Source: Stratiformator vulcanicus
GTDB lineage: Bacteria; Planctomycetota; Planctomycetia; Planctomycetales; Planctomycetaceae
Direction of reading: 5' to 3'
Assembly: GCF_007744515.1 (NCBI RefSeq)
Contig: NZ_CP036268.1
Coordinates: forward strand, 2,085,712-2,149,711
Length of the DNA stretch: 64,000 bases
How positions within the stretch are numbered: the first letter of the stretch is position 1; each line of letters starts with the position of its first letter. A program made the position numbers and the translations under genes. The notes under the pieces were generated by a model. That model was not told the origin of the DNA, searched no databases, and saw only the letters and a program-made list of their open reading frames with translations. Below are positions 1 through 64,000 of the stretch, piece by piece.

Positions 1-528
1 ACTTATTCTTCAATGAGCACGAACCGCTTCGAGCCTTACGGCGAAAGCGTCTACGGCAGTCGTGCGACGCTCATCATGAAAGCCGAGAAAGACGCGCTGC
101 TTTATAAAGAAGCTAGCGCCGGCAATAATGGCGGAGGTCCCGATCAGCGTTTGTGGGTCGTCAATAACACCAAGGATGGCGGACCCGTGCTGGAGGCGTA
201 CGAAACCACGACATCCGCCGCAACCACTTCAAAGCAGGCTTCGCCGGACGATGTCAGCCGCGGCTATCGCGAAGAGATGGAGCACTTCGCCTTCGCGATC
301 CGCAATCAGGGCGAATATTACCCCGGCGGCAAGCCGCTTCCGCCGAAACAGGGCGGTCTGCGTTGTAACGGTGAAGTCGCGATGGCCGATGCGGTCATGG
401 CTTTGACCGCCAACTTGGCGATGAAGCACAAGCGTCGCATCGAATTCCGTCCCGAGTGGTTCGAAGTCGAAAGCTCGGCGACTCCGGAGGAAGACGTGAA
501 AAAGATGGTCGGCGGGAGCCTCGCCTGA
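1..528 (+). CDS. Gfo/Idh/MocA family oxidoreductase, C-terminal part (5' end outside window)
   Basis: The reading frame is already open at base 1 and runs 175 codons to a TGA at 526-528, so this is the C-terminal part of a longer gene. The segments [14 protein letters not shown] near the start and [19 protein letters not shown] near the end resemble the C-terminal domain of planctomycete Gfo/Idh/MocA oxidoreductases, NAD(P)-dependent enzymes that usually act on sugars or inositol-like polyols. The Rossmann domain and any Tat signal would lie outside the window. A strong terminator follows 33 bases after the stop. The family assignment is by recognition of these segments; the substrate is unknown. 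Confidence 0.75.
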
Positions 529-560
529 CCTTCGATCAGGAGGCGACTTCAAAATCTTTA

Positions 561-593
561 ACCCGACCGATCAATTGATCGGTCGGGTTTTTT
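561..593 (+). terminator. Rho-independent terminator after the oxidoreductase gene
   Basis: Bases 561-588 form a perfect palindrome with two 14-base arms, the left arm being ACCCGACCGATCAA. A run of Ts to 593 follows. It lies just downstream of the stop at 528 and separates this gene from the vWA locus that follows. Confidence 0.9.
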
Positions 594-645
594 CAATTTG
601 ATCATCTTTTTAGAAGTAAACCACCAATCCGTATCGACTCCCCGC

Positions 646-2784
646 GTGCCGAAACTCGCAGATTCGATTGACCGCCGAACGTTGTTTGACCTCAATATAT
701 TCGCACAACTCCAACTCGTTTGGGATGGGTTCACGCCTATTCCCGCGATGGTCGTTTTTGGATGTGTCACAGCGTTGCTCTTGCTCGTTCTCGGGCGAAC
801 GGTCGCGCTCGCGGGATTCTCGCGAAGAGCACTTTCGCTATTGGTCGTGCGAGCGGCAGCGATCATTGTGCTCGGATTTATTGCAATTCTCCCTCAATTG
901 GCGTGGGAGTCTGACCGAATGCCGCGCGTGGCGATTCTCATCGATTCTTCTAAAAGCATGTCGCTCCGAGATGTCAACGATGGCACCCGGACACGTCACG
1001 CTGCTGCCATCGATTTTATGAAGGGCGTCAGCAATCACCCTCGATTGGCGGGCAGTCGATTTTTCGTTTTCGCCGACGCCGTCCGGGAAGTATCACTGTC
1101 GGAATTGGAGTTTGATAACGCCAAGTTCGACATCGGAACGCGGAGCCGAATCGCCGGGGCGATTCAAAATGTCAAAGAGAACTCAGGCAGCGAGCAACCG
1201 GACCTCGTGATCGTACTTAGCGACGGAATCGAAACCGATTCGGAATCCGAGACAAGTGAGCTAGCCAAACCTCTCGACGAAACCCCGATTGCAGGCGTGT
1301 TGTTTGGGAGTGATAAAGACCCTCCCAACTTAAGCATTGAGAAGATTACGTCGCCAAGAACTGTTTTGTCAGGAGTTGATTTCGAGGTCCTTGTGGAATG
1401 GTCGGCAGTCCAAATGGCGAACGTCGATTTCGAGATTGCCGTCTTCGCCGATTCCAATGAAAAACCGATTACTTCGAAAGTTGTCACGATCCGTAGTGAC
1501 AATGCGAAAGGAAACACATCGCTGGAAATCCCGCACTTGGCCGAGGAGACGCAGGATTTTGAAATCCGAGTGAAATCGATCGGTAAGCCTGAATTCTTAA
1601 TGTCGAATAATCAAAGGTCTTTCCGGGTGAGCCGATTTTCCGAACCGCTCAAAGTTCTGCTAACCGGTGAATTTCCGAGTTGGGAGTTTCGCAGGCTCAA
1701 GGGGCTTCTTAAAAATGTGAGTGGAATTGAGCTGACAATTTATCTCGCTTCCGCCGATCAGGAATACGCGGCGTCCGATGCTTCCGTTGTCGAATCGCTT
1801 CCTGACAATTTGCAACCGTTTGACGTGGTTGTCCTCACCTCTGGACCTACTGCATTCTTTCAACATGGTCTCTCGAAAGTTGTAGCATCCGGGACAGGGG
1901 TTGTCGAAATGGACACATCGAAAGAGTTGCTCACGTCGAATAGGTCGACTCTGGAAATTACGCCGATCGGTCGTCAAATCTTAAATTTGCGGCCGCGAGA
2001 TTATTTGAATGTAGAAATTCAGTCTTCCTCTAAAGACGAAGCCAATCTTGAAACGGGTGAACTAGTTCTGTTTCGCACAACAGGTCGTTCTTCATCGCCC
2101 GTTCTAACGGTACGGCAAACTGGCGAGTCGATCGTGCTGTCGCAGTATCCGGATCGCTCGTGGCGGCTGCTGGCTGCTGCCGATCGCTCGCTCTATGAAC
2201 GGTATTGGCACGCTCTGATCGAATTCGCCGCGCAAAGCCATGATCTTGAAAGACCGATTATTAATATTAATCATCGCCTCGATCAGACAACCGGTGAGTC
2301 AGTATTCGGTATCGAAGATCGGCGGATTGCCCGCACGCCTTCAAACTTGTTGCTGAATATCGTCGACCCGGCCGGCAAAAAGTCGCAGGTCGAACTGGCA
2401 ACCGAACTGAGTAACTCGCAGAGCCGAATGTCAACACGTGTCGGCCCGCTGCCCGGCGGGCACTACTCGGCTTGGGTCGGCTCACGACAAGGTTTACCGG
2501 GGGCATCGGCAGTGTTTTCCGAGCGAATCAAATTTCGCGTCGCTCCGACTTCCACCGAATTGACTCGACTGGCAGCCGATCGATCGTCTCTTGCGGCAAT
2601 GGCTGACGCATCCGGCGGAAGATTCTTTACGGACTCCGATAGCGAGGCTTTTCATTCATTCATCGACTCCCTCGAAATTGAGAAGCAACGTGAGTCGATC
2701 GGACACTCCATAACCGCCTATTCTTTGCTATTAGCGGCCTTTGTCGCTTTTTTGCTAATTGAAAGAAGGGTGCGATTGTCATGA
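646..2784 (+). CDS. vWA-domain membrane protein
   Basis: A protein of about 712 residues, anchored in the membrane with a vWA domain. Two hydrophobic segments lie near residues 35-54 and 66-84. The vWA metal-binding (MIDAS) motif DSSKS follows at residues 100-104, and LSDG is found later in the domain. A last hydrophobic helix sits at about 690-708 with a short basic tail. This is the layout of planctomycete vWA proteins with an Ig-like or GATase-like middle part. The frame is open from a TTG at 598, but that would start five bases after a terminator; GTG 646, TTG 682 and ATG 748 are alternatives and none has a clear ribosome-binding site. The stop overlaps the next start by four bases (ATGA at 2781), so the two proteins are probably made together. 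The locus resembles the 49715-52774 gene in domain order. Confidence 0.75.
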   Translation: MPKLADSIDRRTLFDLNIFAQLQLVWDGFTPIPAMVVFGCVTALLLLVLGRTVALAGFSRRALSLLVVRAAAIIVLGFIAILPQLAWESDRMPRVAILIDSSKSMSLRDVNDGTRTRHAAAIDFMKGVSNHPRLAGSRFFVFADAVREVSLSELEFDNAKFDIGTRSRIAGAIQNVKENSGSEQPDLVIVLSDGIETDSESETSELAKPLDETPIAGVLFGSDKDPPNLSIEKITSPRTVLSGVDFEVLVEWSAVQMANVDFEIAVFADSNEKPITSKVVTIRSDNAKGNTSLEIPHLAEETQDFEIRVKSIGKPEFLMSNNQRSFRVSRFSEPLKVLLTGEFPSWEFRRLKGLLKNVSGIELTIYLASADQEYAASDASVVESLPDNLQPFDVVVLTSGPTAFFQHGLSKVVASGTGVVEMDTSKELLTSNRSTLEITPIGRQILNLRPRDYLNVEIQSSSKDEANLETGELVLFRTTGRSSSPVLTVRQTGESIVLSQYPDRSWRLLAAADRSLYERYWHALIEFAAQSHDLERPIININHRLDQTTGESVFGIEDRRIARTPSNLLLNIVDPAGKKSQVELATELSNSQSRMSTRVGPLPGGHYSAWVGSRQGLPGASAVFSERIKFRVAPTSTELTRLAADRSSLAAMADASGGRFFTDSDSEAFHSFIDSLEIEKQRESIGHSITAYSLLLAAFVAFLLIERRVRLS

Positions 2785-5700
2785 CCGCCAATGGGGACAA
2801 TCGAAACGTCGAGACCTTACTCGGTTGGAGTGATGCGGCGGAGCGAGGTTTGGCAACGACCTCTCGATTGGATCGACTTACCAACGCCCTCTTACTTTGC
2901 GGCGGTTGTTGTGTGATTGTGGTCGGACTCTTGTATTCGCTGGCTTGGCCAAGCGGTGTCGACCGGTTATCCGTTCTTGGTCTCTTAATAAGCGTTGCAC
3001 TCGTCGCAGCGTTTCTTATATTCCGGGACTCGTCCATTCGTGGCGCGAATCGCCAGTTGAAGTTCGCACTAAGAATTGGGGGATACAGCCGAATCGCGAC
3101 GGCCGTTGAAGTGGCGTCGCCCGATCGATTTTCCGGGTCTAGTTCGCTCGGGAACCACTATGCGAGACATGCGATTAAAGCCGTTGGCATACCGCAGGTT
3201 TCCTTTCGTGATGTCACGCTCCGCTACATGATTAAGGGGGTGATTGGAACCGCGATGATCATTGGCTCGATAATGGTCGCGATGTCGGCTGACAGTCGCT
3301 CAAGTCACCCAAGCGTTCCTGAGATCGAATCAGATTTAAGGGCGCGCTCTCAATCGCAAGCGGCGAAGTCTTCGCTTATTAGTTTCTCCGTGGGGTGGTC
3401 TCATCGATCGGATGAGCGAAGCGACGAGCCTGTCTTGCTCGGGCCTTGTCGGGTCGTGCCCTCGAATGCCGATATAAGGCTCTCGGTCGTGTTTGATGGC
3501 GACGTCGAAGGCATTGCCGTTCGTGACGAATCCAATGCGGTGCGAGCCACTCACGCAGAAGTTGTTTTCGATGGCGATGAAGTTGAACTGCGTTTTCCCG
3601 CCGGTGAACCGGGGGCGTTTCGATTTGTTGTGCTGTGGACAGACCGCGAAAACGATACTCAATACGCATATCAAATGACCGAGCCGATTGAAGTCGTCGC
3701 GGCCCGTTCACCGAGTGTGTCGCTGAGCACAGAGTTGTCGTCAGTCACACCGAATGGGATTGTACGCGCGACGATTCGAGCCGCGGATGAGTTCGGATTA
3801 GTGCAGGTCGGTGCCTTAGCGAACAAGGGCGCCGAAACGTTACGAGATAATAGCGTCGATCTTAAGGCAGACCGAACCGGTGCTGCCCCGCTTCGCGTTG
3901 TCGCTGAAGAAGTCGTATTTGATCTTCATGGATCGCAACTCTCCAATGGAGACGAGCTAAGAATTATCGGCAATGCGGCCTCGCTCAGCGGGATGCAGGG
4001 ATCGTCGGCACTCATCGAAATTCGCATCGTCGCTCCGGAAGCGAAGCGGGCCGAACTAATCGCAAAAAGTAAACGGGAACTGGATTCGCTTCTCGTATCG
4101 ATTGATCAATGGCGAAAGTTGGCACGAAGAATACTAGGCGATGGAGAAGACCCGGCTCAGTTTCGACAGTCGACCGTTCGGCTTTATCGCCGCATTCGTC
4201 TATCGGACCAGGGGGCTGCCGGTCGAATTCAACAGATCGTATCGGCCTTCGACGACAATCGAATCGACGCATTCGTGCCATCGGACAGGCTTCGCATGGT
4301 TCAGGAGAAATTGACGCAGACATCCGAGGGGCCGCTCGCGGACTTAATTCAACGGCTTCGCGAAAACCCGGAAACTCCGCTGTCGGCGGAAACCCAGTTG
4401 TTGATTTCTGACATATTAAGGAGGCTCGAAATAGTCGAGAGTCTTTCCGCAGAGATCGCTCAAGATGGAGTGAGCGAGAGCACCGTCGTTGACCGTGTCG
4501 AAATAAGTCGCAGAGCGATTGAATCCATTGAACGCATTTTGTCACTTCAGGAAGGCCTGTCGGGGAGATTGGACGGCCGAGAGAGTGAAGGTGATCGACG
4601 CGGGCTTTTATATGAGGCGGAGGAAATCGTGACTGAAATGACGGTGCTACTGAAGGCCGCCAATGTCGCTGAGTTGATAAAGGTCAAACCGGAGATTGAA
4701 AGGGCGGGGCAATTGACGTTGGCGGGGCGTGATGACATTCAGGCCGGGCAGTATCAGAGTGCAGCCGAGTTCTTGATCGCCAGCGAAGAGCTGCTGCAAT
4801 CGGTCGCGGGCAAATTGCAGCGTGACGTTCTTCGGATGGAACGATCAATTGCCGCTCGCCGGAGCAAAGCCATTGGTGACCGGTTCTCGGACATATTTGA
4901 GGTACAGGATCAGATTCGGACATCGGTTCTCGCGATTCACGCGGAGAGCAAAGCCGGTTTCAATCGCTCTCTAAAATTGCGCATGGTTGAAAATGGAGCT
5001 GCGCAGAGAAAAGTGATGCGTGAATTGTCGGCGTTTCGGAAAACCGGTGGATTGTCAGAACTTTCTTCGGCGGCGACTTCACTCTTAGAAAGTACGATGA
5101 CAACCGCGGCTGATTATTTGGACGCTCTTGATATTGAAGCGGCCGTCACTTCACAGGCGGCCCTTCAATCGCTGATCTCGTTCATTAAGGCGATCGTTGA
5201 GGAGAGTGGCCAAGAAATTCCGTCAATTAAAGAGTTGGCGGAAGCTCCGTCACAGGCCGAAGTCGATCCGTCTATCCGGATTGCCAGTAGTGTGTTGCAA
5301 CCGCTGCAAGTGTTAAGAAGGCGGACCGAGGATTTGGACGACACGAATCGCCAGTTGAGAGGCGAAATAGCCCAGTCGCACCGACTTCTCGTCGAACTCG
5401 CGACCGCTGTGGCCGCACTGGAGCCGGAGACTTCCGCTTCTACGGACGAAAATAAATACAACGGACCTTCAAGAGAACTGCTGTCACTCATCGAGCGACT
5501 CCTTACTAAGATCGCCGAGGCTCTTGAGTCAGACGATGGATTGGGACCGGTGCGTGATTCGCAATCGGAACTGATTCTCCTGCTATCGGATCGACTGAAC
5601 GTCGAAGGCGCCGCAGCCGAGGACGTCGGGGGAGGTAGTGCCAGTGGTAGTCCCGAAGTGACGGGGCCTGACGGCAGCGTGGGCAGTGCGAGTGGAGGTC

Positions 5701-5942
5701 AATCCGGGAGCGATGGGGGCGTATCGGCGGGAGCCGCTGCGGGGGGAGCATCGGGCGGCCCGGTTGATGCCTCGACTGGCGAAACCGATATCGCATTGCA
5801 GGCCCGGTTGCGGCTGACCTACGGGCGATGGGGCGAACTCCCCGACCGGCAGAGAGACCAAATCGGGACCATCGGTGGCGTACGGCCGCCGACACGTTTT
5901 GAAGCGGCAATCGAACGCTACCGTCAATCCATCGCGGAGTGA
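2781..5942 (+). CDS. large coiled-coil membrane protein, partner of the vWA protein
   Basis: A 1053-residue protein with two adjacent hydrophobic helices (about 36-54 and 63-81) and a third at about 153-170. A long, mostly helical, charged region of coiled-coil character then runs from about 430 to 930, followed by a Gly/Ser-rich linker (about 945-995). It ends in a conserved-looking tail, [11 protein letters not shown] followed by an Arg/Tyr-rich helix (ERYRQSIAE). I recognise this ending from other planctomycete membrane proteins encoded beside vWA genes, but it has no assigned function. It overlaps the preceding vWA gene by four bases. The gene at 57122-58765 has the same plan (three hydrophobic helices, a long coiled coil, a Gly-rich linker, a final short helix) and is probably a shorter relative. 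Function unknown; a structural or tethering part of the vWA complex is the simplest idea. Confidence 0.75.
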
Positions 5943-6013
5943 GGCGGCTGCGGTTAAACTCAGCAACTCCCAGTTGTCTCGCCGCGGGACGCATTGCTGT
6001 CGAAAGTGATTTT

Positions 6014-6877
6014 GTGACGTCGCAAAGAAAATCTGACCAAACTAAAGCTCCGAAAGCTAGGTTCGTGCCGGAGGCGGAGAGCCGACTGCAGAAGGTTCTC
6101 GCTGAGGCCGGGCACGGTTCGCGCCGCGCGTGCGAAGAGTTGATTTCCGAGGGACGTGTGACGGTCGACGGCGAGACGGTCACAGAGTTGGGGACGAAGG
6201 TCGATGCCGACCGGCAGGATGTTCGCGTCGACGGCGAACGGCTCAAACTTCAGCGGAAGAAATACTATCTGCTGAATAAACCGACGGGCTTCCTGTGCAC
6301 GAATAGCGATCCGAGCGGGCGTCGTCGCGCGATCGATCTGATTGACGACCCGAATGCTCGGCTCTTTACGGTCGGACGTCTCGATGAGTCGAGTGAAGGA
6401 TTGCTGCTCGTCACGAACGATGGCGAACTGGCCGAGCGGCTCTCGCATCCCCGATATGAAGTCGTCAGGAAGTATCGGGTCCAGGTCGCCGGGGTTCCCG
6501 ACGCCGAGACGCTCAAGTCATTGCGGGAAGGTCTGCGGTTTTCTGATGGCGTGTTTCAAGTGTCGTACGCCCGGAAATTGAAGACGCACGGCAAGAGCGC
6601 ATTTATCGAGGTCGAGCTCACACAGGGGCAAAATCGTGAAATTCGTCGGCTGTTCGCGCGGTCCGGCCATAAAGTGATGTCGTTGCAGCGGATCGCCTTC
6701 GGGCCGCTCAAACTCGCGCGACTTCCGGTCGGCCATTACCGCCCGCTTCGGGGTGAAGAGTTGAAACAACTCAAAGAATTCGCGCGAGGCTGCCAGCCGA
6801 AGAAGCGGGTCAAGCGAAGCCGCCGGCCGAGCGTCAAACGAAGCGGCGTTAAAAAATCGACCGAAAACCGCGGGTAA
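6014..6877 (+). CDS. rluB: 23S rRNA pseudouridine synthase, RluB/RsuA family
   Basis: The enzyme converts specific uridines in rRNA to pseudouridine in the cytoplasm. An N-terminal S4 RNA-binding domain ([17 protein letters not shown]) is followed by the catalytic domain with the family motif [16 protein letters not shown], whose Asp is the catalytic residue, and by [13 protein letters not shown]. The C-terminal tail is very basic ([14 protein letters not shown]), as is common in this family. The frame can be extended to a GTG at 5939 that overlaps the previous stop, but the extra 25 residues do not look like family sequence, so GTG 6014 is preferred. The exact uridine modified cannot be read from sequence; RluB and RluE/RsuA are close relatives. 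Confidence 0.85.
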
Positions 6878-6902
6878 CGCTGATTGACAGGAAGGATCGA
6901 CT

Positions 6903-7781
6903 ATGCCGACGGCAGGCACGACCGGTTCGGGACTTCATCCCGCCGCGCTCACAGAAATCGCGACGGTCGTTGAGCAGGAGTGTCTGGCAGAGCGCACTTA
7001 TCGGCTGCGGCTGTCGTGCCCGGAAATTGCGTCCCGAATTACGCCGGGGCAGTTCATTATGATCCGGCCCACGAGTGGGAGCGATCCACTGCTCGGTCGA
7101 CCTTTTGCGCTCTATGATACTTACTTCGAAGACCGTCGGCCCGTGGGGCTCGATTTTGGTTACGTGACGATCGGCAAGCTCACCGGTTTGATGCCCGATT
7201 GGACTGCCGGTCAGCAGGTTGAGGTTTGGGGGCCGCTCGGGAACGGATTCGAGGTGCCGCAATGTCGCCACTTGATGATGGTGGCCGGCGGAATTGGTCA
7301 GACGCCGTTCGTTGCGGTTTCGCGTGAAGCGGCAAGAGTAAACGCTTACGGCTCGCCCGCGCGTGAGGTCGCCTCTCGCCCCGAGCGGATGACTCTGTGC
7401 TATGGGGCCCGATCGAAAAATTATCTCGCCGGTTTAGATGACTTCAACGCGCCGGGGCTTGAGGTGCGACTTTCGACCGATGACGGATCGGCAGGACATC
7501 ATGGATTTGTCACGGAGCTATCGGCTTCAGTACTCGACAGCGATGACCCGCCTGATCTGGTTTATTGCTGTGGTCCCGAACCGATGATGGAGGCGGTCGC
7601 GGAGCAATGTGTGTCGCGGAACGTTGAATGCTATTTGTCTCTGGAGTCGCCGATGGCGTGCGGGTTCGGTGCCTGCTTTAGTTGCGTGGCGAAAGTTCGC
7701 ACGGATGACGGCGAATGGGATTACCGTCGCAGTTGTGTCGAAGGGCCGGTCTTTCCGGCCGATCGCCTGATCTTTGATTAA
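6903..7781 (+). CDS. pyrK: dihydroorotate dehydrogenase electron-transfer subunit (PyrK)
   Basis: PyrK carries FAD and a [2Fe-2S] cluster and passes electrons from dihydroorotate dehydrogenase PyrDB to NAD+ in pyrimidine synthesis. The 292-residue product has the flavin-binding motif RPFALYD (about residues 65-71), the nucleotide-binding motif GGIGQTP, and a C-terminal cysteine cluster, CGFGACFSC followed by RRSC, that matches the [2Fe-2S] site. The start has a good ribosome-binding site (AGGAAGG, seven bases upstream of ATG 6903). No pyrD is adjacent. Instead a phosphatase-like gene follows 31 bases downstream, so PyrD must be elsewhere. Confidence 0.87.
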
Positions 7782-7812
7782 AGCATCGCGAATATAGAAA
7801 AGGTCGCGCCCG

Positions 7813-9147
7813 ATGAAGTCTGTCGTTTTACTTTCCATTCCCGGCCTGCGGTCGGAAGACATCGCCAAGATGCCGTCGCTGAAGTCGATGGCAGAGCGTG
7901 GGGGCACGGTTCCGCTATCCCCGACGTTCCCCTGCGTGACCTGCCCGGTGCAGATCTCACTCTCGACTGGAACACCCCCCTCCGAGCACGGCGTGATCGC
8001 GAACGGATTTTTCTGGCGGGACCGTGGCGAAGTCGAAATGTGGACCGCGTGGGACGAGGTGATCGAGTCGCCTCGGCTTTGGGATCGGCTCCGCGGTCAC
8101 GATTCGTCGCTGACTTCCGCCGTGTGGTTCCCGATGTTGTCGAAGGGAACCTCGGCTGATTACGTCTGCACGCCGGCACCGATTCATAATCCCGACGGCA
8201 GCGAGTCGCTGTGGTGCTATACGAAACCGGAGGAGTATTACGGAGAACTCCGCGATTCGATCGGTCATTTCCCGCTGATGAATTTTTGGGGACCGCTTTC
8301 GAGCATTAAATCATCCGCATGGATCGTCGACTCGGCGATTCACGCGGCGAGGAAATATGAGCCTCGTTTCTTTTGGATTTATCTACCGCATCTGGATTAC
8401 GCCGCACAGAAGTACGGGCCCGATTCTGATCAAGCTGCCGCGGCACTGGTGGAACTGGATCGCGAAATCGCCAAGCTCAGTGAAGGTCTTAATGAAACGC
8501 TTCCGGGAGATGTGACATGGTTGGCCGCGAGTGAGTATGTCATCACGCCGGTCAGCGACGTGCAGTTCCCGAATCGATTGCTGCGGGAATTGGGGCTGCT
8601 GTCGATCGACGATCAAGATGGCGCGGAACACCTCAACCCGGCCCGCAGCGACGCTTGGGCACTCGTCGATCACCAGTTCGCCCATGTATTCGTGAAGAAT
8701 GCGGAAGATGTCGAGCGGATTGCGCAGTCGATTCGCGATGCGGGCATCGCCGAGCGCGTGCTTGTCGGATCCGAGCGGGCGGCGGTCGGACTCGATCATC
8801 CGCGGGCGGGTGAGATCGTGCTCGTTTCCCGATCGGATTCCTGGTTCGCCTATTACTGGTGGACCGACGATGCCAAAGCCCCCGCGTTTGCGCGCACGGT
8901 CGATATTCATCGCAAGCCCGGTTACGACCCGGTGGAGATGTTTATCGATATGCCGAGCAAGCAGACGCCGCTCGACGCGACGTTGGTGAAAGGCTCGCAT
9001 GGGTATCCGGCCGATGATGATTCTCGACGTGGCGTTCTGATCGCTTCGTCGGCCGGGCTAATTGCGGACCGCTCGTCGGGTGTTTCCGATACCGATGTGG
9101 CGAAAATGGTGCTGTCAGAGTTCGGGATCGATTATAGCGACGTTTGA
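7813..9147 (+). CDS. alkaline phosphatase superfamily protein (nucleotide pyrophosphatase/phosphodiesterase type)
   Basis: A 444-residue protein of the type I phosphodiesterase/nucleotide pyrophosphatase group. The segment [16 protein letters not shown] contains the Thr that is the usual nucleophile, and [23 protein letters not shown] and KGSHGY supply the expected metal-ligand His and Asp positions. At the N-terminus, where the family normally has IDGLRPD, this protein reads SIPGLRSED, so the first metal-binding Asp seems to be missing. No signal peptide is visible, so it is probably cytoplasmic. It follows pyrK by 31 bases and may share its transcript. The substrate is unknown. Confidence 0.75.
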
Positions 9148-9632
9148 CGGCGGACACGTCTTTGCCATCAAACCACTATTCCTTCGGGCGCGGAGGGCTC
9201 AGCGATCTGATTGTGACGCTTGGGTGGACTCGAACGGTTATGCCGATTCCTCAGGCGACCGGCGACCGTGAAATCGGATCGTCGCGCACTCATCGGCGTT
9301 CGATTAAAGCGCATTTGGCTTAACCCGGCCGTTCGATGCGAATTTCGACTTAAACTTTTGTGCCGCTGAATCAGTGGATTTCGCGCGCCGGGTCGCATTC
9401 CGCGGAGTCGTATCGGTTGCTCCGGCAATTTTGGAGCCGCTTGCCGGAGTCTTCCGAAATTACGAAGGCGGAACGCTTTCACACCTGCGCATCAAGCATC
9501 GCCTATTGGCATTTCGAACCGGCCAATTGTACTGCTGAATCGACTGCGGCCCACGAATCGCGGCTTAAAGCGATTCATTAGCGAACGTTGTTAAATCTGA
9601 TTGAGTGTCTTTTCCTGCCCGCGAAAGCGTCC
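9148..9632 (+). other. intergenic stretch without a recognised gene
   Basis: About 485 bases between the phosphatase gene and the HEAT-repeat gene. The open frames across it are short, rich in Arg/Ser/His and unlike any protein family I know. No tRNA cloverleaf, strong terminator or repeat was found. It probably holds the promoter and leader of the HEAT-repeat gene. Confidence 0.5.
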
Positions 9633-11216
9633 ATGTCTTCGCCGCTTGAGATCACGATCGAAGCACTGAAGCGTTCGAACGCTCCTCGCGTTGAAGATGC
9701 GCTGGTTCCGACGCTCGATTCGTCGCGAGCCTCCGTTCGCGATCATGTGACCGACATCTTGATCGAGCGTAATAGCGTTCGTGGGGCGATCGAGCTGATT
9801 CGCCGACTCGAGAACTTGAGCGAGTATCAACGGTCGCAACTCAAAGGCTCGCCTGAACTGGTTAACCGCGCTTTGACGCAATGCATCCGGTACGGGGACG
9901 ACAATCTATGCCGCAACGGCTTATCGATTGCACGCGAGACCGATAAGCCGCAGTTCATTCCGGAGATTGTCGGCAAACTTAGTTCCGTCGATGACGGACC
10001 GGTGCGGGACGATGCAATCGAAGCCCTGACTTCTCTGGTCAATGGAATTCATGACCGGTTGAATGATCCGGCCGACACGATGCCGGACGCCTCGGTCGGA
10101 CAGTCACGGCTCGATACCGTCAACGTACTCGGTCAGGCTTGTCACGCGGAACGCATTCGCAATCCTGAGCCGGTCATTGAATTGCTGCTCGCGCTGGGCA
10201 AGCCGAGCGACGAAACCATTGCGCAATTGTTCGGTCGCACGGCGGCGCAGAACCGCGAAATCGCCGGCCAGCTGGTGCAATCGAGTACGCACCCCGGAGT
10301 GATGCAGCTCGTCCTCGATTATTTGACGCAAAAATATCCGCCCGCCAAAGTCATTGAAGCGCTGAAGACGCGGACCGATCCGGAGTTCGTTGCCCATTCC
10401 CTCGCGTGGCTGCCCGATCAATTGAGCCAGCGTGAAGAGTCGAATTTAGCGCAGCTCGAACAGGTCGACTGGTTGATCGAAGACCGATCGTTGCTCGCAT
10501 CGCTGCCGGATGAATTGCAGGGCAAAATTATCCGCTACGCCGAGTCGACCGGCTTGCCGGACCGCGAACGTGGGCTGCTGACGAATTGGCTCGTCCGCAA
10601 TGGAAGCGCCTCTGCGCGGCGGAGTACGTCGAATCAGCTCAGCCGGATGACCCCCGATGAGGCGCGCGAAATATTGGTCGGCAGCCTCGAGTCGCCCGAT
10701 CGAGACGTTGCGGCTTGGGCGGTCAGTGAATTACGAACCCGACGGGTGTCGGACGCCTTCAAGCTTCTCATCGATCGACTCGACGACCCGTCCGAAGCGG
10801 TCCGGGATGCGGCCCGCGAGGAACTCGGCGGCTTCACCCTCGATTACTTCCTGACCGTCTTCGAGAAGATGAATGAGGACGCGTGCAAACGGGCCGGTGA
10901 ATTACTTCGCAAGATCGATCCGGACCTTGTCGAGAATTTAAATCGTATTATCTGCGGCCCGATCCGGCGTGATCGCATCCGCTCGGCCTTCGCAGCCGCA
11001 AAGCTCGGCTTGCTGGAAGAGGTCCGCGACTCAATTGCGACGCTCCTGGACGATGAAGAAAGTGTCGTCCGTCGTACCGCGGTCGAGTTGCTCGGAATGC
11101 TCGGCGACGCGCTAGCCATCGAAGACATTACGGACATGCTCGACGACCCGAGCGACCGCGTTCGCGGAACGGCGGAGCAAGTGCTGAAAATGCTCGGCGC
11201 GCAGCAGCCCGCCTGA
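9633..11216 (+). CDS. HEAT-repeat protein
   Basis: A 527-residue, fully helical protein made of repeated helix pairs. The repeats are clearest in the last 200 residues, where units of about 30 residues carry the pattern DRDVAAWAVSELRTR, SEAVRDAAREELG and ESVVRRTAVELLG, ending with DPSDRVRGTAEQVLKMLG. HEAT repeats form a curved scaffold for protein binding; no catalytic domain is visible, and there is no signal peptide, so it is likely cytoplasmic. The frame extends upstream to a TTG at 9588, but ATG 9633 (MSSPLEITIEALKRS) gives a more protein-like N-terminus. It is eight bases from the next gene, and the two are probably co-transcribed. Confidence 0.8.
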   Translation: MSSPLEITIEALKRSNAPRVEDALVPTLDSSRASVRDHVTDILIERNSVRGAIELIRRLENLSEYQRSQLKGSPELVNRALTQCIRYGDDNLCRNGLSIARETDKPQFIPEIVGKLSSVDDGPVRDDAIEALTSLVNGIHDRLNDPADTMPDASVGQSRLDTVNVLGQACHAERIRNPEPVIELLLALGKPSDETIAQLFGRTAAQNREIAGQLVQSSTHPGVMQLVLDYLTQKYPPAKVIEALKTRTDPEFVAHSLAWLPDQLSQREESNLAQLEQVDWLIEDRSLLASLPDELQGKIIRYAESTGLPDRERGLLTNWLVRNGSASARRSTSNQLSRMTPDEAREILVGSLESPDRDVAAWAVSELRTRRVSDAFKLLIDRLDDPSEAVRDAAREELGGFTLDYFLTVFEKMNEDACKRAGELLRKIDPDLVENLNRIICGPIRRDRIRSAFAAAKLGLLEEVRDSIATLLDDEESVVRRTAVELLGMLGDALAIEDITDMLDDPSDRVRGTAEQVLKMLGAQQPA

Positions 11217-11223
11217 AATTGGA

Positions 11224-11763
11224 ATGAATCAAATGCTATTCGCCGACATCCTCTTCGACTTCTCGGCCGAGATCGGGCTGCTCGCCGATGTGAATCGTCT
11301 CGCGGAAGCCGGGCGCTATATGGAACGCCCGATGTCTCCCGGCGTGCAACGGATGCTGATCTTTTCGATTCTCGGCATCGCGGCGTTCTGGGGGGGCTTG
11401 TTTCTGTGGGACAAATTCCGCAAGCGGATTCGACCGACTGGTTCTCCGATCGCGGAACTCGCCGGCGAACTTGCAACCGCGCACAAACTGAGCCACGAGG
11501 ATCAGCTATTAATCGCACGAGTAGCGGAGCGACTTAAGATTGACGATGCCGCCGTCGTATTTATCGACCCGGACGTCTTATCGGAGTACGCCGAGCAACG
11601 CCCGGCCGATGCAACGGCGGCGAAGAACTTAATGAATCGCCTGTTCGGCGAAGCCATTCTTGGCGACGAAGTTTTAAACTCGAATCGATCGGCCGAGGAA
11701 CAGAGTTTTGGCGATCGGGATCAAGACGGAACATTAGAGACCGAACCGACGTTGGCGACTTAA
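11224..11763 (+). CDS. small single-pass membrane protein, unknown
   Basis: A 179-residue protein with one clear hydrophobic helix (about residues 42-62, MLIFSILGIAAFWGGLFLW), a basic stop-transfer patch (DKFRKRIR), and a soluble acidic C-terminal part with helices. It contains AEYAEQRPADATAA-like Ala/Glu-rich stretches but no motif I recognise. It starts eight bases after the HEAT-repeat gene, so the two are likely one operon, and this protein may anchor the HEAT scaffold to the membrane (inference only). A second ATG lies at 11233. Confidence 0.7.
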   Translation: MNQMLFADILFDFSAEIGLLADVNRLAEAGRYMERPMSPGVQRMLIFSILGIAAFWGGLFLWDKFRKRIRPTGSPIAELAGELATAHKLSHEDQLLIARVAERLKIDDAAVVFIDPDVLSEYAEQRPADATAAKNLMNRLFGEAILGDEVLNSNRSAEEQSFGDRDQDGTLETEPTLAT

Positions 11764-11811
11764 GCGAAGTTAACGGGCTGTTCGAGATCGCCGGGCAAGA
11801 AAATAATCTCG

Positions 11812-12210
11812 TCAGGACCCCTCAAATAAGTGCGGAAATAGCCGGCTCATCTGATGAACCTTGCCGTTGCGGTCGATGCAGGCGAGTGTCGTTTTCGCCG
11901 CATTCAACAATTGATCGCCCCGCTTGATTTCGTAACTATGAATCAGTTTGGCGGGAGAAACGTCGGCGATCCGGGTCGTCAGCGTGAGCAGGTCATCGTA
12001 ATGAGCCGGTTTCTTATAATTAATCTCCGCTTTAACCAGTACCAATAGAAGGCCGGACTCTTCGATCGCGCGGTAGGTTCCGCCGGAGGCCCGCAGCATT
12101 TCCGTCCGGCCCTGCTCGAAATAGGTCAGGTAGTGCGACTGATGCACGAAACCCATCGCGTCGGTTTCGGCATAGCGAACACGAATCTCGATTGTATGTT
12201 CGTGCAACAT
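11812..12210 (-). CDS. acyl-CoA thioesterase, YbgC/hotdog-fold family
   Basis: A 132-residue hotdog-fold thioesterase that would hydrolyse acyl-CoA or acyl-ACP thioesters in the cytoplasm. The N-terminal segment [25 protein letters not shown] contains the family's active-site pattern, with the Asp of ETDAMG as catalytic residue. The length equals that of typical YbgC proteins. A longer frame reaches GTG 12384, but the extra 58 residues read through the end of purF in another phase and look random, so ATG 12210 is used. It lies 35 bases downstream of purF on the same strand. Confidence 0.85.
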
Positions 12211-12245
12211 TGTTAAGAGACTGTGCCTTGAGCCGTGGGGGGCAG

Positions 12246-13835
12246 TCAGGATCGCGCCGCCAGCTCCGGGCGGTCGAAGACCCGGCTGGTATCGACTCCG
12301 TTGCCGTCGGAAGAAACGCCGGTCAGTTGATAGAGCCGCTGACCGTGAGCCGTCGGGTACTCGGAGTCGACGCACGCCTGGCACAGTGCCCCCGCCTGCA
12401 TCGACAGCGAGCGGCTGATCGCTTCGACCGGCAGATAGCGGAGGCTGTCCGCCTCGAGCACAACGGCCATTTCCTGTTCCATTTCGTCGGTCAAACGCAT
12501 TTGCCCGTTCATGAACTTCGGGGCGAATAGCTCGTCGACCGTCGACATGTCGATTCCGTAGTAGCAGGGCGCGACGATCGGCGGGCAGGCCACGCGAACA
12601 TGCACCTCTTTGGCCCCGCCCCGTTCGCGAAGTTGTTTGACCAACGTCTGCATTGTCGTCGATCGCACAATCGTGTCTTCCACCAGAATGACACGTTTGC
12701 CTTCGAGGACTTCGGGAACCGGAGTGTATTTCATCTTCGCTTTGTCAGCGCGGTTTCCGCCTTCAATGAAGGTCCGGCCGACGTATCGGTTGCGGAACAA
12801 GCCTTCGAGGCACGGCACGTTGAGCTGATAGGCCATTGCGTCGGCCGCGGCTTTCGCCGTATCGGGCACAGGAACAACGATTGTGTCTTCATCCGGCACC
12901 AAACGTTCCTGGGCGGCCAGTTCTTCGCCGAGCCGGCTGCGAACTAGGTAGACCGAACGATCGTCCAGAACGCTGGCGACGTTCGCGAAGTAGATCCACT
13001 CGAAGAAGCAGTGCGCGGTCCGAGAGGCCTCGGCGAACCGTTCAATCGACAGTCGACCGTTCTCGATGATGATCGCGTGGCCCGGCGCGAGGCTGCGGAT
13101 GTTCTTCTCCGAGAAACCGAGGTTCGCCAGCGCGACGCTCTCACTCGCGGCGGCAAACAGCGGGCCTTCGATCGCATAGCACAGCGGGCGGATGCCCAGC
13201 GGGTCGCGGGCGGCGAACATTTCCCCGGCCGCGCTCAGATAGACGATGTTATAAGCGCCGTCGAGCTTCGCCCGCAGGCGACGCAGCAGTTCGGAGATCG
13301 GCGGACGATTGTCGCCCGATCGCTCCCGCGAAATCAGGTGCATCAAGATTTCGGTGTCGGTATCGCGGGAGAGATGGAAATCAGGCTGGGCGAGAATTTC
13401 GTCGCGCAATTCGCGGTAGTTGGCCAACTGTCCGTTGAAGCCGAACGAAAACCACTTTGCCCGCTCGATATGATGTCGCTCGAACGGTTGCGCGTAATTG
13501 CGATCGTCTTTGCCGCAAGTCGCGTAGCGGACATGGCCGATCGCGGCCGGTCCGCGATTCTGCTCCATGATCCGCTGGTAGAGCTGCTGCTGATTGAGGT
13601 GGAACACCTCGGTGACACCGCCGACCTCTTTGAAGGTCTTCAGCAACTGGGACCGACTCTCGTTGTAGGTCGTCATCCCGGCGGCGAGCTGGCCGCGGTT
13701 TTGCATGTCGAGCAACAGCCGCGGAATCAGACGCGAGATCTGATCGGGCCCCTGCGGCGGGGCGAGCGGGCTCGGCGTGTCACTGGGAAGGTGATAGACC
13801 GCGGCTATCCCGCACTCGTGAAACAAGTCCGCCAT
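12246..13835 (-). CDS. purF: amidophosphoribosyltransferase
   Basis: PurF makes phosphoribosylamine from PRPP and glutamine, the first step of purine synthesis. The 529-residue product has an N-terminal glutamine amidotransferase (Ntn-hydrolase) domain with the nucleophile Cys in FHECGIAAV, close to the start. It also has [23 protein letters not shown] and the PRPP-binding motif [14 protein letters not shown] in the phosphoribosyltransferase domain. ATG 13835 places the Cys at residue 8, so a short propeptide would have to be removed; an in-frame ATG 11 codons further up (13868) gives a longer one. The usual QHRGQESAG box reads QNRGQLAAG here, a notable but conservative change. The gene is divergent from proB. 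Confidence 0.9.
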
Positions 13836-14016
13836 TGGCGTAGCGCCCCTGGATGATCGGCTCAGCATCCTGCTATGAACAGCTCCCTTGCAGCGCTATC
13901 ATACCGGCTTGTTGTTTCGGATACAGGGAACCTTTTGGCAACCCGGTCGGTCGGGTCGATTCACCGCAAAATCCGCGTTCGAAGCTCCCCAACCTACCTC
14001 GACACTTTATTCGACG

Positions 14017-15150
14017 ATGCACGATCTGCTGCGAAAAGAGGTCTACGAGACCGCCGAAACGATTGTCGTCAAGATCGGCACCAACGCTCTTTCTCGGGCT
14101 GACGATACGCTTGATGAGACGCGGATCGATCGACTGGGAGCTCAGATCGCCGAAATTCGCAAATCGGGTCGGCGAGTCGTGATTGTCTCCAGCGGGGCTG
14201 TCGGGGCCGGGCTGGGACTGCTCGGACTCACTGAACGTCCAAAGGATTTGCCGCACCTGCAAGCGGCCGCGGCGACGGGACAGGCGAAACTGATTCAGTT
14301 GTACGATCAGGCGCTGCGTCCCCACGGAATCCATGCCGCACAACTGTTGCTGACGGCGAACGATTTCAAACGCCGTCGCCGCTATCTCAACGTGCGAAAC
14401 ACGATTTACACGTTGTTCGAATACGGCGTCGTCCCGATTATCAACGAGAACGACACCGTCAGCGTTGAAGAAATCAAATTCGGCGACAACGACCATCTGG
14501 CCGCGATGGTCACGAGCCTGCTTCCGAATCCTCTGCTCGTCATTCTTTCGGTGGTCGACGGCCTCTTCGATGGCGACCCGAAATCGCCCGACGCCAAGCC
14601 CATCCGGCTCGTCGAGCAAATTGACGACGACCTGCTCGGGCTCGCGCGGGCAGAGCGCAGCAGCCGCGGCACCGGCGGGATGCAATCGAAACTCGCATCG
14701 ATCCGCTCGGTGACGGCGGTCGGCGAGAACGTCATCCTCGCCAATGGCGAAGATCCCGAAATCCTTGATCGCATCCGGCGCGGTGACATCGTCGGGTCGT
14801 TATTTCTTGCGCAGAAGTCGATCCTGCCGGCGTGGAAACGGTGGATCGGTTACACCGTCAAACCGAACGGTTGGATTGTCGTAGACGATGGAGCGGTCGG
14901 CGCCGTGACGCAAAAGGGAAAGTCGCTTCTGCCGATCGGAGTCGTCTCGGTCGGCGGCTCTTTCGATTCGGGCGAATTGATCAGCATTCGCGACCGGACC
15001 GGACGGGAGTTCGCCCGCGGACTCTCAAATTACCAGGCGACGGAGGTCAAGCAGATCGCCGGTTGCCGGAGCGACGCACTGGCGGAGCGGCTCGGCTCGG
15101 CCTCCTACGCAGAGGTAGTTCACCGAAACAATCTCGCCGTGATTGCTTAA
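14017..15150 (+). CDS. proB: glutamate 5-kinase
   Basis: ProB phosphorylates glutamate to glutamyl 5-phosphate, the first step of proline synthesis. The 377-residue product shows the kinase motifs [22 protein letters not shown] and [21 protein letters not shown]. It ends in a C-terminal PUA domain ([30 protein letters not shown]). The length matches the two-domain form. An upstream ATG at 13888 would add 43 residues that overlap the promoter region shared with purF, so ATG 14017 is preferred. No proA is adjacent. Confidence 0.92.
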
Positions 15151-15162
15151 GCCTCGTCTCGC

Positions 15163-15240
15163 ACAAGCCGCGCACGAAGTAAGCGGATAAAAGGGCGAGC
15201 CCAGAAACGGCAATATCCGCTTACTTCGTGCGCGGCTTGT
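15163..15240. repeat. 27-bp perfect inverted repeat (long hairpin) after proB
   Basis: The arms at 15163-15189 and 15214-15240 are perfect reverse complements of each other, separated by a 24-base loop. The left arm begins ACAAGCCGCGCACGAAG. The tail of the right arm is partly repeated directly downstream (GTGCGCGGCTTGTTGAGG, about 15246-15263). There is no T run, so it is not a classic terminator, although a stem this long could still block transcription or stabilise the proB message. It resembles the interspersed hairpin repeats seen between planctomycete genes. Confidence 0.75.
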
Positions 15241-15428
15241 TGAGGGTGCGCGGCTTGTTGAGGACTGCGCGATTTATTTCACGCTCGATCCGTTCCGGTT
15301 GTGACGGACGCGACGGTTGAGCGCGAGTTTGCCGAGCTGATTCGTCCTGTGATTTCGGACTCGGCCACACCGACCGGCCCGGCAGGTGCTATCGTTCGAC
15401 GAACGAACTCCAACCGGACGACATCGGC

Positions 15429-15602
15429 ATGTGGTCAGCAGTCCTCGATATTTGGTACACGGCAGTTGATTGGTTCTGGTTCTACGTGCGGTTCGTGATC
15501 CAGCTCTGGGAGCAGATGACCCCGCTCCATTATGCGATCTTGCTGACGACCATCGCGATCATGGGCTTCGTGCTGATGGGCAGAAGCATGAAGCGTCTTT
15601 AA
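15429..15602 (+). CDS. 57-residue membrane protein, small
   Basis: ATG 15429 to TAA 15600-15602 encodes 57 residues. The protein is very rich in aromatic residues at the start (DIWYTAVDWFWFYVRFVI), has a short loop WEQMTPLHY, then a clean hydrophobic helix (AILLTTIAIMGFVLMG, about residues 36-51) and a basic end (RSMKRL). This amphipathic-then-transmembrane pattern is far from random, and I recall similar short planctomycete proteins, though I cannot verify this here. The function is unknown. It is short enough that automatic gene finders could miss it. Confidence 0.65.
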   Translation: MWSAVLDIWYTAVDWFWFYVRFVIQLWEQMTPLHYAILLTTIAIMGFVLMGRSMKRL

Positions 15603-15694
15603 TTTGCGGAGCGTTTTGCGTTTTCGCGGAACTTCGGTTCGCTGCGCACCGTCTACAGGTCTGACGACCTTGACTTGGATGGTGGAGCCAGCGG

Positions 15695-16255
15695 ATGAGT
15701 GCCCGTGACTCGGATCAATTTCTGGACACGTTGAAGATTGCCTCGCCCTGCCGGATGAATTGGCGGAACATGGAGGGTGACGACCGCGTTCGCTTCTGCG
15801 ACTGGTGCGAGAAGAAGGTTTATAACCTCGAGGGAATGTCGGGGAGCGAAGCCGAATCGCTGGTGGCCGAACACGAGGGCCGGATGTGTGTGCGGATGCG
15901 GGTTCGGCATGACCGCTCGGTCGTCGCCGGAAACTGTCCCCGCGGCGTACGGCGCTTCAGGACGAGGGTGGCATCGGTCGCGGCGTCGGTTCTGTTTCTG
16001 TTTGCAACCCCACTGCTTTGCCTGTTCGCCCCACGCGCGGTTTCGGGGGCGGTCAAGTCGGTGAATCGTAATGCCGGGAACCGGCTCGGCGACGGGCTCG
16101 ATGACCTCCGGCAACTCGTCGGTCTTCCGCCTGCGCATGCGTATTTTATCACGGGAGCAGTGTGTGTCGTCCCGCTGCCGATCGCACCGGCCCCGCCACC
16201 GACAACCGGGTCGGAACCGCCTCACGCACCGCCGATCGAGGCACCGCGACCATAG
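15695..16255 (+). CDS. zinc-finger-like cysteine motif membrane protein, unknown function
   Basis: A 186-residue protein. Residues about 17-55 match a widespread bacterial N-terminal module: SPCRMNWRNMEGDDRVRFC, then CDWCEKKVYNLEGMSGSEAE, with Cys residues spaced as in a metal-binding knuckle. Further on are more Cys (RMCVRMRV, GNCPRG). A hydrophobic helix spans about 91-110 (VASVAASVLFLFATPLLCLFA), and the C-terminus is Pro-rich. The module is often found in membrane proteins of Acidobacteria, myxobacteria and Bacteroidetes; its function is not known. Likely inner membrane with the Cys module in the cytoplasm. Confidence 0.7.
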   Translation: MSARDSDQFLDTLKIASPCRMNWRNMEGDDRVRFCDWCEKKVYNLEGMSGSEAESLVAEHEGRMCVRMRVRHDRSVVAGNCPRGVRRFRTRVASVAASVLFLFATPLLCLFAPRAVSGAVKSVNRNAGNRLGDGLDDLRQLVGLPPAHAYFITGAVCVVPLPIAPAPPPTTGSEPPHAPPIEAPRP

Positions 16256-16440
16256 ACAGATCCAACGATGCCGCGAGCGTCTCGGCCGAGAGGTTGCGGC
16301 TGTTTTCGTCGTTGTATCGATTCTACTCTCAACTCTGTTTGGGCTGTCGCCGTAAGCACCGTTGCAAGAACTTGGCGAGCGGCCAGATGCGGGGGCGAGA
16401 CGCACCCCGGCACCCGAACATCGGTGCCACGAACTATGAA

Positions 16441-16610
16441 GGGTGGCTGGGGACGGGCGCGAGATCGAAAGTTGTCCTCCTCGAACTCTGCAGGCGTACC
16501 CGATAGCCGATTGCCCGCCCCCAGTGCTGGGGCGATCGAATAGATAACAGCAGGTCGGCGTCGCCCCGCGCTCGCTGGGGGCGGCTCTTCGAGACCGTCC
16601 CCAGCCACCC
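16441..16610. mobile_element. 170-bp element with 16-bp perfect terminal inverted repeats (MITE-like)
   Basis: The left end GGGTGGCTGGGGACGG (16441-16456) and the right end CCGTCCCCAGCCACCC (16595-16610) are perfect reverse complements. The inside has further symmetrical GC-rich pieces (CCCCAGTGCTGGGG near 16520) and no coding capacity. The size, matched ends and absence of a gene are those of a non-autonomous miniature element, but I cannot show a target-site duplication, and the right end is followed by ATTTTTT, so a structured RNA or terminator is another reading. Confidence 0.5.
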
Positions 16611-16816
16611 ATTTTTTGTCCGGCGCAACCATCTTTCCATGGTTGGAGGAACACACGGTGCGCACCGCCTCTGTTCGCCCCGCCGGTGGGAGCAGTCATC
16701 TGACTGCGTTATCCCCATGCGGCGGATGTTGCCGCGGCAAAACTGCCGGGCGCGCGTCCGTTTTTTTTTAAGAGCTGTCAGCTATCGGCTGTCAGCTACC
16801 AGCAAGACTTGGGTAG

Positions 16817-16836
16817 CCCGGCCTTTCATGGCCGGG
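16817..16836. repeat. GC-rich hairpin of the CCCGGCC..GGCCGGG type
   Basis: CCCGGCC and GGCCGGG face each other across a six-base loop, and GTAGCCCGG..CCGGGTGCC surrounds it. A related piece, CCCGGCCGTGAACGGCCGGG, occurs at about 17339-17358 in the same island. Such short palindromic units are typical of interspersed REP-like elements. Confidence 0.55.
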
Positions 16837-16915
16837 TGCCGACAGGCACAAGATGCCGTTCGAGAACATTAAGAGAGAGTTGGAGGCCGACTGCGAGAGT
16901 GAAATTAATGAATTT

Positions 16916-17072
16916 CGAGTGGCACGGACAACGTCCGTGCGGCGCAGCCGCCAGAGTATTCAGCTACCGGCCATAATTAACATTGGACGCCGGACTGGTA
17001 GGGACATCTCTGCCCAGATGCTCTTGTCGCTGCGCGACCCGGACGGTGTCCGGGCCACACTTGAATTGGGTA
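16916..17072. repeat. REP-like direct repeat, copy A
   Basis: About 157 bases beginning CGAGTGGCACGGACAACG and ending GACGGTGTCCGGGCCACA plus CTTGAATTGG. It opens with the small hairpin GCACGGAC-AAC-GTCCGTGC and closes with CCCGGAC-GGT-GTCCGGG. Copy B (17090-17239) has the same order and nearly the same bases. The outer ends (GTGGCACGGAC and GTCCGGGCCAC) are imperfect inverted copies of each other. Confidence 0.8.
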
Positions 17073-17089
17073 GGCGTTGATCCAATCCC

Positions 17090-17239
17090 CGAGTGGCACG
17101 GACACCGTCCGTGCGGCGCAGCCGCCAGAGCATGCAGCTGCCGACCACAATTAACATTGGACGCCGGACTGGTAGGGACATCTCTACCTGAGTGCTCTAC
17201 GCGACCCGGACGATGTCCGGGCCGCACTTGAATTGGATA
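17090..17239. repeat. REP-like direct repeat, copy B
   Basis: Second copy of the unit at 16916-17072. It has the same GAGTGGCACGGAC start, the same GGCGCAGCCGCCAGAG and TTAACATTGGACGCCGGACT blocks, and the same CTTGAATTGG end. It differs by scattered substitutions and a short deletion (the TTGTCGCTG segment of copy A is missing here). A partial third copy is at about 17323-17411. Confidence 0.8.
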
Positions 17240-17322
17240 TGTGCCAGCAGGCCAAGATGCCCTTTGTGGGCTGTGTCCGAGAATCGAAGGCCGATCACCG
17301 GAGCGAGATTTTCTCGAAAGAC

Positions 17323-17411
17323 GTCTTGTCGCTGCGCGACCCGGCCGTGAACGGCCGGGCTACCCGCTGCTCGTCGCGACCCGGACGTCGTCCGGGCCAC
17401 TCTTGAATTGG
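17323..17411. repeat. REP-like direct repeat, partial copy C
   Basis: This starts with TCTTGTCGCTGCGCGACCC, as in the second half of copy A, contains an inserted CCCGGCCGTGAACGGCCGGG hairpin, and ends with CCCGGACGTCGTCCGGGCCACT and CTTGAATTGG. The first half of the unit is missing. Confidence 0.65.
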
Positions 17412-17421
17412 TCGCTGTTAC

Positions 17422-18705
17422 TCACGCGTCCCGGCCGGCGAGGACTGGCATCACGTAGGGACCTTTCGGCACGACGGCGATGCGCGCGTCGGAGCCGTGT
17501 TTATCGAGAGCCGATTCGATTGCGGCCTCGACCGTCGGTGCTGACGAGACGAACAGACGGTCGAGTTCTTCCGGCGCCAGTCCGCCGGTGACGTAAACGA
17601 CCTCGACCTTACGGCGGACCTTGGCCAGTTCTTCAAGCTGCCACTGATCCATGACGAAGTAGTCGGTGTTCGTAATCTTGTGCATGAATTCGTCGAGCGA
17701 TTCGTTTTGGTCGAACAGGCTATCGAATTCAGGGCTGCCGACCCCTTCGGACAGATCGGCCGCGAGAATGATCGTTCCGCCGCGCTTCAAGATCGAAAGG
17801 ACGCCGGTCAGGCCTTTTACCGACTGATAAAAATTCTGGTCGAGTGGATAGCCAGCGCACGACGTCACGACAACATCGACCGGCGCATCAACCTCAGCCG
17901 CCACGATTTCGCGAACGTTCTCCACTCCGGCATGAAACGCTTTGATCATGTCGCCCGCGACGACGCTCGTGACCCGGCGTTTCTCGTCGAGCGTCACGTT
18001 CACAATAAAGTCGCAGCCGACGTGCAACCCGATCCAAGTGTTTTCCTCGTGAACCGGGTTGCCTTCGAGAAACCCGCAGTCGGCATTGGGATGTTCGAGA
18101 AACTTCGGCGAGTGCCAGACCTTGACCGTTTCGAGGGCTGCGATGCCGGGGCAGATGAGTTTGCGACCGCCGGAGTAGCCGGCCATCAGGTGCGGTTCGA
18201 TCAGGCCGGTCGTGATCTTGAGTTCGGCTTCGACATAGCGCGAGTCGATCCAGATCGGCACGCCGTTGGGCGACTCGCCGCAGTAGGTGTGCTCTTCAAT
18301 GCGTTTGCCGAAGTGGTTCTCGCAGCGGTAGTTCTCTGCGATCTCGCGGCCCACCAACTCAACGAGTTCCTCGCCTTCGTTGGGGCGATGCAAACCGGTC
18401 GCGATCAGAATGCAGATGCCCTCCCGCGGGATGCCGGATGTTTCGAGGGTGCTGAGGATCGGCCCCAGCAGCATCGCGTTCGGTACGGGACGCGTGATGT
18501 CGCAAATCACGATGCAGGCGGACCGCTTGTCCTTCGCGATTTCCGAAAGGGGCGGCGTACCGATCGGATCGGCAAGCAGTCGTTCAACTGCGGCGGTCGG
18601 GTCGTCGAGTGGCTCAACCGGCTGGAGCGTGAGCGGCCCGACGAGATTGGCGTCGGGGACTTCGATGTCGAGACCGGTCTTGCCGTAGTCGAGGCGGAGT
18701 TGCAT
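17422..18705 (-). CDS. larA: nickel-dependent lactate racemase family protein (LarA)
   Basis: LarA proteins interconvert the stereoisomers of lactate or other 2-hydroxy acids using a nickel-pincer nucleotide bound to a lysine. The 427-residue product shows the family motifs CDITRPVPN (about residues 68-76), [33 protein letters not shown] (with the Lys expected to carry the cofactor) and a His-rich HEENTWIG segment. The length is typical. The enzymes that make the cofactor (LarB, LarC, LarE) are not in this window. Many LarA homologues act on substrates other than lactate, so the substrate remains open. Confidence 0.82.
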
Positions 18706-18731
18706 GGGGGACTTTTCTCAGGTCTCAAGAC

Positions 18732-18755
18732 CCACGGGGCGGTGCCCGTGGATTT
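18732..18755. repeat. short hairpin between larA and yjbQ
   Basis: CCACGGG and CCCGTGG form a seven-base stem around a GCGGTG loop in the 57-base gap upstream of larA and downstream of yjbQ. No T run follows on the minus strand. It may be a small interspersed palindrome or an RNA processing site; coordinates are to within a few bases. Confidence 0.4.
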
Positions 18756-18762
18756 GGTTTTG

Positions 18763-19182
18763 CTAATTGCCCATGAGGGTCAGGGTCAAAGTGCGGGAGC
18801 CGCCGTGGTTGCGGTGCTCGCAAAGATAGATGCCCTGCCAGATTCCCAGAGCCAGTTTGCCGTTGGTAACTGGAACGGTGACGCTCGGGCCGAGCAGGCT
18901 CGACTTCACATGCGAAGTCATGTCGTCCGGGCCTTCGAGGGTGTGTTCATAGTCGAGGTGCTCCGGCACGATGTGATTCATCGCCGTTTCAAAATCGACG
19001 CGCACGTCGGGGTCGGCGTTCTCGTTGATGGTGAGCGCCGCCGACGTGTGCTGGATGAAGACGTGGAGCAGACCGCATTCGACGGGACCAAGCTCGCGCA
19101 TCGCCTCATGCACATATTGCGTGATGAGGTGATACCCGCGCGAATGGGAAGGCAGCGAAATGGTGGTCTGTGAGCAATTCAT
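18763..19182 (-). CDS. YjbQ family protein (UPF0047, secondary thiamine-phosphate synthase)
   Basis: A 139-residue protein of the YjbQ/UPF0047 family. The motifs FIQHTSAALTINENADPDVRVD, PEHLDYEHT and LALGIWQGIYLCEHR contain the His and Asp/Glu positions conserved in the family. Members have been reported to show weak thiamine-phosphate synthase activity; the physiological role is not settled. Two in-frame ATGs (19182 and 19215) are possible; the shorter fits the family's usual start. It lies upstream of larA on the same strand. Confidence 0.85.
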   Translation of the reverse strand: MNCSQTTISLPSHSRGYHLITQYVHEAMRELGPVECGLLHVFIQHTSAALTINENADPDVRVDFETAMNHIVPEHLDYEHTLEGPDDMTSHVKSSLLGPSVTVPVTNGKLALGIWQGIYLCEHRNHGGSRTLTLTLMGN

Positions 19183-19422
19183 CGCTTCAGGCGTTTGGGT
19201 TCCGGTAGCCCCCATATTAACGACGCGAACGCGTCCCGTCTTGTTTCGAGCGGCTGACTCTTCGCAGCTTCAAAGGGATCAACGTCCGAGCCAACGCCGG
19301 AGCGCCAGACTGTGCCAACGCCGATTGCATCGGGTCAAGCGGTCGGTCACGATAGCGAGTGCCGATCCGTTTCATTGGAATTCGGCCTATTTCAATCCAA
19401 GCTCGCCCAAGGATCGACCTCG

Positions 19423-20367
19423 ATGAATCGCCGTAATTTTCTAGCCGGAACCGCCGCGACCGCGACCGCCGTTGCTACCGCAGGATTGGCCCCAACTGCC
19501 GGCGCTCAGAATACCGGCACAGGCGAAAACGCCGGCCCAAAGTCATTTCGCCTGAAGTACGCTCCGCATTTCGGCACGTTCGACAACATCGCCGGCAACG
19601 ACCCGGTCGACCAATTGAAGTTCATTGCCGATCAGGGCTTCACCGCATTGGAAGATAATCCGATGGCGGGGCGACCGATCGATGAGCAGAAGCGAATCGC
19701 TTCAGAAATGGAGCGGCTTGATATCGAGATGGGCGTGTTTGTCGCGAATTGGCCGGCGAGTGATTACTTCAAGAACCCCCGATTGGCATCGGGCCGGAAG
19801 TCCGACCTCGACAAGTTTTTGAAAGAGATGCGAACGGCGATCGAAGTCGGGAAGCGGGTCAACGCAAAGTGGGCCACCGTGGTCTGCGGGACGCTCGACC
19901 ACGGTAAGGAGATGGGTTACCAGACGGCCAATGTGGTCGAAGCCCTGCGGCGGGCCTCGGACATCTGCGAGGAGACCGGCTTAATTATGGTTCTGGAGCC
20001 GCTGAACCATTACGCGAATCATCCCGAATTGTTCCTGAGCGGAAGCCCGCAGGCGTACGAAATTTGCCGGGCGGTCAACAGTCCGCATTGCAAGATTCTG
20101 TTCGACATTTACCACCAGCAGATCACCGAAGGAAACCTGATCCCGAACATCGACATGTGCTGGGACGAGATCGCCTACTTCCAAATCGGCGATAACCCCG
20201 GTCGCAAGGAACCGGGGACCGGCGAAATCAACTATCGCAATGTATTTAAGCACATCCACAAGAGAGGCTTCGACGGAATTCTCGGCATGGAGCACGGGCA
20301 GTCGCTGCCGGGCGAAGATGGCGAGTGGGCGGTGCTCAACGCGTATCGGGCACATGATCAGTTTTGA
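19423..20367 (+). CDS. Tat-exported sugar isomerase/epimerase-like TIM barrel
   Basis: A 314-residue protein with a twin-arginine signal peptide (MNRRNFLAGTAATATAVATAG) and cleavage expected near ALA-type sites before QNTG. The mature part is a TIM barrel of the hydroxypyruvate isomerase/xylose isomerase-like family. It shows the metal-ligand pattern VLEPLNHYAN (Glu), KILFDIYHQQ (Asp, His), FQIGDNPGRKEPGTGEINY and GMEHGQS (Glu). The protein is therefore probably periplasmic and metal-dependent. ATG 19423 is chosen because it starts the signal peptide directly; an ATG at 19312 would add 37 unrelated residues. The substrate is unknown. Confidence 0.85.
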   Translation: MNRRNFLAGTAATATAVATAGLAPTAGAQNTGTGENAGPKSFRLKYAPHFGTFDNIAGNDPVDQLKFIADQGFTALEDNPMAGRPIDEQKRIASEMERLDIEMGVFVANWPASDYFKNPRLASGRKSDLDKFLKEMRTAIEVGKRVNAKWATVVCGTLDHGKEMGYQTANVVEALRRASDICEETGLIMVLEPLNHYANHPELFLSGSPQAYEICRAVNSPHCKILFDIYHQQITEGNLIPNIDMCWDEIAYFQIGDNPGRKEPGTGEINYRNVFKHIHKRGFDGILGMEHGQSLPGEDGEWAVLNAYRAHDQF

Positions 20368-20451
20368 TGCACGCCGTCCGATCGGGAGTGTCCGTCCGAT
20401 GCTTTCGAGATATTCGCTGCGTTTAAAATACGCGTTCGGGATCGGGTCGCC

Positions 20452-21009
20452 ATGACGTCTGCGAGCAGATCCCATCCACCAGCAGAACCTTCGCCCCGGC
20501 TGAGGCCGCCTCATCCGGCTGAAGCGAGCGACGAAGAGCTTTTGGCCGACTGTCAGTTGAAACGGGTGCGGCGATCGGGACCCGGAGGGCAGCATCGCAA
20601 TAAAGTCGAAACCGGTGTGGTCCTCCGACACGAGCCCACCGGCACAACCGCTGAGGCAGCCGAACGTCGCTCTGTCGAGCAGAACAAGAAGGTCGCGGTT
20701 CGGCGACTCCGCGAGCGGTTGGCGCTCAAGCTACGCTGTGAACGAAACGATGAGGGGCCACTTCCTGAATTGTGGACGAGGCGGATCAAGAATAGGCGAA
20801 TCACAATTAGCTCCTCTCACTCTGATCTCGCCCCGTTGATCGCGATCGCACTCGATTTTGTCGCGAGGTACGGTGGTGACACCCGGGTCGCGGCCGACCG
20901 GCTCGGGATTACGCCGTCGCAACTGGTACGATTCCTGAAGTTACTCCCTGCGGCGTTCCAAGTGGCCAACGACATTCGAGAGCAAAACGGTCAACACCGT
21001 TTGCGGTAA
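20452..21009 (+). CDS. stand-alone GGQ release-factor-like protein
   Basis: A 185-residue protein with the class I release-factor catalytic motif (RRSGPGGQHRNKVETGV, about residues 40-56), whose GGQ enters the ribosomal peptidyl-transferase centre and releases the peptide. The stop-codon reading domains of RF1/RF2 are absent. Unlike ArfB (YaeJ), the tail is not a simple basic helix: it has a further helical part (ALDFVARYGGDTRVAADRLGITPSQLVRFLK) resembling a helix-turn-helix. A ribosome-rescue hydrolase is the likely role (inference from the family). Confidence 0.75.
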   Translation: MTSASRSHPPAEPSPRLRPPHPAEASDEELLADCQLKRVRRSGPGGQHRNKVETGVVLRHEPTGTTAEAAERRSVEQNKKVAVRRLRERLALKLRCERNDEGPLPELWTRRIKNRRITISSSHSDLAPLIAIALDFVARYGGDTRVAADRLGITPSQLVRFLKLLPAAFQVANDIREQNGQHRLR

Positions 21010-21213
21010 TTCATGAGTCCCCGAATCGAGCCAACGAACATAGAATGCTGATCCGTAACTTGGTTGAGATTGCTTTGCTGAGGCTGCGCCATGTCCCGCC
21101 GGGGCGGTATGATCAATTAGAGTCTTTTTGGTGATGACCGTTTCCGACGTGCGATCAGATCGAAGAAACGTCCGGCGGACATCAAACGAACCAGAGCCGA
21201 CACTGAAAAATCT

Positions 21214-22803
21214 ATGAGCGACGGTGAACTCAGAAGCGATCACGGTCGCGAGGCTCGGGGGTTGTCAATTTCCCTTTCCGGCCTGTTCGGCTTTTCGATC
21301 GGCTGCGGCATTCTGGTCCTCGCCTTCGGATTCGCGCGAAGCGGCCGAGCGGCACCGCTGATCGTACTGCTGCTGGTGACGTCGGGGTCGACCGTCGCAC
21401 TGTACGGCTTAATCGATTTGGTCGCCTCGATTGCCGCGGCGATGCTATCGAAGTCGATGCACCGGACGATCGGACGGGTTCGGAAGCTCGATTCGATCGC
21501 GTGGGCGGGCATTCTGCTGATCGGTTTCGGGATCGGACTTTGGACGGTGTCGGGTCGCTTCGTCACGGTCTCTATTGTGGCGGCGGTGCTCGCCGGTAGC
21601 GGATTGCTGTTCCTGGTGTGGGGGGCAAAACGCCTGTTCGATCGAATGATCGCCCGACCGACGTTCAGCGCGACAAAAGACTGGAAGCGCTTCTCCCTGA
21701 CGCCGCCCGGAATGGCTTGTTTGGGGCTATCCTTTTTATTGCTGCTCGGGGCCTATTTGGGGCCTTCAAACATGCTGCTGATGATTTTCGCATTGCTCGT
21801 CGGACCGTTCGTCTTTAGCGGGTGGCACACCCTGACAACGCTTCGGGAGATGTCGGTCCGGCGAATCTTGCCGACCGATGTCTTCGCGGGCCAGATCGCC
21901 ACCATCGAATTGGAGACCCGCAATCGCCGCAAGTTTCTGACAAGTTGGTTTGTCATTGCGACCGATGTCGTTGTGCAGGGAGCGCGGCACCTCAGGCCGG
22001 TTGCCGTGTTCGTTCGGATTCCGCCCGGAAAACTGGCTCGGTCGAGTTATCGCTTTCGGCCGATGATGCGTGGCAAATACACGCTGGGGCCGCTGCGACT
22101 TTCCTGCCGGTTCCCTCTCGGATTGGTCGAACGGGGCATCATTGTTAAGCGTCGCGATGACCTGCTTGTCCTGCCCCGGATCGGTTCGCTGACTCCGCAA
22201 TGGAATAGAGAATTCGGCGTGGCCAGCGAGCTCGTATCACGGCGCGAGACCCGCTCCGGGGCGTTTCACGACGAATTCCATCAAATGCGGGAGTATCGCC
22301 ATGGCGATAACTCCCGCCTGATTCACTGGAAGACCTCCGCCCGTGTCGGTCAATTGATGGTCAAAGAGTTTCGCGAAAGTCGTGACCGCGACTTACTACT
22401 GCTGATTGATCTTTGGCGCAGCGATCGCGAACTTGCCGCCGACAGCGATGTCGAAATATTAATCTCTTTGGCCGCAACCGTCGCGTCAAAGCATTGCGTT
22501 GACGGAGCAGGATCGAAGATTCGCATCGCCGTCACCGGTTCGAGCAACGAACTCTGGGAGGACGAAGCCTCGCCGGGCTCTCGCATCGCACTGCTCCGCC
22601 AGCTTGCCCTACCGCATGGTTCCGACATGGCGGATGGCGACTGGTTGTGGCAGCAGGCTGACGGAATGTCGCCGGCAGCAACGCGAGGGGCCGTGTTAAC
22701 TTCACGACCAATTAAGGATTTCGATGTCCCCCTTGACCTTTCCTGGCTGACGGTCATTCATTCTAAGACAGCGGAGCATTACATCGAATTTCCGGACGAA
22801 TAA
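21214..22803 (+). CDS. DUF58 membrane protein
   Basis: A 529-residue protein. Hydrophobic helices lie at about 20-40, 45-70, 90-110 and 115-133, and again at about 170-205. The last part contains a DUF58 domain: HQMREYRHGDNSRLIHWKTSARVGQLMVKEF is the family's signature. The vWA-like MIDAS position reads DLWRS instead of DxSxS, so the metal site looks degenerate. DUF58 proteins usually lie next to MoxR AAA+ genes; no moxR is adjacent here, and the transglutaminase gene follows. The upstream gap of about 200 bases can hold the promoter. Confidence 0.82.
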   Translation: MSDGELRSDHGREARGLSISLSGLFGFSIGCGILVLAFGFARSGRAAPLIVLLLVTSGSTVALYGLIDLVASIAAAMLSKSMHRTIGRVRKLDSIAWAGILLIGFGIGLWTVSGRFVTVSIVAAVLAGSGLLFLVWGAKRLFDRMIARPTFSATKDWKRFSLTPPGMACLGLSFLLLLGAYLGPSNMLLMIFALLVGPFVFSGWHTLTTLREMSVRRILPTDVFAGQIATIELETRNRRKFLTSWFVIATDVVVQGARHLRPVAVFVRIPPGKLARSSYRFRPMMRGKYTLGPLRLSCRFPLGLVERGIIVKRRDDLLVLPRIGSLTPQWNREFGVASELVSRRETRSGAFHDEFHQMREYRHGDNSRLIHWKTSARVGQLMVKEFRESRDRDLLLLIDLWRSDRELAADSDVEILISLAATVASKHCVDGAGSKIRIAVTGSSNELWEDEASPGSRIALLRQLALPHGSDMADGDWLWQQADGMSPAATRGAVLTSRPIKDFDVPLDLSWLTVIHSKTAEHYIEFPDE

Positions 22804-22821
22804 TCAAATTGAAAAATTAAG

Positions 22822-23016
22822 ATGGCCACAATCGAAAAGGTCGGCTTCAGCGCTCGTCGGATTAGAAAATACGAAGTGGAAATGGAGGCGGGCCCGGTGT
22901 TTCTCGAACGATTAACTTCGAATGCCTTCGGCTGGCAATTCCATCGTGAAGAACCGCGGGATCGACTGCCGAGAGCGGATGCCTCAGCAAGGCGCAACGA
23001 GTCGCCGTTAAACTGA
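22822..23016 (+). CDS. possible small protein of 64 residues
   Basis: The frame from ATG 22822 to the stop at 23014-23016 lies between the DUF58 and transglutaminase genes on the same strand. The codons used resemble those of the neighbouring genes. The product is basic and hydrophilic (ARRIRKYEVEME, HREEPRDRLPRAD) with no known motif. No clear ribosome-binding site is seen, so this may be non-coding. Confidence 0.3.
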   Translation: MATIEKVGFSARRIRKYEVEMEAGPVFLERLTSNAFGWQFHREEPRDRLPRADASARRNESPLN

Positions 23017-23065
23017 GATATGTCACGATATGAATCAAACCCATTCGCAACCTGATTGAATCGTT

Positions 23066-25543
23066 ATGGCCTCCACCCTGGTCCTTAGTTCTCAGGAGAA
23101 CGTCGCGCCAACAGACCGGGCCGCCGGCCAGCCGTCCGCGACGTTGAGGATGGTGCAGTGGCACGTCTTGGCTATCGTGTGCCTCGCCAATTTCATGCTA
23201 TCGATTACGGAGTATCCGCTCGTTTCTTCAATGCTGACGATTCCGATCGCAATCGTGGCATTCGTTGTCACCGAGCGGATGAAATTATTCAGCTACTCCG
23301 CGACGGTGGCCAATTTTCTCTCCGTGCCCGCGCTCTTGTTGTGTGTCGGAAACCTGTTCTCAGGTAGCGTTGAAACGCGTATTCAGGCAGGGGCGAATCT
23401 GCTTGTGCTGCTCACTTGGGTCATTCTATTTCAACGCAAGGAAAGCCGGCATTATTGGTGGCTTGCCTCGCTCGCCATTCTGCAGATCGCAGTCGGAGCC
23501 GTGCTGACCACCTCGGCGGGTTTCGGCCTGCTCTTGGCCGTCGCGTTGTTCCTGGCAATCCGTACTGCCACTTATCTGGTCGCTCTGCGAATTGAAGAAG
23601 ATTGCTCCGAACCGATACCAATTGCGGCGCCGAAAGGTGAGTCGGGTGAGCGACCAAGTGGCCGACAGATACTCGTTGCGGAGAATCGGGTTGTTCCGCA
23701 GAGCAGTGGTTTGCAGGCGCAGATCCGCTCGGCGGTTGGTGCGCTCTCGAACGCCGCAACAATTGTCTTCTTAGGATCGTTGTTCGCGGCCGCGGTATTC
23801 TTCGCTTTAACTCCGCGTGTCTGGATTGACCGACTCCCGATCGAACAGACTTATTCGTCGCTGGCCGGCCGGTCTTACACCGGCTACTCAGATACCGTGA
23901 AGCTCGGCTCATTCGGGGAAGTTCTTGAAAGTCCCAAACTTGTGCTGGAAGTGCGAGCTTTCGAGGGGAACTCAGACAATACCGTTAATCTGGAGGCCTA
24001 TGCGTCCCGGCTTGGCCTCGACGAGCCCTACTTCCGTGGAGTAACCATGGACTCGTACGATCAGGGAGAATGGGTCTCGGGAATTCCCGAGACCGATGTC
24101 ACCGACGTTCCGAGACGTCCTCCGGACGAATATGCTGATCAGTTCGTCCGGCAGGAAATTCGGCGTCACCCTATTAATGCTTCAACGGTTTTCGCTGTTC
24201 ATCCGGTCGGGTTCATTCGGCTGGGTGACGATGTGAAAGATTCTCGAATCGTACGGCGCCGACTCGACTATTCGCTGGTTGGCGAACTCGGTTCCAAGGC
24301 CCGCAATCGACCTTACCAGTATGTCGCGTATTCTTCGGTCGACCTTGAGAGCGCCAAGCGACATCCGGCAATCGCAGCCGCAAAATTTTCCCCCGATCGA
24401 TACCGTTTCGAGTCGGAGATATACACTCGGCTCCCGCCGGGTAAACTGCTTCGCCTTCGCAAGTTAGCTGAAGAGGTCGTTCTCAGTGCCGTGCGTGAAG
24501 ACAATGCACGTGAACTGGCTGACATTCCTGCGTCTGAGCGGGCTGATCGCATCGTTCGTTATCTTCGTGATTCCGGCGACTATACATATTCGTTAAACAT
24601 CGAATTAAGTCGTTCGGGTATCGACGAGGTTGAGGATTTTCTCTTTGAAACGCGCAAAGGCCACTGCCAGTACTTTGCTTCGGCATTGGCTTTGATGCTG
24701 CGAAGCGTTGACGTTCCGGCGAGATTGGTCAGCGGCTTTAAGGGTGGTAATTTGAATTCCTTTACCGGATCCTACGAGGTCCAGCAACGGCACGCGCATG
24801 CCTGGGTCGAGGCACGCATTGACGGGCTCTGGACGACGCTCGACGCTACTCCGGCTTCGTCACGCAGCGCTATTGTCGATGCGAACGCTCCTTATTTTGC
24901 CTACGCGAGAAATATGCTCTCAGTTGTGACGGATGCGTGGCAAGACTACGTCGTGTTGCTCAACCTAGAGAAGCAAAAAGAAGGCTTCTATAACCCAGTG
25001 GCGAATTCCATTCGCTCAGTCGCCAAGGCAATCAGTCCCGGCGAAGAGGCGGAAGACACCGAGCGGACAACGGCCGTGTCCGCGATGTTTAAAGCGCTGC
25101 TCGATCCCAACCTCTGGTTTAGTGGACGGGGGATCGTACTGCTAACGCTGCTGGCCGGTTGCATCACCTTGTTGACCCTGATCAGCCGACGCGTGATTGC
25201 ATTTCATCGCCGGCGTCGGCGGCAACTTCAGCAGGGGCGCCAAGCGCGTACCGTCAAATTTTATCAGCGGTTCCGAGAACTCTGTAGCCGAATCGGCCTG
25301 AACCGTCCGGCCACGGCGACCGAGCGAGAGTTCCTCGCCCATATTAAAGCCGCGTTTAAAAGCCTCGGGCTACCTGAAGAGTTTCAGCCTGTTCCGGTTG
25401 CCCTTATTGATGATTTCTACGCCGTGCGTTTCGGCAACCGAGAACTCAGTGAGCAGCGTCTCGGGGAAATCGAAGGCGAATTAAATGCCTTGGAGCGCGG
25501 CATTGCCGACCGCCAACGTTCTGGACCGGCGAAAGAAAAGTAG
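23066..25543 (+). CDS. transglutaminase-like membrane protein, TgpA type
   Basis: An 825-residue protein with six or so N-terminal hydrophobic helices (about 30-180), another at about 225-245, a large periplasmic part, and a further helix at about 690-710. The transglutaminase core has Cys534 in RKGHCQYFASALA, His578 in HAHAWVEA and Asp593 in TTLDATP, in the order Cys-His-Asp expected for the triad. It belongs to the TgpA/DUF3488 plus transglutaminase group, membrane enzymes thought to modify or cleave envelope proteins or peptides. It is the usual partner of DUF58 genes, as here. The C-terminal cytoplasmic part carries a DUF4129-like helical segment (YQRFRELCSRIGLNRPATATEREFL). Confidence 0.88.
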   Translation: MASTLVLSSQENVAPTDRAAGQPSATLRMVQWHVLAIVCLANFMLSITEYPLVSSMLTIPIAIVAFVVTERMKLFSYSATVANFLSVPALLLCVGNLFSGSVETRIQAGANLLVLLTWVILFQRKESRHYWWLASLAILQIAVGAVLTTSAGFGLLLAVALFLAIRTATYLVALRIEEDCSEPIPIAAPKGESGERPSGRQILVAENRVVPQSSGLQAQIRSAVGALSNAATIVFLGSLFAAAVFFALTPRVWIDRLPIEQTYSSLAGRSYTGYSDTVKLGSFGEVLESPKLVLEVRAFEGNSDNTVNLEAYASRLGLDEPYFRGVTMDSYDQGEWVSGIPETDVTDVPRRPPDEYADQFVRQEIRRHPINASTVFAVHPVGFIRLGDDVKDSRIVRRRLDYSLVGELGSKARNRPYQYVAYSSVDLESAKRHPAIAAAKFSPDRYRFESEIYTRLPPGKLLRLRKLAEEVVLSAVREDNARELADIPASERADRIVRYLRDSGDYTYSLNIELSRSGIDEVEDFLFETRKGHCQYFASALALMLRSVDVPARLVSGFKGGNLNSFTGSYEVQQRHAHAWVEARIDGLWTTLDATPASSRSAIVDANAPYFAYARNMLSVVTDAWQDYVVLLNLEKQKEGFYNPVANSIRSVAKAISPGEEAEDTERTTAVSAMFKALLDPNLWFSGRGIVLLTLLAGCITLLTLISRRVIAFHRRRRRQLQQGRQARTVKFYQRFRELCSRIGLNRPATATEREFLAHIKAAFKSLGLPEEFQPVPVALIDDFYAVRFGNRELSEQRLGEIEGELNALERGIADRQRSGPAKEK

Positions 25544-25604
25544 CAGTCGCTGAGTAAGCGTCAATCGAAAATGGCTTGCTGCTCATTAGCTTTAAAGAAG
25601 GGCT

Positions 25605-27554
25605 TTATCGAGAGCCGCGCAATCGCGGGTCTGACACGTCCCGGAGTGTGTCGCCGACCAGATTGTACGATGTGATTGTCATGAAAATCGCAAAGCCGGG
25701 AAAGTAAATGAGCCATGATGCGATGCGGATGTAATCGCGGCCTTCTGCCAAGATTCCTCCCCAAGATGGGCGGGGCACCGTGATCCCGAGGCCGAGAAAG
25801 GAGAGAGCACTCTCCGTCAAAATAGCACCGGCAATGCCGAATGTTGCTGCAACCAAAACCGGGGCCAGAGCGTTCGGTAAGATGTGCCGGAAAATTAATC
25901 GCGATGCCGGGTATCCGAGAGCGCGACCGGCCAGCACAAATTCCTGACCACTGAGCCTTAAGAATTCACCGCGCACTAAGCGAGCGACTCCTGTCCAACC
26001 GGTTAATCCAATGACCACCATAATGTTCCAGATGCTGGGGCCAATAAAAGCCACGATGGTCAGGATCAGAAAAAAGCTCGGAAAGACGATGACAATTTCA
26101 ATAACCCGCGAAAGTAGCATATCGACCCAGCCGCCGAAGAATCCGGCAACGGCACCGACAACAATCCCGATTGCGACATAGATACCGACCGCCACAATTC
26201 CCACCGACAGGCTGACTCGCCCGCCCCAGATCATTCTGCTGAGGACGTCCCGGCCAATCTTGTCAGTGCCAAGCCAGTGCGGTTTATCCCAGGTATTAAC
26301 TACAACGTCGCTAGGCTGCACTGCCTGGTTATTCACTTGGTCTTCCGCTTCGTCTTTCTCGGGCCACCACGGAGGAGCACCGAACTTCTTATTGAGATTG
26401 TCTTCGTCAAGTCCGTACGGAATCAGCGGCCAAACGACCGATTGATAAACGATCGGCTTAGCATTCGCCGACTCCGCATCTGCCAATACGCCTTGTTTAT
26501 AAGGTGAGCGGTCAACGCGATCGGGTACCGCCAGATACCACACGCCCGCAACGACTGCAGCCGAGACTACCGTCAGACTTAAAATTCGCCGGATCGTCCG
26601 GCCTCCGAACCACGGGAGTAGAGCGGCAATGAGGGCGAGCACGAGTCCGAACTCCACAATCAGCGCTGCTATATCGCCATAGATCAGCGAGTCGAACACC
26701 GGGAAGTGCCAGCGGTTCACCGGCTCGACCTGACGTGTCGAAAATCGACTGCGGAGATCGCGAGCGGCGCTCGACAATTCAGAATTGATGCCCCGAAGTT
26801 CGGATTCGATTGCGGTGAGGCTCGTATCAACCGCAGCAATTTTGCTCGCCGAATCATCGGCCGAGCGATTCTTAACGGCATCAACGACGGCCCGTAGGAA
26901 ACTGGGCTCGCCATCGCGAGTGACCTTAATTAAACCCTGACGACGCTGCTCGTTTAGTGAGGCGGCCTCGTTATTGTCCGTTCCCAGGTCGATCCTTAAA
27001 TCGGGCCACAGCCGGGTTTTTTCGAGTTCCGGCTCGATTCCCGTCAGCAATCGACGCAATTGCGTCGCGTCCATCTTCTCAAGGAGGTCGGCGAGTGGGT
27101 CGGCGACCTGGGGCAACTGCGTTGTGACTTCGCGAAGGTTGTCAATGGGCGCCTCGAGGGACGCCTCGAACTGAGAAACCTTGTCGCCATCTTCGACAGA
27201 GAACTGTGACCGTAAGCTCGAGAGTTCGAGACGGACTCCGCGCCATTCTTGATCAGGAAAGTCGTCAGCCGCGATCTTCGTGGGGAGCAACCGCAAAATC
27301 GTTCTGGCGTTTCGAACCGACTCCGACTGTTGAAATCGGTTAATACCGTAATAAGCCAATGGTCGATCGTTCGCGATGATCGGCGCGAGAATACTGATGG
27401 AGATCAGCAGAAAGATCACGACCGCTGAGACGACCGCCAAATATCGCTGCTTAAACCCTTTCCAGATTAAAGCCGATTGACTTTCTCCGAGCGGGATCTC
27501 GTTTCGAATTGAATCCGCCGTGGTGTGCACGGCGCCGGTGCTGGCGACTATCAC
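25605..27554 (-). CDS. peptide/nickel-type ABC permease, OppC/DppC family, with large insert
   Basis: A 649-residue permease, about twice the usual 300. After a first hydrophobic helix (about 38-60), typical of OppC, there is a long hydrophilic, partly coiled-coil insert (about 85-295). Two more hydrophobic helices (about 300-325, 330-350) and a loop up to about 430 follow. The permease core then resumes: HWLGTDKIGRDVLSRMIWGGR, the EAA loop (GRALGYPASRLIFRHILPNALAPVL) and GLGITVPRPSWG. It starts with GTG one base after the OppB-like gene, so the two are translated together. The insert is in the part between TM1 and TM2, so it likely faces the periplasm. Confidence 0.85.
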   Translation of the reverse strand: MIVASTGAVHTTADSIRNEIPLGESQSALIWKGFKQRYLAVVSAVVIFLLISISILAPIIANDRPLAYYGINRFQQSESVRNARTILRLLPTKIAADDFPDQEWRGVRLELSSLRSQFSVEDGDKVSQFEASLEAPIDNLREVTTQLPQVADPLADLLEKMDATQLRRLLTGIEPELEKTRLWPDLRIDLGTDNNEAASLNEQRRQGLIKVTRDGEPSFLRAVVDAVKNRSADDSASKIAAVDTSLTAIESELRGINSELSSAARDLRSRFSTRQVEPVNRWHFPVFDSLIYGDIAALIVEFGLVLALIAALLPWFGGRTIRRILSLTVVSAAVVAGVWYLAVPDRVDRSPYKQGVLADAESANAKPIVYQSVVWPLIPYGLDEDNLNKKFGAPPWWPEKDEAEDQVNNQAVQPSDVVVNTWDKPHWLGTDKIGRDVLSRMIWGGRVSLSVGIVAVGIYVAIGIVVGAVAGFFGGWVDMLLSRVIEIVIVFPSFFLILTIVAFIGPSIWNIMVVIGLTGWTGVARLVRGEFLRLSGQEFVLAGRALGYPASRLIFRHILPNALAPVLVAATFGIAGAILTESALSFLGLGITVPRPSWGGILAEGRDYIRIASWLIYFPGFAIFMTITSYNLVGDTLRDVSDPRLRGSR

Positions 27555-27555
27555 G

Positions 27556-28575
27556 TTATTTCCTCCGCGATTCGAAGGAGACCTGTGGGTTTACCAGCAC
27601 GTAGAGAATGTCGGAGATGAGGATTCCCACAAGTGTTAAAACTGCCGAGAGCATCAGCGTTGCCATGACCGCGTCGTATTCGCGTCGATATACGTTCTCG
27701 ATCGCGAAGCGGCCCATGCCGCGAATTTCGAAAATGAATTCAATAATTACGCTGCCGCCCACTAAGAACGGCAGAAGACTGGCGAATAGTGTGATGACCG
27801 GGAACAGGCCGTTTCGCAAAGCGTGGACCAGCAGCACTCGTATTTCGGAGGCGCCCTTCGCTTTGGCGGTTCGAATGTAGTCCTGTCGAATCACGTCGAG
27901 CAGACCCACCCGCATTTGCCGCGACAGGTACGCCAGTGCGACGTACGTCAGGCAGATGATCGGGAGCGTCGCGTGATGCCACCAATCGGCTACCTGCCCC
28001 CAGTAACTCAGTTCCTCCCAGTCATCCTGATGCAGGTTGGCGACGGGAAAGCGGATCCACGCGGGCGTCTCGGGACCGGTCAGTCGCAGCCGGAGCATTT
28101 CGGCCGCCCAAAATGAAGGGATGCTATAAAGCACAAACAACGCGACGGTCGAAATACGATCACCCCACGACCCCTGTTTGGCGGCGCTATAAATTCCCGA
28201 CGGGATCGCGATCAAATAAATTAATAGAAAAACAACGAAATTAATCTGCACCGTGATCCAGAGCGATTTGAACAGGTCCCCCCAAATCGGACGTTCGTCC
28301 TGAAAAAAGATCATTTCTCCGGTGAAGAGTCGTTTCAGGAAGAAACCGAATTGGACAGGTAGCGAATCGTCCAAGTGGTACTTTTCGCGGAACTTTTTAA
28401 TCGCTTGCTCGACGCCACGGTCCGCCGCCATTCCACCGGTGGCCTGGCCGAGACCGCCGAACTTTTGCGATGACGGATCGCCCGGCGCGAGTTTAATGAC
28501 GAGAAACGACACCACGAGGATTCCGACCATGGTCGGAAGCATCAGCAGCATGCGTCGGATGAGGTAGCTTAGCAC
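27556..28575 (-). CDS. peptide/nickel-type ABC permease, OppB/DppB family
   Basis: A 339-residue inner-membrane permease of a binding-protein-dependent importer. It has the usual N-terminus (SYLIRRMLLMLPTMVGILVV), GDRISTVALFVLYSIPSFW, the EAA loop (RTAKAKGASEIRVLLVHALRNGLFPV) and the closing SDILYVLVNPQVSFESRRK, all as in OppB/DppB. A GTG start at 28575. It comes 83 bases after the binding-protein gene and one base before the OppC-like gene, forming an operon with them. Confidence 0.9.
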   Translation of the reverse strand: MLSYLIRRMLLMLPTMVGILVVSFLVIKLAPGDPSSQKFGGLGQATGGMAADRGVEQAIKKFREKYHLDDSLPVQFGFFLKRLFTGEMIFFQDERPIWGDLFKSLWITVQINFVVFLLIYLIAIPSGIYSAAKQGSWGDRISTVALFVLYSIPSFWAAEMLRLRLTGPETPAWIRFPVANLHQDDWEELSYWGQVADWWHHATLPIICLTYVALAYLSRQMRVGLLDVIRQDYIRTAKAKGASEIRVLLVHALRNGLFPVITLFASLLPFLVGGSVIIEFIFEIRGMGRFAIENVYRREYDAVMATLMLSAVLTLVGILISDILYVLVNPQVSFESRRK

Positions 28576-28658
28576 GTCCGGACGATCGCCAGTTTAGGGC
28601 ACAAACAGGTTACGACATGAGCTGAGAAGCGCGGCCCGAAGCATCGCGGGGCTTGCCA

Positions 28659-31067
28659 TCAGTTTTGAAGCGATTCGGGGATATACCACTCGCGCAGATC
28701 ATAACCCGGACGGAGTGCGTAGAACTTCACGCCGCGATACTTCTGGTGATAGACGCCGAGGTCTTGCGTTGTGAACATAAACATATAGGGCTGATCGTGA
28801 TCAAGTTTGCGGTGCATGGCATGCATAATGGCGTGCCGCTCCTGCTCATCGAGCGTGACGCGAATCTTGGCGATCATTTCATCAACAAGCGGGTCGGCAT
28901 AGGAGACGTGATTGCTGCCGCGCTTGTCCGGCCCTGCTCCGCTGCTGTGCCAGATTTGATAGGGATCGCCTTCCAGATTCATTGCCCAGCCGAGCCGGCA
29001 GACATCGAAGTCTTTCGCGGTGATTCGTTCAATAAACGACGCCCACTCGAGTTCGAGCACATTGACCTCGATCCCCACATCTTTGAGGCGCTTTTGAAAT
29101 AGCTCGGCGAACGAACGTCCGGCGCTGCTGCCCTGCGGCATTAAAAGTTCGAAGGAGAATTTGTCCCCGCCTTTGTCGAGCCAGCTATCGCCGTCCGTAT
29201 CGAGCCAGCCCGCATCGGCCAACAGGTCACGTGCTGCATCGAGATCGTAACCGACCGGCTGCACGTCGTGGTCGTAGCCCGGCCCCAAGACGTATTGATT
29301 CCCGGAAATGAGAATACCCGCTCCGTACTTCACCTTTTGTAGGTACTCGTCCGAGTCAAACAGCATTGATAAGGCGAGTCGCGTCCGGCGATCCTGAAAC
29401 ATCGGCCGGAGCATATTCCAACCGGCGTAGCTGTAATTCGGGTAATACCACCGGGCTTTCACGTAATTCTTCTTAATCCACTCCGGCGGCCCTTTCAGTT
29501 CTTCAAAGAACTTCTCGGGCGAAAGGTCGAGTCGGTTAATAAAGTCGACCTGGCCGCCTCGCAGCGCCTGCATGGCGGTTGATCCGTCGACAATAAATTT
29601 AACGCGAATCTGATCAAGATATCCGGCGCGGTTGTCCCGCCAATAGTCATCTCGTCGATCTAATTCGAGCGAGACACCGCGGTCCCAATCGCCAACGACA
29701 TACGGCCCGACGCCCATCGGTGCGAGATTGTAGCGGTCGTCTGTATTAAAGAACTTGCCGAACGCTTTGCCCGTCACGCTGACCTTGTTCGACTGAGCTT
29801 CTTGCTCCTCGGTCAAAGGTTCGAGTGTCAGTTCTTTGCCCATCTCTTTGTAAAGGTCTTCAAAGAAATGCAGCGGCCCGCCGTATAACGCGATCGCCGC
29901 CGCAAATTCGAAAGCGAGAAAGTATTGCTCGCGATATTGCATCCGGACTGTCGTCTCATCGATCGCATCGCACAGCACGACATCGGCGTAATAAGTTCGC
30001 AGTGATTCCGCATCGACGTAGCGGCTGTTAATCGTGGCATACGCGAACTCGACGTCGGCTGAGGTATAGGGCGTGCCGTCACTCCAAGTCACATCGTCGC
30101 GAAGATAAAACGTAAAGATCGATCCACGGTGCACCTCCTGCACGTCGTCTTTAGAAAGGGTGAGTTCGCTCTCGCCCTTCTCGTTCAATAACAATGCAAG
30201 AGGGTGACCCGCCGTTTCGGTGGCGAGGGTATATCCCTCGTCGGTTTCCGACACCTTACCGTAGAGCTCGAAGCCGGTCCGCGCTTTGTAATCTCCTTCG
30301 GGGACGGCTGAGAGATCGAGCGAGCCGTTCTCGTCGGTCCACACGTGCAGTGTCAGACCCCCATCCGTCGGATAGAGCCCGACCCATGACCGGCCGGCGG
30401 GCGAGCCGTCGGCCTTTGTGACTTTCACTGCCGGGGCGATGATCTGCTGGTCATCATCCAGTTTGACCGAAACCTCGGAGTCATTTTCAGCCGGCTCATC
30501 ATCGATCACCAACGTCAGTTCGTAGCCGGGGTAATCGGGAGCGAGTCGGATCGAATCTTCGATAGTCCAACTCTTGGCAATCGCGGGCTTGTATTCGAAG
30601 GTTTCCGGATCCTGGTCGGCGAGCCCGTCATGGATATAGGTGTGAATGACTTGCTGAACGGCGCTGGTTTCAACGATCGGATTGAGCGTTTTTGGCTCAT
30701 TCGAGAAACGCACGTTGATCGATCCGCCCACGACCGGTTTGGTCGGATTGCCTTTCGCGGCGGGATTATATTTGTCGACCTCGACCGGTCCTCCGACATT
30801 GACGTCGGGGCCTGCCGTGTCGACTCGCGGGACGGGGATGCCGTCCACCTCTGTCATGAGCGGATAGGAGGTCAGGTCACCTTCATCGAACTCAGCCGAA
30901 GGCTTTAGACCGGACCCGCTGGACGAGGTCGGGTCGGCGCCTCCGGAGGCCGTTTTCGATCCACTGTCACCGCCCGGAGACTTGGCGGTTTCGCAACCGG
31001 AGACCAAAATCGCCGTTACGAGTGCGAAGGATGAGAACAGAGACGCCGAGACCCAATTCCGGGACAT
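28659..31067 (-). CDS. family-5 ABC substrate-binding lipoprotein (OppA/DppA type)
   Basis: An 802-residue lipoprotein. The signal peptide ends in the lipobox VSGC (Cys at about residue 25), followed by a Gly/Ser-rich linker. Binding-protein family motifs are SINVRFSNEPKTLNPIVETSAVQ (about residue 118) and TFYLRDDVTWSDGTPYTSADVEFAY (about 325). This family carries peptides, nickel or other solutes to the OppBC permeases. Between these motifs is an extra module (about residues 170-300) with beta-rich, fibronectin-like character (DGSPAGRSWVGLYPTDGGLTLHVWTDENG), making the protein 200 or more residues longer than usual. It lies between the two permeases and the vWA genes. Confidence 0.87.
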   Translation of the reverse strand: MSRNWVSASLFSSFALVTAILVSGCETAKSPGGDSGSKTASGGADPTSSSGSGLKPSAEFDEGDLTSYPLMTEVDGIPVPRVDTAGPDVNVGGPVEVDKYNPAAKGNPTKPVVGGSINVRFSNEPKTLNPIVETSAVQQVIHTYIHDGLADQDPETFEYKPAIAKSWTIEDSIRLAPDYPGYELTLVIDDEPAENDSEVSVKLDDDQQIIAPAVKVTKADGSPAGRSWVGLYPTDGGLTLHVWTDENGSLDLSAVPEGDYKARTGFELYGKVSETDEGYTLATETAGHPLALLLNEKGESELTLSKDDVQEVHRGSIFTFYLRDDVTWSDGTPYTSADVEFAYATINSRYVDAESLRTYYADVVLCDAIDETTVRMQYREQYFLAFEFAAAIALYGGPLHFFEDLYKEMGKELTLEPLTEEQEAQSNKVSVTGKAFGKFFNTDDRYNLAPMGVGPYVVGDWDRGVSLELDRRDDYWRDNRAGYLDQIRVKFIVDGSTAMQALRGGQVDFINRLDLSPEKFFEELKGPPEWIKKNYVKARWYYPNYSYAGWNMLRPMFQDRRTRLALSMLFDSDEYLQKVKYGAGILISGNQYVLGPGYDHDVQPVGYDLDAARDLLADAGWLDTDGDSWLDKGGDKFSFELLMPQGSSAGRSFAELFQKRLKDVGIEVNVLELEWASFIERITAKDFDVCRLGWAMNLEGDPYQIWHSSGAGPDKRGSNHVSYADPLVDEMIAKIRVTLDEQERHAIMHAMHRKLDHDQPYMFMFTTQDLGVYHQKYRGVKFYALRPGYDLREWYIPESLQN

Positions 31068-31160
31068 ACGCGGTCAATCCGTTTTGAGCGAGTGTCGATC
31101 TTATTCGAGCGGCGCGGTAGCACGCCGCCTTGCGAGCTGTGCTATCTTGTCAGAGCGCTT

Positions 31161-31194
31161 GGGGCCGAACAACCCCGCGGGATTATTCGGCCCC
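31161..31194. repeat. hairpin downstream of the VIT/vWA gene
   Basis: GGGGCCGAA (31161-31169) and TTCGGCCCC (31186-31194) form a perfect nine-base stem with a 16-base loop, between the VIT/vWA gene and the binding-protein gene. There is no T run on the minus strand, so it may attenuate or stabilise rather than end transcription. Confidence 0.5.
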
Positions 31195-31257
31195 CTCGAA
31201 AAATGTCACGGTCGCCCGATTGCCGACAGGTTATCGGTCCCGGTAGCAGCAAAGACC

Positions 31258-33492
31258 CTACTTGACCTCGTACCATTCTCCGTCGAGATTGACGACCACG
31301 TTACCCAGTGCAAGGTAGCGAGCGGCGAGGGCGTCTTTCTTCAGCAATTCGAAATAGGCGTCGCCGCCAAGCTCAACTGTGTTCAGTTTCGCGACCGCAT
31401 GATTCGGGAACTCCGCCTGCTCCCAACGCCCGTTCCGCTGGTAGAAGGTGCGATCAGCAATGAACTGCACCGCATCGAGGGCGGACTTCTTTTGCCCCGA
31501 CAAGCTAGACTTCGAGAGTTCGTCCGCGGCTTGGCGGTAGAGATCGCTCGCGTTCCCGCTGAGTGATGAGTTCTTGCGGGCCAGGGCCGCCGCTTTCGCG
31601 TCTTCGACATTCTGTTTTTGGGCTTTTCCGCGGTCAAGAGATGAGTTGAACTCGCTCGATTTGCCCCAGAATCGTCGCAAATCACGTCGAACCCGACCGG
31701 CCTGTTCTTCAGCCGCAGCAGCTCCGCCTGAAGTGCCGGGCCGCTCTTCGATCAGGAAGCTCGTGTACGGGGTGATGATCCCGTACCGCGTGGCCAACCC
31801 GACCACCTCCTCAATGATTTCAGCCGGCGCCGGGTCCTGTCCGGCCGCGATCGAGAGCAGTTCGTCGATGCGTCGCCCGGCCCACAAGCGGGGCAGGAAG
31901 GCATTGTCTTCACTGACGGCCTCTGCGCTAAACTCGACATCGTATTTTAGCACCTGTTCGCCGTCAGATGATTGTCCGCGGAGTACCACTTTGCCTGCTC
32001 CGCTGCCACGATATCGGCCCACAAGGATCAACTGCTCTCCTCGATAAAGGTCGGTCACGGTGCGCGGGTAGATGTCATACGTCTCGACGCCCTCGATCTC
32101 AACGCTCACATTGCTGAGGACAGGGGTGCCGACGCGATCAAAGAACGGCTTGATGAAGTCTTCGATTTTTTCATCGGGCAGCGCGTAGTCCGCTTCGCCC
32201 GAATTTTGCTTTGCGAGTTGGTCGAGCAAACGGGCATTCACGCCGTAGCCCTGCCCGAAGACGAACAGGCGAACTCCGTCGGAATTGAGTTTGGATGTCT
32301 CCTTAAGAATTTTGTCAGGCTCAAGTTCGCCAATCGTTGGCAAGCCGTCGGTCACGAATACGATCATTGGCGTGACGGCTGCGTCTTCCGTGCGGCCTGC
32401 GGACAATAGCAAAAGCGACTGGTCCAGCGCGTCCTTAATCGCGGTGCCGCCGCGGGCATGCAGGCGGTCGACGTAGTCCAGCGCCGTCGCTTCGGTCTCG
32501 TCATTCGACTCGACCAGACCGGACTTGGCCATCGAGCGAACTCCGGTATTAAAATCAACGATGTTAAAACGATCGCCTTCGCGGAGTTCCGATACGCAAT
32601 ACGTCAAGGCTTGCTTAAGCTGTTCAATTTTTCGGTCTTTGAGCATGGAGCCGGAGGTGTCGACACAGAATACGATATCCTTCGGAACGCCGGTTTGCAG
32701 CCAGTCGGGAGTCGCGGCGGAGCCGTGCCCCGGTGACAGCAGCAGCATGAATGACCCGTCTTCACCGGGGGGGTGGTGCGTCAGCAGTCCCGCTCCGAGC
32801 GCCTGCTTCGCCGACTTAACGTACAATACGAACGGATACTTCGGCAGGTAATCCTCCTCCGACCACTTCACCACGACATCCCAGTCCTTTTCTTCTTCAA
32901 TCTCGACCGGGTGAGTCGGCGAATAGACCGCTTTGATTGGTTCTGCACTCTTAATGCGGACCTTGACGCCCGCCTTCTTTAACTTCTGCTGCAGCGGTTT
33001 GGGGTTCGTGTTAAGACAACGAACCCGCAGGAAGTCGCCGTGCCGCTTTAAGACGGTCGTGTAGCGCAAATCGACGGTCACGACCTGTCCGGCCGGGATG
33101 TTCGGCAGTTTGGTGCGAATTAACTGGTTGCCAAAATATTCGAGAAGCGCCGGCGAGCCGCCCTCCTTCACGATGTTCTTAAAGACTTCATTCGCTTCTT
33201 CAACCGGCAGAATCTCCGCCGTTGTTTTCGAACCGTCGACGGAAACGGTCAGGGCGTCGACCTGCGAGCCCGGTTCCAGTTCCATATAGCATTCGCCGCC
33301 TACGATCGCCCCGCCGTTGGGGTTTTTGAATCCGCAAACGTAGTGTTTCTCAGCGACGTTGCCGCGAATGTCGATCGCGACCTGATCGACCCAAACCTGC
33401 ACCGGTTGGGGTGATCGAACGAAGCAGGCTGACGCATGATTCGATGCAAAGCTAATTGTCAGCGAGGCGGCAATCGCTATGAGAGTCCGCAT
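31258..33492 (-). CDS. VIT-domain and vWA-domain secreted protein
   Basis: A 744-residue exported protein. A signal peptide ([16 protein letters not shown]) is followed by a VIT domain (about residues 30-170), as in inter-alpha-trypsin inhibitor-like proteins, and a vWA domain with the metal site DTSGS at about residue 247 ([11 protein letters not shown]). GGTAIKDAL and FVTDGLPT complete the MIDAS. A helical C-terminal part follows. The start at ATG 33492 is supported by an AGGAG ribosome-binding site nine bases upstream; an upstream frame of 142 codons is not used. VIT-vWA proteins are thought to bind other proteins, and here the gene sits inside an ABC importer cluster. Confidence 0.88.
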
Positions 33493-33619
33493 GAGTGTGC
33501 TCCTGAAAACTGATTTGATAGTGCGGGGGTCAGGTTGACCCGCAACGCAAGCACGAATTTCTAACAGCAGCCTCCGCGCGTGATGCAATGGCTCACTTGG
33601 CGAGGCGCTATAACAAAAT

Positions 33620-33640
33620 CCCTCGCTTGCGCGTCGGGCT
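33620..33640 (-). repeat. interspersed 21-bp repeat, copy 3 (inverted)
   Basis: The minus-strand sequence begins AGCCCGACGCGCAAGCGAGG and matches exactly the repeats at 47757-47777 and 48534-48554. It lies in the 163-base gap between the two vWA genes, in opposite orientation to the other copies. Confidence 0.8.
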
Positions 33641-33655
33641 AGTTTGCGATGCGAT

Positions 33656-34834
33656 TTATTCGCTGAATTGGAAGCCGCGCGATTCGGCTTGCCGTCGCAG
33701 CGTGGTTGAAAGGGCTCCTTCCAAGGAATTTTCCTCTCCGTCTTCCGCCAAGCGTTTGCGTTCGCCTGCGACATACTCATTGCGCTGCTTTGAAAGCTCT
33801 TGAATACGTGCTTGAATCTTCGCCCGCTCTGCAGCTTTCTTCGCAAGAACTTCTTTCTGCTCTTCGGTCGACTTGCCTTTAAGCTCTTCGGGGAGTTCTT
33901 CAGCCTTAAGTTCGTCAAGTCTTACCTTGTTCTTATCGATCGCATCGACGAGGTCGCGGGCTGAATTGTCATAAAGGCCGCCCGCTTTAAATTGAGCTCG
34001 CTCTGCCGCTGCGGCGGGTGCCGCCAAAGCGGCATTCGAGTCTTGGGCTTCCTGATTCTGTAAGAATCGTTGCCGTTGTTTTTTTGCCCCGAAGGCCACG
34101 TAGGTCTTGTTCAGGTTCCCGCTCAGCGCTGACAGTTCTTTATCGTAGGGCGTATTTATGGTCGCGACGGCTTGATTCTGATCGATGTGCGAGTAGGTTC
34201 CGTCGGCGAGGACGGCTCCGTCCTTCCAACTCGTGCGGATGCCTTCTTCCTCAGGGCCGCAGAAGATCGTGTTGATAATCACCCCCTTGGCGATCGCTGC
34301 CTTGCAGGCTACCTTGTAGTCGACCGAGCCCTGCGTGAATGGCTCGTTCCCCGCGATCACAATTAACTTGAGATCGTTGTTGGCACTGCTCCAATCGAGC
34401 CCCTTCGTTGCGGCGGCGATTACTTGACCGCAATATTCGTCCCCGCCGTTGGTCGTGAGAGCGAAGAGCTCTTCGGAAATTCGATCGAGGTCATCGGTTA
34501 GCGACGTGATCTGCCTGAGATAACCCTCTCCGGGCGCCAAAGAGGATTTGCCGTATTCGTACAGGGCCACCCGCAGTTCCGGCGAGGCCCCATCGCGCTC
34601 GGCGGTGGCGAATTCATTGACGATCTTCCACAACTGCGCCTTCGCCTGATTGATCAGGCCGTCCATGCTGTTGGACGTGTCGAGCAAAATCGCGATCTCG
34701 ATCTTCGGAGCTTCACTCACCGGGGCAGGCTTTTCAGCCGGATCATCCGAAATCGCGGATGGAGAATTCAGGCCGAAAACGGCAATCACGCCCAAGGCAG
34801 CAAGTGACGAGCGGAAACAGAGCGAAGCGAGCAC
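33656..34834 (-). CDS. secreted vWA-domain protein with coiled-coil tail
   Basis: A 392-residue protein. A signal peptide (about residues 1-30, [21 protein letters not shown]) precedes a vWA domain with the metal site DTSNS ([17 protein letters not shown], about residue 50). [15 protein letters not shown] stands in for the later MIDAS part, and a long charged helix (coiled coil) occupies about 250-370. The GTG start at 34834 has an AGGAG site six bases upstream; the longer frame to 34903 does not fit a signal peptide. It lies upstream of the VIT/vWA gene and downstream of the importer ATPase gene, all on the minus strand. Confidence 0.82.
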
Positions 34835-34948
34835 GGCAACTCCTTTCGAGACGGGAAGGGTCGGATGGAGCCGTCCAGTATCGAAATCGCCGGAGGGCAC
34901 CAATCATTCTGACGACCTAACGAAGCGAACAGTTCCCGCAAATCCGAC

Positions 34949-36868
34949 TCAACCCGCTTTTTGCTCCGGTGACTTCGCTTCGAGCCGTTCTCGTTGCCGT
35001 CGGCGAATGTTCTCCAGGGAGTCGTCCGGAATCGCGGAGATCAGCCGCTTCGTGTACTCGTCCTTCGGTCGGGCGTAGACCGTGTCGGAGGGACCGTACT
35101 CGACGATTTTGCCCTGATTCATCACGGCCATCATGTCGGACATGAATTTGACGACGCTCAGGTCGTGGCTAATGAACAGGTATGTCAGCCCGCGTTTTTG
35201 CTGCAAATCCTTGAGCAAGTTGAGTACCTGTGCCTGGACCGAGACGTCGAGAGCCGAAACGCTTTCATCGCAGACAATAAACTCCGGCTCGACGGCCAGA
35301 GCTCGGGCGATACAGATTCGCTGACGCTGTCCGCCGGAAAACTCATGCGGATAGCGCTGCAGGTGCTCGGCTCCCAATCCGACCTCTTCGAGCAGTGCGG
35401 CGGCCCGGTCCCTCCGGTCTTTCGCGTTGGGGCAGAGGTCATGGACCGCCATCGGCTCGACAAGGCACGCCTCAACCGACATTCGCGGATTGAGTGAGGC
35501 GTAGGGGTCCTGAAACACGATTTGCATTTTCCGACGCAGGGTTCGCAAATCCGCCCCGCTGACCAACTCGGTTGATCCGCCGCGGTACGAGACGTTGCCG
35601 TCCGTCTTGTCGATCAATCGCAAAATGGCCCGGCCGGTGGTCGTCTTGCCGCATCCCGACTCTCCGACGAGACCGAGAGTCTGTCCGGCAAAAATATCGA
35701 AAGAGATATCATCAACGGCCCGCACATCGCCGGTACGGCGCCGCAAAATCCCGCTGTAGACCGGATAGTAGACCTTTAGCCCTTCCACGCGCACCAGCGG
35801 CGCCGTGTTCTCCGGCACGAAGCTGCCCGGTCCGTCGGTTGTCACCTGCGAGATTTCGTAGCCCAAGTCACGCACGGCTGACTCGGGGGGCCAAAGTCGT
35901 TTTGTTGGGGCCGAAGATTCATGCTCTTCGGGAGAATACGTTCGCTCGGTAATGCGAACCGGTCCGTCGGGATCGGAGGACGGCTCCACCCGCATAAAGT
36001 CGGCGACGGTCGGCAACCGTCCGAGCTTGCCATCAAGCCGCGGACGGCAGGCCAACAAACCCTTTGTGTAGGGGTGTTGAGGCGACGAGAAAATCTGCTC
36101 GACCGACCCGGTTTCCACGATCTTTCCACGGAACATGACAGCCACGTGGTCGGCGATCTCCGCGATCACGCCGAGGTCGTGGGTAATGAACAGCACGGCC
36201 ATCCCGCGTTCGTCGCGCAGCTTGCGAATCAAATCGAGAATTTGCGCTTGAATCGTCACGTCGAGCGCGGTGGTCGGCTCATCGGCGATGAGCAGCTTCG
36301 GGTTGCAGCTCAGGGCCATCGCGATCATGACCCGTTGCTTCTGACCGCCCGACATCTCATGCGGATAGCTGTTGAGGCGCCGTTCGGGTTCCGGAATTCC
36401 GACCTCATGAAATAGCTCGATCGTCCTTTTGAGGGCTTCTTCCTTCGAGACATCGTTGTGCAGGCGGATCGCCTCTTGAACCTGCCAACCCGCTTTGTAG
36501 ACGGGGTTCAGCGATGTCCCCGGCTCCTGAAAAATCATGCTGACATCGCTGCCCCGCAGCGACTGCATCTGGGGTTCCGGCAGCGTGACGATGTCCCGCC
36601 CCAGCAGCGAGACCGACCCGCCCGCGATTTTGGCTCCGCGTTCGGGGAGCAGCCGCATCACCGTCAGGGACGTCACCGACTTACCGGAACCTGACTCGCC
36701 GACCAATCCGAGCGTCTCCCCGCGACGGATCGTCAGGCTGACGTCGTCAACGGCTTTGGTCGTTCCCGACTCGCCATGAAAGTAGGTCTTCAGTCCGCTG
36801 ATCTCGAGAATCGGCGGCTCATCTTCGCCGGCGGGAGGGGGCTGCGTCGAACTCACGGTCGAACTCAC
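34949..36868 (-). CDS. fused two-domain peptide/nickel-type ABC ATPase (OppD-OppF fusion)
   Basis: One chain of about 639 residues carries two complete ATPase domains. The first has Walker A GESGSGKS, signature MSGGQKQRVMIAM and Walker B LLIADEPTTALD; the second has GESGCGKTT, signature FSGGQRQRICIARAL and FIVCDESVSALD. Both domains have the OppD/OppF-type layout, so the fusion would power the OppBC permeases at 25605-28575. The frame extends to 36970, but GTG 36868 or 36856 gives a better start; no clear ribosome-binding site decides it. Compared with the usual order, the ATPase is separated from its permeases by two vWA genes. Confidence 0.87.
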   Translation of the reverse strand: MSSTVSSTQPPPAGEDEPPILEISGLKTYFHGESGTTKAVDDVSLTIRRGETLGLVGESGSGKSVTSLTVMRLLPERGAKIAGGSVSLLGRDIVTLPEPQMQSLRGSDVSMIFQEPGTSLNPVYKAGWQVQEAIRLHNDVSKEEALKRTIELFHEVGIPEPERRLNSYPHEMSGGQKQRVMIAMALSCNPKLLIADEPTTALDVTIQAQILDLIRKLRDERGMAVLFITHDLGVIAEIADHVAVMFRGKIVETGSVEQIFSSPQHPYTKGLLACRPRLDGKLGRLPTVADFMRVEPSSDPDGPVRITERTYSPEEHESSAPTKRLWPPESAVRDLGYEISQVTTDGPGSFVPENTAPLVRVEGLKVYYPVYSGILRRRTGDVRAVDDISFDIFAGQTLGLVGESGCGKTTTGRAILRLIDKTDGNVSYRGGSTELVSGADLRTLRRKMQIVFQDPYASLNPRMSVEACLVEPMAVHDLCPNAKDRRDRAAALLEEVGLGAEHLQRYPHEFSGGQRQRICIARALAVEPEFIVCDESVSALDVSVQAQVLNLLKDLQQKRGLTYLFISHDLSVVKFMSDMMAVMNQGKIVEYGPSDTVYARPKDEYTKRLISAIPDDSLENIRRRQRERLEAKSPEQKAG

Positions 36869-37225
36869 AGTTGCACTTCGGGATCGAGTGGGGGCCGCAG
36901 CCTTAAAGGCCGCGACGAAAGCGATTTTCGAAAGGCTGGATGGGGCGGGGTGTGAAGTCAACCCAGGCACGGGGCGAACCCTCCAATGGTCGACGCGAAC
37001 AGCCCCTATTTCTCTCGCGTCTCCGAGAGTCGAACGTCGGCGAAATGTGCCGGATTTCGTAAATATGGATGTTTTGGACGTATTTTTGTTAAAGCCGAAC
37101 CGCGGCCGCGGTTCAAAATACTGCGATCATAGGGGTTTTCTCCAAAAAAGAGAACGCGGGCTTGATCCACGGTTGAACGGTCGGTACTCTTGGTGTGGAC
37201 GTTTTGAACGATTTAGGAGCTAGTC
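36869..37225. other. divergent intergenic region upstream of the sigma factor gene
   Basis: About 357 bases between the ATPase fusion and the sigma gene. The right half is AT-rich (TATTTTTGTT, GATCATAGGGGTTTTC) and carries an 18-base perfect palindrome. Promoters for both divergent transcripts are probably here, but no certain -35/-10 pair can be given. Confidence 0.45.
37097..37114. promoter_or_regulatory. 18-bp perfect palindrome, possible operator of the sigma gene
   Basis: GAACCGCGG followed by its exact reverse complement CCGCGGTTC, 112 bases upstream of ATG 37226 and just upstream of an AT-rich stretch that could contain the promoter. A palindrome of this kind is a typical binding site for a dimeric regulator, but this is inference. 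Confidence 0.4.
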
Positions 37226-38206
37226 ATGAGCAGTGCGGCAGTCGCTGATAAAAAGAGCGGTGCGCAGTCGAAGTCGAGTCGGCCGAAGCGAAAAAACTCG
37301 GCGGCCAGCCGCCTCCGAGCGCGTGCCGAAGAGATCGGCCGGACCGAAGTCGATTACATGTACAACAAAGAGTTTGACGTCGCGGATGTCCAAGTAGAGA
37401 TCGAGGCGACGTCGTTACTTGATCCGGAGCAGCGGTCCCGCAAAGCGAAGCGGCCCCCCGGCTTGCCGTCGTATCTCGCTTCGCTATATGAGGTTCCGCT
37501 CTTGAGTGCGGCCCACGAAGCCGCCCTGTTCCGCAAAATGAACTACCTCAAGCACCGGGCGAATCAAGTACGAGCGAAATTGAACCTCTCACGGCCGTCG
37601 AAAGCGAAGATGGCCGAATTCGAGCGGCTGATGGATGAGTCAGAGCGAATTCGAAACAGAATCGCACGCTGCAACCTGCGGCTCGTCGTTTCGATTGCCC
37701 GCAAGTTCGCCGATCGCGACAACCCGTTTGATGATTTCGTCAGTGATGGGAACGTCGCTCTGCTTCACGCGATCGCCAAATTCGATTACGGTCGGGGATT
37801 TCGGTTCAGCACCTACGCGACGCACGCGATTCGTCGGATGTTCTACCGGCAGGTCCAGCAGAAGAAGCGACGCAACGATCGCGTGATGCTCGGGCCGGGC
37901 GAAATGTTGTCTGAAGCGGCCGATGGGCATGAGCAGATCCATCTGGACGCCCGGCAGTACGGCGATGTTTGCGACTTGCTCACGCAGATGAAAGATCGTC
38001 TCGACGAACGGGAGCAGGCGATCGTTGAAGCTCGGTTCGGACTGACCGATTCGGAGGAGGCCGAAACCCTGCAACGCGTGGCAAAGCGACTCGGCATCTG
38101 CAAAGAGCGTGTCCGGCAATTGCAGAACCGAGCGCTCGACAAGTTGCGAGAGCTTGCCGTCGAATTGCGAATTGAAGCCCCGGTGTTTCTTTCGCCGGAA
38201 AACTGA
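37226..38206 (+). CDS. RNA polymerase sigma-70 family factor, atypical
   Basis: A 326-residue sigma factor. A basic N-terminal tail (residues 1-30) is followed by sigma region 1.2 (about 40-65), region 2 (NLRLVVSIARKFADRDNPFDDFVSDGN, about 150-180), and region 4 with the helix-turn-helix ETLQRVAKRLGICKERVRQLQNRALDKLRELA. The usual tryptophans of region 2.4 (ATWW in E. coli sigma-70) are absent: the segment reads STYATHAIRRMFYR. Region 3 is short. ATG 37226 has a ribosome-binding site (AGGAG). It is not the housekeeping RpoD in form (no long region 1.1); it may be a stress or regulatory sigma. It is transcribed away from the ABC importer cluster. Confidence 0.87.
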   Translation: MSSAAVADKKSGAQSKSSRPKRKNSAASRLRARAEEIGRTEVDYMYNKEFDVADVQVEIEATSLLDPEQRSRKAKRPPGLPSYLASLYEVPLLSAAHEAALFRKMNYLKHRANQVRAKLNLSRPSKAKMAEFERLMDESERIRNRIARCNLRLVVSIARKFADRDNPFDDFVSDGNVALLHAIAKFDYGRGFRFSTYATHAIRRMFYRQVQQKKRRNDRVMLGPGEMLSEAADGHEQIHLDARQYGDVCDLLTQMKDRLDEREQAIVEARFGLTDSEEAETLQRVAKRLGICKERVRQLQNRALDKLRELAVELRIEAPVFLSPEN

Positions 38207-38241
38207 CGGCCGCGTCAAACTGCTGCGTTCACGTCCAAAGG

Positions 38242-38280
38242 GCGGATCGGTTACAATTGCGTAGCCGATCCGCTTTTTTT
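38242..38280 (+). terminator. Rho-independent terminator after the sigma gene
   Basis: GCGGATCGG (38242-38250) pairs with CCGATCCGC (38265-38273) across a 14-base loop, followed by TTTTTTT to 38280. It lies 36 bases after the sigma gene stop and 14 bases before the VOC gene. Confidence 0.88.
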
Positions 38281-38294
38281 CATGGAGATTGAAG

Positions 38295-38630
38295 ATGACT
38301 GCCAATCCAGACCCGATGCCGATCGGCGAACTTGACGCGCTTCATCACGTCGCGATCGAAGCCGAAGACATCGCCGCAGCGGTCGAGTGGTACCGCAAGA
38401 CATTCCGCTGTGATGTCACCTATCAGGACGACACATGGGCGATGCTGAAATTTGCCAACATGAGTCTCGCCTTGGTGACGCCGGGGCAGCATCCGATGCA
38501 CATCGGCTTCGTCACGCCGGAGGCTGAGTCTTATGGCGAACTGAAGACGCATCGCGACGGAACAAAATCGATCTACATCTCCGACCCGACCGGAAACGCC
38601 GTGGAGCTCTTGGCCCCCATCAACGTGTAG
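38295..38630 (+). CDS. VOC (glyoxalase-like) family protein
   Basis: A 111-residue single VOC module: LHHVAIEAEDIAAAVEWYRKTF at the start and YISDPTGNAVELL at the end, the expected metal-site His and Glu positions. VOC proteins act on small molecules (glyoxalase, dioxygenase, epimerase) or give resistance; the substrate is not known. The start at ATG 38295 has GGAG upstream; a TTG at 38289 also opens the frame. Confidence 0.82.
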   Translation: MTANPDPMPIGELDALHHVAIEAEDIAAAVEWYRKTFRCDVTYQDDTWAMLKFANMSLALVTPGQHPMHIGFVTPEAESYGELKTHRDGTKSIYISDPTGNAVELLAPINV

Positions 38631-38776
38631 CGGGATGGAATGTTCTCAGGTCAGCCTTGGCCTCGTTTGCGTCATAGCTCGTTTGTGTCATAGTCTGCCA
38701 GAGTTTATGACGGCGGCTTCGTCGCGGCGCATATAGTCGCCGTGTCCCGATTCTTGATGCGTAGCAGCGGCAAGCA

Positions 38777-39829
38777 GTGAATAATTTTCGGCTTTTCGGC
38801 CTCGAAGGCTCCCGGCGATTCGCCCAACGTGTCGCCAAGTATCTCGACGTTCCCGTTTCGAAGCATCGCGAAGACTTCTTCGCCGACCGGGAAACGTACG
38901 CCCGTAGCGAGGTCAATGTCCGAGCGTCGGACGTGTACGTCATCAGCTCGCTGTACGCCGACAAGGATCAGTCGGTTCCGGAGAAGATGGTCAAGCTGCT
39001 GTTCTTCGTCGGTTCGCTCGTGGATGCGTCCGCCCGCCGGATCACAGTGGTCTGCCCGTACCTCGCATTCGCCAGGCAGGATCGCAAAACGGAGAGCCGT
39101 GCCCCAATCAGCATCAAGTATCTGGCCCAGTGCTTGGAGGCCGTGGGCGCGAATCGCGTGTTGACGATGGACATTCACAATCTGTCCGCCTTTCAGAACG
39201 CATTTCGTATTCCGACCGACAATCTCGAAGCAAAGAATTTACTGGCCGACTATCTGTGCGGGGTCGATTCCGGACGCGACAGCGACGGCGTGCCGCAACC
39301 GGTCGAAACGCACCTGCCCGATCCCCTCATCAATAACCCCGACGATCTTGTCGTACTCGCGCCCGACAGCGGCGGCATGGGGCGGGCGAAACGCTTTCGC
39401 AATGCTCTCGAAGAGCGGCTGCAACTTCACAATAAAATCGATGTCGCTTATCTCGACAAAGAGCGGATGGACGGCTCAAATGTTAGCGGCAGCAAAATTA
39501 TCGGAGACGTTAAAGGCAAGCGGATTATTCTGCTTGACGACATGATCTCCAGCGGCGGCACCGTGCGAATCTGCGTTGAAGCGGTGAAGAGTCACAAGGC
39601 GGAGATGTACGCCGTCTGCGCAACGCACGGCTTGTTCGTCGGGGGCAACGTCGAGAAAAATCTGGCCGACGTCCCGCGGCTGGTCATTACCGACACGATT
39701 CGGCCGTTTCGCCTGAAGCAATCGAAATGGGAGAATCGGCTGTTCGTCATTCCGACCTCGATGATGTTCGCCCAGGCCATTCGCCGCACGCATGAAGAGG
39801 GCGGCTCGATCAGTGACCTGCTGCAATAA
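38777..39829 (+). CDS. prs: ribose-phosphate pyrophosphokinase (PRPP synthetase) family
   Basis: The enzyme makes PRPP from ribose 5-phosphate and ATP; PRPP feeds purine (purF above), pyrimidine and NAD synthesis. A 350-residue protein with the N-terminal nucleotide-binding domain (CPYLAFARQDRKTESRAP holds the catalytic flexible loop) and the C-terminal PRPP-binding loop RIILLDDMISSGGT. The sequence SGGMGRAKRFRNALE is the intermediate ribose-phosphate region. Compared with classical Prs (about 315 residues), there is an insert around residues 160-185 (SGRDSDGVPQPVETHLPDP). The GTG start at 38777 lacks a strong ribosome-binding site. Confidence 0.85.
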   Translation: MNNFRLFGLEGSRRFAQRVAKYLDVPVSKHREDFFADRETYARSEVNVRASDVYVISSLYADKDQSVPEKMVKLLFFVGSLVDASARRITVVCPYLAFARQDRKTESRAPISIKYLAQCLEAVGANRVLTMDIHNLSAFQNAFRIPTDNLEAKNLLADYLCGVDSGRDSDGVPQPVETHLPDPLINNPDDLVVLAPDSGGMGRAKRFRNALEERLQLHNKIDVAYLDKERMDGSNVSGSKIIGDVKGKRIILLDDMISSGGTVRICVEAVKSHKAEMYAVCATHGLFVGGNVEKNLADVPRLVITDTIRPFRLKQSKWENRLFVIPTSMMFAQAIRRTHEEGGSISDLLQ

Positions 39830-39852
39830 GTGTTGCCGTCCGGCGGCAAGAC

Positions 39853-41379
39853 CTATCGCCCGCCGAGAACGATCAGCCGACGCTGGATCGCTAGTTGTAG
39901 GGCAAACGCTGCTGCCGCGAGCATTACGACAAGGGGCAATGCCCCAGCCTGCGCGGAGTCGATAATCCCGGCGAACAAGACCGAAAAGAGTGCCAAAGGG
40001 CTGACGGCGTAGGTAGCGAAGATGGTCACCAGAAACGCCAGCGGGACTGCACCCCAGCGGACGAAGAGCGACATTAAAACGACGACATGCAGGAACACGA
40101 TATAGTACGCCACACCCGCATAAAGGTACGAGCTCGATAATAGCTCCTGCGAACCTTCGGTCACGCGCGGCGTTGAGAACATCGCGAGAATTAAGAAGAT
40201 CAGCACCGGCGTCAAGGTGGGCAGGACGCCCATGACTTTGCCAACTGCAATCTTTGCGATCGGGTTCGGAAGAAGCACCAACGCTTCGAGGTTGTGTCCG
40301 TAGACTTCTTCCTTAAATAAAGAGACGGCGACACGGCAGGTTTCGACGACCGCCGCAATGAGCGCCGCACCGACGAGAATGGCGCCAACTTCTTCGATAT
40401 CGAATCGCCGCGACGAATAATAGACATACGCGTAAATAACGACGGCCAAGGCAACATAGGCGATGACCTTTAAGAGAATTAAAGGGATGCCGCCGCTGAG
40501 AAAATAGAACTCTTTCCACGCAAATGGGTCGCCCCATGCCCGTCCTGGGCTGAAAGCCTTAAACCGTCCGGGGCCCTGTGCGACGCGGCCCGGCTCAGCG
40601 GTTTCGTCTTCATGCCCTTCCCGGCTAAATAACATCCATGCGGTTAAGAAGAGCACGACGGCTACCACCAAGTTGCTCACGACTTGAGTTCCGAACGGCT
40701 GCTCGGCGAAGTTGGTCAACAGAATCTCGTTTAATCGCGTGATAACCGAGAAGTCGGAGACGGCCTCCGCGATCGGACTGATCGGGATGCCGAGCAGGAT
40801 CAGCGGATTGCCGATCAGCGGCTCGATGACGATCGGCAGCCCGAAGTAGCCGGCCAGCACCACGGCGGAGAGCGCGACCGCCGTTCCCGACCGCTTACAC
40901 AATACGCTGAAGAATAGCCCGACGTTGCCGACAAAGGCCAAAAAGGCAAGTAGCGATGCCGCTGCCGCCCAAATCTGCGGCATTAAAACTCCGCCCAAGG
41001 TGATCGAGAGCAAAAAGAACGGGAATTGCACCACCAACAATAGGCCCGCCCCCACGAGTCGACTCGTCGATTTGCCGAGCAGGATCGCGGAACTGCCGAT
41101 GCCCGCCATTCTTAATAGACCAAGCGTGCCCTCTTCCTTCTCTTCGGTGATGGCGGTCGCAAAGAAACTCACCCCGGCCAGACTAATAAAGAACACGTTG
41201 AGATAGGCGATGCCGGTGAAGAAGTCGAGACCCGGAGCACCGACGGTCGCGATCCGGGCGATCATCCGCAACAGCGCAAACGCGATCATCGCCGCGAACG
41301 CGAGCCGAAAGGTATGCCCCTTCCAACCATTCGCATCGACTTTGAGACTGCGAGTAAAAAGTGCGAGAAGACCGCTCAT
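39853..41379 (-). CDS. ABC-2 type transporter permease
   Basis: A 508-residue inner-membrane permease with about twelve hydrophobic helices. It begins MSGLLALFTRSLKVD, with a first helix preceded by a basic amphipathic stretch, and has the ABC-2 style loop EEKEEGTLGLLRMAGI between the second and third helices. A second half, after about residue 290, repeats the fold (LALVVIYAYVYYSS). This suggests a fused pair of six-helix halves. Its ATPase is the gene at 41908-42912, with one extra gene between them. ABC-2 systems mostly export; the substrate is unknown. Confidence 0.8.
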   Translation of the reverse strand: MSGLLALFTRSLKVDANGWKGHTFRLAFAAMIAFALLRMIARIATVGAPGLDFFTGIAYLNVFFISLAGVSFFATAITEEKEEGTLGLLRMAGIGSSAILLGKSTSRLVGAGLLLVVQFPFFLLSITLGGVLMPQIWAAAASLLAFLAFVGNVGLFFSVLCKRSGTAVALSAVVLAGYFGLPIVIEPLIGNPLILLGIPISPIAEAVSDFSVITRLNEILLTNFAEQPFGTQVVSNLVVAVVLFLTAWMLFSREGHEDETAEPGRVAQGPGRFKAFSPGRAWGDPFAWKEFYFLSGGIPLILLKVIAYVALAVVIYAYVYYSSRRFDIEEVGAILVGAALIAAVVETCRVAVSLFKEEVYGHNLEALVLLPNPIAKIAVGKVMGVLPTLTPVLIFLILAMFSTPRVTEGSQELLSSSYLYAGVAYYIVFLHVVVLMSLFVRWGAVPLAFLVTIFATYAVSPLALFSVLFAGIIDSAQAGALPLVVMLAAAAFALQLAIQRRLIVLGGR

Positions 41380-41388
41380 GTGAGGTTG

Positions 41389-41424
41389 GAGGTAAGTGGT
41401 GAGAGGTAAGTGGTGAGAGGTAAA
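41389..41424. repeat. 14-bp tandem repeats beside the four-helix-bundle gene (left side)
   Basis: GAGGTAAGTGGTGA is repeated twice, then a partial unit (GAGGTAAA), between the permease start (41379) and the four-helix-bundle gene stop (41440). Its sequence is roughly complementary to the repeats on the other side of the gene (41854-41916). A small AGGTAAA-AAC-TTTACCT hairpin with a T run follows at 41418-41441. Confidence 0.7.
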
Positions 41425-41439
41425 AACTTTACCTGTTTT

Positions 41440-41808
41440 TTACTGCTTGTTGCTGGGGGCGAGAATGCTTCGCCGCAGGCCACTGAGCATGCGGGCGATC
41501 TCCTCGGCGGCATGACGAAGCTTCGCCAGCTCGTCGTCGGAAAGCCATTGACGACGGGCGGCGAGCGTCACCTGTGAAATTGTTTCCATCAGCGAACCGT
41601 ACGCGATTTCGATGAAACGTGCGTGATCCGTTTTCGACGTACGACCATCGCCTTCGGCAATATTCGAGGATATTGAAACCGCAGCGCGCCTAAGCTGGGC
41701 GGTAAGGCCAAATTTCTCGTCTCGCGGAAACCGGTCTGTCAGGTCGTATATACGGTCCGCATAGTCAATTGACTTCTGCCAAACGATCAGGTTCTCAAAT
41801 TGAAACAT
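41440..41808 (-). CDS. four-helix-bundle protein (S23/IVS-associated family)
   Basis: A 122-residue protein of the small four-helix-bundle family found in 23S rRNA intervening sequences and, as free genes, in many bacteria. It starts FENLIVWQKSIDYADRIYDL and has the family core (FGLTAQLRRAAVSISSNIAEG, EIAYGSLMETISQV). Members form pentamers and bind RNA or DNA; related Avd proteins are accessory factors of diversity-generating retroelements. It lies between an ABC ATPase and its permease and is flanked by short repeats on both sides, as if inserted. Confidence 0.85.
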   Translation of the reverse strand: MFQFENLIVWQKSIDYADRIYDLTDRFPRDEKFGLTAQLRRAAVSISSNIAEGDGRTSKTDHARFIEIAYGSLMETISQVTLAARRQWLSDDELAKLRHAAEEIARMLSGLRRSILAPSNKQ

Positions 41809-41853
41809 TGCAATTTCTCCAAAGTGCTACATTCGAAGCAGTTGCTAGATGCT

Positions 41854-41916
41854 CTCTCACCCCTCACCTCTAAACTCTCACCCCTCACCTCTAAACTCTC
41901 ACCCCTGTCACCTAAC
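41854..41916. repeat. 21-bp tandem repeats beside the four-helix-bundle gene (right side)
   Basis: A 21-base unit (CTCTCACCCCTCACCTCTAA plus A) occurs at 41854-41874 and 41875-41895, and a degenerate third copy follows to about 41916, running into the end of the ABC ATPase gene. Read on the minus strand it resembles the GAGGTAAGTGGTGA units on the other side, so the gene is framed by imperfect inverted repeats. Confidence 0.75.
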
Positions 41917-42912
41917 TCCCGTCTCCGTTAAACTCATAAAGGCGTCGTTAAGATGTCGGGTTTGGCGTTGGAAGGACTCGACGGGGAGGCCGAGGGCGAG
42001 GACGCGGGCCAGCAGGTCGTTGACCGTTATTGCGGTCCAATCGATCGAAATACGATAGGTCTTCGGCCGATGCTCGTCGGCTTCCGCCTCCAGCACGCCG
42101 TCGATCTCGAGAAGTCGCTCGGCGATGCCCTCTTCGGCACGTCCGAACGTCACGCGGTAGCCGGGGTTCTCCTCCGCTCCGGCGAGCAGTTCCTCCATCG
42201 GCCCGCTGTACTTCGTGACGCCGCGATCGATGATCGAGCAACTGTCGCACAGTTCGGCTAACTCACTCAGAATATGCGAACTGATGAAGATGGTTTTTCC
42301 CAGAGATCGCAATTCTCTAAGGATGTCCATCAACTCGATCCGGGCCCGTGGGTCGAGGCCGCTAGCCGGTTCATCCAGCAGCAGCAGGTCGGGATCGTTT
42401 ACGAGCACGCGAGCCAGCGAAACGCGCTGCTGCAGGCCGCGGGACAGGCCGCGAATTAAGTGCTCTCGTCGACCGACCATATCGGTCAGGGTGAGCACGT
42501 CGTCGATCACCCGGTCGCGGTCTCTTAACGTCATGCCGTAGGCGGCGCCGAAAAAGTCGAGGTATTCTCCGACCGTCATCTGCCGGTACATGCTGAAGTG
42601 GTCCGGCATATAACCGATCCGCTTTCGCACTTCGCGTAAATCAGTGACGACGTCGAGACCGAAGACGCGAACCTTACCTGCCTGCGGCTTCAGCAGGGTG
42701 CAGATCAGCTTTAAGGTGGTCGTCTTGCCGGCGCCATTCGGCCCGACGAAACCGTGGATCGAACCTCGGTCAACGCGGAGGTTGACGCTCTCGAGAGCCC
42801 GGTGCTTCTTATAGATATGACCGAGGTTCGTAATCTCGATCGCCGGCGCGGCCGCGAGCGGGTCCTCGCCGAGAGCGTAGACCGGTTCGTCATCTTCAAG
42901 CATGGTGGACAT
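41908..42912 (-). CDS. ABC-2 type transporter ATP-binding protein
   Basis: A 334-residue ATPase. Walker A GPNGAGKTTTL (about residues 58-68), signature LSRGLQQRVSLARVL (the usual LSGGQ reads LSRGL), Walker B LLLLDEPASGLDPR and a C-terminal domain of about 100 residues as in drug or polysaccharide exporters. It follows the membrane protein at 42957-44879 by 44 bases and its permease partner is at 39853-41379. Confidence 0.88.
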   Translation of the reverse strand: MSTMLEDDEPVYALGEDPLAAAPAIEITNLGHIYKKHRALESVNLRVDRGSIHGFVGPNGAGKTTTLKLICTLLKPQAGKVRVFGLDVVTDLREVRKRIGYMPDHFSMYRQMTVGEYLDFFGAAYGMTLRDRDRVIDDVLTLTDMVGRREHLIRGLSRGLQQRVSLARVLVNDPDLLLLDEPASGLDPRARIELMDILRELRSLGKTIFISSHILSELAELCDSCSIIDRGVTKYSGPMEELLAGAEENPGYRVTFGRAEEGIAERLLEIDGVLEAEADEHRPKTYRISIDWTAITVNDLLARVLALGLPVESFQRQTRHLNDAFMSLTETGVR

Positions 42913-42956
42913 AATAGTGACTTAGTTTCATTAAGAACTTAATTGGGTCAGGCGGC

Positions 42957-44879
42957 TTAACCGCCGCTCGTCTTCAAATGATAAACGAGGATGAGCCGAC
43001 CCGTTTGGTTCGGCAGGATCGTCGAATCGCTTCCGGACCGATACCGGGCATAAAGTGCCTCCGGTAATTCAACTGGCACAAATAAACTGACCAGGCCGGC
43101 TTCTTGTTCGAAGACCGCCAGTTCATCCTCGGCCGTCATCTTCCGGGTCATCATACGACCGCTATTGTCCGTAGGGATTGTGCCGTCGGTGTTTCGCACC
43201 GGATAGGCACGTTCGTCGGCGGATCGAATCGGCAGGCTGCGGAGGATCGCGGGCTTGGTCATGGCGTCGAACGCCTGCTCCTCCGGTTTCTCGGATTCGA
43301 CAAAGCTCCCGCCGCGCGCGTAATACTCCGACATCTCAGTCAACCGCAGCCCGGACGGCAACTTCTGACCTTGTGATGCAACGACTAAGCGGTCCGGCTC
43401 TCTTGAAACCGACCGCAACTGTCGCCCGACGACTGCATAGATCGGCCCGGTCGCGTCGGGAAAGTCTTCACCGATTGAGATCGCAAGCTGACGACCCCCT
43501 CCGGTCGGATTGACGTCGCCCACATCCAGACCGGGAAGTTCGATCCTTGTTCGCAGGGCAAAGGCCCGCGATGAGTAAGGCGGAATATCGACGAGAAATG
43601 ATCCCAGATCGTCGAACGAGATCGTTCCGTTGACCTTCTCGGCATCTTGCGCGGTGGAATAGATGCGAAAGTCGCCTTCGTGAGTAATGTCGTAATCGCC
43701 GCCGAATGTGACGAATACGTTCGACCATTGGGTTGCTACAAACTCCCCGTCACCCATCGCCTCGGCAACGACGAGTGAGCGGACGGACGTCTGCTCGTCA
43801 TAGCCCCGGCGTCCGACCATAAAGAATCCGAATCCGAAGATCGCCACCGCACCGAGGAGTACGCCGAAAGTATGGCGATAATCGCGTCGCTCTTTCCCCA
43901 TTAAGAAACAACCGGGGAAGATGACGGCGAGATAGGCGAATGACATTAAGACAATCAGTCCCCAATTGAATTCGGGCCGAATCATATCCTTTAAGTTGGC
44001 CAGCACGCCGGATGTTGCATTGAAATCGTCGAACGAGTGTGGGGAATAGCGTTGGTCACTCTCTTGTTCCTCCTTGATTCGCCAAGTCTCCTCCTGCTCC
44101 GTCAGCTCCGAGGTTGCGAGATTTTCCTCAATCCACGACCTCGAGTTCAGTACCTGCGCGGTTTTGTCGTGCCGGTAGATCACGCCGGCCCCAATCCGCG
44201 ACTTACTAACAGGCAGATTTAATTCCGAAAGCTCGCCGGGAAAGACAGGGTGCTCGCCATCGGGTCCTTGCAGCACATGCACCTCGCCCCCGAGACGAAT
44301 CCAGTCGAGGAATGCCTGCCGCTGCCGTTCGTCCCACCGCGCAGGCATGTGGTCCAGAATCGCGACCCGCAGCGATTCGCAAGCGGCGACATCGTTAGGG
44401 AACAGCCTCGCGGGGAAGACCATACCGAACAAACCAAAGCCATCGCCTAAGTCACTTGGCGTCAGGAACGCCACAGAGGTGCGGACGTCATCGATCGGAC
44501 CGAACGTCGCTTGACCGTCCGGCCATGACAACGCCCAGCGTTCCTGACCTGAGAGGGCGAAGACGTAAAATTGAACCCAACGCTCGGCCCCCGGCGAGAG
44601 ATAAATCTGCCGGATTAATTTGGCCCCGATCTGTTGCCCCGACAGATTGGTCCGATAGAGGGCGACCTCGCCATCGAATGCCGAGGTCCCGGTGTTCTGC
44701 AGCCGGATCGAAACTGGCTGAAACCGATTCGGTACGGCTTGAAGACGCCCCCGGGTATTGAAACCCCAAATCTTGTCCACGACTTTTAATTGGGGATCGG
44801 CCCCTGCTTCACCCGCCATTAGCGCGATGCAACCGAGGATCACCGCGAGCCAACGAATGTCCGACAGCCGTAAAATCAT
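42957..44879 (-). CDS. membrane protein with periplasmic domain, partner of the ABC-2 system
   Basis: A 640-residue protein. A cleavable or anchoring hydrophobic start (about residues 1-28, IRWLAVILGCIALMAGEAGA) is followed by a beta-rich periplasmic domain (VPNRFQPVSIRLQNTGTSAFDG) and a glutamine-amidotransferase-like fold (MPARWDERQRQAFLDWIRLGG). Two hydrophobic helices (about 310-330 and 340-360) then precede a second soluble part. No catalytic residues are recognised. I see similar proteins beside BatA-like and ABC-2 genes in planctomycetes. A frame to TTG 44918 also exists; ATG 44879 gives the hydrophobic start directly. Confidence 0.72.
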   Translation of the reverse strand: MILRLSDIRWLAVILGCIALMAGEAGADPQLKVVDKIWGFNTRGRLQAVPNRFQPVSIRLQNTGTSAFDGEVALYRTNLSGQQIGAKLIRQIYLSPGAERWVQFYVFALSGQERWALSWPDGQATFGPIDDVRTSVAFLTPSDLGDGFGLFGMVFPARLFPNDVAACESLRVAILDHMPARWDERQRQAFLDWIRLGGEVHVLQGPDGEHPVFPGELSELNLPVSKSRIGAGVIYRHDKTAQVLNSRSWIEENLATSELTEQEETWRIKEEQESDQRYSPHSFDDFNATSGVLANLKDMIRPEFNWGLIVLMSFAYLAVIFPGCFLMGKERRDYRHTFGVLLGAVAIFGFGFFMVGRRGYDEQTSVRSLVVAEAMGDGEFVATQWSNVFVTFGGDYDITHEGDFRIYSTAQDAEKVNGTISFDDLGSFLVDIPPYSSRAFALRTRIELPGLDVGDVNPTGGGRQLAISIGEDFPDATGPIYAVVGRQLRSVSREPDRLVVASQGQKLPSGLRLTEMSEYYARGGSFVESEKPEEQAFDAMTKPAILRSLPIRSADERAYPVRNTDGTIPTDNSGRMMTRKMTAEDELAVFEQEAGLVSLFVPVELPEALYARYRSGSDSTILPNQTGRLILVYHLKTSGG

Positions 44880-44935
44880 GATCTTGATACCAGTCGCACG
44901 GTCAGCAATTTTTGGCAAAGCGATTTAGCGACGAA

Positions 44936-46810
44936 CTACGTTGCCGCGGGCCTGCGGTGGAAATACCACCATTCGAATAGAATGAACACCAACGCCCCGA
45001 CTGCAAAGTAAGGCCACAGCGGCAATTCCGCACCCACGCCCGCATCGCCGACTTCAACATCGATCTCACGGAATCGAAGATTGTCGGTTGAGTCAAGTCC
45101 GGTCTCGCGAGCGGACAATAGCGCCACGCCGATCGAACGTGCCCCTGCCGGGGTATCGATGCGATAGAGGCCTACAAGCGGCGCTCCCAATCCGGAGACC
45201 GATCCGGCCGCATCGGCCACGGCCGACTCCGTCTTGCCGTCCGGTCGGGTCACGGCCACGCGCTCGCCGGGGGGCACGGTCATCGTCGGCAAAAGGCCGG
45301 TTGAGTTCCCGCGGGCCTCATTCAGTTTCGCTTCGACGCGGGCCATTGTGACGAGATTGCTCGCCATAATCGGAAACCCGAGCCGATATGGCAGCGTCGA
45401 CTGATTGATGTCGAACAGGAAGCGATAGGTCGGTCCAAAATTCTCGCGTCGCTTCACGATCAGCGGGCCGCGCCGGCCGGAGACGATCGGCTCGTACCCG
45501 AGCGCTTCGAAGTCGGCGTCGGCTACACCTTCGATTGCCTCCCATGCATTACTAATTTGCACGTCTTCGAGCGTCACGTAGGTCAGCAGCGGGTCGCCAC
45601 GCAGCCAGTCGACAGGCGAGACCAGGTCGTCCGACTTGGCGACGATCGACCGGAGATCGTCCGGCAGAACATCAATGAAAACGCGAACGCGGGCGTCGGA
45701 GTCTTCGTCCGCAGCGTCATTTGAAACCAGAAGGTCGAATTCCTCCGGCACGACGCCGTCACCGGGAAACAGCCGGATGCCTTTTGAAACGGCAAGGGCC
45801 TGTCGAAAACTCTCCAACTCCGTCGGACAGTACACGTCGAGCGGCTTCGGCTTGGGCAGCGCGATCCAAGCTTTGTTATCGATTTCAATCGAATCGAATC
45901 CGGAAGGAACGACCGTCGCGGCCAGTTCGACGGCTTCTGATGTCGCGACCCGAAACGTGATTTGAGCCGGGGTTTCCGCTTCGGGAACGACGTCTTCTTC
46001 GACGAGCAATTCCTCGCCGTTCTTAACGACAATTGTGCCCGACGCCCGGTCGGCCCCGCCGACGGAGGCTTCGACGAAAACCTCCCACGCCGACTCTCCG
46101 ACCGGCCGAGCATTGAATGATGTGAGTCCCAAGTTTCGACCGCCCGGCTCGACCTTCTGGATGACCAGATCGAACGGCAGGTCGACGCTGACTTCTTCCG
46201 GCAGATTTCCGTCGGTAATAAAGACGGCTTTCTTCACGCCGCCCGAACCGGCCGTCCGCGACAGGCCGACCGCCATGCGAAGGGCATCGGTCGGGTCGCT
46301 CTCGACCGGCGTGACTTTGAGGTCTTCCAAAGCCGATCTCAGCATGCGTTGGTCACTGGTGAAAGGCGTCAGTTGCCGCGCGGTCCGGTCGCCGGCGATC
46401 AATGAGACGACCTGCCCCGGCAGCAGCCCATCAATGACGGCGCGGGCCCGACGCTTGGCGATGTCAAGCCGTGTCTCGCCGCCCGATTCATCGAGCGCCG
46501 CCATACTGGCTGAGCAATCGATGATCAGCGGAATCGCTTCATCTCCCCGCGCCGCCGCACTGAGGACCGGCTGCATCGCGGCCAAGCAGATCGCCGCCAG
46601 AATTAAGAGTTGCAAAAGCAGCAGCAGGTTTTGCTTAAACTTTTGAAACGGCGAGTTGACCCGCTGGTCGTTGAGCACCTGCTGCCACAAGACGAGCGAG
46701 GGGACCAGCGCCCGGGGTCGCCGCAGTTTAAGGAAATAGAAGATAATCACCGGAATGGCCAGTAGGGCCAGCAGTCCGGCAATCGGGGCGAGGAAATTAA
46801 AACTGCTCAT
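44936..46810 (-). CDS. BatA-like vWA membrane protein
   Basis: A 624-residue protein of the BatA type. It has the N-terminal membrane module (IVFYFLKLRRPRALVPS-like segment, helices about 8-28 and 60-80) and then a vWA domain with the metal site DCSAS at about residue 98 (PLIIDCSASM) and FITDGN. A C-terminal hydrophobic helix (about 600-618) ends in basic residues. ATG 46810 overlaps the stop of the preceding DUF58 gene by four bases (ATGA), as for other junctions in this cluster. BatA proteins are partners of MoxR ATPases. Confidence 0.87.
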   Translation of the reverse strand: MSSFNFLAPIAGLLALLAIPVIIFYFLKLRRPRALVPSLVLWQQVLNDQRVNSPFQKFKQNLLLLLQLLILAAICLAAMQPVLSAAARGDEAIPLIIDCSASMAALDESGGETRLDIAKRRARAVIDGLLPGQVVSLIAGDRTARQLTPFTSDQRMLRSALEDLKVTPVESDPTDALRMAVGLSRTAGSGGVKKAVFITDGNLPEEVSVDLPFDLVIQKVEPGGRNLGLTSFNARPVGESAWEVFVEASVGGADRASGTIVVKNGEELLVEEDVVPEAETPAQITFRVATSEAVELAATVVPSGFDSIEIDNKAWIALPKPKPLDVYCPTELESFRQALAVSKGIRLFPGDGVVPEEFDLLVSNDAADEDSDARVRVFIDVLPDDLRSIVAKSDDLVSPVDWLRGDPLLTYVTLEDVQISNAWEAIEGVADADFEALGYEPIVSGRRGPLIVKRRENFGPTYRFLFDINQSTLPYRLGFPIMASNLVTMARVEAKLNEARGNSTGLLPTMTVPPGERVAVTRPDGKTESAVADAAGSVSGLGAPLVGLYRIDTPAGARSIGVALLSARETGLDSTDNLRFREIDVEVGDAGVGAELPLWPYFAVGALVFILFEWWYFHRRPAAT

Positions 46811-47706
46811 CGCAGCCACCCCCGCCGACGCAGCGTGTCGAACATCAGCGTTTCGATCGGCTCATCGGAACTGACCGGCAAGAAGCGACCGTTCCGCTTC
46901 GTGCATAGGGCGGCGACGCGTTCATTCATCGCGGCGAGATGTTCGTGATACATACCGACGAGGTCTTCGGCCGAGGTGACGTCGAGTGTCGAACCAGTTT
47001 CGGAGTCGATCAATCGGACGTCTCCGTCGACTTGAGGGTTCCGTTCATTCGGGCCGAGAATCTGAATCGCACAGACTTCAAGCCCCGCCCCGAACAAACG
47101 GTTGAGCGGCCGCCCCAGTTCACCCCAAGTTAAAAAATCGGACAACAAAATCGCCATTCCCCGGCCGGAGTGATTCCTCAGCACCGTTTCAACGGCCCGA
47201 TCGATCATCGCGTTGCCTCCCGCGTCGAGACCCTCGACGAAAGAGAGCATCCGCCGCATGCTGACCCGCCCGGCGCATTGCGGCAGCACCTTCGGGGCTT
47301 TGTCAGCCGCCTGACAGCCGTAAATGCTCAGCCGCTCCCCGCCGAGCAGCGTCATCACGCCGAAGGAGGCCGCAAGCTGCCTGGCCAATTGAAATTTTCC
47401 CTCGAAGCTCATCGAGGTCGACCCGTCGACAATCACAACAACGTGCATTTCTTCTTCATGTCGATACAGCTTCACGTAAGGTCGATTGAGCCGGGAGAAG
47501 ATGTTCCAGTCGACCCGCCGCATATCGTCGCCGGCGACGTAATCGCGGTAGTCCTCGAACTCCGTACTCGCCCCGCCCCGCCCCGCGAGATGTTCGCCCC
47601 GACTGTGATTCGTCAACCGCTTCCGCGGCGCAAGCCGCAACCGCTCCAATCGCGTCAACGTCGCGTTGGTAAGGAGAGAGCTAAGTTGTGCGGTCGATGC
47701 GGGCAT
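46807..47706 (-). CDS. DUF58 protein with intact metal site
   Basis: A 299-residue soluble protein of the DUF58 family. The signature FEDYRDYVAGDDMRRVDWNIFSRLNRPYVKLYRHEEE is at about residues 50-87, followed by the vWA metal site DGSTSM (Asp94) and AILLSDFL later. Unlike the DUF58 protein at 21214, it has no membrane helices and an intact DxSxS motif. It lies directly upstream of the BatA-like gene with a four-base overlap. DUF58 proteins act with MoxR. Confidence 0.9.
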   Translation of the reverse strand: MPASTAQLSSLLTNATLTRLERLRLAPRKRLTNHSRGEHLAGRGGASTEFEDYRDYVAGDDMRRVDWNIFSRLNRPYVKLYRHEEEMHVVVIVDGSTSMSFEGKFQLARQLAASFGVMTLLGGERLSIYGCQAADKAPKVLPQCAGRVSMRRMLSFVEGLDAGGNAMIDRAVETVLRNHSGRGMAILLSDFLTWGELGRPLNRLFGAGLEVCAIQILGPNERNPQVDGDVRLIDSETGSTLDVTSAEDLVGMYHEHLAAMNERVAALCTKRNGRFLPVSSDEPIETLMFDTLRRRGWLR

Positions 47707-47756
47707 TAAGAGTCGAGAGTCCAGGGTCGAGAGTCGAGGGCTGAGGAAGTTACACT

Positions 47757-47777
47757 AGCCCGACGCGCAAGCGAGGG
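47757..47777 (+). repeat. interspersed 21-bp repeat, copy 1
   Basis: It begins AGCCCGACGCGCAAGCGAGG. The same 21 bases occur at 48534-48554 in the same orientation and at 33620-33640 in reverse. Copies 1 and 2 flank the YcxB-like gene. A nearby GTCGAGAGT is repeated (47713 and 47727). Confidence 0.85.
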
Positions 47778-47794
47778 ACTCAATTATTCCGGTT

Positions 47795-48430
47795 TTATCG
47801 TATCACGTCGTCGCGGCTTCTAAACGGAACATCGTGCGCTGCGGCACGCCGAGTTACCTCGCCGATGAGTGTCTCATTGTCACCATAGGCGATGCGTCTC
47901 GGGATGACCGTGGCCAAAGCTCTCGTCGGCGTGAGTACGGTGCAGGCATAAACATGATCTTTGTCATCGACGACCGCGGCAAGGCGGTCCCAATTGCAAG
48001 CTCGGGATAGTCCTCCCATCGAGAAGGCGATCTGTGTATCGGTCAGTCGAATGACAGCCGGTCCAACGACGGCATCGCCGTTCGGCCCCTTCGCCGCCTT
48101 CTTGAACACTGCTCTTGCTCGATAATTGGCCCACGGCGAAAAGAACTGAGCGAAGACAAATGCCGTAAGGAGGAATGCGGCGAAAATAGTGACCGCGTAA
48201 AGACGTTCCTCGGCGCTGAAATGCCAATCGAAGATTACTGAATTTAGCAGGTAGGTTGCGGTTAGCATCAGCAATGTTCCAGCGATCATGATACCAATCA
48301 AGCGAACGCGTCGATGTCGTCGGCTGGCGGAGCGAAAATAGTTATTAAACGCGAGATGGTCGTCGATTGTCATTTCAAATTCCACTACGATCTCCGTTGT
48401 ATCGGTCTCGGTTGAAGGCGAGGTTCTCAA
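47795..48430 (-). CDS. YcxB-like membrane protein, possible insertion
   Basis: A 211-residue protein with two hydrophobic helices (about 43-62 and 75-100) and a C-terminal YcxB-like domain: IRLTDTQIAFSMGGLSRACNWDRLAAVVDDKDHVYAC, about residues 125-165, then RAYGDNETLIGEVTRRA-type helix. YcxB proteins have no known function. The gene interrupts the moxR-DUF58 pair and is bounded by direct copies of the 21-bp repeat (47757-47777 and 48534-48554). Its neighbours are usually adjacent in this kind of cluster, so an insertion is likely. No clear Shine-Dalgarno supports the start at 48430. Confidence 0.7.
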   Translation of the reverse strand: MRTSPSTETDTTEIVVEFEMTIDDHLAFNNYFRSASRRHRRVRLIGIMIAGTLLMLTATYLLNSVIFDWHFSAEERLYAVTIFAAFLLTAFVFAQFFSPWANYRARAVFKKAAKGPNGDAVVGPAVIRLTDTQIAFSMGGLSRACNWDRLAAVVDDKDHVYACTVLTPTRALATVIPRRIAYGDNETLIGEVTRRAAAHDVPFRSRDDVIR

Positions 48431-48528
48431 AATTAATCCGCGTAACGTAAGAATCAGAATTGGTGGTTGATAGTGTTTTGATTCTCAGGTGGAATTGATT
48501 TCTCTAAGGCTTGCGGTTTACGGGGCCA

Positions 48529-48612
48529 CACAAGCCCGACGCGCAAGCGAGGGGCGTTGCCAGCAGGGTGCCATTGGCGAGCGAATCCCTTGCTGGCGCT
48601 GCGGGCTTGTGT
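48529..48612. repeat. hairpin downstream of moxR with embedded 21-bp repeat
   Basis: ACACAAGCCCG (48529-48539) pairs with CGGGCTTGTGT (48602-48612), with a second pairing inside (GCCAGCAGGG with CCCTTGCTGGC). It lies within 10 bases of the moxR stop and contains the 21-bp repeat copy 2. On the minus strand it could act as a transcription stop or as RNA processing site. Confidence 0.65.
48534..48554 (+). repeat. interspersed 21-bp repeat, copy 2
   Basis: Identical to copy 1 (47757-47777) over 21 bases and in the same orientation, here inside the hairpin after moxR. See copy 1. Confidence 0.85.
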
Positions 48613-48618
48613 AGACGC

Positions 48619-49665
48619 TCACACCGCATACGTGGGCTCCGCGCTCAACGCCTTCGATGCGTCCTGAACCAGCTTCGCCACCGAGACTTCTTCTGCTTGG
48701 CCATCATAGTTCAGCAACACGCGGTGCTGCAGCACGGGAACGGCGAAGTGGCGGATGTCGTCCACGGCAACGTGAACACGTCCATCGGCCAGGGCGCGCA
48801 CTCGGGCCGCCTTGATTAATCCCTGCGCGGCACGCGGGCTCGCACCCCAGCGGACATATTGTTTGACTTCATCAGCGGCATCGGGTGTGTCGGGATGCGT
48901 CGACATCACAAGTCGGACGGCAAAGTCTCGGACTGATTCCGTCACGACCATTTTGTCGAGCGTCTTTCTTAATTCGACGATCTTGTGGCCGTCGAGTATT
49001 TTGTCGAGATTGATCGGCTCTTTAAGAATCGTGCGGGTGACGATGTCATTCAATTCGTGCCGGTTTGGGAACGGGACGTTGACTTTAAATAGGAATCGGT
49101 CGAGTTGGGCTTCGGGTAGGGGGTAGGTTCCCTCCTGCTCCAGCGGGTTCTGGGTCGCCATCACGAAGAACGGCTGCTCGAGAATGTGAACCGTTCCGCC
49201 GGTCGTTACGGAGCCTTCCTGCATCGTCTCAAGCAGGGCCGACTGCGTCTTCGGTGAGGCCCGGTTGATTTCATCGGCAAGTAATAGCTGTGTGAAGATC
49301 GGGCCAGGTTTAAATTCGAGTTGATATCGCCCGTGGTCGTCGGCCGCCATGACCGTCGTGCCGATGATGTCAGCCGGCATCAAGTCGGGCGTAAACTGCA
49401 CGCGGCGGAACTCAAGGTCGAGCACGCGTGAGAGCGCCTTGACGAGTTCCGTTTTACCGAGTCCCGGCACACCCTCCAGTAGCACGTTGCCGCCGCAGAA
49501 CAGGGCCACGAGCACGCCGTCGATGACGTCGGCTTGACCGACCATCACGCGAGCGACCTCGTCTCGGACTTTGGAAAATGTGCCGCGAAACGCTTCCGCC
49601 TCGTTCGCCAGGGCGGAGGTGTCGGTCGAAGCGGTCTCAGTAGGGGCGAAGTCGCCGTCACTCAT
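48619..49665 (-). CDS. MoxR family AAA+ ATPase
   Basis: A 348-residue AAA+ ATPase. Walker A GVPGLGKT (about residues 65-72), Walker B LLLADEINRA (about 128-137) and the sensor/DRF region ATQNPLEQEGTYPLPEAQLDRF are all present, as in MoxR proteins, which are thought to be chaperone-like factors acting on vWA partners. The only moxR in this window; the vWA, DUF58 and BatA-like genes around it are its probable clients. ATG 49665 is preferred to GTG/ATG options at 49734, which would overlap the previous gene's end. Confidence 0.93.
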   Translation of the reverse strand: MSDGDFAPTETASTDTSALANEAEAFRGTFSKVRDEVARVMVGQADVIDGVLVALFCGGNVLLEGVPGLGKTELVKALSRVLDLEFRRVQFTPDLMPADIIGTTVMAADDHGRYQLEFKPGPIFTQLLLADEINRASPKTQSALLETMQEGSVTTGGTVHILEQPFFVMATQNPLEQEGTYPLPEAQLDRFLFKVNVPFPNRHELNDIVTRTILKEPINLDKILDGHKIVELRKTLDKMVVTESVRDFAVRLVMSTHPDTPDAADEVKQYVRWGASPRAAQGLIKAARVRALADGRVHVAVDDIRHFAVPVLQHRVLLNYDGQAEEVSVAKLVQDASKALSAEPTYAV

Positions 49666-49714
49666 CTGGTTATCCCTCGGAGAAGCTCTCGGATGTAGGT
49701 CTGAAATGTAAATC

Positions 49715-52700
49715 TTATTCGGATTGGTCGGCATCGCCGCCCTGCTGACGCCGTCGCTTCGCTTCGAGAAGGCGACTCATCGTCGAGCCGTCTTCGTTCG
49801 ATTCGCCGGGCTTCGGCTGCGGTGGGGGCTTATTCGTCGACTGTGGCATGCGCGGCCGTTGCGATGGCGGTGACTGCTTTTGGGACAGCGGCTTGCCCTC
49901 GCGCGTCGGTGGTGTGGTCGTCGGTTTCTGACCACGTTTGCGGTCGAGCAGGCGGTCCATTGTCGCGGTTCCCGACTTGCGGCGGTCCATCCCGAACCAG
50001 CCTTTGACGGTCATCCAATCGAGTTGCACCCGCCGGACCGCGACATCGAGCGGGAGCAGAATCGCGACCGCCAGAAGCAACCAGTCGAAGATCGGCCGGG
50101 TCGACTTTCGCGTCGCTCGCTCGGCGGGATAAATCTGTTCGGAGGTCGCTTCAGGCGTTAATACGCTTCCCCCGGTGCGCTCGGCGATGTCGGACAGCAC
50201 AATCGGGTTGGAGCGGAAGCGGGTAAATTCCGGAGAGTAAGGCACGATCAACCCCCCGGCGACGCGGTCGGTCCGCTTGCCGGTCCCTTGGCCGATCGCC
50301 ATCACCTGATAGCGGCCTTCCCCCCACAGCGGCATTCTCGCTTCATAGCGTCGCGGTCCGACCTGTCGTAATTCGATCGATTCGGCCTTGTCATTCGGTC
50401 CCCGAACCAGTGCCGTGACCGAAATCGGATCGCCGCTCGGGTGATAATCCTCAATGACGAAGATTGCTTCATTCCCCTCCGAATCGGCGGACAGCCGCAG
50501 TTGCGTGTCGGTCTGCGTTCGTGACAGGTGCGTGACGACCTGTTCCACAAAGGGCTGAAAGCGGTCCCACGTCAACCAATCGCGTCCCCAGTTGGACGAC
50601 AGATCAGACGCAAACGCCCCGGAGCGACCGATCCCGTATTGCCAGACGCTCAGCAGCGGATCAAGTTCGCCGACGTCTTCGGCGTCTTTGTTCGGGGCGC
50701 GCATTAAGAGTCGAGCGGGGAACCCCTTCTGGCTGGAGAGTACATACCCGTGGATCGGCGGCGGATCGGAAATACCCTTCAGGACCGGATGCAAGCCGTC
50801 TTCAATCTGCGGCGTGACCGTCTCATTCTCGATCATGCTCCGCTCTAATGTCTTCGCTTCCTTGATGAAGATTGAAGGCAGGCGATTGGCGTTCTTGGGA
50901 TAGTAGAAGTTCCCTTTGGTCAATGAAGCGATGTCCTGCAGCGAACCCGTATCATTAGGAGTGTGTGGGAAAACTGCGACGGTCGAGATGCTGATCTTCT
51001 CAGCGACGAAATCTTGCATTAATTTCGGGGCGGGGATGGATGGGTCGGCGTCCGAAATGATAATCATGTGCTTTGTCGCCGCGTCGCTCTTCTTTAAACC
51101 CTGCAGGCCGAGCCGCATTGTTGTGTCGAAGCTTGGCATGTCGCCGATTTGGGCGTTATTAATCAATTTGGCAAGCCGCGGCAGTTCCCCCGCGGGAGTT
51201 AATTCGAACAGCCACTTTTCCCCGCCCTGATAGTCGTAGACAAGCACGCCGACTTCGTCCTTGTCGCTGAGGACGCGAATCGCTTCTTTGGTGATTCGTT
51301 TCGCGTAGGTGTTGCCCTCCGGGAATTCGCAGGTATGCAAGATGATGGCGAGCGCGCCCTTGGGAAGCACTTTGCGATTGGTGACGTCCATTGAAACCGG
51401 CAGCGCGGCTTCGACGAGCGTATTGTGATAACCGCCCGGTCCGAAGCTGTTCGGCCCGCCCAGCATTAAGAATCCCATCCCCAGATCGCGGACACTGTCA
51501 TGGACCGCCTGGAGCTGCCGGGCGTCGAATGCGTCGGCGCCGACGTTGGCAAATATTAAGAGGTCGTAAGGCAGCATCGCCAGCGGATCGTCCGGCAGGT
51601 CGTAGGCGGAAATTAATTTCACGCCGCGGCGTCCTTCGCGGATCGCGGCGACGAGTTCCTTCCAGTCGCGGGCATCGCCATCCGGGTCGGTCACAATTGC
51701 GACGACCCCTTCGCCTTGAAGCCTGAGCGCGTTGACCACCTTGTTGTTGTGCTCAACCCGATCCTCGCCCTCGGGCGGAACGATGACCGCTTCGTATTCG
51801 TAGTAGCCCGGCTCACGCAGTGAAATCGGAAGCGTGATTCGGTTCTTGCCCGCTTCAAATTCGACGGGAATTTCGGCCAGCTTTTCGCCGTTTTCTCGCA
51901 CGACGAGCGTTCCGGAACCCGCCTTGAGCGACGACAGCACAACGGCTGCGTCGTAGGTCTCGCCGCGTTTGACATAACGCGGTAATTCCAGCCGCTCCAG
52001 CCAGACCTCGTTTTCATAAGCGTATTCGATAGGGAGAACATCGACTTCGATGCCGCGGGAATTCAGTTGTGCGATGACCGAGTCGAGGTCGCCCTGCGTT
52101 TGCGCCCCGTCGCTCATCAGCACAATCCGCCCTGGCTGATCGGCAGGAATCATCGCAGCCGACAGTGAAAGCGACGATGCGAGGTCGGTTCCGCCGCTTT
52201 CAATCAGCGATCCGACTTGCGGCAACTCGCCCGGTAATACCGTTCGCGGCGGCAGTTCCACGGCGGCGTTGCGTCCGAACACGATCATCCCGGCCTGATC
52301 GTCGGACGGCTTTTGATAGACGGTGTCTGCGAAGAACTTTCGGCCCGCTTCCAAGGTGCCGGGGTCGATCGACCCACTGACGTCGAGCGCGTACATCACG
52401 GCGAGGTCGTCGCGGAGCCGCACGGCGCGGGGTTCCGCGATCGCGGTAATTAACAGTCCCGCGACCGTCAGCCGCAACAATAGCGCGACCGCCGCGCGTG
52501 TCTTCGTCGCGCCGGAACCGCCGGCGACGGAGAGCCACCAGATCCAGGGAAAGATCGGGGCGAGATAGAGCAGCCGCCTCGGCCAAGCGAAATCGATCCG
52601 GTCGGTCGCAAAGAGGTACCCGAGTGTTCCGTAGAACGCAGCCAGAAACAGAGCGAGCGGCAACACGTCGGTCCAGCCGACCGCACGTCGCGGAGCGGGA

Positions 52701-52774
52701 AACACCCACGAAAGCAGTGACCGGATCGCTTTGATCGGTCCGTTGGATTGTTGATTGGTCAGACCCCGGCTCAA
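49715..52774 (-). CDS. large vWA and GATase-like membrane protein
   Basis: A protein of about 1019 residues. Three hydrophobic helices (about 36-56, 70-85 and 94-113) precede a vWA domain with the metal site DVSGS (about 131-135), TDLASS and LMSDGAQT. A second fold with GATase-like features follows (FANVGADAFDAR, FLMLGGPNSFGPGGYH, about 430-475), then a beta-rich part, a C-terminal helix (about 905-925), and a long Pro/Gln/Lys tail. TTG 52774 overlaps the stop of the ABC ATPase/NHL gene by four bases (TTGA) and has GGAG eight bases upstream, which decides the start over the longer frame to 52852. A likely MoxR client. Confidence 0.82.
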   Translation of the reverse strand: MSRGLTNQQSNGPIKAIRSLLSWVFPAPRRAVGWTDVLPLALFLAAFYGTLGYLFATDRIDFAWPRRLLYLAPIFPWIWWLSVAGGSGATKTRAAVALLLRLTVAGLLITAIAEPRAVRLRDDLAVMYALDVSGSIDPGTLEAGRKFFADTVYQKPSDDQAGMIVFGRNAAVELPPRTVLPGELPQVGSLIESGGTDLASSLSLSAAMIPADQPGRIVLMSDGAQTQGDLDSVIAQLNSRGIEVDVLPIEYAYENEVWLERLELPRYVKRGETYDAAVVLSSLKAGSGTLVVRENGEKLAEIPVEFEAGKNRITLPISLREPGYYEYEAVIVPPEGEDRVEHNNKVVNALRLQGEGVVAIVTDPDGDARDWKELVAAIREGRRGVKLISAYDLPDDPLAMLPYDLLIFANVGADAFDARQLQAVHDSVRDLGMGFLMLGGPNSFGPGGYHNTLVEAALPVSMDVTNRKVLPKGALAIILHTCEFPEGNTYAKRITKEAIRVLSDKDEVGVLVYDYQGGEKWLFELTPAGELPRLAKLINNAQIGDMPSFDTTMRLGLQGLKKSDAATKHMIIISDADPSIPAPKLMQDFVAEKISISTVAVFPHTPNDTGSLQDIASLTKGNFYYPKNANRLPSIFIKEAKTLERSMIENETVTPQIEDGLHPVLKGISDPPPIHGYVLSSQKGFPARLLMRAPNKDAEDVGELDPLLSVWQYGIGRSGAFASDLSSNWGRDWLTWDRFQPFVEQVVTHLSRTQTDTQLRLSADSEGNEAIFVIEDYHPSGDPISVTALVRGPNDKAESIELRQVGPRRYEARMPLWGEGRYQVMAIGQGTGKRTDRVAGGLIVPYSPEFTRFRSNPIVLSDIAERTGGSVLTPEATSEQIYPAERATRKSTRPIFDWLLLAVAILLPLDVAVRRVQLDWMTVKGWFGMDRRKSGTATMDRLLDRKRGQKPTTTPPTREGKPLSQKQSPPSQRPRMPQSTNKPPPQPKPGESNEDGSTMSRLLEAKRRRQQGGDADQSE

Positions 52775-54606
52775 CGGATCAGCTCCACGATGCGTCGGTT
52801 TCCGGTATCGGCCACGACGATCGTGCCCTTCGAGTCGACCGCAAGACCCCACGGCGTGGCGAATTGGCCTTTGCCGCGCCCGGCCGAGCCGAACGCTCCG
52901 GTTCGAACGCCGTTCGGGTCGAGACGCGAAACCCGTCCCGCGGCATATTCCACGACATAGAAATCACCTTCAGGCCCCATCTTCAACTCATACGGGTAAC
53001 CCAATTCGGCCGCCGATTCATCCCCGAGCGTACCGACGTACTTGCCGTCGCCGGAGAAAATCTGAATCCGGCTATTGAACGCGTCCGCGACGTATAGCCG
53101 ATCGTCGCGCCACACCAATCCGCTCGGTCGTTGGAATTCACCCGCCTCGGTGCCCGGTGTTCCGAACTCCAACACGAAATCACCTTCGAGCGTCAGCTTT
53201 TGAATGCGGTCGTTACCGCCGTATTCGCCGACATACAGGTGCCCGGTGTCGTCTCGCTCAATGGCGACGGGGAAGATGAACTGCCCCGGTTCCTCGCCGC
53301 GAGATCCGACCGTCTTAAGTACCTCGCCTTCCGGCGAAAAATAAACGAGCCGGTAATAGTGCGTATCCGTAACGATGATCCGGCCGTCATCAAGGAGGCA
53401 GAGTCCTTCCGGATTACCCGCTTCGGAATCGGGCATTTCCCACTGCCGGATCAATTCCCTCTCCGAGTCGAAGACAAGCACTCGGCCCGCATTGTCGAGC
53501 ACGAACCGCTCGTCGTTCGGGCCGATTGCGACCGCCCGCGGGGCCGGAATGAGCGATCCGCTCGGCGGCAAAACGAAGGATCGCTCTTCAGAGATCGGGA
53601 TCTGTCGAATCGTCTCACTGTCACACCCGAGGCAACTGATGGCCAATAGCAATCCGGTCAGAAAACGCAATGCGATCTTCATCCCCGGGCGGAGCTGTTC
53701 TCGCGGCGGACGGTGATAGAAGTCGGCGACCTCACCCGATCCACTGTGTTTCATTTGCGATCGGGTGATGACGCCGTGCGACCGTGTCGAGATGACCTCG
53801 ATCGGCGACTCGCCGTCGGCCGCAACATCCAGCATCGCGGGGCGAACACCATGCCCTGGGCGGGTATCATGACTGCCCAAAAACTTTCTGGCCTGTTGGT
53901 GGCTAATCCAATTGATCGGGCCGAGCAGCCAACCGCTGTCTCGATCGGGTGGGTCGTGATAAAGATCTTCGACGGTGCCGTCATAAACGACCCGTCCCGA
54001 GTCGAGCCCGATGGCCCGGTCGCAATGCGCAAGAACCCGTTCTGGTTCATGTGTCGCCATGACGAGCGATGTCTGATCTTCCCGGAGCTTCATGTCGAAT
54101 CGCTCCCAGTAGCCCTCGCATCGAGCGGGATCGACGTGCGAAAGTGGCTCGTCGGCGATGAGAACAGAAGGCCGCCACGAAAGAGCGCGGGCGAGGGCGA
54201 CACGGGATCGTTCACCACGCGAGAGTTGGTCGGCTTGACGCTCGGCGAGCGCGTTTAAATCGAACAGTTCGAGGAAATGGTCGATCTCGCTCGACGCGTT
54301 CGATTGTTCGGTGAGCCCCAATTCCAAGTGCTGTCGGACGGTCATGTGCGGCCACAGTCCGTCATCGGGCGGCACCCAGGCGATGGGAAGACGTGATTTT
54401 TCGAACGACGCGTCAAGCCGTTCGACCCGCCCCTGTTGAGGCCGTTCGAATCCGACGAGGAGGTTGAGCAGTGACGTCTTGCCCGATCCTGACGCGCCGA
54501 TGATCGCCGTCCGGCCCGCGGGAATGTCGAGCGTGACATCTTTCAACCGCGCGGACGTTCGTACCGGCAGCGAGACGTGGTCGAGATGCCACAGGTCACC
54601 AGTCAT
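52771..54606 (-). CDS. ABC ATPase fused to an NHL-repeat lipoprotein-like domain
   Basis: One 611-residue frame carries two unlike halves. Residues 1-300 are an iron-type ABC ATPase: Walker A GASGSGKTS, signature LSRGERSRVALARAL, Walker B VLIADEPLSHVD, and a TOBE-like tail. From Met309 begins what looks like a signal peptide (MKIALRFLTGLLLAISCLGC) with a lipobox-like Cys at about 328, then six or so NHL repeats forming a propeller (GPNDERFVLDNAGRVLVFD, GHLYVGEYGGND, GTIVVADTGNRRIVELIR). ATG 54606 overlaps the permease stop by four bases. The internal ATG at 53682 lies in an ATGA context. Whether the two parts are one protein, two proteins, or joined by an error is open. The ATPase partner genes are the permease and binding protein upstream. 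Confidence 0.8.
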   Translation of the reverse strand: MTGDLWHLDHVSLPVRTSARLKDVTLDIPAGRTAIIGASGSGKTSLLNLLVGFERPQQGRVERLDASFEKSRLPIAWVPPDDGLWPHMTVRQHLELGLTEQSNASSEIDHFLELFDLNALAERQADQLSRGERSRVALARALSWRPSVLIADEPLSHVDPARCEGYWERFDMKLREDQTSLVMATHEPERVLAHCDRAIGLDSGRVVYDGTVEDLYHDPPDRDSGWLLGPINWISHQQARKFLGSHDTRPGHGVRPAMLDVAADGESPIEVISTRSHGVITRSQMKHSGSGEVADFYHRPPREQLRPGMKIALRFLTGLLLAISCLGCDSETIRQIPISEERSFVLPPSGSLIPAPRAVAIGPNDERFVLDNAGRVLVFDSERELIRQWEMPDSEAGNPEGLCLLDDGRIIVTDTHYYRLVYFSPEGEVLKTVGSRGEEPGQFIFPVAIERDDTGHLYVGEYGGNDRIQKLTLEGDFVLEFGTPGTEAGEFQRPSGLVWRDDRLYVADAFNSRIQIFSGDGKYVGTLGDESAAELGYPYELKMGPEGDFYVVEYAAGRVSRLDPNGVRTGAFGSAGRGKGQFATPWGLAVDSKGTIVVADTGNRRIVELIR

Positions 54607-56066
54607 CGACGCAGCCGAGCGAGAAGTCGCGGAGTCAGGAAATCGACCAAAAAGTAGATCAGCAGTGGAATCGCAACGCACAGTGCGGCCCTTAGCGACA
54701 ACGACGCATTGTGGCCGTAGTGCATAAAGTTATACAGCCGCACCGCGGGGGAAACGACCGAAACCGGTGCGAGGACCGCCGCCGCATTCACGTCGCTGTA
54801 AGCCCACCATGCGAGTAGGCCGATCACCATGAATTTCGGTCGGCTTCGCAACTCCCACAAGAGTCGGCGTGCTCGTGCCCGCACGCTCCGATCGGGCGCC
54901 GCAAGCGCGAGTGACGCCTCTCGGATCGAGGATCGTCGCGCCGTCGCGTTGATCACCAGTTGCAAGAGCACGGCCCGCGGGAGCAACCAGACGGCCCACG
55001 CGACAACGAGCGGAACGATCGTGTCATAGAACCCCCTCAAGGCGCTGCTGCGAAATAACTCCGCCAACACGATCGACAGCGATAGAGAACCCATTAACGC
55101 CACGCCGCACAGAGCCGACAACGAAGTCACGCTCGCAACACGCCCCCATCCGCGGGGAGCGAAGTTCAGCAATTGCACGATTGCGAAAGCGACGACCGCC
55201 GCGATGAGGCTCAGGGCCAGAGTCTCAAAAATATCGACGATGAACCGGGTGTAGAGCGACGAATCTTTGATCGCTGCGGGCAGGGCCGCGGTCGATTCGA
55301 TGATCGTGAGCGCGACAGGAATAGCCATCGCGATCACGCCGATGCCGAGCAGGCTCCACGCGAGGATCGGGCGGTGCCGTGAACCTTGGAACTTGCTGTC
55401 GCCTGCTATCGCGTCGGCGAAATCGTCTCGTGCGGAAGAAATTTGCGCGAGCCAAAACATGAGTGGCAGCAGAATCGCAAATTCGACCAGCACGGGCGCA
55501 GTCATCAAACTCCACACGGAGACGGTCGGCCCTCTTAGCGACCACTGCTCGAAAAGCGTCACACTCCAACTCACCAGACCCATCAGCGAGGGAATATCGT
55601 ATTGCTGAAATGTCCAGATAAACGCGATCGCCCCGGGAGCAAGCAACCGTCCCACCGGCCCGCGAATGACGATGCCGAGATGCTCCATCATCGACCGAAT
55701 GCCGAATCGGGCGGACCCCTTGGAAAGCGACGCCACGTGAACGCCGGCCGCGCTGATGCCGGACGCCGGCGATACTGCGAGCACGGCTGCCGCAAGTGCC
55801 GAGGCTTTGATTGCGATCAAAGCCCCGCCGAGGACTTCATTCCACAGCGGCCTCGTCAACAGCGAGAGCCCGAAGTTGGCGTAACCGTACGCGATGAGCC
55901 AATCAGGGATGAGAATGATTCCGGTGATCAGTCCCCACGCGATCCGTCGAACGGTCGGGTTCGAACGCGTGAGAACCGGCTCAAACAGCGCGGCCGCGGC
56001 TGTCGCGATCGGCGTGATCGCGAGTGCTCGCAGCAGGGTCCACAATGTCGCCACAGCCAGAGACAA
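54603..56066 (-). CDS. iron(III)-type ABC permease (FbpB-like, two-module)
   Basis: A 487-residue permease with about twelve hydrophobic helices, with the six-helix permease unit duplicated as in FbpB/ThiP-type proteins. The second unit contains PRAVLLQLVINATARRSSIREASLALAAPDRS, a partly conserved EAA loop. It lies between the binding-protein gene (27 bases upstream) and the ATPase fusion (four-base overlap), giving the order binding protein, permease, ATPase. The substrate is probably a metal ion or small oxyanion. Confidence 0.8.
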   Translation of the reverse strand: MSLAVATLWTLLRALAITPIATAAAALFEPVLTRSNPTVRRIAWGLITGIILIPDWLIAYGYANFGLSLLTRPLWNEVLGGALIAIKASALAAAVLAVSPASGISAAGVHVASLSKGSARFGIRSMMEHLGIVIRGPVGRLLAPGAIAFIWTFQQYDIPSLMGLVSWSVTLFEQWSLRGPTVSVWSLMTAPVLVEFAILLPLMFWLAQISSARDDFADAIAGDSKFQGSRHRPILAWSLLGIGVIAMAIPVALTIIESTAALPAAIKDSSLYTRFIVDIFETLALSLIAAVVAFAIVQLLNFAPRGWGRVASVTSLSALCGVALMGSLSLSIVLAELFRSSALRGFYDTIVPLVVAWAVWLLPRAVLLQLVINATARRSSIREASLALAAPDRSVRARARRLLWELRSRPKFMVIGLLAWWAYSDVNAAAVLAPVSVVSPAVRLYNFMHYGHNASLSLRAALCVAIPLLIYFLVDFLTPRLLARLRR

Positions 56067-56093
56067 CAGCTCTTCCTCTCTGACCGCGAACGA

Positions 56094-57125
56094 CTATTCG
56101 GAACTCAGCCAAGACAGTACGGCCTCGCGATTTTCCGCCAGTCCGCTCAATGCGATCCCCCGCTTCACCAGCGGCATCAACTCGAGGACCTCCGCCGACA
56201 ATTGCGTTTCATCAACCGATCCAAGTGGAACCTGACGGGCTCTCGATCTCGATAATTCGAGTTCCACCTGTTCGGAGAGGAGAAAGTCGACCAATCGTTT
56301 GGCGGCCGGAAGGTTGGAGGAACCTTTGACGATGGCAACGCTATTGGGGATCGCAATCGTACGTCGCCTGTTCCCGTCAGCTTCGATTTCAACAGGAACG
56401 AATGACACCGGCTTTCCCGCATCGACAGCGAGGAAATAGTCGTCCGTGTCGGTCCATCCAAAGGCTGACTTGCCTTCAGCGACGAGATTCTTAGTCGTCG
56501 AATTCCCGGCGACGACTTGCGCGCCGCGGCGAGACAAATCCTCGTACCACTGACGCAATTGGTCCGGCCCCCAAACGTCGTGCAACACGCTGAAATGTGT
56601 CAGCGTCGTGCCGAACATCGGCTTGGCGAGTACGAAGTCGGTCGGATCGGCTGCGAGCCGCTCGTCGATTGCTTCCGTCGACGCGGTCATCAGATCGGTG
56701 TTTACAATGTAAACCCGAAGCCGCGCCGCAAATCCGGCCCAGTGGCCGTCGGGATCGCGATAACGTCCCGGAATCCTCTCGAATCCCGGTCCCTTGTAGG
56801 CGTGAAACAAACCCTCTTCGGCCAGCGCGACTGTGCCAAGAACCTGATTGTTCCAGAATACATCGCAGCGTGGTTGGTCTCGTTCAGATCGGATCAGCGC
56901 CACGAATCCGACGGACTTGTTCGCTTCGGTGTCGAACTTCACGTCGACATGAATGCCGGTTTCCGCTTCGAAGCGGTCGAGAACTTGCTGCGAATACAGC
57001 GCATCGTGCGAGCAATACACCACGAGGCGATTTTGTGCCTTGTGAGTGCAGCCGCCCGAAAACCCGATGACCGCCAATCCCGCAACGGCGGTAACTGAAA
57101 TCAGCGCCGCGTAGCGTTGGCTCAT
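56094..57125 (-). CDS. iron-type ABC substrate-binding protein (FbpA-like), lipoprotein
   Basis: A 343-residue binding protein. A signal peptide ends in a lipobox-like FSGGC (Cys at about 26). The mature part matches the FbpA/Fe3+ group: RLVVYCSHDALYSQQVLDRFEAETGIHVDVKFDTE near the start, then CDVFWNNQ and KPMFGTTLTHF. Such proteins carry iron(III), thiosulfate, polyamines or other small solutes. The start overlaps the end of the coiled-coil gene by four bases (ATGA). An ABC importer set therefore begins here, inside a MoxR/vWA cluster. Confidence 0.85.
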   Translation of the reverse strand: MSQRYAALISVTAVAGLAVIGFSGGCTHKAQNRLVVYCSHDALYSQQVLDRFEAETGIHVDVKFDTEANKSVGFVALIRSERDQPRCDVFWNNQVLGTVALAEEGLFHAYKGPGFERIPGRYRDPDGHWAGFAARLRVYIVNTDLMTASTEAIDERLAADPTDFVLAKPMFGTTLTHFSVLHDVWGPDQLRQWYEDLSRRGAQVVAGNSTTKNLVAEGKSAFGWTDTDDYFLAVDAGKPVSFVPVEIEADGNRRRTIAIPNSVAIVKGSSNLPAAKRLVDFLLSEQVELELSRSRARQVPLGSVDETQLSAEVLELMPLVKRGIALSGLAENREAVLSWLSSE

Positions 57126-58765
57126 TCGTAGCCTACGTCCGTGTTCGCTCCGGTCGGAACCGACAGCGTATCGAAATATTTGCGGATATCATCGTGATAT
57201 CCGGGCGGAACTTGTTCTTTCAGGATCGCTTCGCTGACACCGTCGCGCACGGCTTCGATTTGCTCATCGTAATTGACGACGGCTGCGTTCTCCCGACCCT
57301 CCCCCTTTGTTTTGAGGGAAAGGAGTAATTTGCCGGCGAGGAGCGCCGACTTTGAGTTCTCCGGCGTGTAGTCGGTTTCGACGGAATCGTCTTCAGCCGC
57401 GATACCACCTCTGCCCTGACCGCGTCCGCCCATGCCGTCACCGTCGCCGCCATTGCCGTTACCCTTTCCCATTTTGGCGAGCATTTCAGCGTAACGTTTC
57501 GCATAGTCGGCCATTGACGAGCAGCCTTCACAACTGCCGCCGTCGAGTTTTTCAGCACTGTTGAGTTTCTTCGCCATCTGCATCGCTTTCAGCGATTCCT
57601 CCAGCGACTCCAAATCGCGGATCGACTGCGCGAGCGATTCGAATTCCATCCCCGAAAGTTCCATCTCCTCGGCGAGGGCGGCTAGTTCCTCGGAATTCAT
57701 GCCCTGCTCGGCTTGCGCGGAAAGTTGCTCGGATGCCTTTTTCATCATGTCTGCTACCTGCTGCGCTCCCGACTCACGAGCGAGCTGCTCCATCCGTTCC
57801 ATCCGCCGACGCAGTTTCTGCAGCGTCTGCTCTTTCTCGACCGGGTCCATCGAGTCTTTGTCGCGGGTCAATCGCTCGAGCTCTTTCTTCATTTCAGAGA
57901 GCTCTTTCTGCAGCGACTCCGTTTTGCCCTTCTTCAATTCGTCCGACATTTTTCGCAGCATCTCGTCCTGTTGGCCGCGACCGATCTTCTGGGTCCCCTG
58001 CTCCCGGCGCATCTTCTCGGCCAGTTTTTTCTCGGCCCGAGCCCGCCACTCGTCGCTGAATTTTTTCTGCTGCATCGCGAGTTGCCGGGCGTTCTTCTTG
58101 ACCTGCGTGGGGTCTGTCTTGCGGAAGAAGTTCGACAGCTCCTTCGTCAGCCGTTCGATCTGCTGGGAGTTTTCCGCCTCGGGTGCTTCGCGTTTGAGCT
58201 CTTCGAGCCGCGACGTCTGTGCCTCCCGCCGCTGGGCCAGTTCTTCTTTCTTTTCCTCAGCAGCTTTCGCCTGCGTGATCTTGCCGAACGGATCCCACAT
58301 CGGGGCGAGCAGTGTCGCGCCGACCACGATCAAGGCGGCGGTGACCCCTTTCACCAAGCCTCGCCGCGGATCAAACGGCAATGCCTTCACGACGTTCGCA
58401 TTGGCCGAGGCCTGTTCCGCCGAGGCGACAACGAGCGGGCCGAAGCCGGCGTTCGCTCGTTCGAGCTCGGTCAGAGATAGGAACAGGTCTTTTGTCCCGG
58501 CTGCCCGATCGACCACCCGAGCCCCGTCCGGGGCGGTCGGCCGTCGAAAGAACAGGCCCGCGATCATCGCCGCAACGATCGGCGGGGCAATCAACGCGCC
58601 GATGAGAATGGCCTCGGTCTGCTTGGGGTACCACCACAATAAAGGAATGCAGCACAGGGCAATGCCGAAGCAGCCGAGTAACGCATTGACATACAGCCGA
58701 CCGAACCGGGCCACGGCGATTCGTCGCCGGGCGGTCGCGATGACGCGCGTGCTGTTCGTCCCCAT
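57122..58765 (-). CDS. coiled-coil membrane protein, first gene of the MoxR/vWA cluster
   Basis: A 547-residue protein. Three hydrophobic helices (about 26-45, 52-73, 138-156) are followed by a long, highly charged coiled coil (about 165-350, EKKLAEKMRREQ, ELERLTRDKDS), a Cys-rich short stretch (GGSCEGCSS), a Gly-rich linker (about 445-465) and a tail (PPGYHDDIRKYFDTL) resembling that of the 2781-5942 protein. Function unknown; the plan suggests a membrane scaffold or tether. It overlaps the binding-protein start by four bases and is probably the first gene of the long transcript. Confidence 0.82.
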   Translation of the reverse strand: MGTNSTRVIATARRRIAVARFGRLYVNALLGCFGIALCCIPLLWWYPKQTEAILIGALIAPPIVAAMIAGLFFRRPTAPDGARVVDRAAGTKDLFLSLTELERANAGFGPLVVASAEQASANANVVKALPFDPRRGLVKGVTAALIVVGATLLAPMWDPFGKITQAKAAEEKKEELAQRREAQTSRLEELKREAPEAENSQQIERLTKELSNFFRKTDPTQVKKNARQLAMQQKKFSDEWRARAEKKLAEKMRREQGTQKIGRGQQDEMLRKMSDELKKGKTESLQKELSEMKKELERLTRDKDSMDPVEKEQTLQKLRRRMERMEQLARESGAQQVADMMKKASEQLSAQAEQGMNSEELAALAEEMELSGMEFESLAQSIRDLESLEESLKAMQMAKKLNSAEKLDGGSCEGCSSMADYAKRYAEMLAKMGKGNGNGGDGDGMGGRGQGRGGIAAEDDSVETDYTPENSKSALLAGKLLLSLKTKGEGRENAAVVNYDEQIEAVRDGVSEAILKEQVPPGYHDDIRKYFDTLSVPTGANTDVGYE

Positions 58766-59223
58766 GCCGGACTCCCTTAAGGCTACAGGCGGCTGAAATC
58801 GCCAAATCAGAACTCGACTTCAATCGTACAGTAGAAACCGCCGGGGCGGCAATTGGTTCACTTCGGAATGTTGCAATCCGTGATTTTCTTAGAATTCCGT
58901 CTCGCCCTAGCCGCAGTTCTCGGCAGGACAGCCCGCAGCCGATCGACTTCTTCTGAAGATCGACTCAGCCAACTTCACAAAAAGATGAGTAAGCCGCATA
59001 CCTTCGCCGGTTTTCGGAACCGGATTCCATTTTGGACAACCTTCGAACGTCCACCTGAAAAAATAGTGCGACCGGCTCCATGCGGGGGTATGCTGAATTG
59101 GCTGCGCTCGCGGTCCAAGTCAACGGCACCGATACGACGTTTTCCGCCCGGCAGGAGCGGCGGCGTCGGAAGCATGGACGCATGCGGTGTCGCTCGCGTC
59201 ACCCTCGTATCCCGAGGCCATTC
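58766..59223. other. divergent intergenic region, no gene recognised
   Basis: About 458 bases between the coiled-coil gene and the protease gene. Open frames in it are short, rich in Arg and Ser, and unlike known proteins. It probably contains the promoter of the long minus-strand cluster and the promoter of the protease gene. No strong hairpin or repeat was seen. Confidence 0.5.
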
Positions 59224-61368
59224 ATGCTTCGTCCTTCCGCTTTGAACAGCCGCATCTATTCATCGCTTGCCGCGATTCTCGCTTGCCAGTTGATTTGCTC
59301 ACAAGCGCTGGCCCAGGGGCCGGTCGCCATTCCCGAAGATGGCCGCGTCACTGAGACGGAGGCGATTCCCAGATCACCGATGCCGGAGCGTCCCGCCGGC
59401 AATCTCGGCGGCCTCGTCAAACCGCAGCCGAAGGCGATGAAACCGGCTGAGGTCTACAGGCATCTGCTGAAGTCATCGGCGATGGTCTACACCAAACAGA
59501 ACGAAGAGGGCTATGCCGGAACCGGTACCGCCTGGCTCGTCGATCGGGAGCGAAAACTGTTCGTGACCAATGAGCACGTCGTCGCTGACGTCGCAAAAGC
59601 GATGCTGTTCTTCCCGAAGTACGAGGACGGCTATCTCGTGGCCGACCCTGAGAAGTACATGATGTACGAGAGCGTGCCGGCGGAAGTACTTGACGAAGAC
59701 GGCGACTACGACCTCGCGCTGCTGCAGGCCAAGTCGATCCCCAGTGACTTCGTCGATCTGACCGTGGCCAAGCGGCCGATCTGGCCGGGTGAAGAAGTTT
59801 TCACAGTTGCGGGGCGGCCTAGCGGCAGCCACGGGATGTGGGTGTTCGGCGAAGGCAGTGTGCGGCAGGTTTCGCGAGGACCCTTGGCAAACGGATCGAT
59901 CACGCACGTGATGGAGTCGGACATTCCGATCAATCAGGGAAACAGCGGCGCGGCCGTTGTCGACGAGCAGGGACAGGTCGTCGCCGTAGCCGAGGGCTTT
60001 CGCACCAAGGCCCGTGGGACCAGCCTGTTCATCGCCGCCCGCGCCGTGCGCGAATACCTCGACCTCGTGCTGCCGCTGGTTGATCCCGCAGATGCCGATG
60101 CCATGGTTACGGCCGGGGCCCGCCACGTCGAGCAGGGGCGCATTCAAAAAGGCTTGGAATTGTTCGCCGATGTTCTCGGCCAAGATCCGCAGCGGGTCGA
60201 CGCTCTGGCCGAACGCGGGTGGGCATTTCTGCAACAAAACGATCTCGATAGCGCCGAACAGGACTTTCTGGATTCGCTGAAGTTAAACCCCACGGTGCCG
60301 CTGGCTCACCAAGGGCTTGGAGACATTTACGGTCTGCGCGGCGAAACGGATAAGGCGATCGATTCTTATACCAGCGCGATTCGAAACGAGCCCACCGCGG
60401 GCTTTCTCTATAACTCGCGCGGCGTCGAGTATTATAAGAACGATTACAACCTCGCCTTGGCCGACTTCTCACGGGCGATTAAGCTCGACCCGACCGACGG
60501 GCAATTCTATGTCAATCGAGGCTTGGCTCACCGCGAACTCGGAGATCTGACCAAGTCGATCGCCGACCTACAGATCGCGGTGAAGCGGGCACCTCTTGAT
60601 GACGATTTTCATAACGAACTCGGCATCAGCCTCTTTCAGGCCGAGCGATATTCCGAGGCAGCGGAATCTTTCTTCCGGGCAACAAAGCTTGATGATCAAA
60701 ATGCGATTTACTTCCAGAATCTTGCCGACAGCTTCTATCGACTCAAGAAGTACGATGCGGCCCTGACCGCGCTCGACAAGTCGGTGAAAATCGACGGCGA
60801 GAGCGCCTACGCGTTCTATATTGCCGGCCGTTGTTTCCAGGCACTCGATAAGATGGAGTCGGCCGCTTCGATGCTGCTGAAATCGGTCGAGTTGGATTCT
60901 GAAGATGCCGACGCGCATCAGGCTTTGGGCGAGGTCATGCAGTCGCTCGGGCACAGCGACCGCGCACAGGTCGCCTTCCGGAAGGCCGCCAATTTAAACG
61001 GCGAGCAGTACGTTGCCGCCTCTGACGCACCCGCGGGTAATCAGCGGGTCGCCCGTAAGCCGGTCGGCGGAAATCATCCACTGAAAGGGGCATGGTCGCT
61101 CAATCAGCGGGTCAACGGAGTCTTGGTCAAAGCCGTTACCGCCATCGACGGTCAGGGAAATTATCTGACGGAGTTTTATTCGACCGACGTGAACGGAAAC
61201 GACGAAGTCACCCGTGAACGCGGGACAATTACGGTCGATGGTCGATACATCGTTATCGACGCCGACGGTCAAGACGCGATGCGACATCAGATGCAGCTTC
61301 AAGGCGAGAAGCTGTTCATTAAATACAGCGACGTCAATCAGTGGCTCGTCTGGCGGAAGCAGAATTAA
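59224..61368 (+). CDS. secreted trypsin-like serine protease with TPR repeats
   Basis: A 714-residue exported protein. A signal peptide (about residues 1-31, ending SQALAQ) precedes a trypsin-like domain with His in FVTNEHVVADV, Asp in DGDYDLALLQA and Ser in NQGNSGAAVV, in the order of the S1C (DegP) triad. Eight or so TPR units follow (about residues 300-590; for example ALAERGWAFLQQNDLDSAEQDF, NRGLAHRELGDLTKSIADL). A short beta-rich C-terminal domain (about 610-714, ending WLVWRKQN) follows. There is no PDZ domain. The role is probably protein quality control or processing in the periplasm, with TPRs for partner binding. ATG 59224 starts the signal peptide directly. Confidence 0.87.
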   Translation: MLRPSALNSRIYSSLAAILACQLICSQALAQGPVAIPEDGRVTETEAIPRSPMPERPAGNLGGLVKPQPKAMKPAEVYRHLLKSSAMVYTKQNEEGYAGTGTAWLVDRERKLFVTNEHVVADVAKAMLFFPKYEDGYLVADPEKYMMYESVPAEVLDEDGDYDLALLQAKSIPSDFVDLTVAKRPIWPGEEVFTVAGRPSGSHGMWVFGEGSVRQVSRGPLANGSITHVMESDIPINQGNSGAAVVDEQGQVVAVAEGFRTKARGTSLFIAARAVREYLDLVLPLVDPADADAMVTAGARHVEQGRIQKGLELFADVLGQDPQRVDALAERGWAFLQQNDLDSAEQDFLDSLKLNPTVPLAHQGLGDIYGLRGETDKAIDSYTSAIRNEPTAGFLYNSRGVEYYKNDYNLALADFSRAIKLDPTDGQFYVNRGLAHRELGDLTKSIADLQIAVKRAPLDDDFHNELGISLFQAERYSEAAESFFRATKLDDQNAIYFQNLADSFYRLKKYDAALTALDKSVKIDGESAYAFYIAGRCFQALDKMESAASMLLKSVELDSEDADAHQALGEVMQSLGHSDRAQVAFRKAANLNGEQYVAASDAPAGNQRVARKPVGGNHPLKGAWSLNQRVNGVLVKAVTAIDGQGNYLTEFYSTDVNGNDEVTRERGTITVDGRYIVIDADGQDAMRHQMQLQGEKLFIKYSDVNQWLVWRKQN

Positions 61369-61449
61369 GCCAGCCGTGAATCCGCTTGCGTTCGTAAGCA
61401 CTTAATTAACGAAGTGCCGAGACGGAATCGTTCGCAAAGCCGGTGAGAG

Positions 61450-61477
61450 CGGTCGCGATGCCAATTAATCGCGACCG
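61450..61477. terminator. possible bidirectional terminator hairpin between convergent genes
   Basis: CGGTCGCGAT (61450-61459) and ATCGCGACCG (61468-61477) form a perfect ten-base stem around GCCAATTA, overlapping the stop of the PAS-GAF-receiver gene. It lies between two convergent genes. No T run follows, so its role is tentative. Confidence 0.4.
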
Positions 61478-63246
61478 ACTGCCGGCTGTTTGCTCGGATC
61501 AACCGCTTTTTCGACCTCTTCGAGCAATTGGTCGAGGCGGAATGGCTTATACAAAACCGAACTGAGCCCGGCCTGCCGCGCTTTCACGATGCAGTGGGCC
61601 GGGTCGTAGCCGAAGCCGGTCATCAGGATGACTTGTGCATCTTCGTTAATTTCGCGGAGCCGGACGAAACACTCGTAGCCGTTCATGTCCGGCAGCCGAA
61701 TGTCGACGATTACAGCGTCATAATGGAAGCTGCGCGTCATGAGAAGCGCTTCTTCTCCGTCATGCGCGGTTTCGACGTCGCAACCGAACCGCCCGAGCAG
61801 CGTATGTGCGGCTTGGCGAACTGATTCGTCGCTGTCGACGACCAAAATTCGTTTCTCGCGCAATAGCGGTCGCTCCGGACGACTCGGAAGGCTCTTGACC
61901 GCATCTTTCGGCTGCATCGTCGCGCCGACTTTTTGTATCAACTGTTTGATGTCGCGGGTGTGCTTCAGGACCCGGGTCAATCGCTCGCAGACCGTCGGTT
62001 CATGGCCGATGTAACGCTCGAGAATCCATGCCGCATCATTGAGGATTTCGTCGACCGGTCCGGCGACCTCTCGCATAATCAGCTCGGTGCTTTCGGTCGC
62101 AGTTGAAACCTTCTCGGCGACAAGCAATTCAAGCGTGTTCAAAGCGACTGCGACTTCGCGGGTGAACAACTCGAGAAACTGAAGATCGTTCTCATCGAAA
62201 GCATGAGTGTGGGGACTTTCGACGTTAAAGACGCCCAGAATTTCATCATGCAGTGTGAGAGGAACCGTCAGTGAACTCCGGGCACCTTCTGCCCCAGGGA
62301 GATAGAGCGGGTCCTCCTCGGTGTCTTCACACAAATAGCTCTTCCCGGTTGCCGCGACGAATCCCGTGACACCATTTCCGGTCGGATCGGCAAAGAGTCG
62401 CCGCGACTCGGCTTCGGGACGCATGCCCACGCTCAGCAGCGGGTCGAGCCGACGTGACTTCGGGTCGAGCAGGCGAATCTCGGCCGTCTCGAATTCGAGC
62501 AAGTCTTGCGTGTAATGCAGAATGCGGGCTTTGAGCAGTTCGATTCGATCGTCGACCGACATGTCGACAAGGTCGGCAGGAGCCAGATCACCAAGGTCGA
62601 AGCCGGCCTGATGGATTGCGTGCAATTTCTGACGCTGCAGCACTTCATCGGAGACGTCGTGAACCACCGCGGCGAGATTGCCCGGATTATCTCCGTCGTC
62701 GAGGATCGGTCGAGCGTGTACCTCGAAGTATGTTTTCTCGCCGACTCGCAATGTGCTTTTGGCGGGTTCGCCGGTGGCAAGGGCGGTGTGAAACGGACAG
62801 AAATCGGGCCCGATCAACTCCGGATTGCCGAAGCAGTCGTAGAACGCCTTACCGTACCCGTCGCCGGCCGTCCCGCTGAGCCGCTGAAACTGCGAATTCG
62901 ACCAGAGGATCTGCAGGTCTTGATTGAGCAGCACAAAACCGTCGGGGAGTTGCTCCAGCATCCCGCCGGCGTGAAGCAGCGAGCCGGGGCTGGAGGCATC
63001 GTCACCGGTGAGAAATATTCCCGCGAATGGCTCCAAGCGGAGCATCGCCAGACCGTCCTCGAACGTCGACGGGTGGACGACCTCGTAATGATCGCCGAAC
63101 CCCGCGAGTGCGTCAGAGGACGCTGTGCCGTTTTTTCCGAAAACCAATAACCGCGGCCGATCGGTCACGGGCCTCACCCAATCGAAAATAGCGCGAACAA
63201 CAGCAGTATAGAGACTGCCCAATTTCCCGACAACGAGAGATATCAC
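61465..63246 (-). CDS. PAS-GAF-receiver signalling protein without kinase domain
   Basis: A 593-residue signalling protein. A first part of about 80 residues (VRPVTDRPRLLVFGKNG) looks like a degenerate receiver. A PAS domain follows (about 90-195; QLPDGFVLLNQDLQILWSNSQFQRLSG), a GAF domain (about 220-385), a helical link, and a C-terminal receiver (about 470-585). The receiver has the acidic pair in LVVDSDES, phosphorylated Asp in VDIRLPDMNGYE, Thr in LMTGFG and Lys in LYKPF. No H-box or HATPase domain is present, so it cannot phosphorylate itself. It probably senses a ligand or redox state through PAS/GAF and is phosphorylated by another kinase. Confidence 0.85.
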   Translation of the reverse strand: MISLVVGKLGSLYTAVVRAIFDWVRPVTDRPRLLVFGKNGTASSDALAGFGDHYEVVHPSTFEDGLAMLRLEPFAGIFLTGDDASSPGSLLHAGGMLEQLPDGFVLLNQDLQILWSNSQFQRLSGTAGDGYGKAFYDCFGNPELIGPDFCPFHTALATGEPAKSTLRVGEKTYFEVHARPILDDGDNPGNLAAVVHDVSDEVLQRQKLHAIHQAGFDLGDLAPADLVDMSVDDRIELLKARILHYTQDLLEFETAEIRLLDPKSRRLDPLLSVGMRPEAESRRLFADPTGNGVTGFVAATGKSYLCEDTEEDPLYLPGAEGARSSLTVPLTLHDEILGVFNVESPHTHAFDENDLQFLELFTREVAVALNTLELLVAEKVSTATESTELIMREVAGPVDEILNDAAWILERYIGHEPTVCERLTRVLKHTRDIKQLIQKVGATMQPKDAVKSLPSRPERPLLREKRILVVDSDESVRQAAHTLLGRFGCDVETAHDGEEALLMTRSFHYDAVIVDIRLPDMNGYECFVRLREINEDAQVILMTGFGYDPAHCIVKARQAGLSSVLYKPFRLDQLLEEVEKAVDPSKQPAVGRD

Positions 63247-63503
63247 AGGGCCGACGCCTTATCATGTGTTGATGTATCGGGTTGCGCCGAGCTACGCGTT
63301 GCAAAGTTGTGGAATTCTCAGACATCGACACGTTTGTATAGAGCAGATTCCTGCTATCTGTGGCGGCTTTAGGACGCACAACGCCTGCAAATTCTTACGA
63401 ATCGCCGCCGGAAACCGCTCTACTTACGGGGTATTTGCATTAGCCCAACCCGGTCCGCCACAACGCGTCATCGCCGGCGACGAAATCAACTCGGTCGAAC
63501 GCA
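63247..63503. other. intergenic stretch, no gene recognised
   Basis: About 257 bases between the PAS-GAF-receiver gene and ychF, both on the minus strand. Short frames only; no repeat or terminator was seen. It holds the promoter of the receiver gene. Confidence 0.45.
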
Positions 63504-64000
63504 TCAGACGTTGAATAGGAAGTGGCAGACGTCCCCGTCTCGCATCGAATAGCTCTTGCCCTCGACCCGCATCCGTCCGGCCTCGCGGATCGCTTTTTCC
63601 GATTTCAGTTCTTCGAGATCGTCGACGGAGTAGACTTCGACGCGGATGAAGCCGCGCTGAAAGTCGGTGTGAATGACGCCCGCCGCTTCCGGAGCGGTCG
63701 CCCCGATGGGAACCGTCCAAGCCCGAATTTCCTTCGGTCCGGCCGTGAAGTAACTCTGCAGGCCGAGTGTGCGATAGGTCCCGCGCGCGAGTACGGCCAG
63801 CGCCGGTTCCTCCAACCCGACACTCTCGAGCATCTCGGCCCGATCGGCCTCATCGAGTTCAGCCAGTTCGGCTTCGAGTTGACCGCACACGGGGACCACC
63901 TCGCCTCCCTCCTCGGCGGCACGCTGACGGACGCGCTCGACCAGTTCGCTTTCGCCGGTCAGATCGTCTTCACCGACATTGGCGACGTACAGCACCTTCT
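63504..64000 (-). CDS. ychF: redox-regulated ATPase YchF, C-terminal part (5' end outside window)
   Basis: The frame is still open at the right edge of the window. The last 165 residues contain the part just after the G-domain and the C-terminal TGS domain, as in YchF/OLA1: [46 protein letters not shown] and the very end [15 protein letters not shown]. YchF is a ribosome-associated ATPase of the Obg family involved in oxidative-stress response. The start and the ATP-binding motifs lie outside the window. Confidence 0.92.

Follow-up and report, generated by a model that had tools for sequence, protein, structure and literature searches.

An FbpC-type ABC ATPase joined to an NHL propeller through an internal lipoprotein signal in Stratiformator vulcanicus: a probable pro-polyprotein

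Lipoprotein signals are normally N-terminal and are searched for only at N-termini. A signal sequence inside a bacterial polyprotein is found in FbcH, the cytochrome b/c1 precursor of Bradyrhizobium, which is split at that site by type I cleavage into two respiratory-complex proteins. PknD of M. tuberculosis, which is not known to have a lipobox, unites an ATP-using cytoplasmic domain, a hydrophobic segment and an extracytoplasmic NHL propeller in one chain. FbpC (PDB 9j4r and 3fvq) is the ATPase of ferric-type Fbp importers, in which it works with the permease FbpB and the substrate-binding protein FbpA.

Here we describe a gene of Stratiformator vulcanicus, within a 64,000-nucleotide stretch of contig NZ_CP036268.1 (the window), that compares with each of these systems. 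Its first half superposes on FbpC and keeps the nucleotide-binding motifs, but its C-terminus, unlike that of FbpC, runs on into a lipoprotein signal and an NHL propeller. The order of parts is that of PknD, with an ABC ATPase in place of the kinase. As in FbcH, a cut would fall at an internal signal, which here is a type II lipobox following a soluble ATPase. A literature search on NHL/ABC fusions in planctomycetes, or on lipoboxes inside proteins, brought up nothing relevant. We propose, with a probability of about two in three, that the product is a single pro-polyprotein with an internal type II signal, at which Cys328 would receive its lipid and LspA would cleave the chain into an ATPase and an NHL lipoprotein of the periplasm.

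Domain layout of the fused gene

The gene occupies positions 52771-54606 of the minus strand, where one frame of 611 codons runs without a stop from the ATG at 54606 to the TGA ending at 52771. Pfam matches cover both halves, with ABC_tran (PF00005) at residues 21-155 (E = 6e-28) and NHL repeats (PF01436) reaching residue 607 (E = 6.6e-24), confirming the initial annotation of a cytoplasmic-type ATPase and a lipoprotein-like NHL propeller in a single frame. The chain consists of a nucleotide-binding domain (NBD; residues 1-230, 53917-54606), a TOBE domain (residues 231-315, 53662-53916), a hydrophobic h-region ending in Gly at -1 (residues 316-327, 53626-53661), the lipobox Cys328 (53623-53625), at which lipidation and cleavage are predicted, and a six-bladed NHL propeller (residues 340-611, 52774-53589). 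Across the fused homologues the NBD keeps invariant Walker A residues (G37, S39, G40, G42 and K43), S129 and G131 of the LSxGE motif, D152-E153 and H186. With these motifs, a TOBE domain, and a cognate permease and substrate-binding protein encoded alongside, the ATPase half is of the FbpC/CysA/MalK type.

An AlphaFold2 model built on 33 aligned homologues has a mean pLDDT of 90.7, whereas its pTM of 0.54 leaves the relative placement of the two halves unset. The model comprises the NBD, TOBE strands within residues 252-315, the last of which spans residues 310-315, only a short helix at residues 319-325, a low-confidence stretch at residues 324-331 and the six-bladed propeller from residue 340. 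Residues 1-317 superpose on T. thermophilus FbpC (9j4r_B) with a Z-score of 27.7 over 312 aligned residues, and the propeller half superposes on the NHL domains of Thin and TRIM71 with Z-scores of 34-37 and on that of PknD with a Z-score of about 29. The single frame had been annotated correctly, but the ATPase does not end near residue 300 as first read, since the NBD and TOBE together extend to about residue 315. Met309, the internal ATG in an ATGA context noted earlier (codon 309, 53682-53680), thus lies inside the TOBE fold, where it opens the last strand and marks no clean domain boundary in the model.

Conservation of the fusion and of its joint

The search for homologues covered 392 genomes from this phylum, 59 relatives and one named metagenome-assembled genome (MAG) locus. 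Including the window's own gene, 35 fused homologues were found, 30 in the same family and five elsewhere in the phylum; they are ~40-50% identical and have one full-length open frame with neither stop nor frameshift. The initial annotation had asked whether homologues carry the halves fused or apart. Both occur: the fusion is natural in these 35, and the halves are separate genes in about eleven genomes. Two further MAG matches are interrupted, L043 by a TAA in the ATPase near position 906 and L060 by a propeller frameshift near 3230; both are drafts, and either a pseudogene or a draft error may account for each. Frames of more than 1,100 residues at L075, L077 and L081, which might be taken for a triple fusion with the permease, are open-frame read-through, the permease lying in another frame.

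The separate halves are adjacent at L082-L088, where a stop and then a new start lie between the ATPase and NHL genes, and on different contigs in G394, G399, G404 and G412. The free NHL proteins of these split versions bear their own lipobox. Three of the seven adjacent split loci (L083, L084 and L088) encode ATPases that stop short of the TOBE domain. On the NHL tree the state changes eight times between fused and split by parsimony, and at least three times judged by well-supported branches, in a direction that the tree does not give; one change falls within a single genus (L019 fused, L036 split). Because split versions occur, covalent linkage is dispensable, which favours a processed precursor. 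A free NHL gene of a distant family, f50, is immediately preceded by a different ABC ATPase gene (L101:8899-9750, minus strand); the two may have come together independently.

The joint itself is strongly patterned. In 28 non-redundant fused rows it reads G-x-R-V-x-L-R, to which the last TOBE strand (residues 310-315) corresponds in the column profile, followed by ~12 drifting hydrophobic positions and then G/S-C. The lipobox Cys is present in 35 of 35 fused homologues, preceded by Gly in 34 and Ser in one, and is the sole invariant Cys column of the whole protein, while the h-region keeps hydrophobicity alone. No other residue of the junction is invariant. The -3 position of the window's lipobox is Cys, which is atypical. 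The uncharged core has a median length of 15 residues (12-18) in fused proteins versus 15.5 (12-26) in the signals that free NHL proteins carry at their N-termini, and the distance from the Cys to a PAPR motif is 26 residues in both. Charge around the fused segment has a median of +3 before and -1 after. With a charged n-region, a short h-region and a Cys-ended lipobox, the segment has the sequence features of a type II signal, albeit internal instead of N-terminal. Hydrophobicity is somewhat greater in fused h-regions than in their free counterparts (p = 0.002 once near-copies had been thinned), which might be what a late signal needs.

Importer genes and the MoxR module

All neighbouring genes considered here are on the minus strand. 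Immediately upstream lies a permease gene (54603-56066), whose stop (54605-54603) overlaps the ATPase start in the four-base ATGA arrangement that the first reading had noticed at other junctions. The permease is so divergent that none of 23 homologues gave a Pfam match, yet its AlphaFold2 model matches FbpB (9j4r_A) over the full length. Further upstream is a substrate-binding protein of the FbpA/AfuA/PhnS-like group (56094-57125). In their permease fold and binding-protein group the two genes thus resemble the T. thermophilus Fbp system. However, unlike in the ferric Fbp importers, the binding protein has no ferric di-tyrosine: in the alignment with 7w3w, the site of the two adjacent Fe-coordinating tyrosines is taken by T-D-x-D-D, a motif that does not vary. 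This substitution suggests a ligand different from that of the ferric-binding relatives, and we do not assign a ferric substrate by family name. Upstream of the binding protein, a protein rich in charged residues (57122-58765), kept in most loci, has no Pfam family.

Downstream lies a membrane protein with VWA and GATase1-like domains (49715-52852, a mechanical open reading frame whose true start is probably further in), followed by a putative MoxR-type AAA+ ATPase (48619-49734), a DUF58 protein (46807-47706) and a BatA-like VWA protein (44936-46819), the last three named from sequence and all four conserved as neighbours. The whole order, from the charged-residue-rich protein through the binding protein, permease, ATPase/NHL fusion, VWA/GATase protein, MoxR and DUF58 to BatA, is kept in most genomes that have the fusion. 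In sister families (L095-L099) a free NHL gene lies upstream of VWA-MoxR, with DUF58 and BatA next in most, and no Fbp-like binding protein or permease was found beside it, whereas here the propeller is fused and has both upstream. The free NHL proteins of sister families are about 40% identical to the propeller, six of seven carry a lipobox, and the same downstream genes follow in most loci read. Since the free NHL gene heads the VWA-MoxR operon in these families, the MoxR-VWA module appears to be the propeller's older partner.

Proposed maturation and alternative readings

We infer cleavage, export and lipidation, as well as a functional tie to the MoxR module, as follows. Residues 1-315 would fold in the cytoplasm as an ATPase subunit (NBD and TOBE) serving the FbpABC-like importer whose other components the two adjoining upstream genes encode. 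The positively charged last TOBE strand (R-V-x-L-R) would act as the n-region of the internal signal, followed by an h-region of 12-18 residues and G-C, and this signal would target the remaining chain to Sec. Lgt would then lipidate Cys328 and LspA would cut before it; the genome encodes one LspA and two Lgt genes. The products would be an ATPase of ~36 kDa, from which an intramembrane protease may later remove the C-terminal h-region, and a membrane-tethered periplasmic NHL lipoprotein of ~31 kDa, which may partner the neighbouring VWA-MoxR-DUF58-BatA module. Several points speak against this scheme: the Cys at -3 of the window's lipobox is atypical, Sec and Lgt do not usually meet a signal with a folded ATPase ahead of it, and an LspA cut alone would leave the h-region on the ATPase. 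E. coli RseP, a member of the site-2 protease family, is described as clearing signal peptides from the membrane (PMC8144685), and site-2 protease homologues are present in the genome; a relative of RseP could therefore trim the h-region borne by the ATPase. In addition, the conserved lipobox could also mean lipidation without cleavage.

The main rival to cleavage, which we consider unlikely, is a permanently linked bitopic protein, in which segment 316-328 would be an uncleaved signal anchor holding the ATPase inside and the propeller outside, where the latter could sense for or gate the importer. The single frame in 35 genomes, the positive-inside charge, the greater hydrophobicity of fused h-regions and the match to the extracellular NHL domain of PknD are all consistent with such a protein, and the kinase-TM-NHL order of PknD has been described as that of a receptor (PMC1262709). 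However, the uncharged core of 15 residues is short for an anchor, an invariant G/S-C lipobox would be superfluous to it, and relatives, once within one genus, make the halves separately. Moreover, only ~3 residues lie between the last TOBE strand and the hydrophobic helix in the model, which would pin the TOBE domain against the membrane; in importers of the MalK type this domain is distal. Thus, of the earlier picture of one chain crossing the membrane, the joined frame stands, and a permanent crossing is judged less likely than cleavage.

Much less probable is a pair of products, the full-length ATPase-NHL protein and a free NHL lipoprotein initiated at Met309. Although an ATG at codon 309 does precede the signal-like sequence, position 309 is Met in only six of 28 non-redundant fused rows, and an ATG lies between -32 and -12 from the Cys in nine of the 35 homologues. 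L021 has no ATG, GTG or TTG across the 35 codons before the Cys, and L024 has a single one within -35 to 0, at -4. The ribosome-binding match upstream of Met309 is also weak (3 of 6), which counts for little because the ATPase's own start likewise scores 3. Since Met309 is not conserved and L021 is devoid of start codons near the joint, internal initiation is not the general mechanism, and the suggestion of two overlapping genes with a start at Met309 finds no support.

Finally, a sequencing or assembly error that merged two overlapping genes, for which the ATGA overlap elsewhere in the operon and the existence of unfused relatives might speak, is so improbable as to be negligible, because the same open fused frame recurs in 35 records, several from single-contig genomes, and the sequence around the joint shows coding constraint (pN/pS of 0.21 in close pairs); the fused frame is real and natural, and a frameshift artefact, including the one-base change envisaged in the initial annotation, is ruled out as its origin.

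We return to the cleaved pro-polyprotein as the preferred reading. With a little less confidence than for the window's own gene, we extend it to the whole family: the last TOBE strand would double as the n-region, and maturation by Lgt and LspA would separate motor from partner and fix their synthesis at 1:1. The fusion links an Fbp-type importer to a MoxR-VWA module. If the proposed cleavage is correct, the Sec, Lgt and LspA machinery is able to mature a polyprotein's second half behind a folded ATPase, and lipoproteins hidden in fusions are currently being missed.
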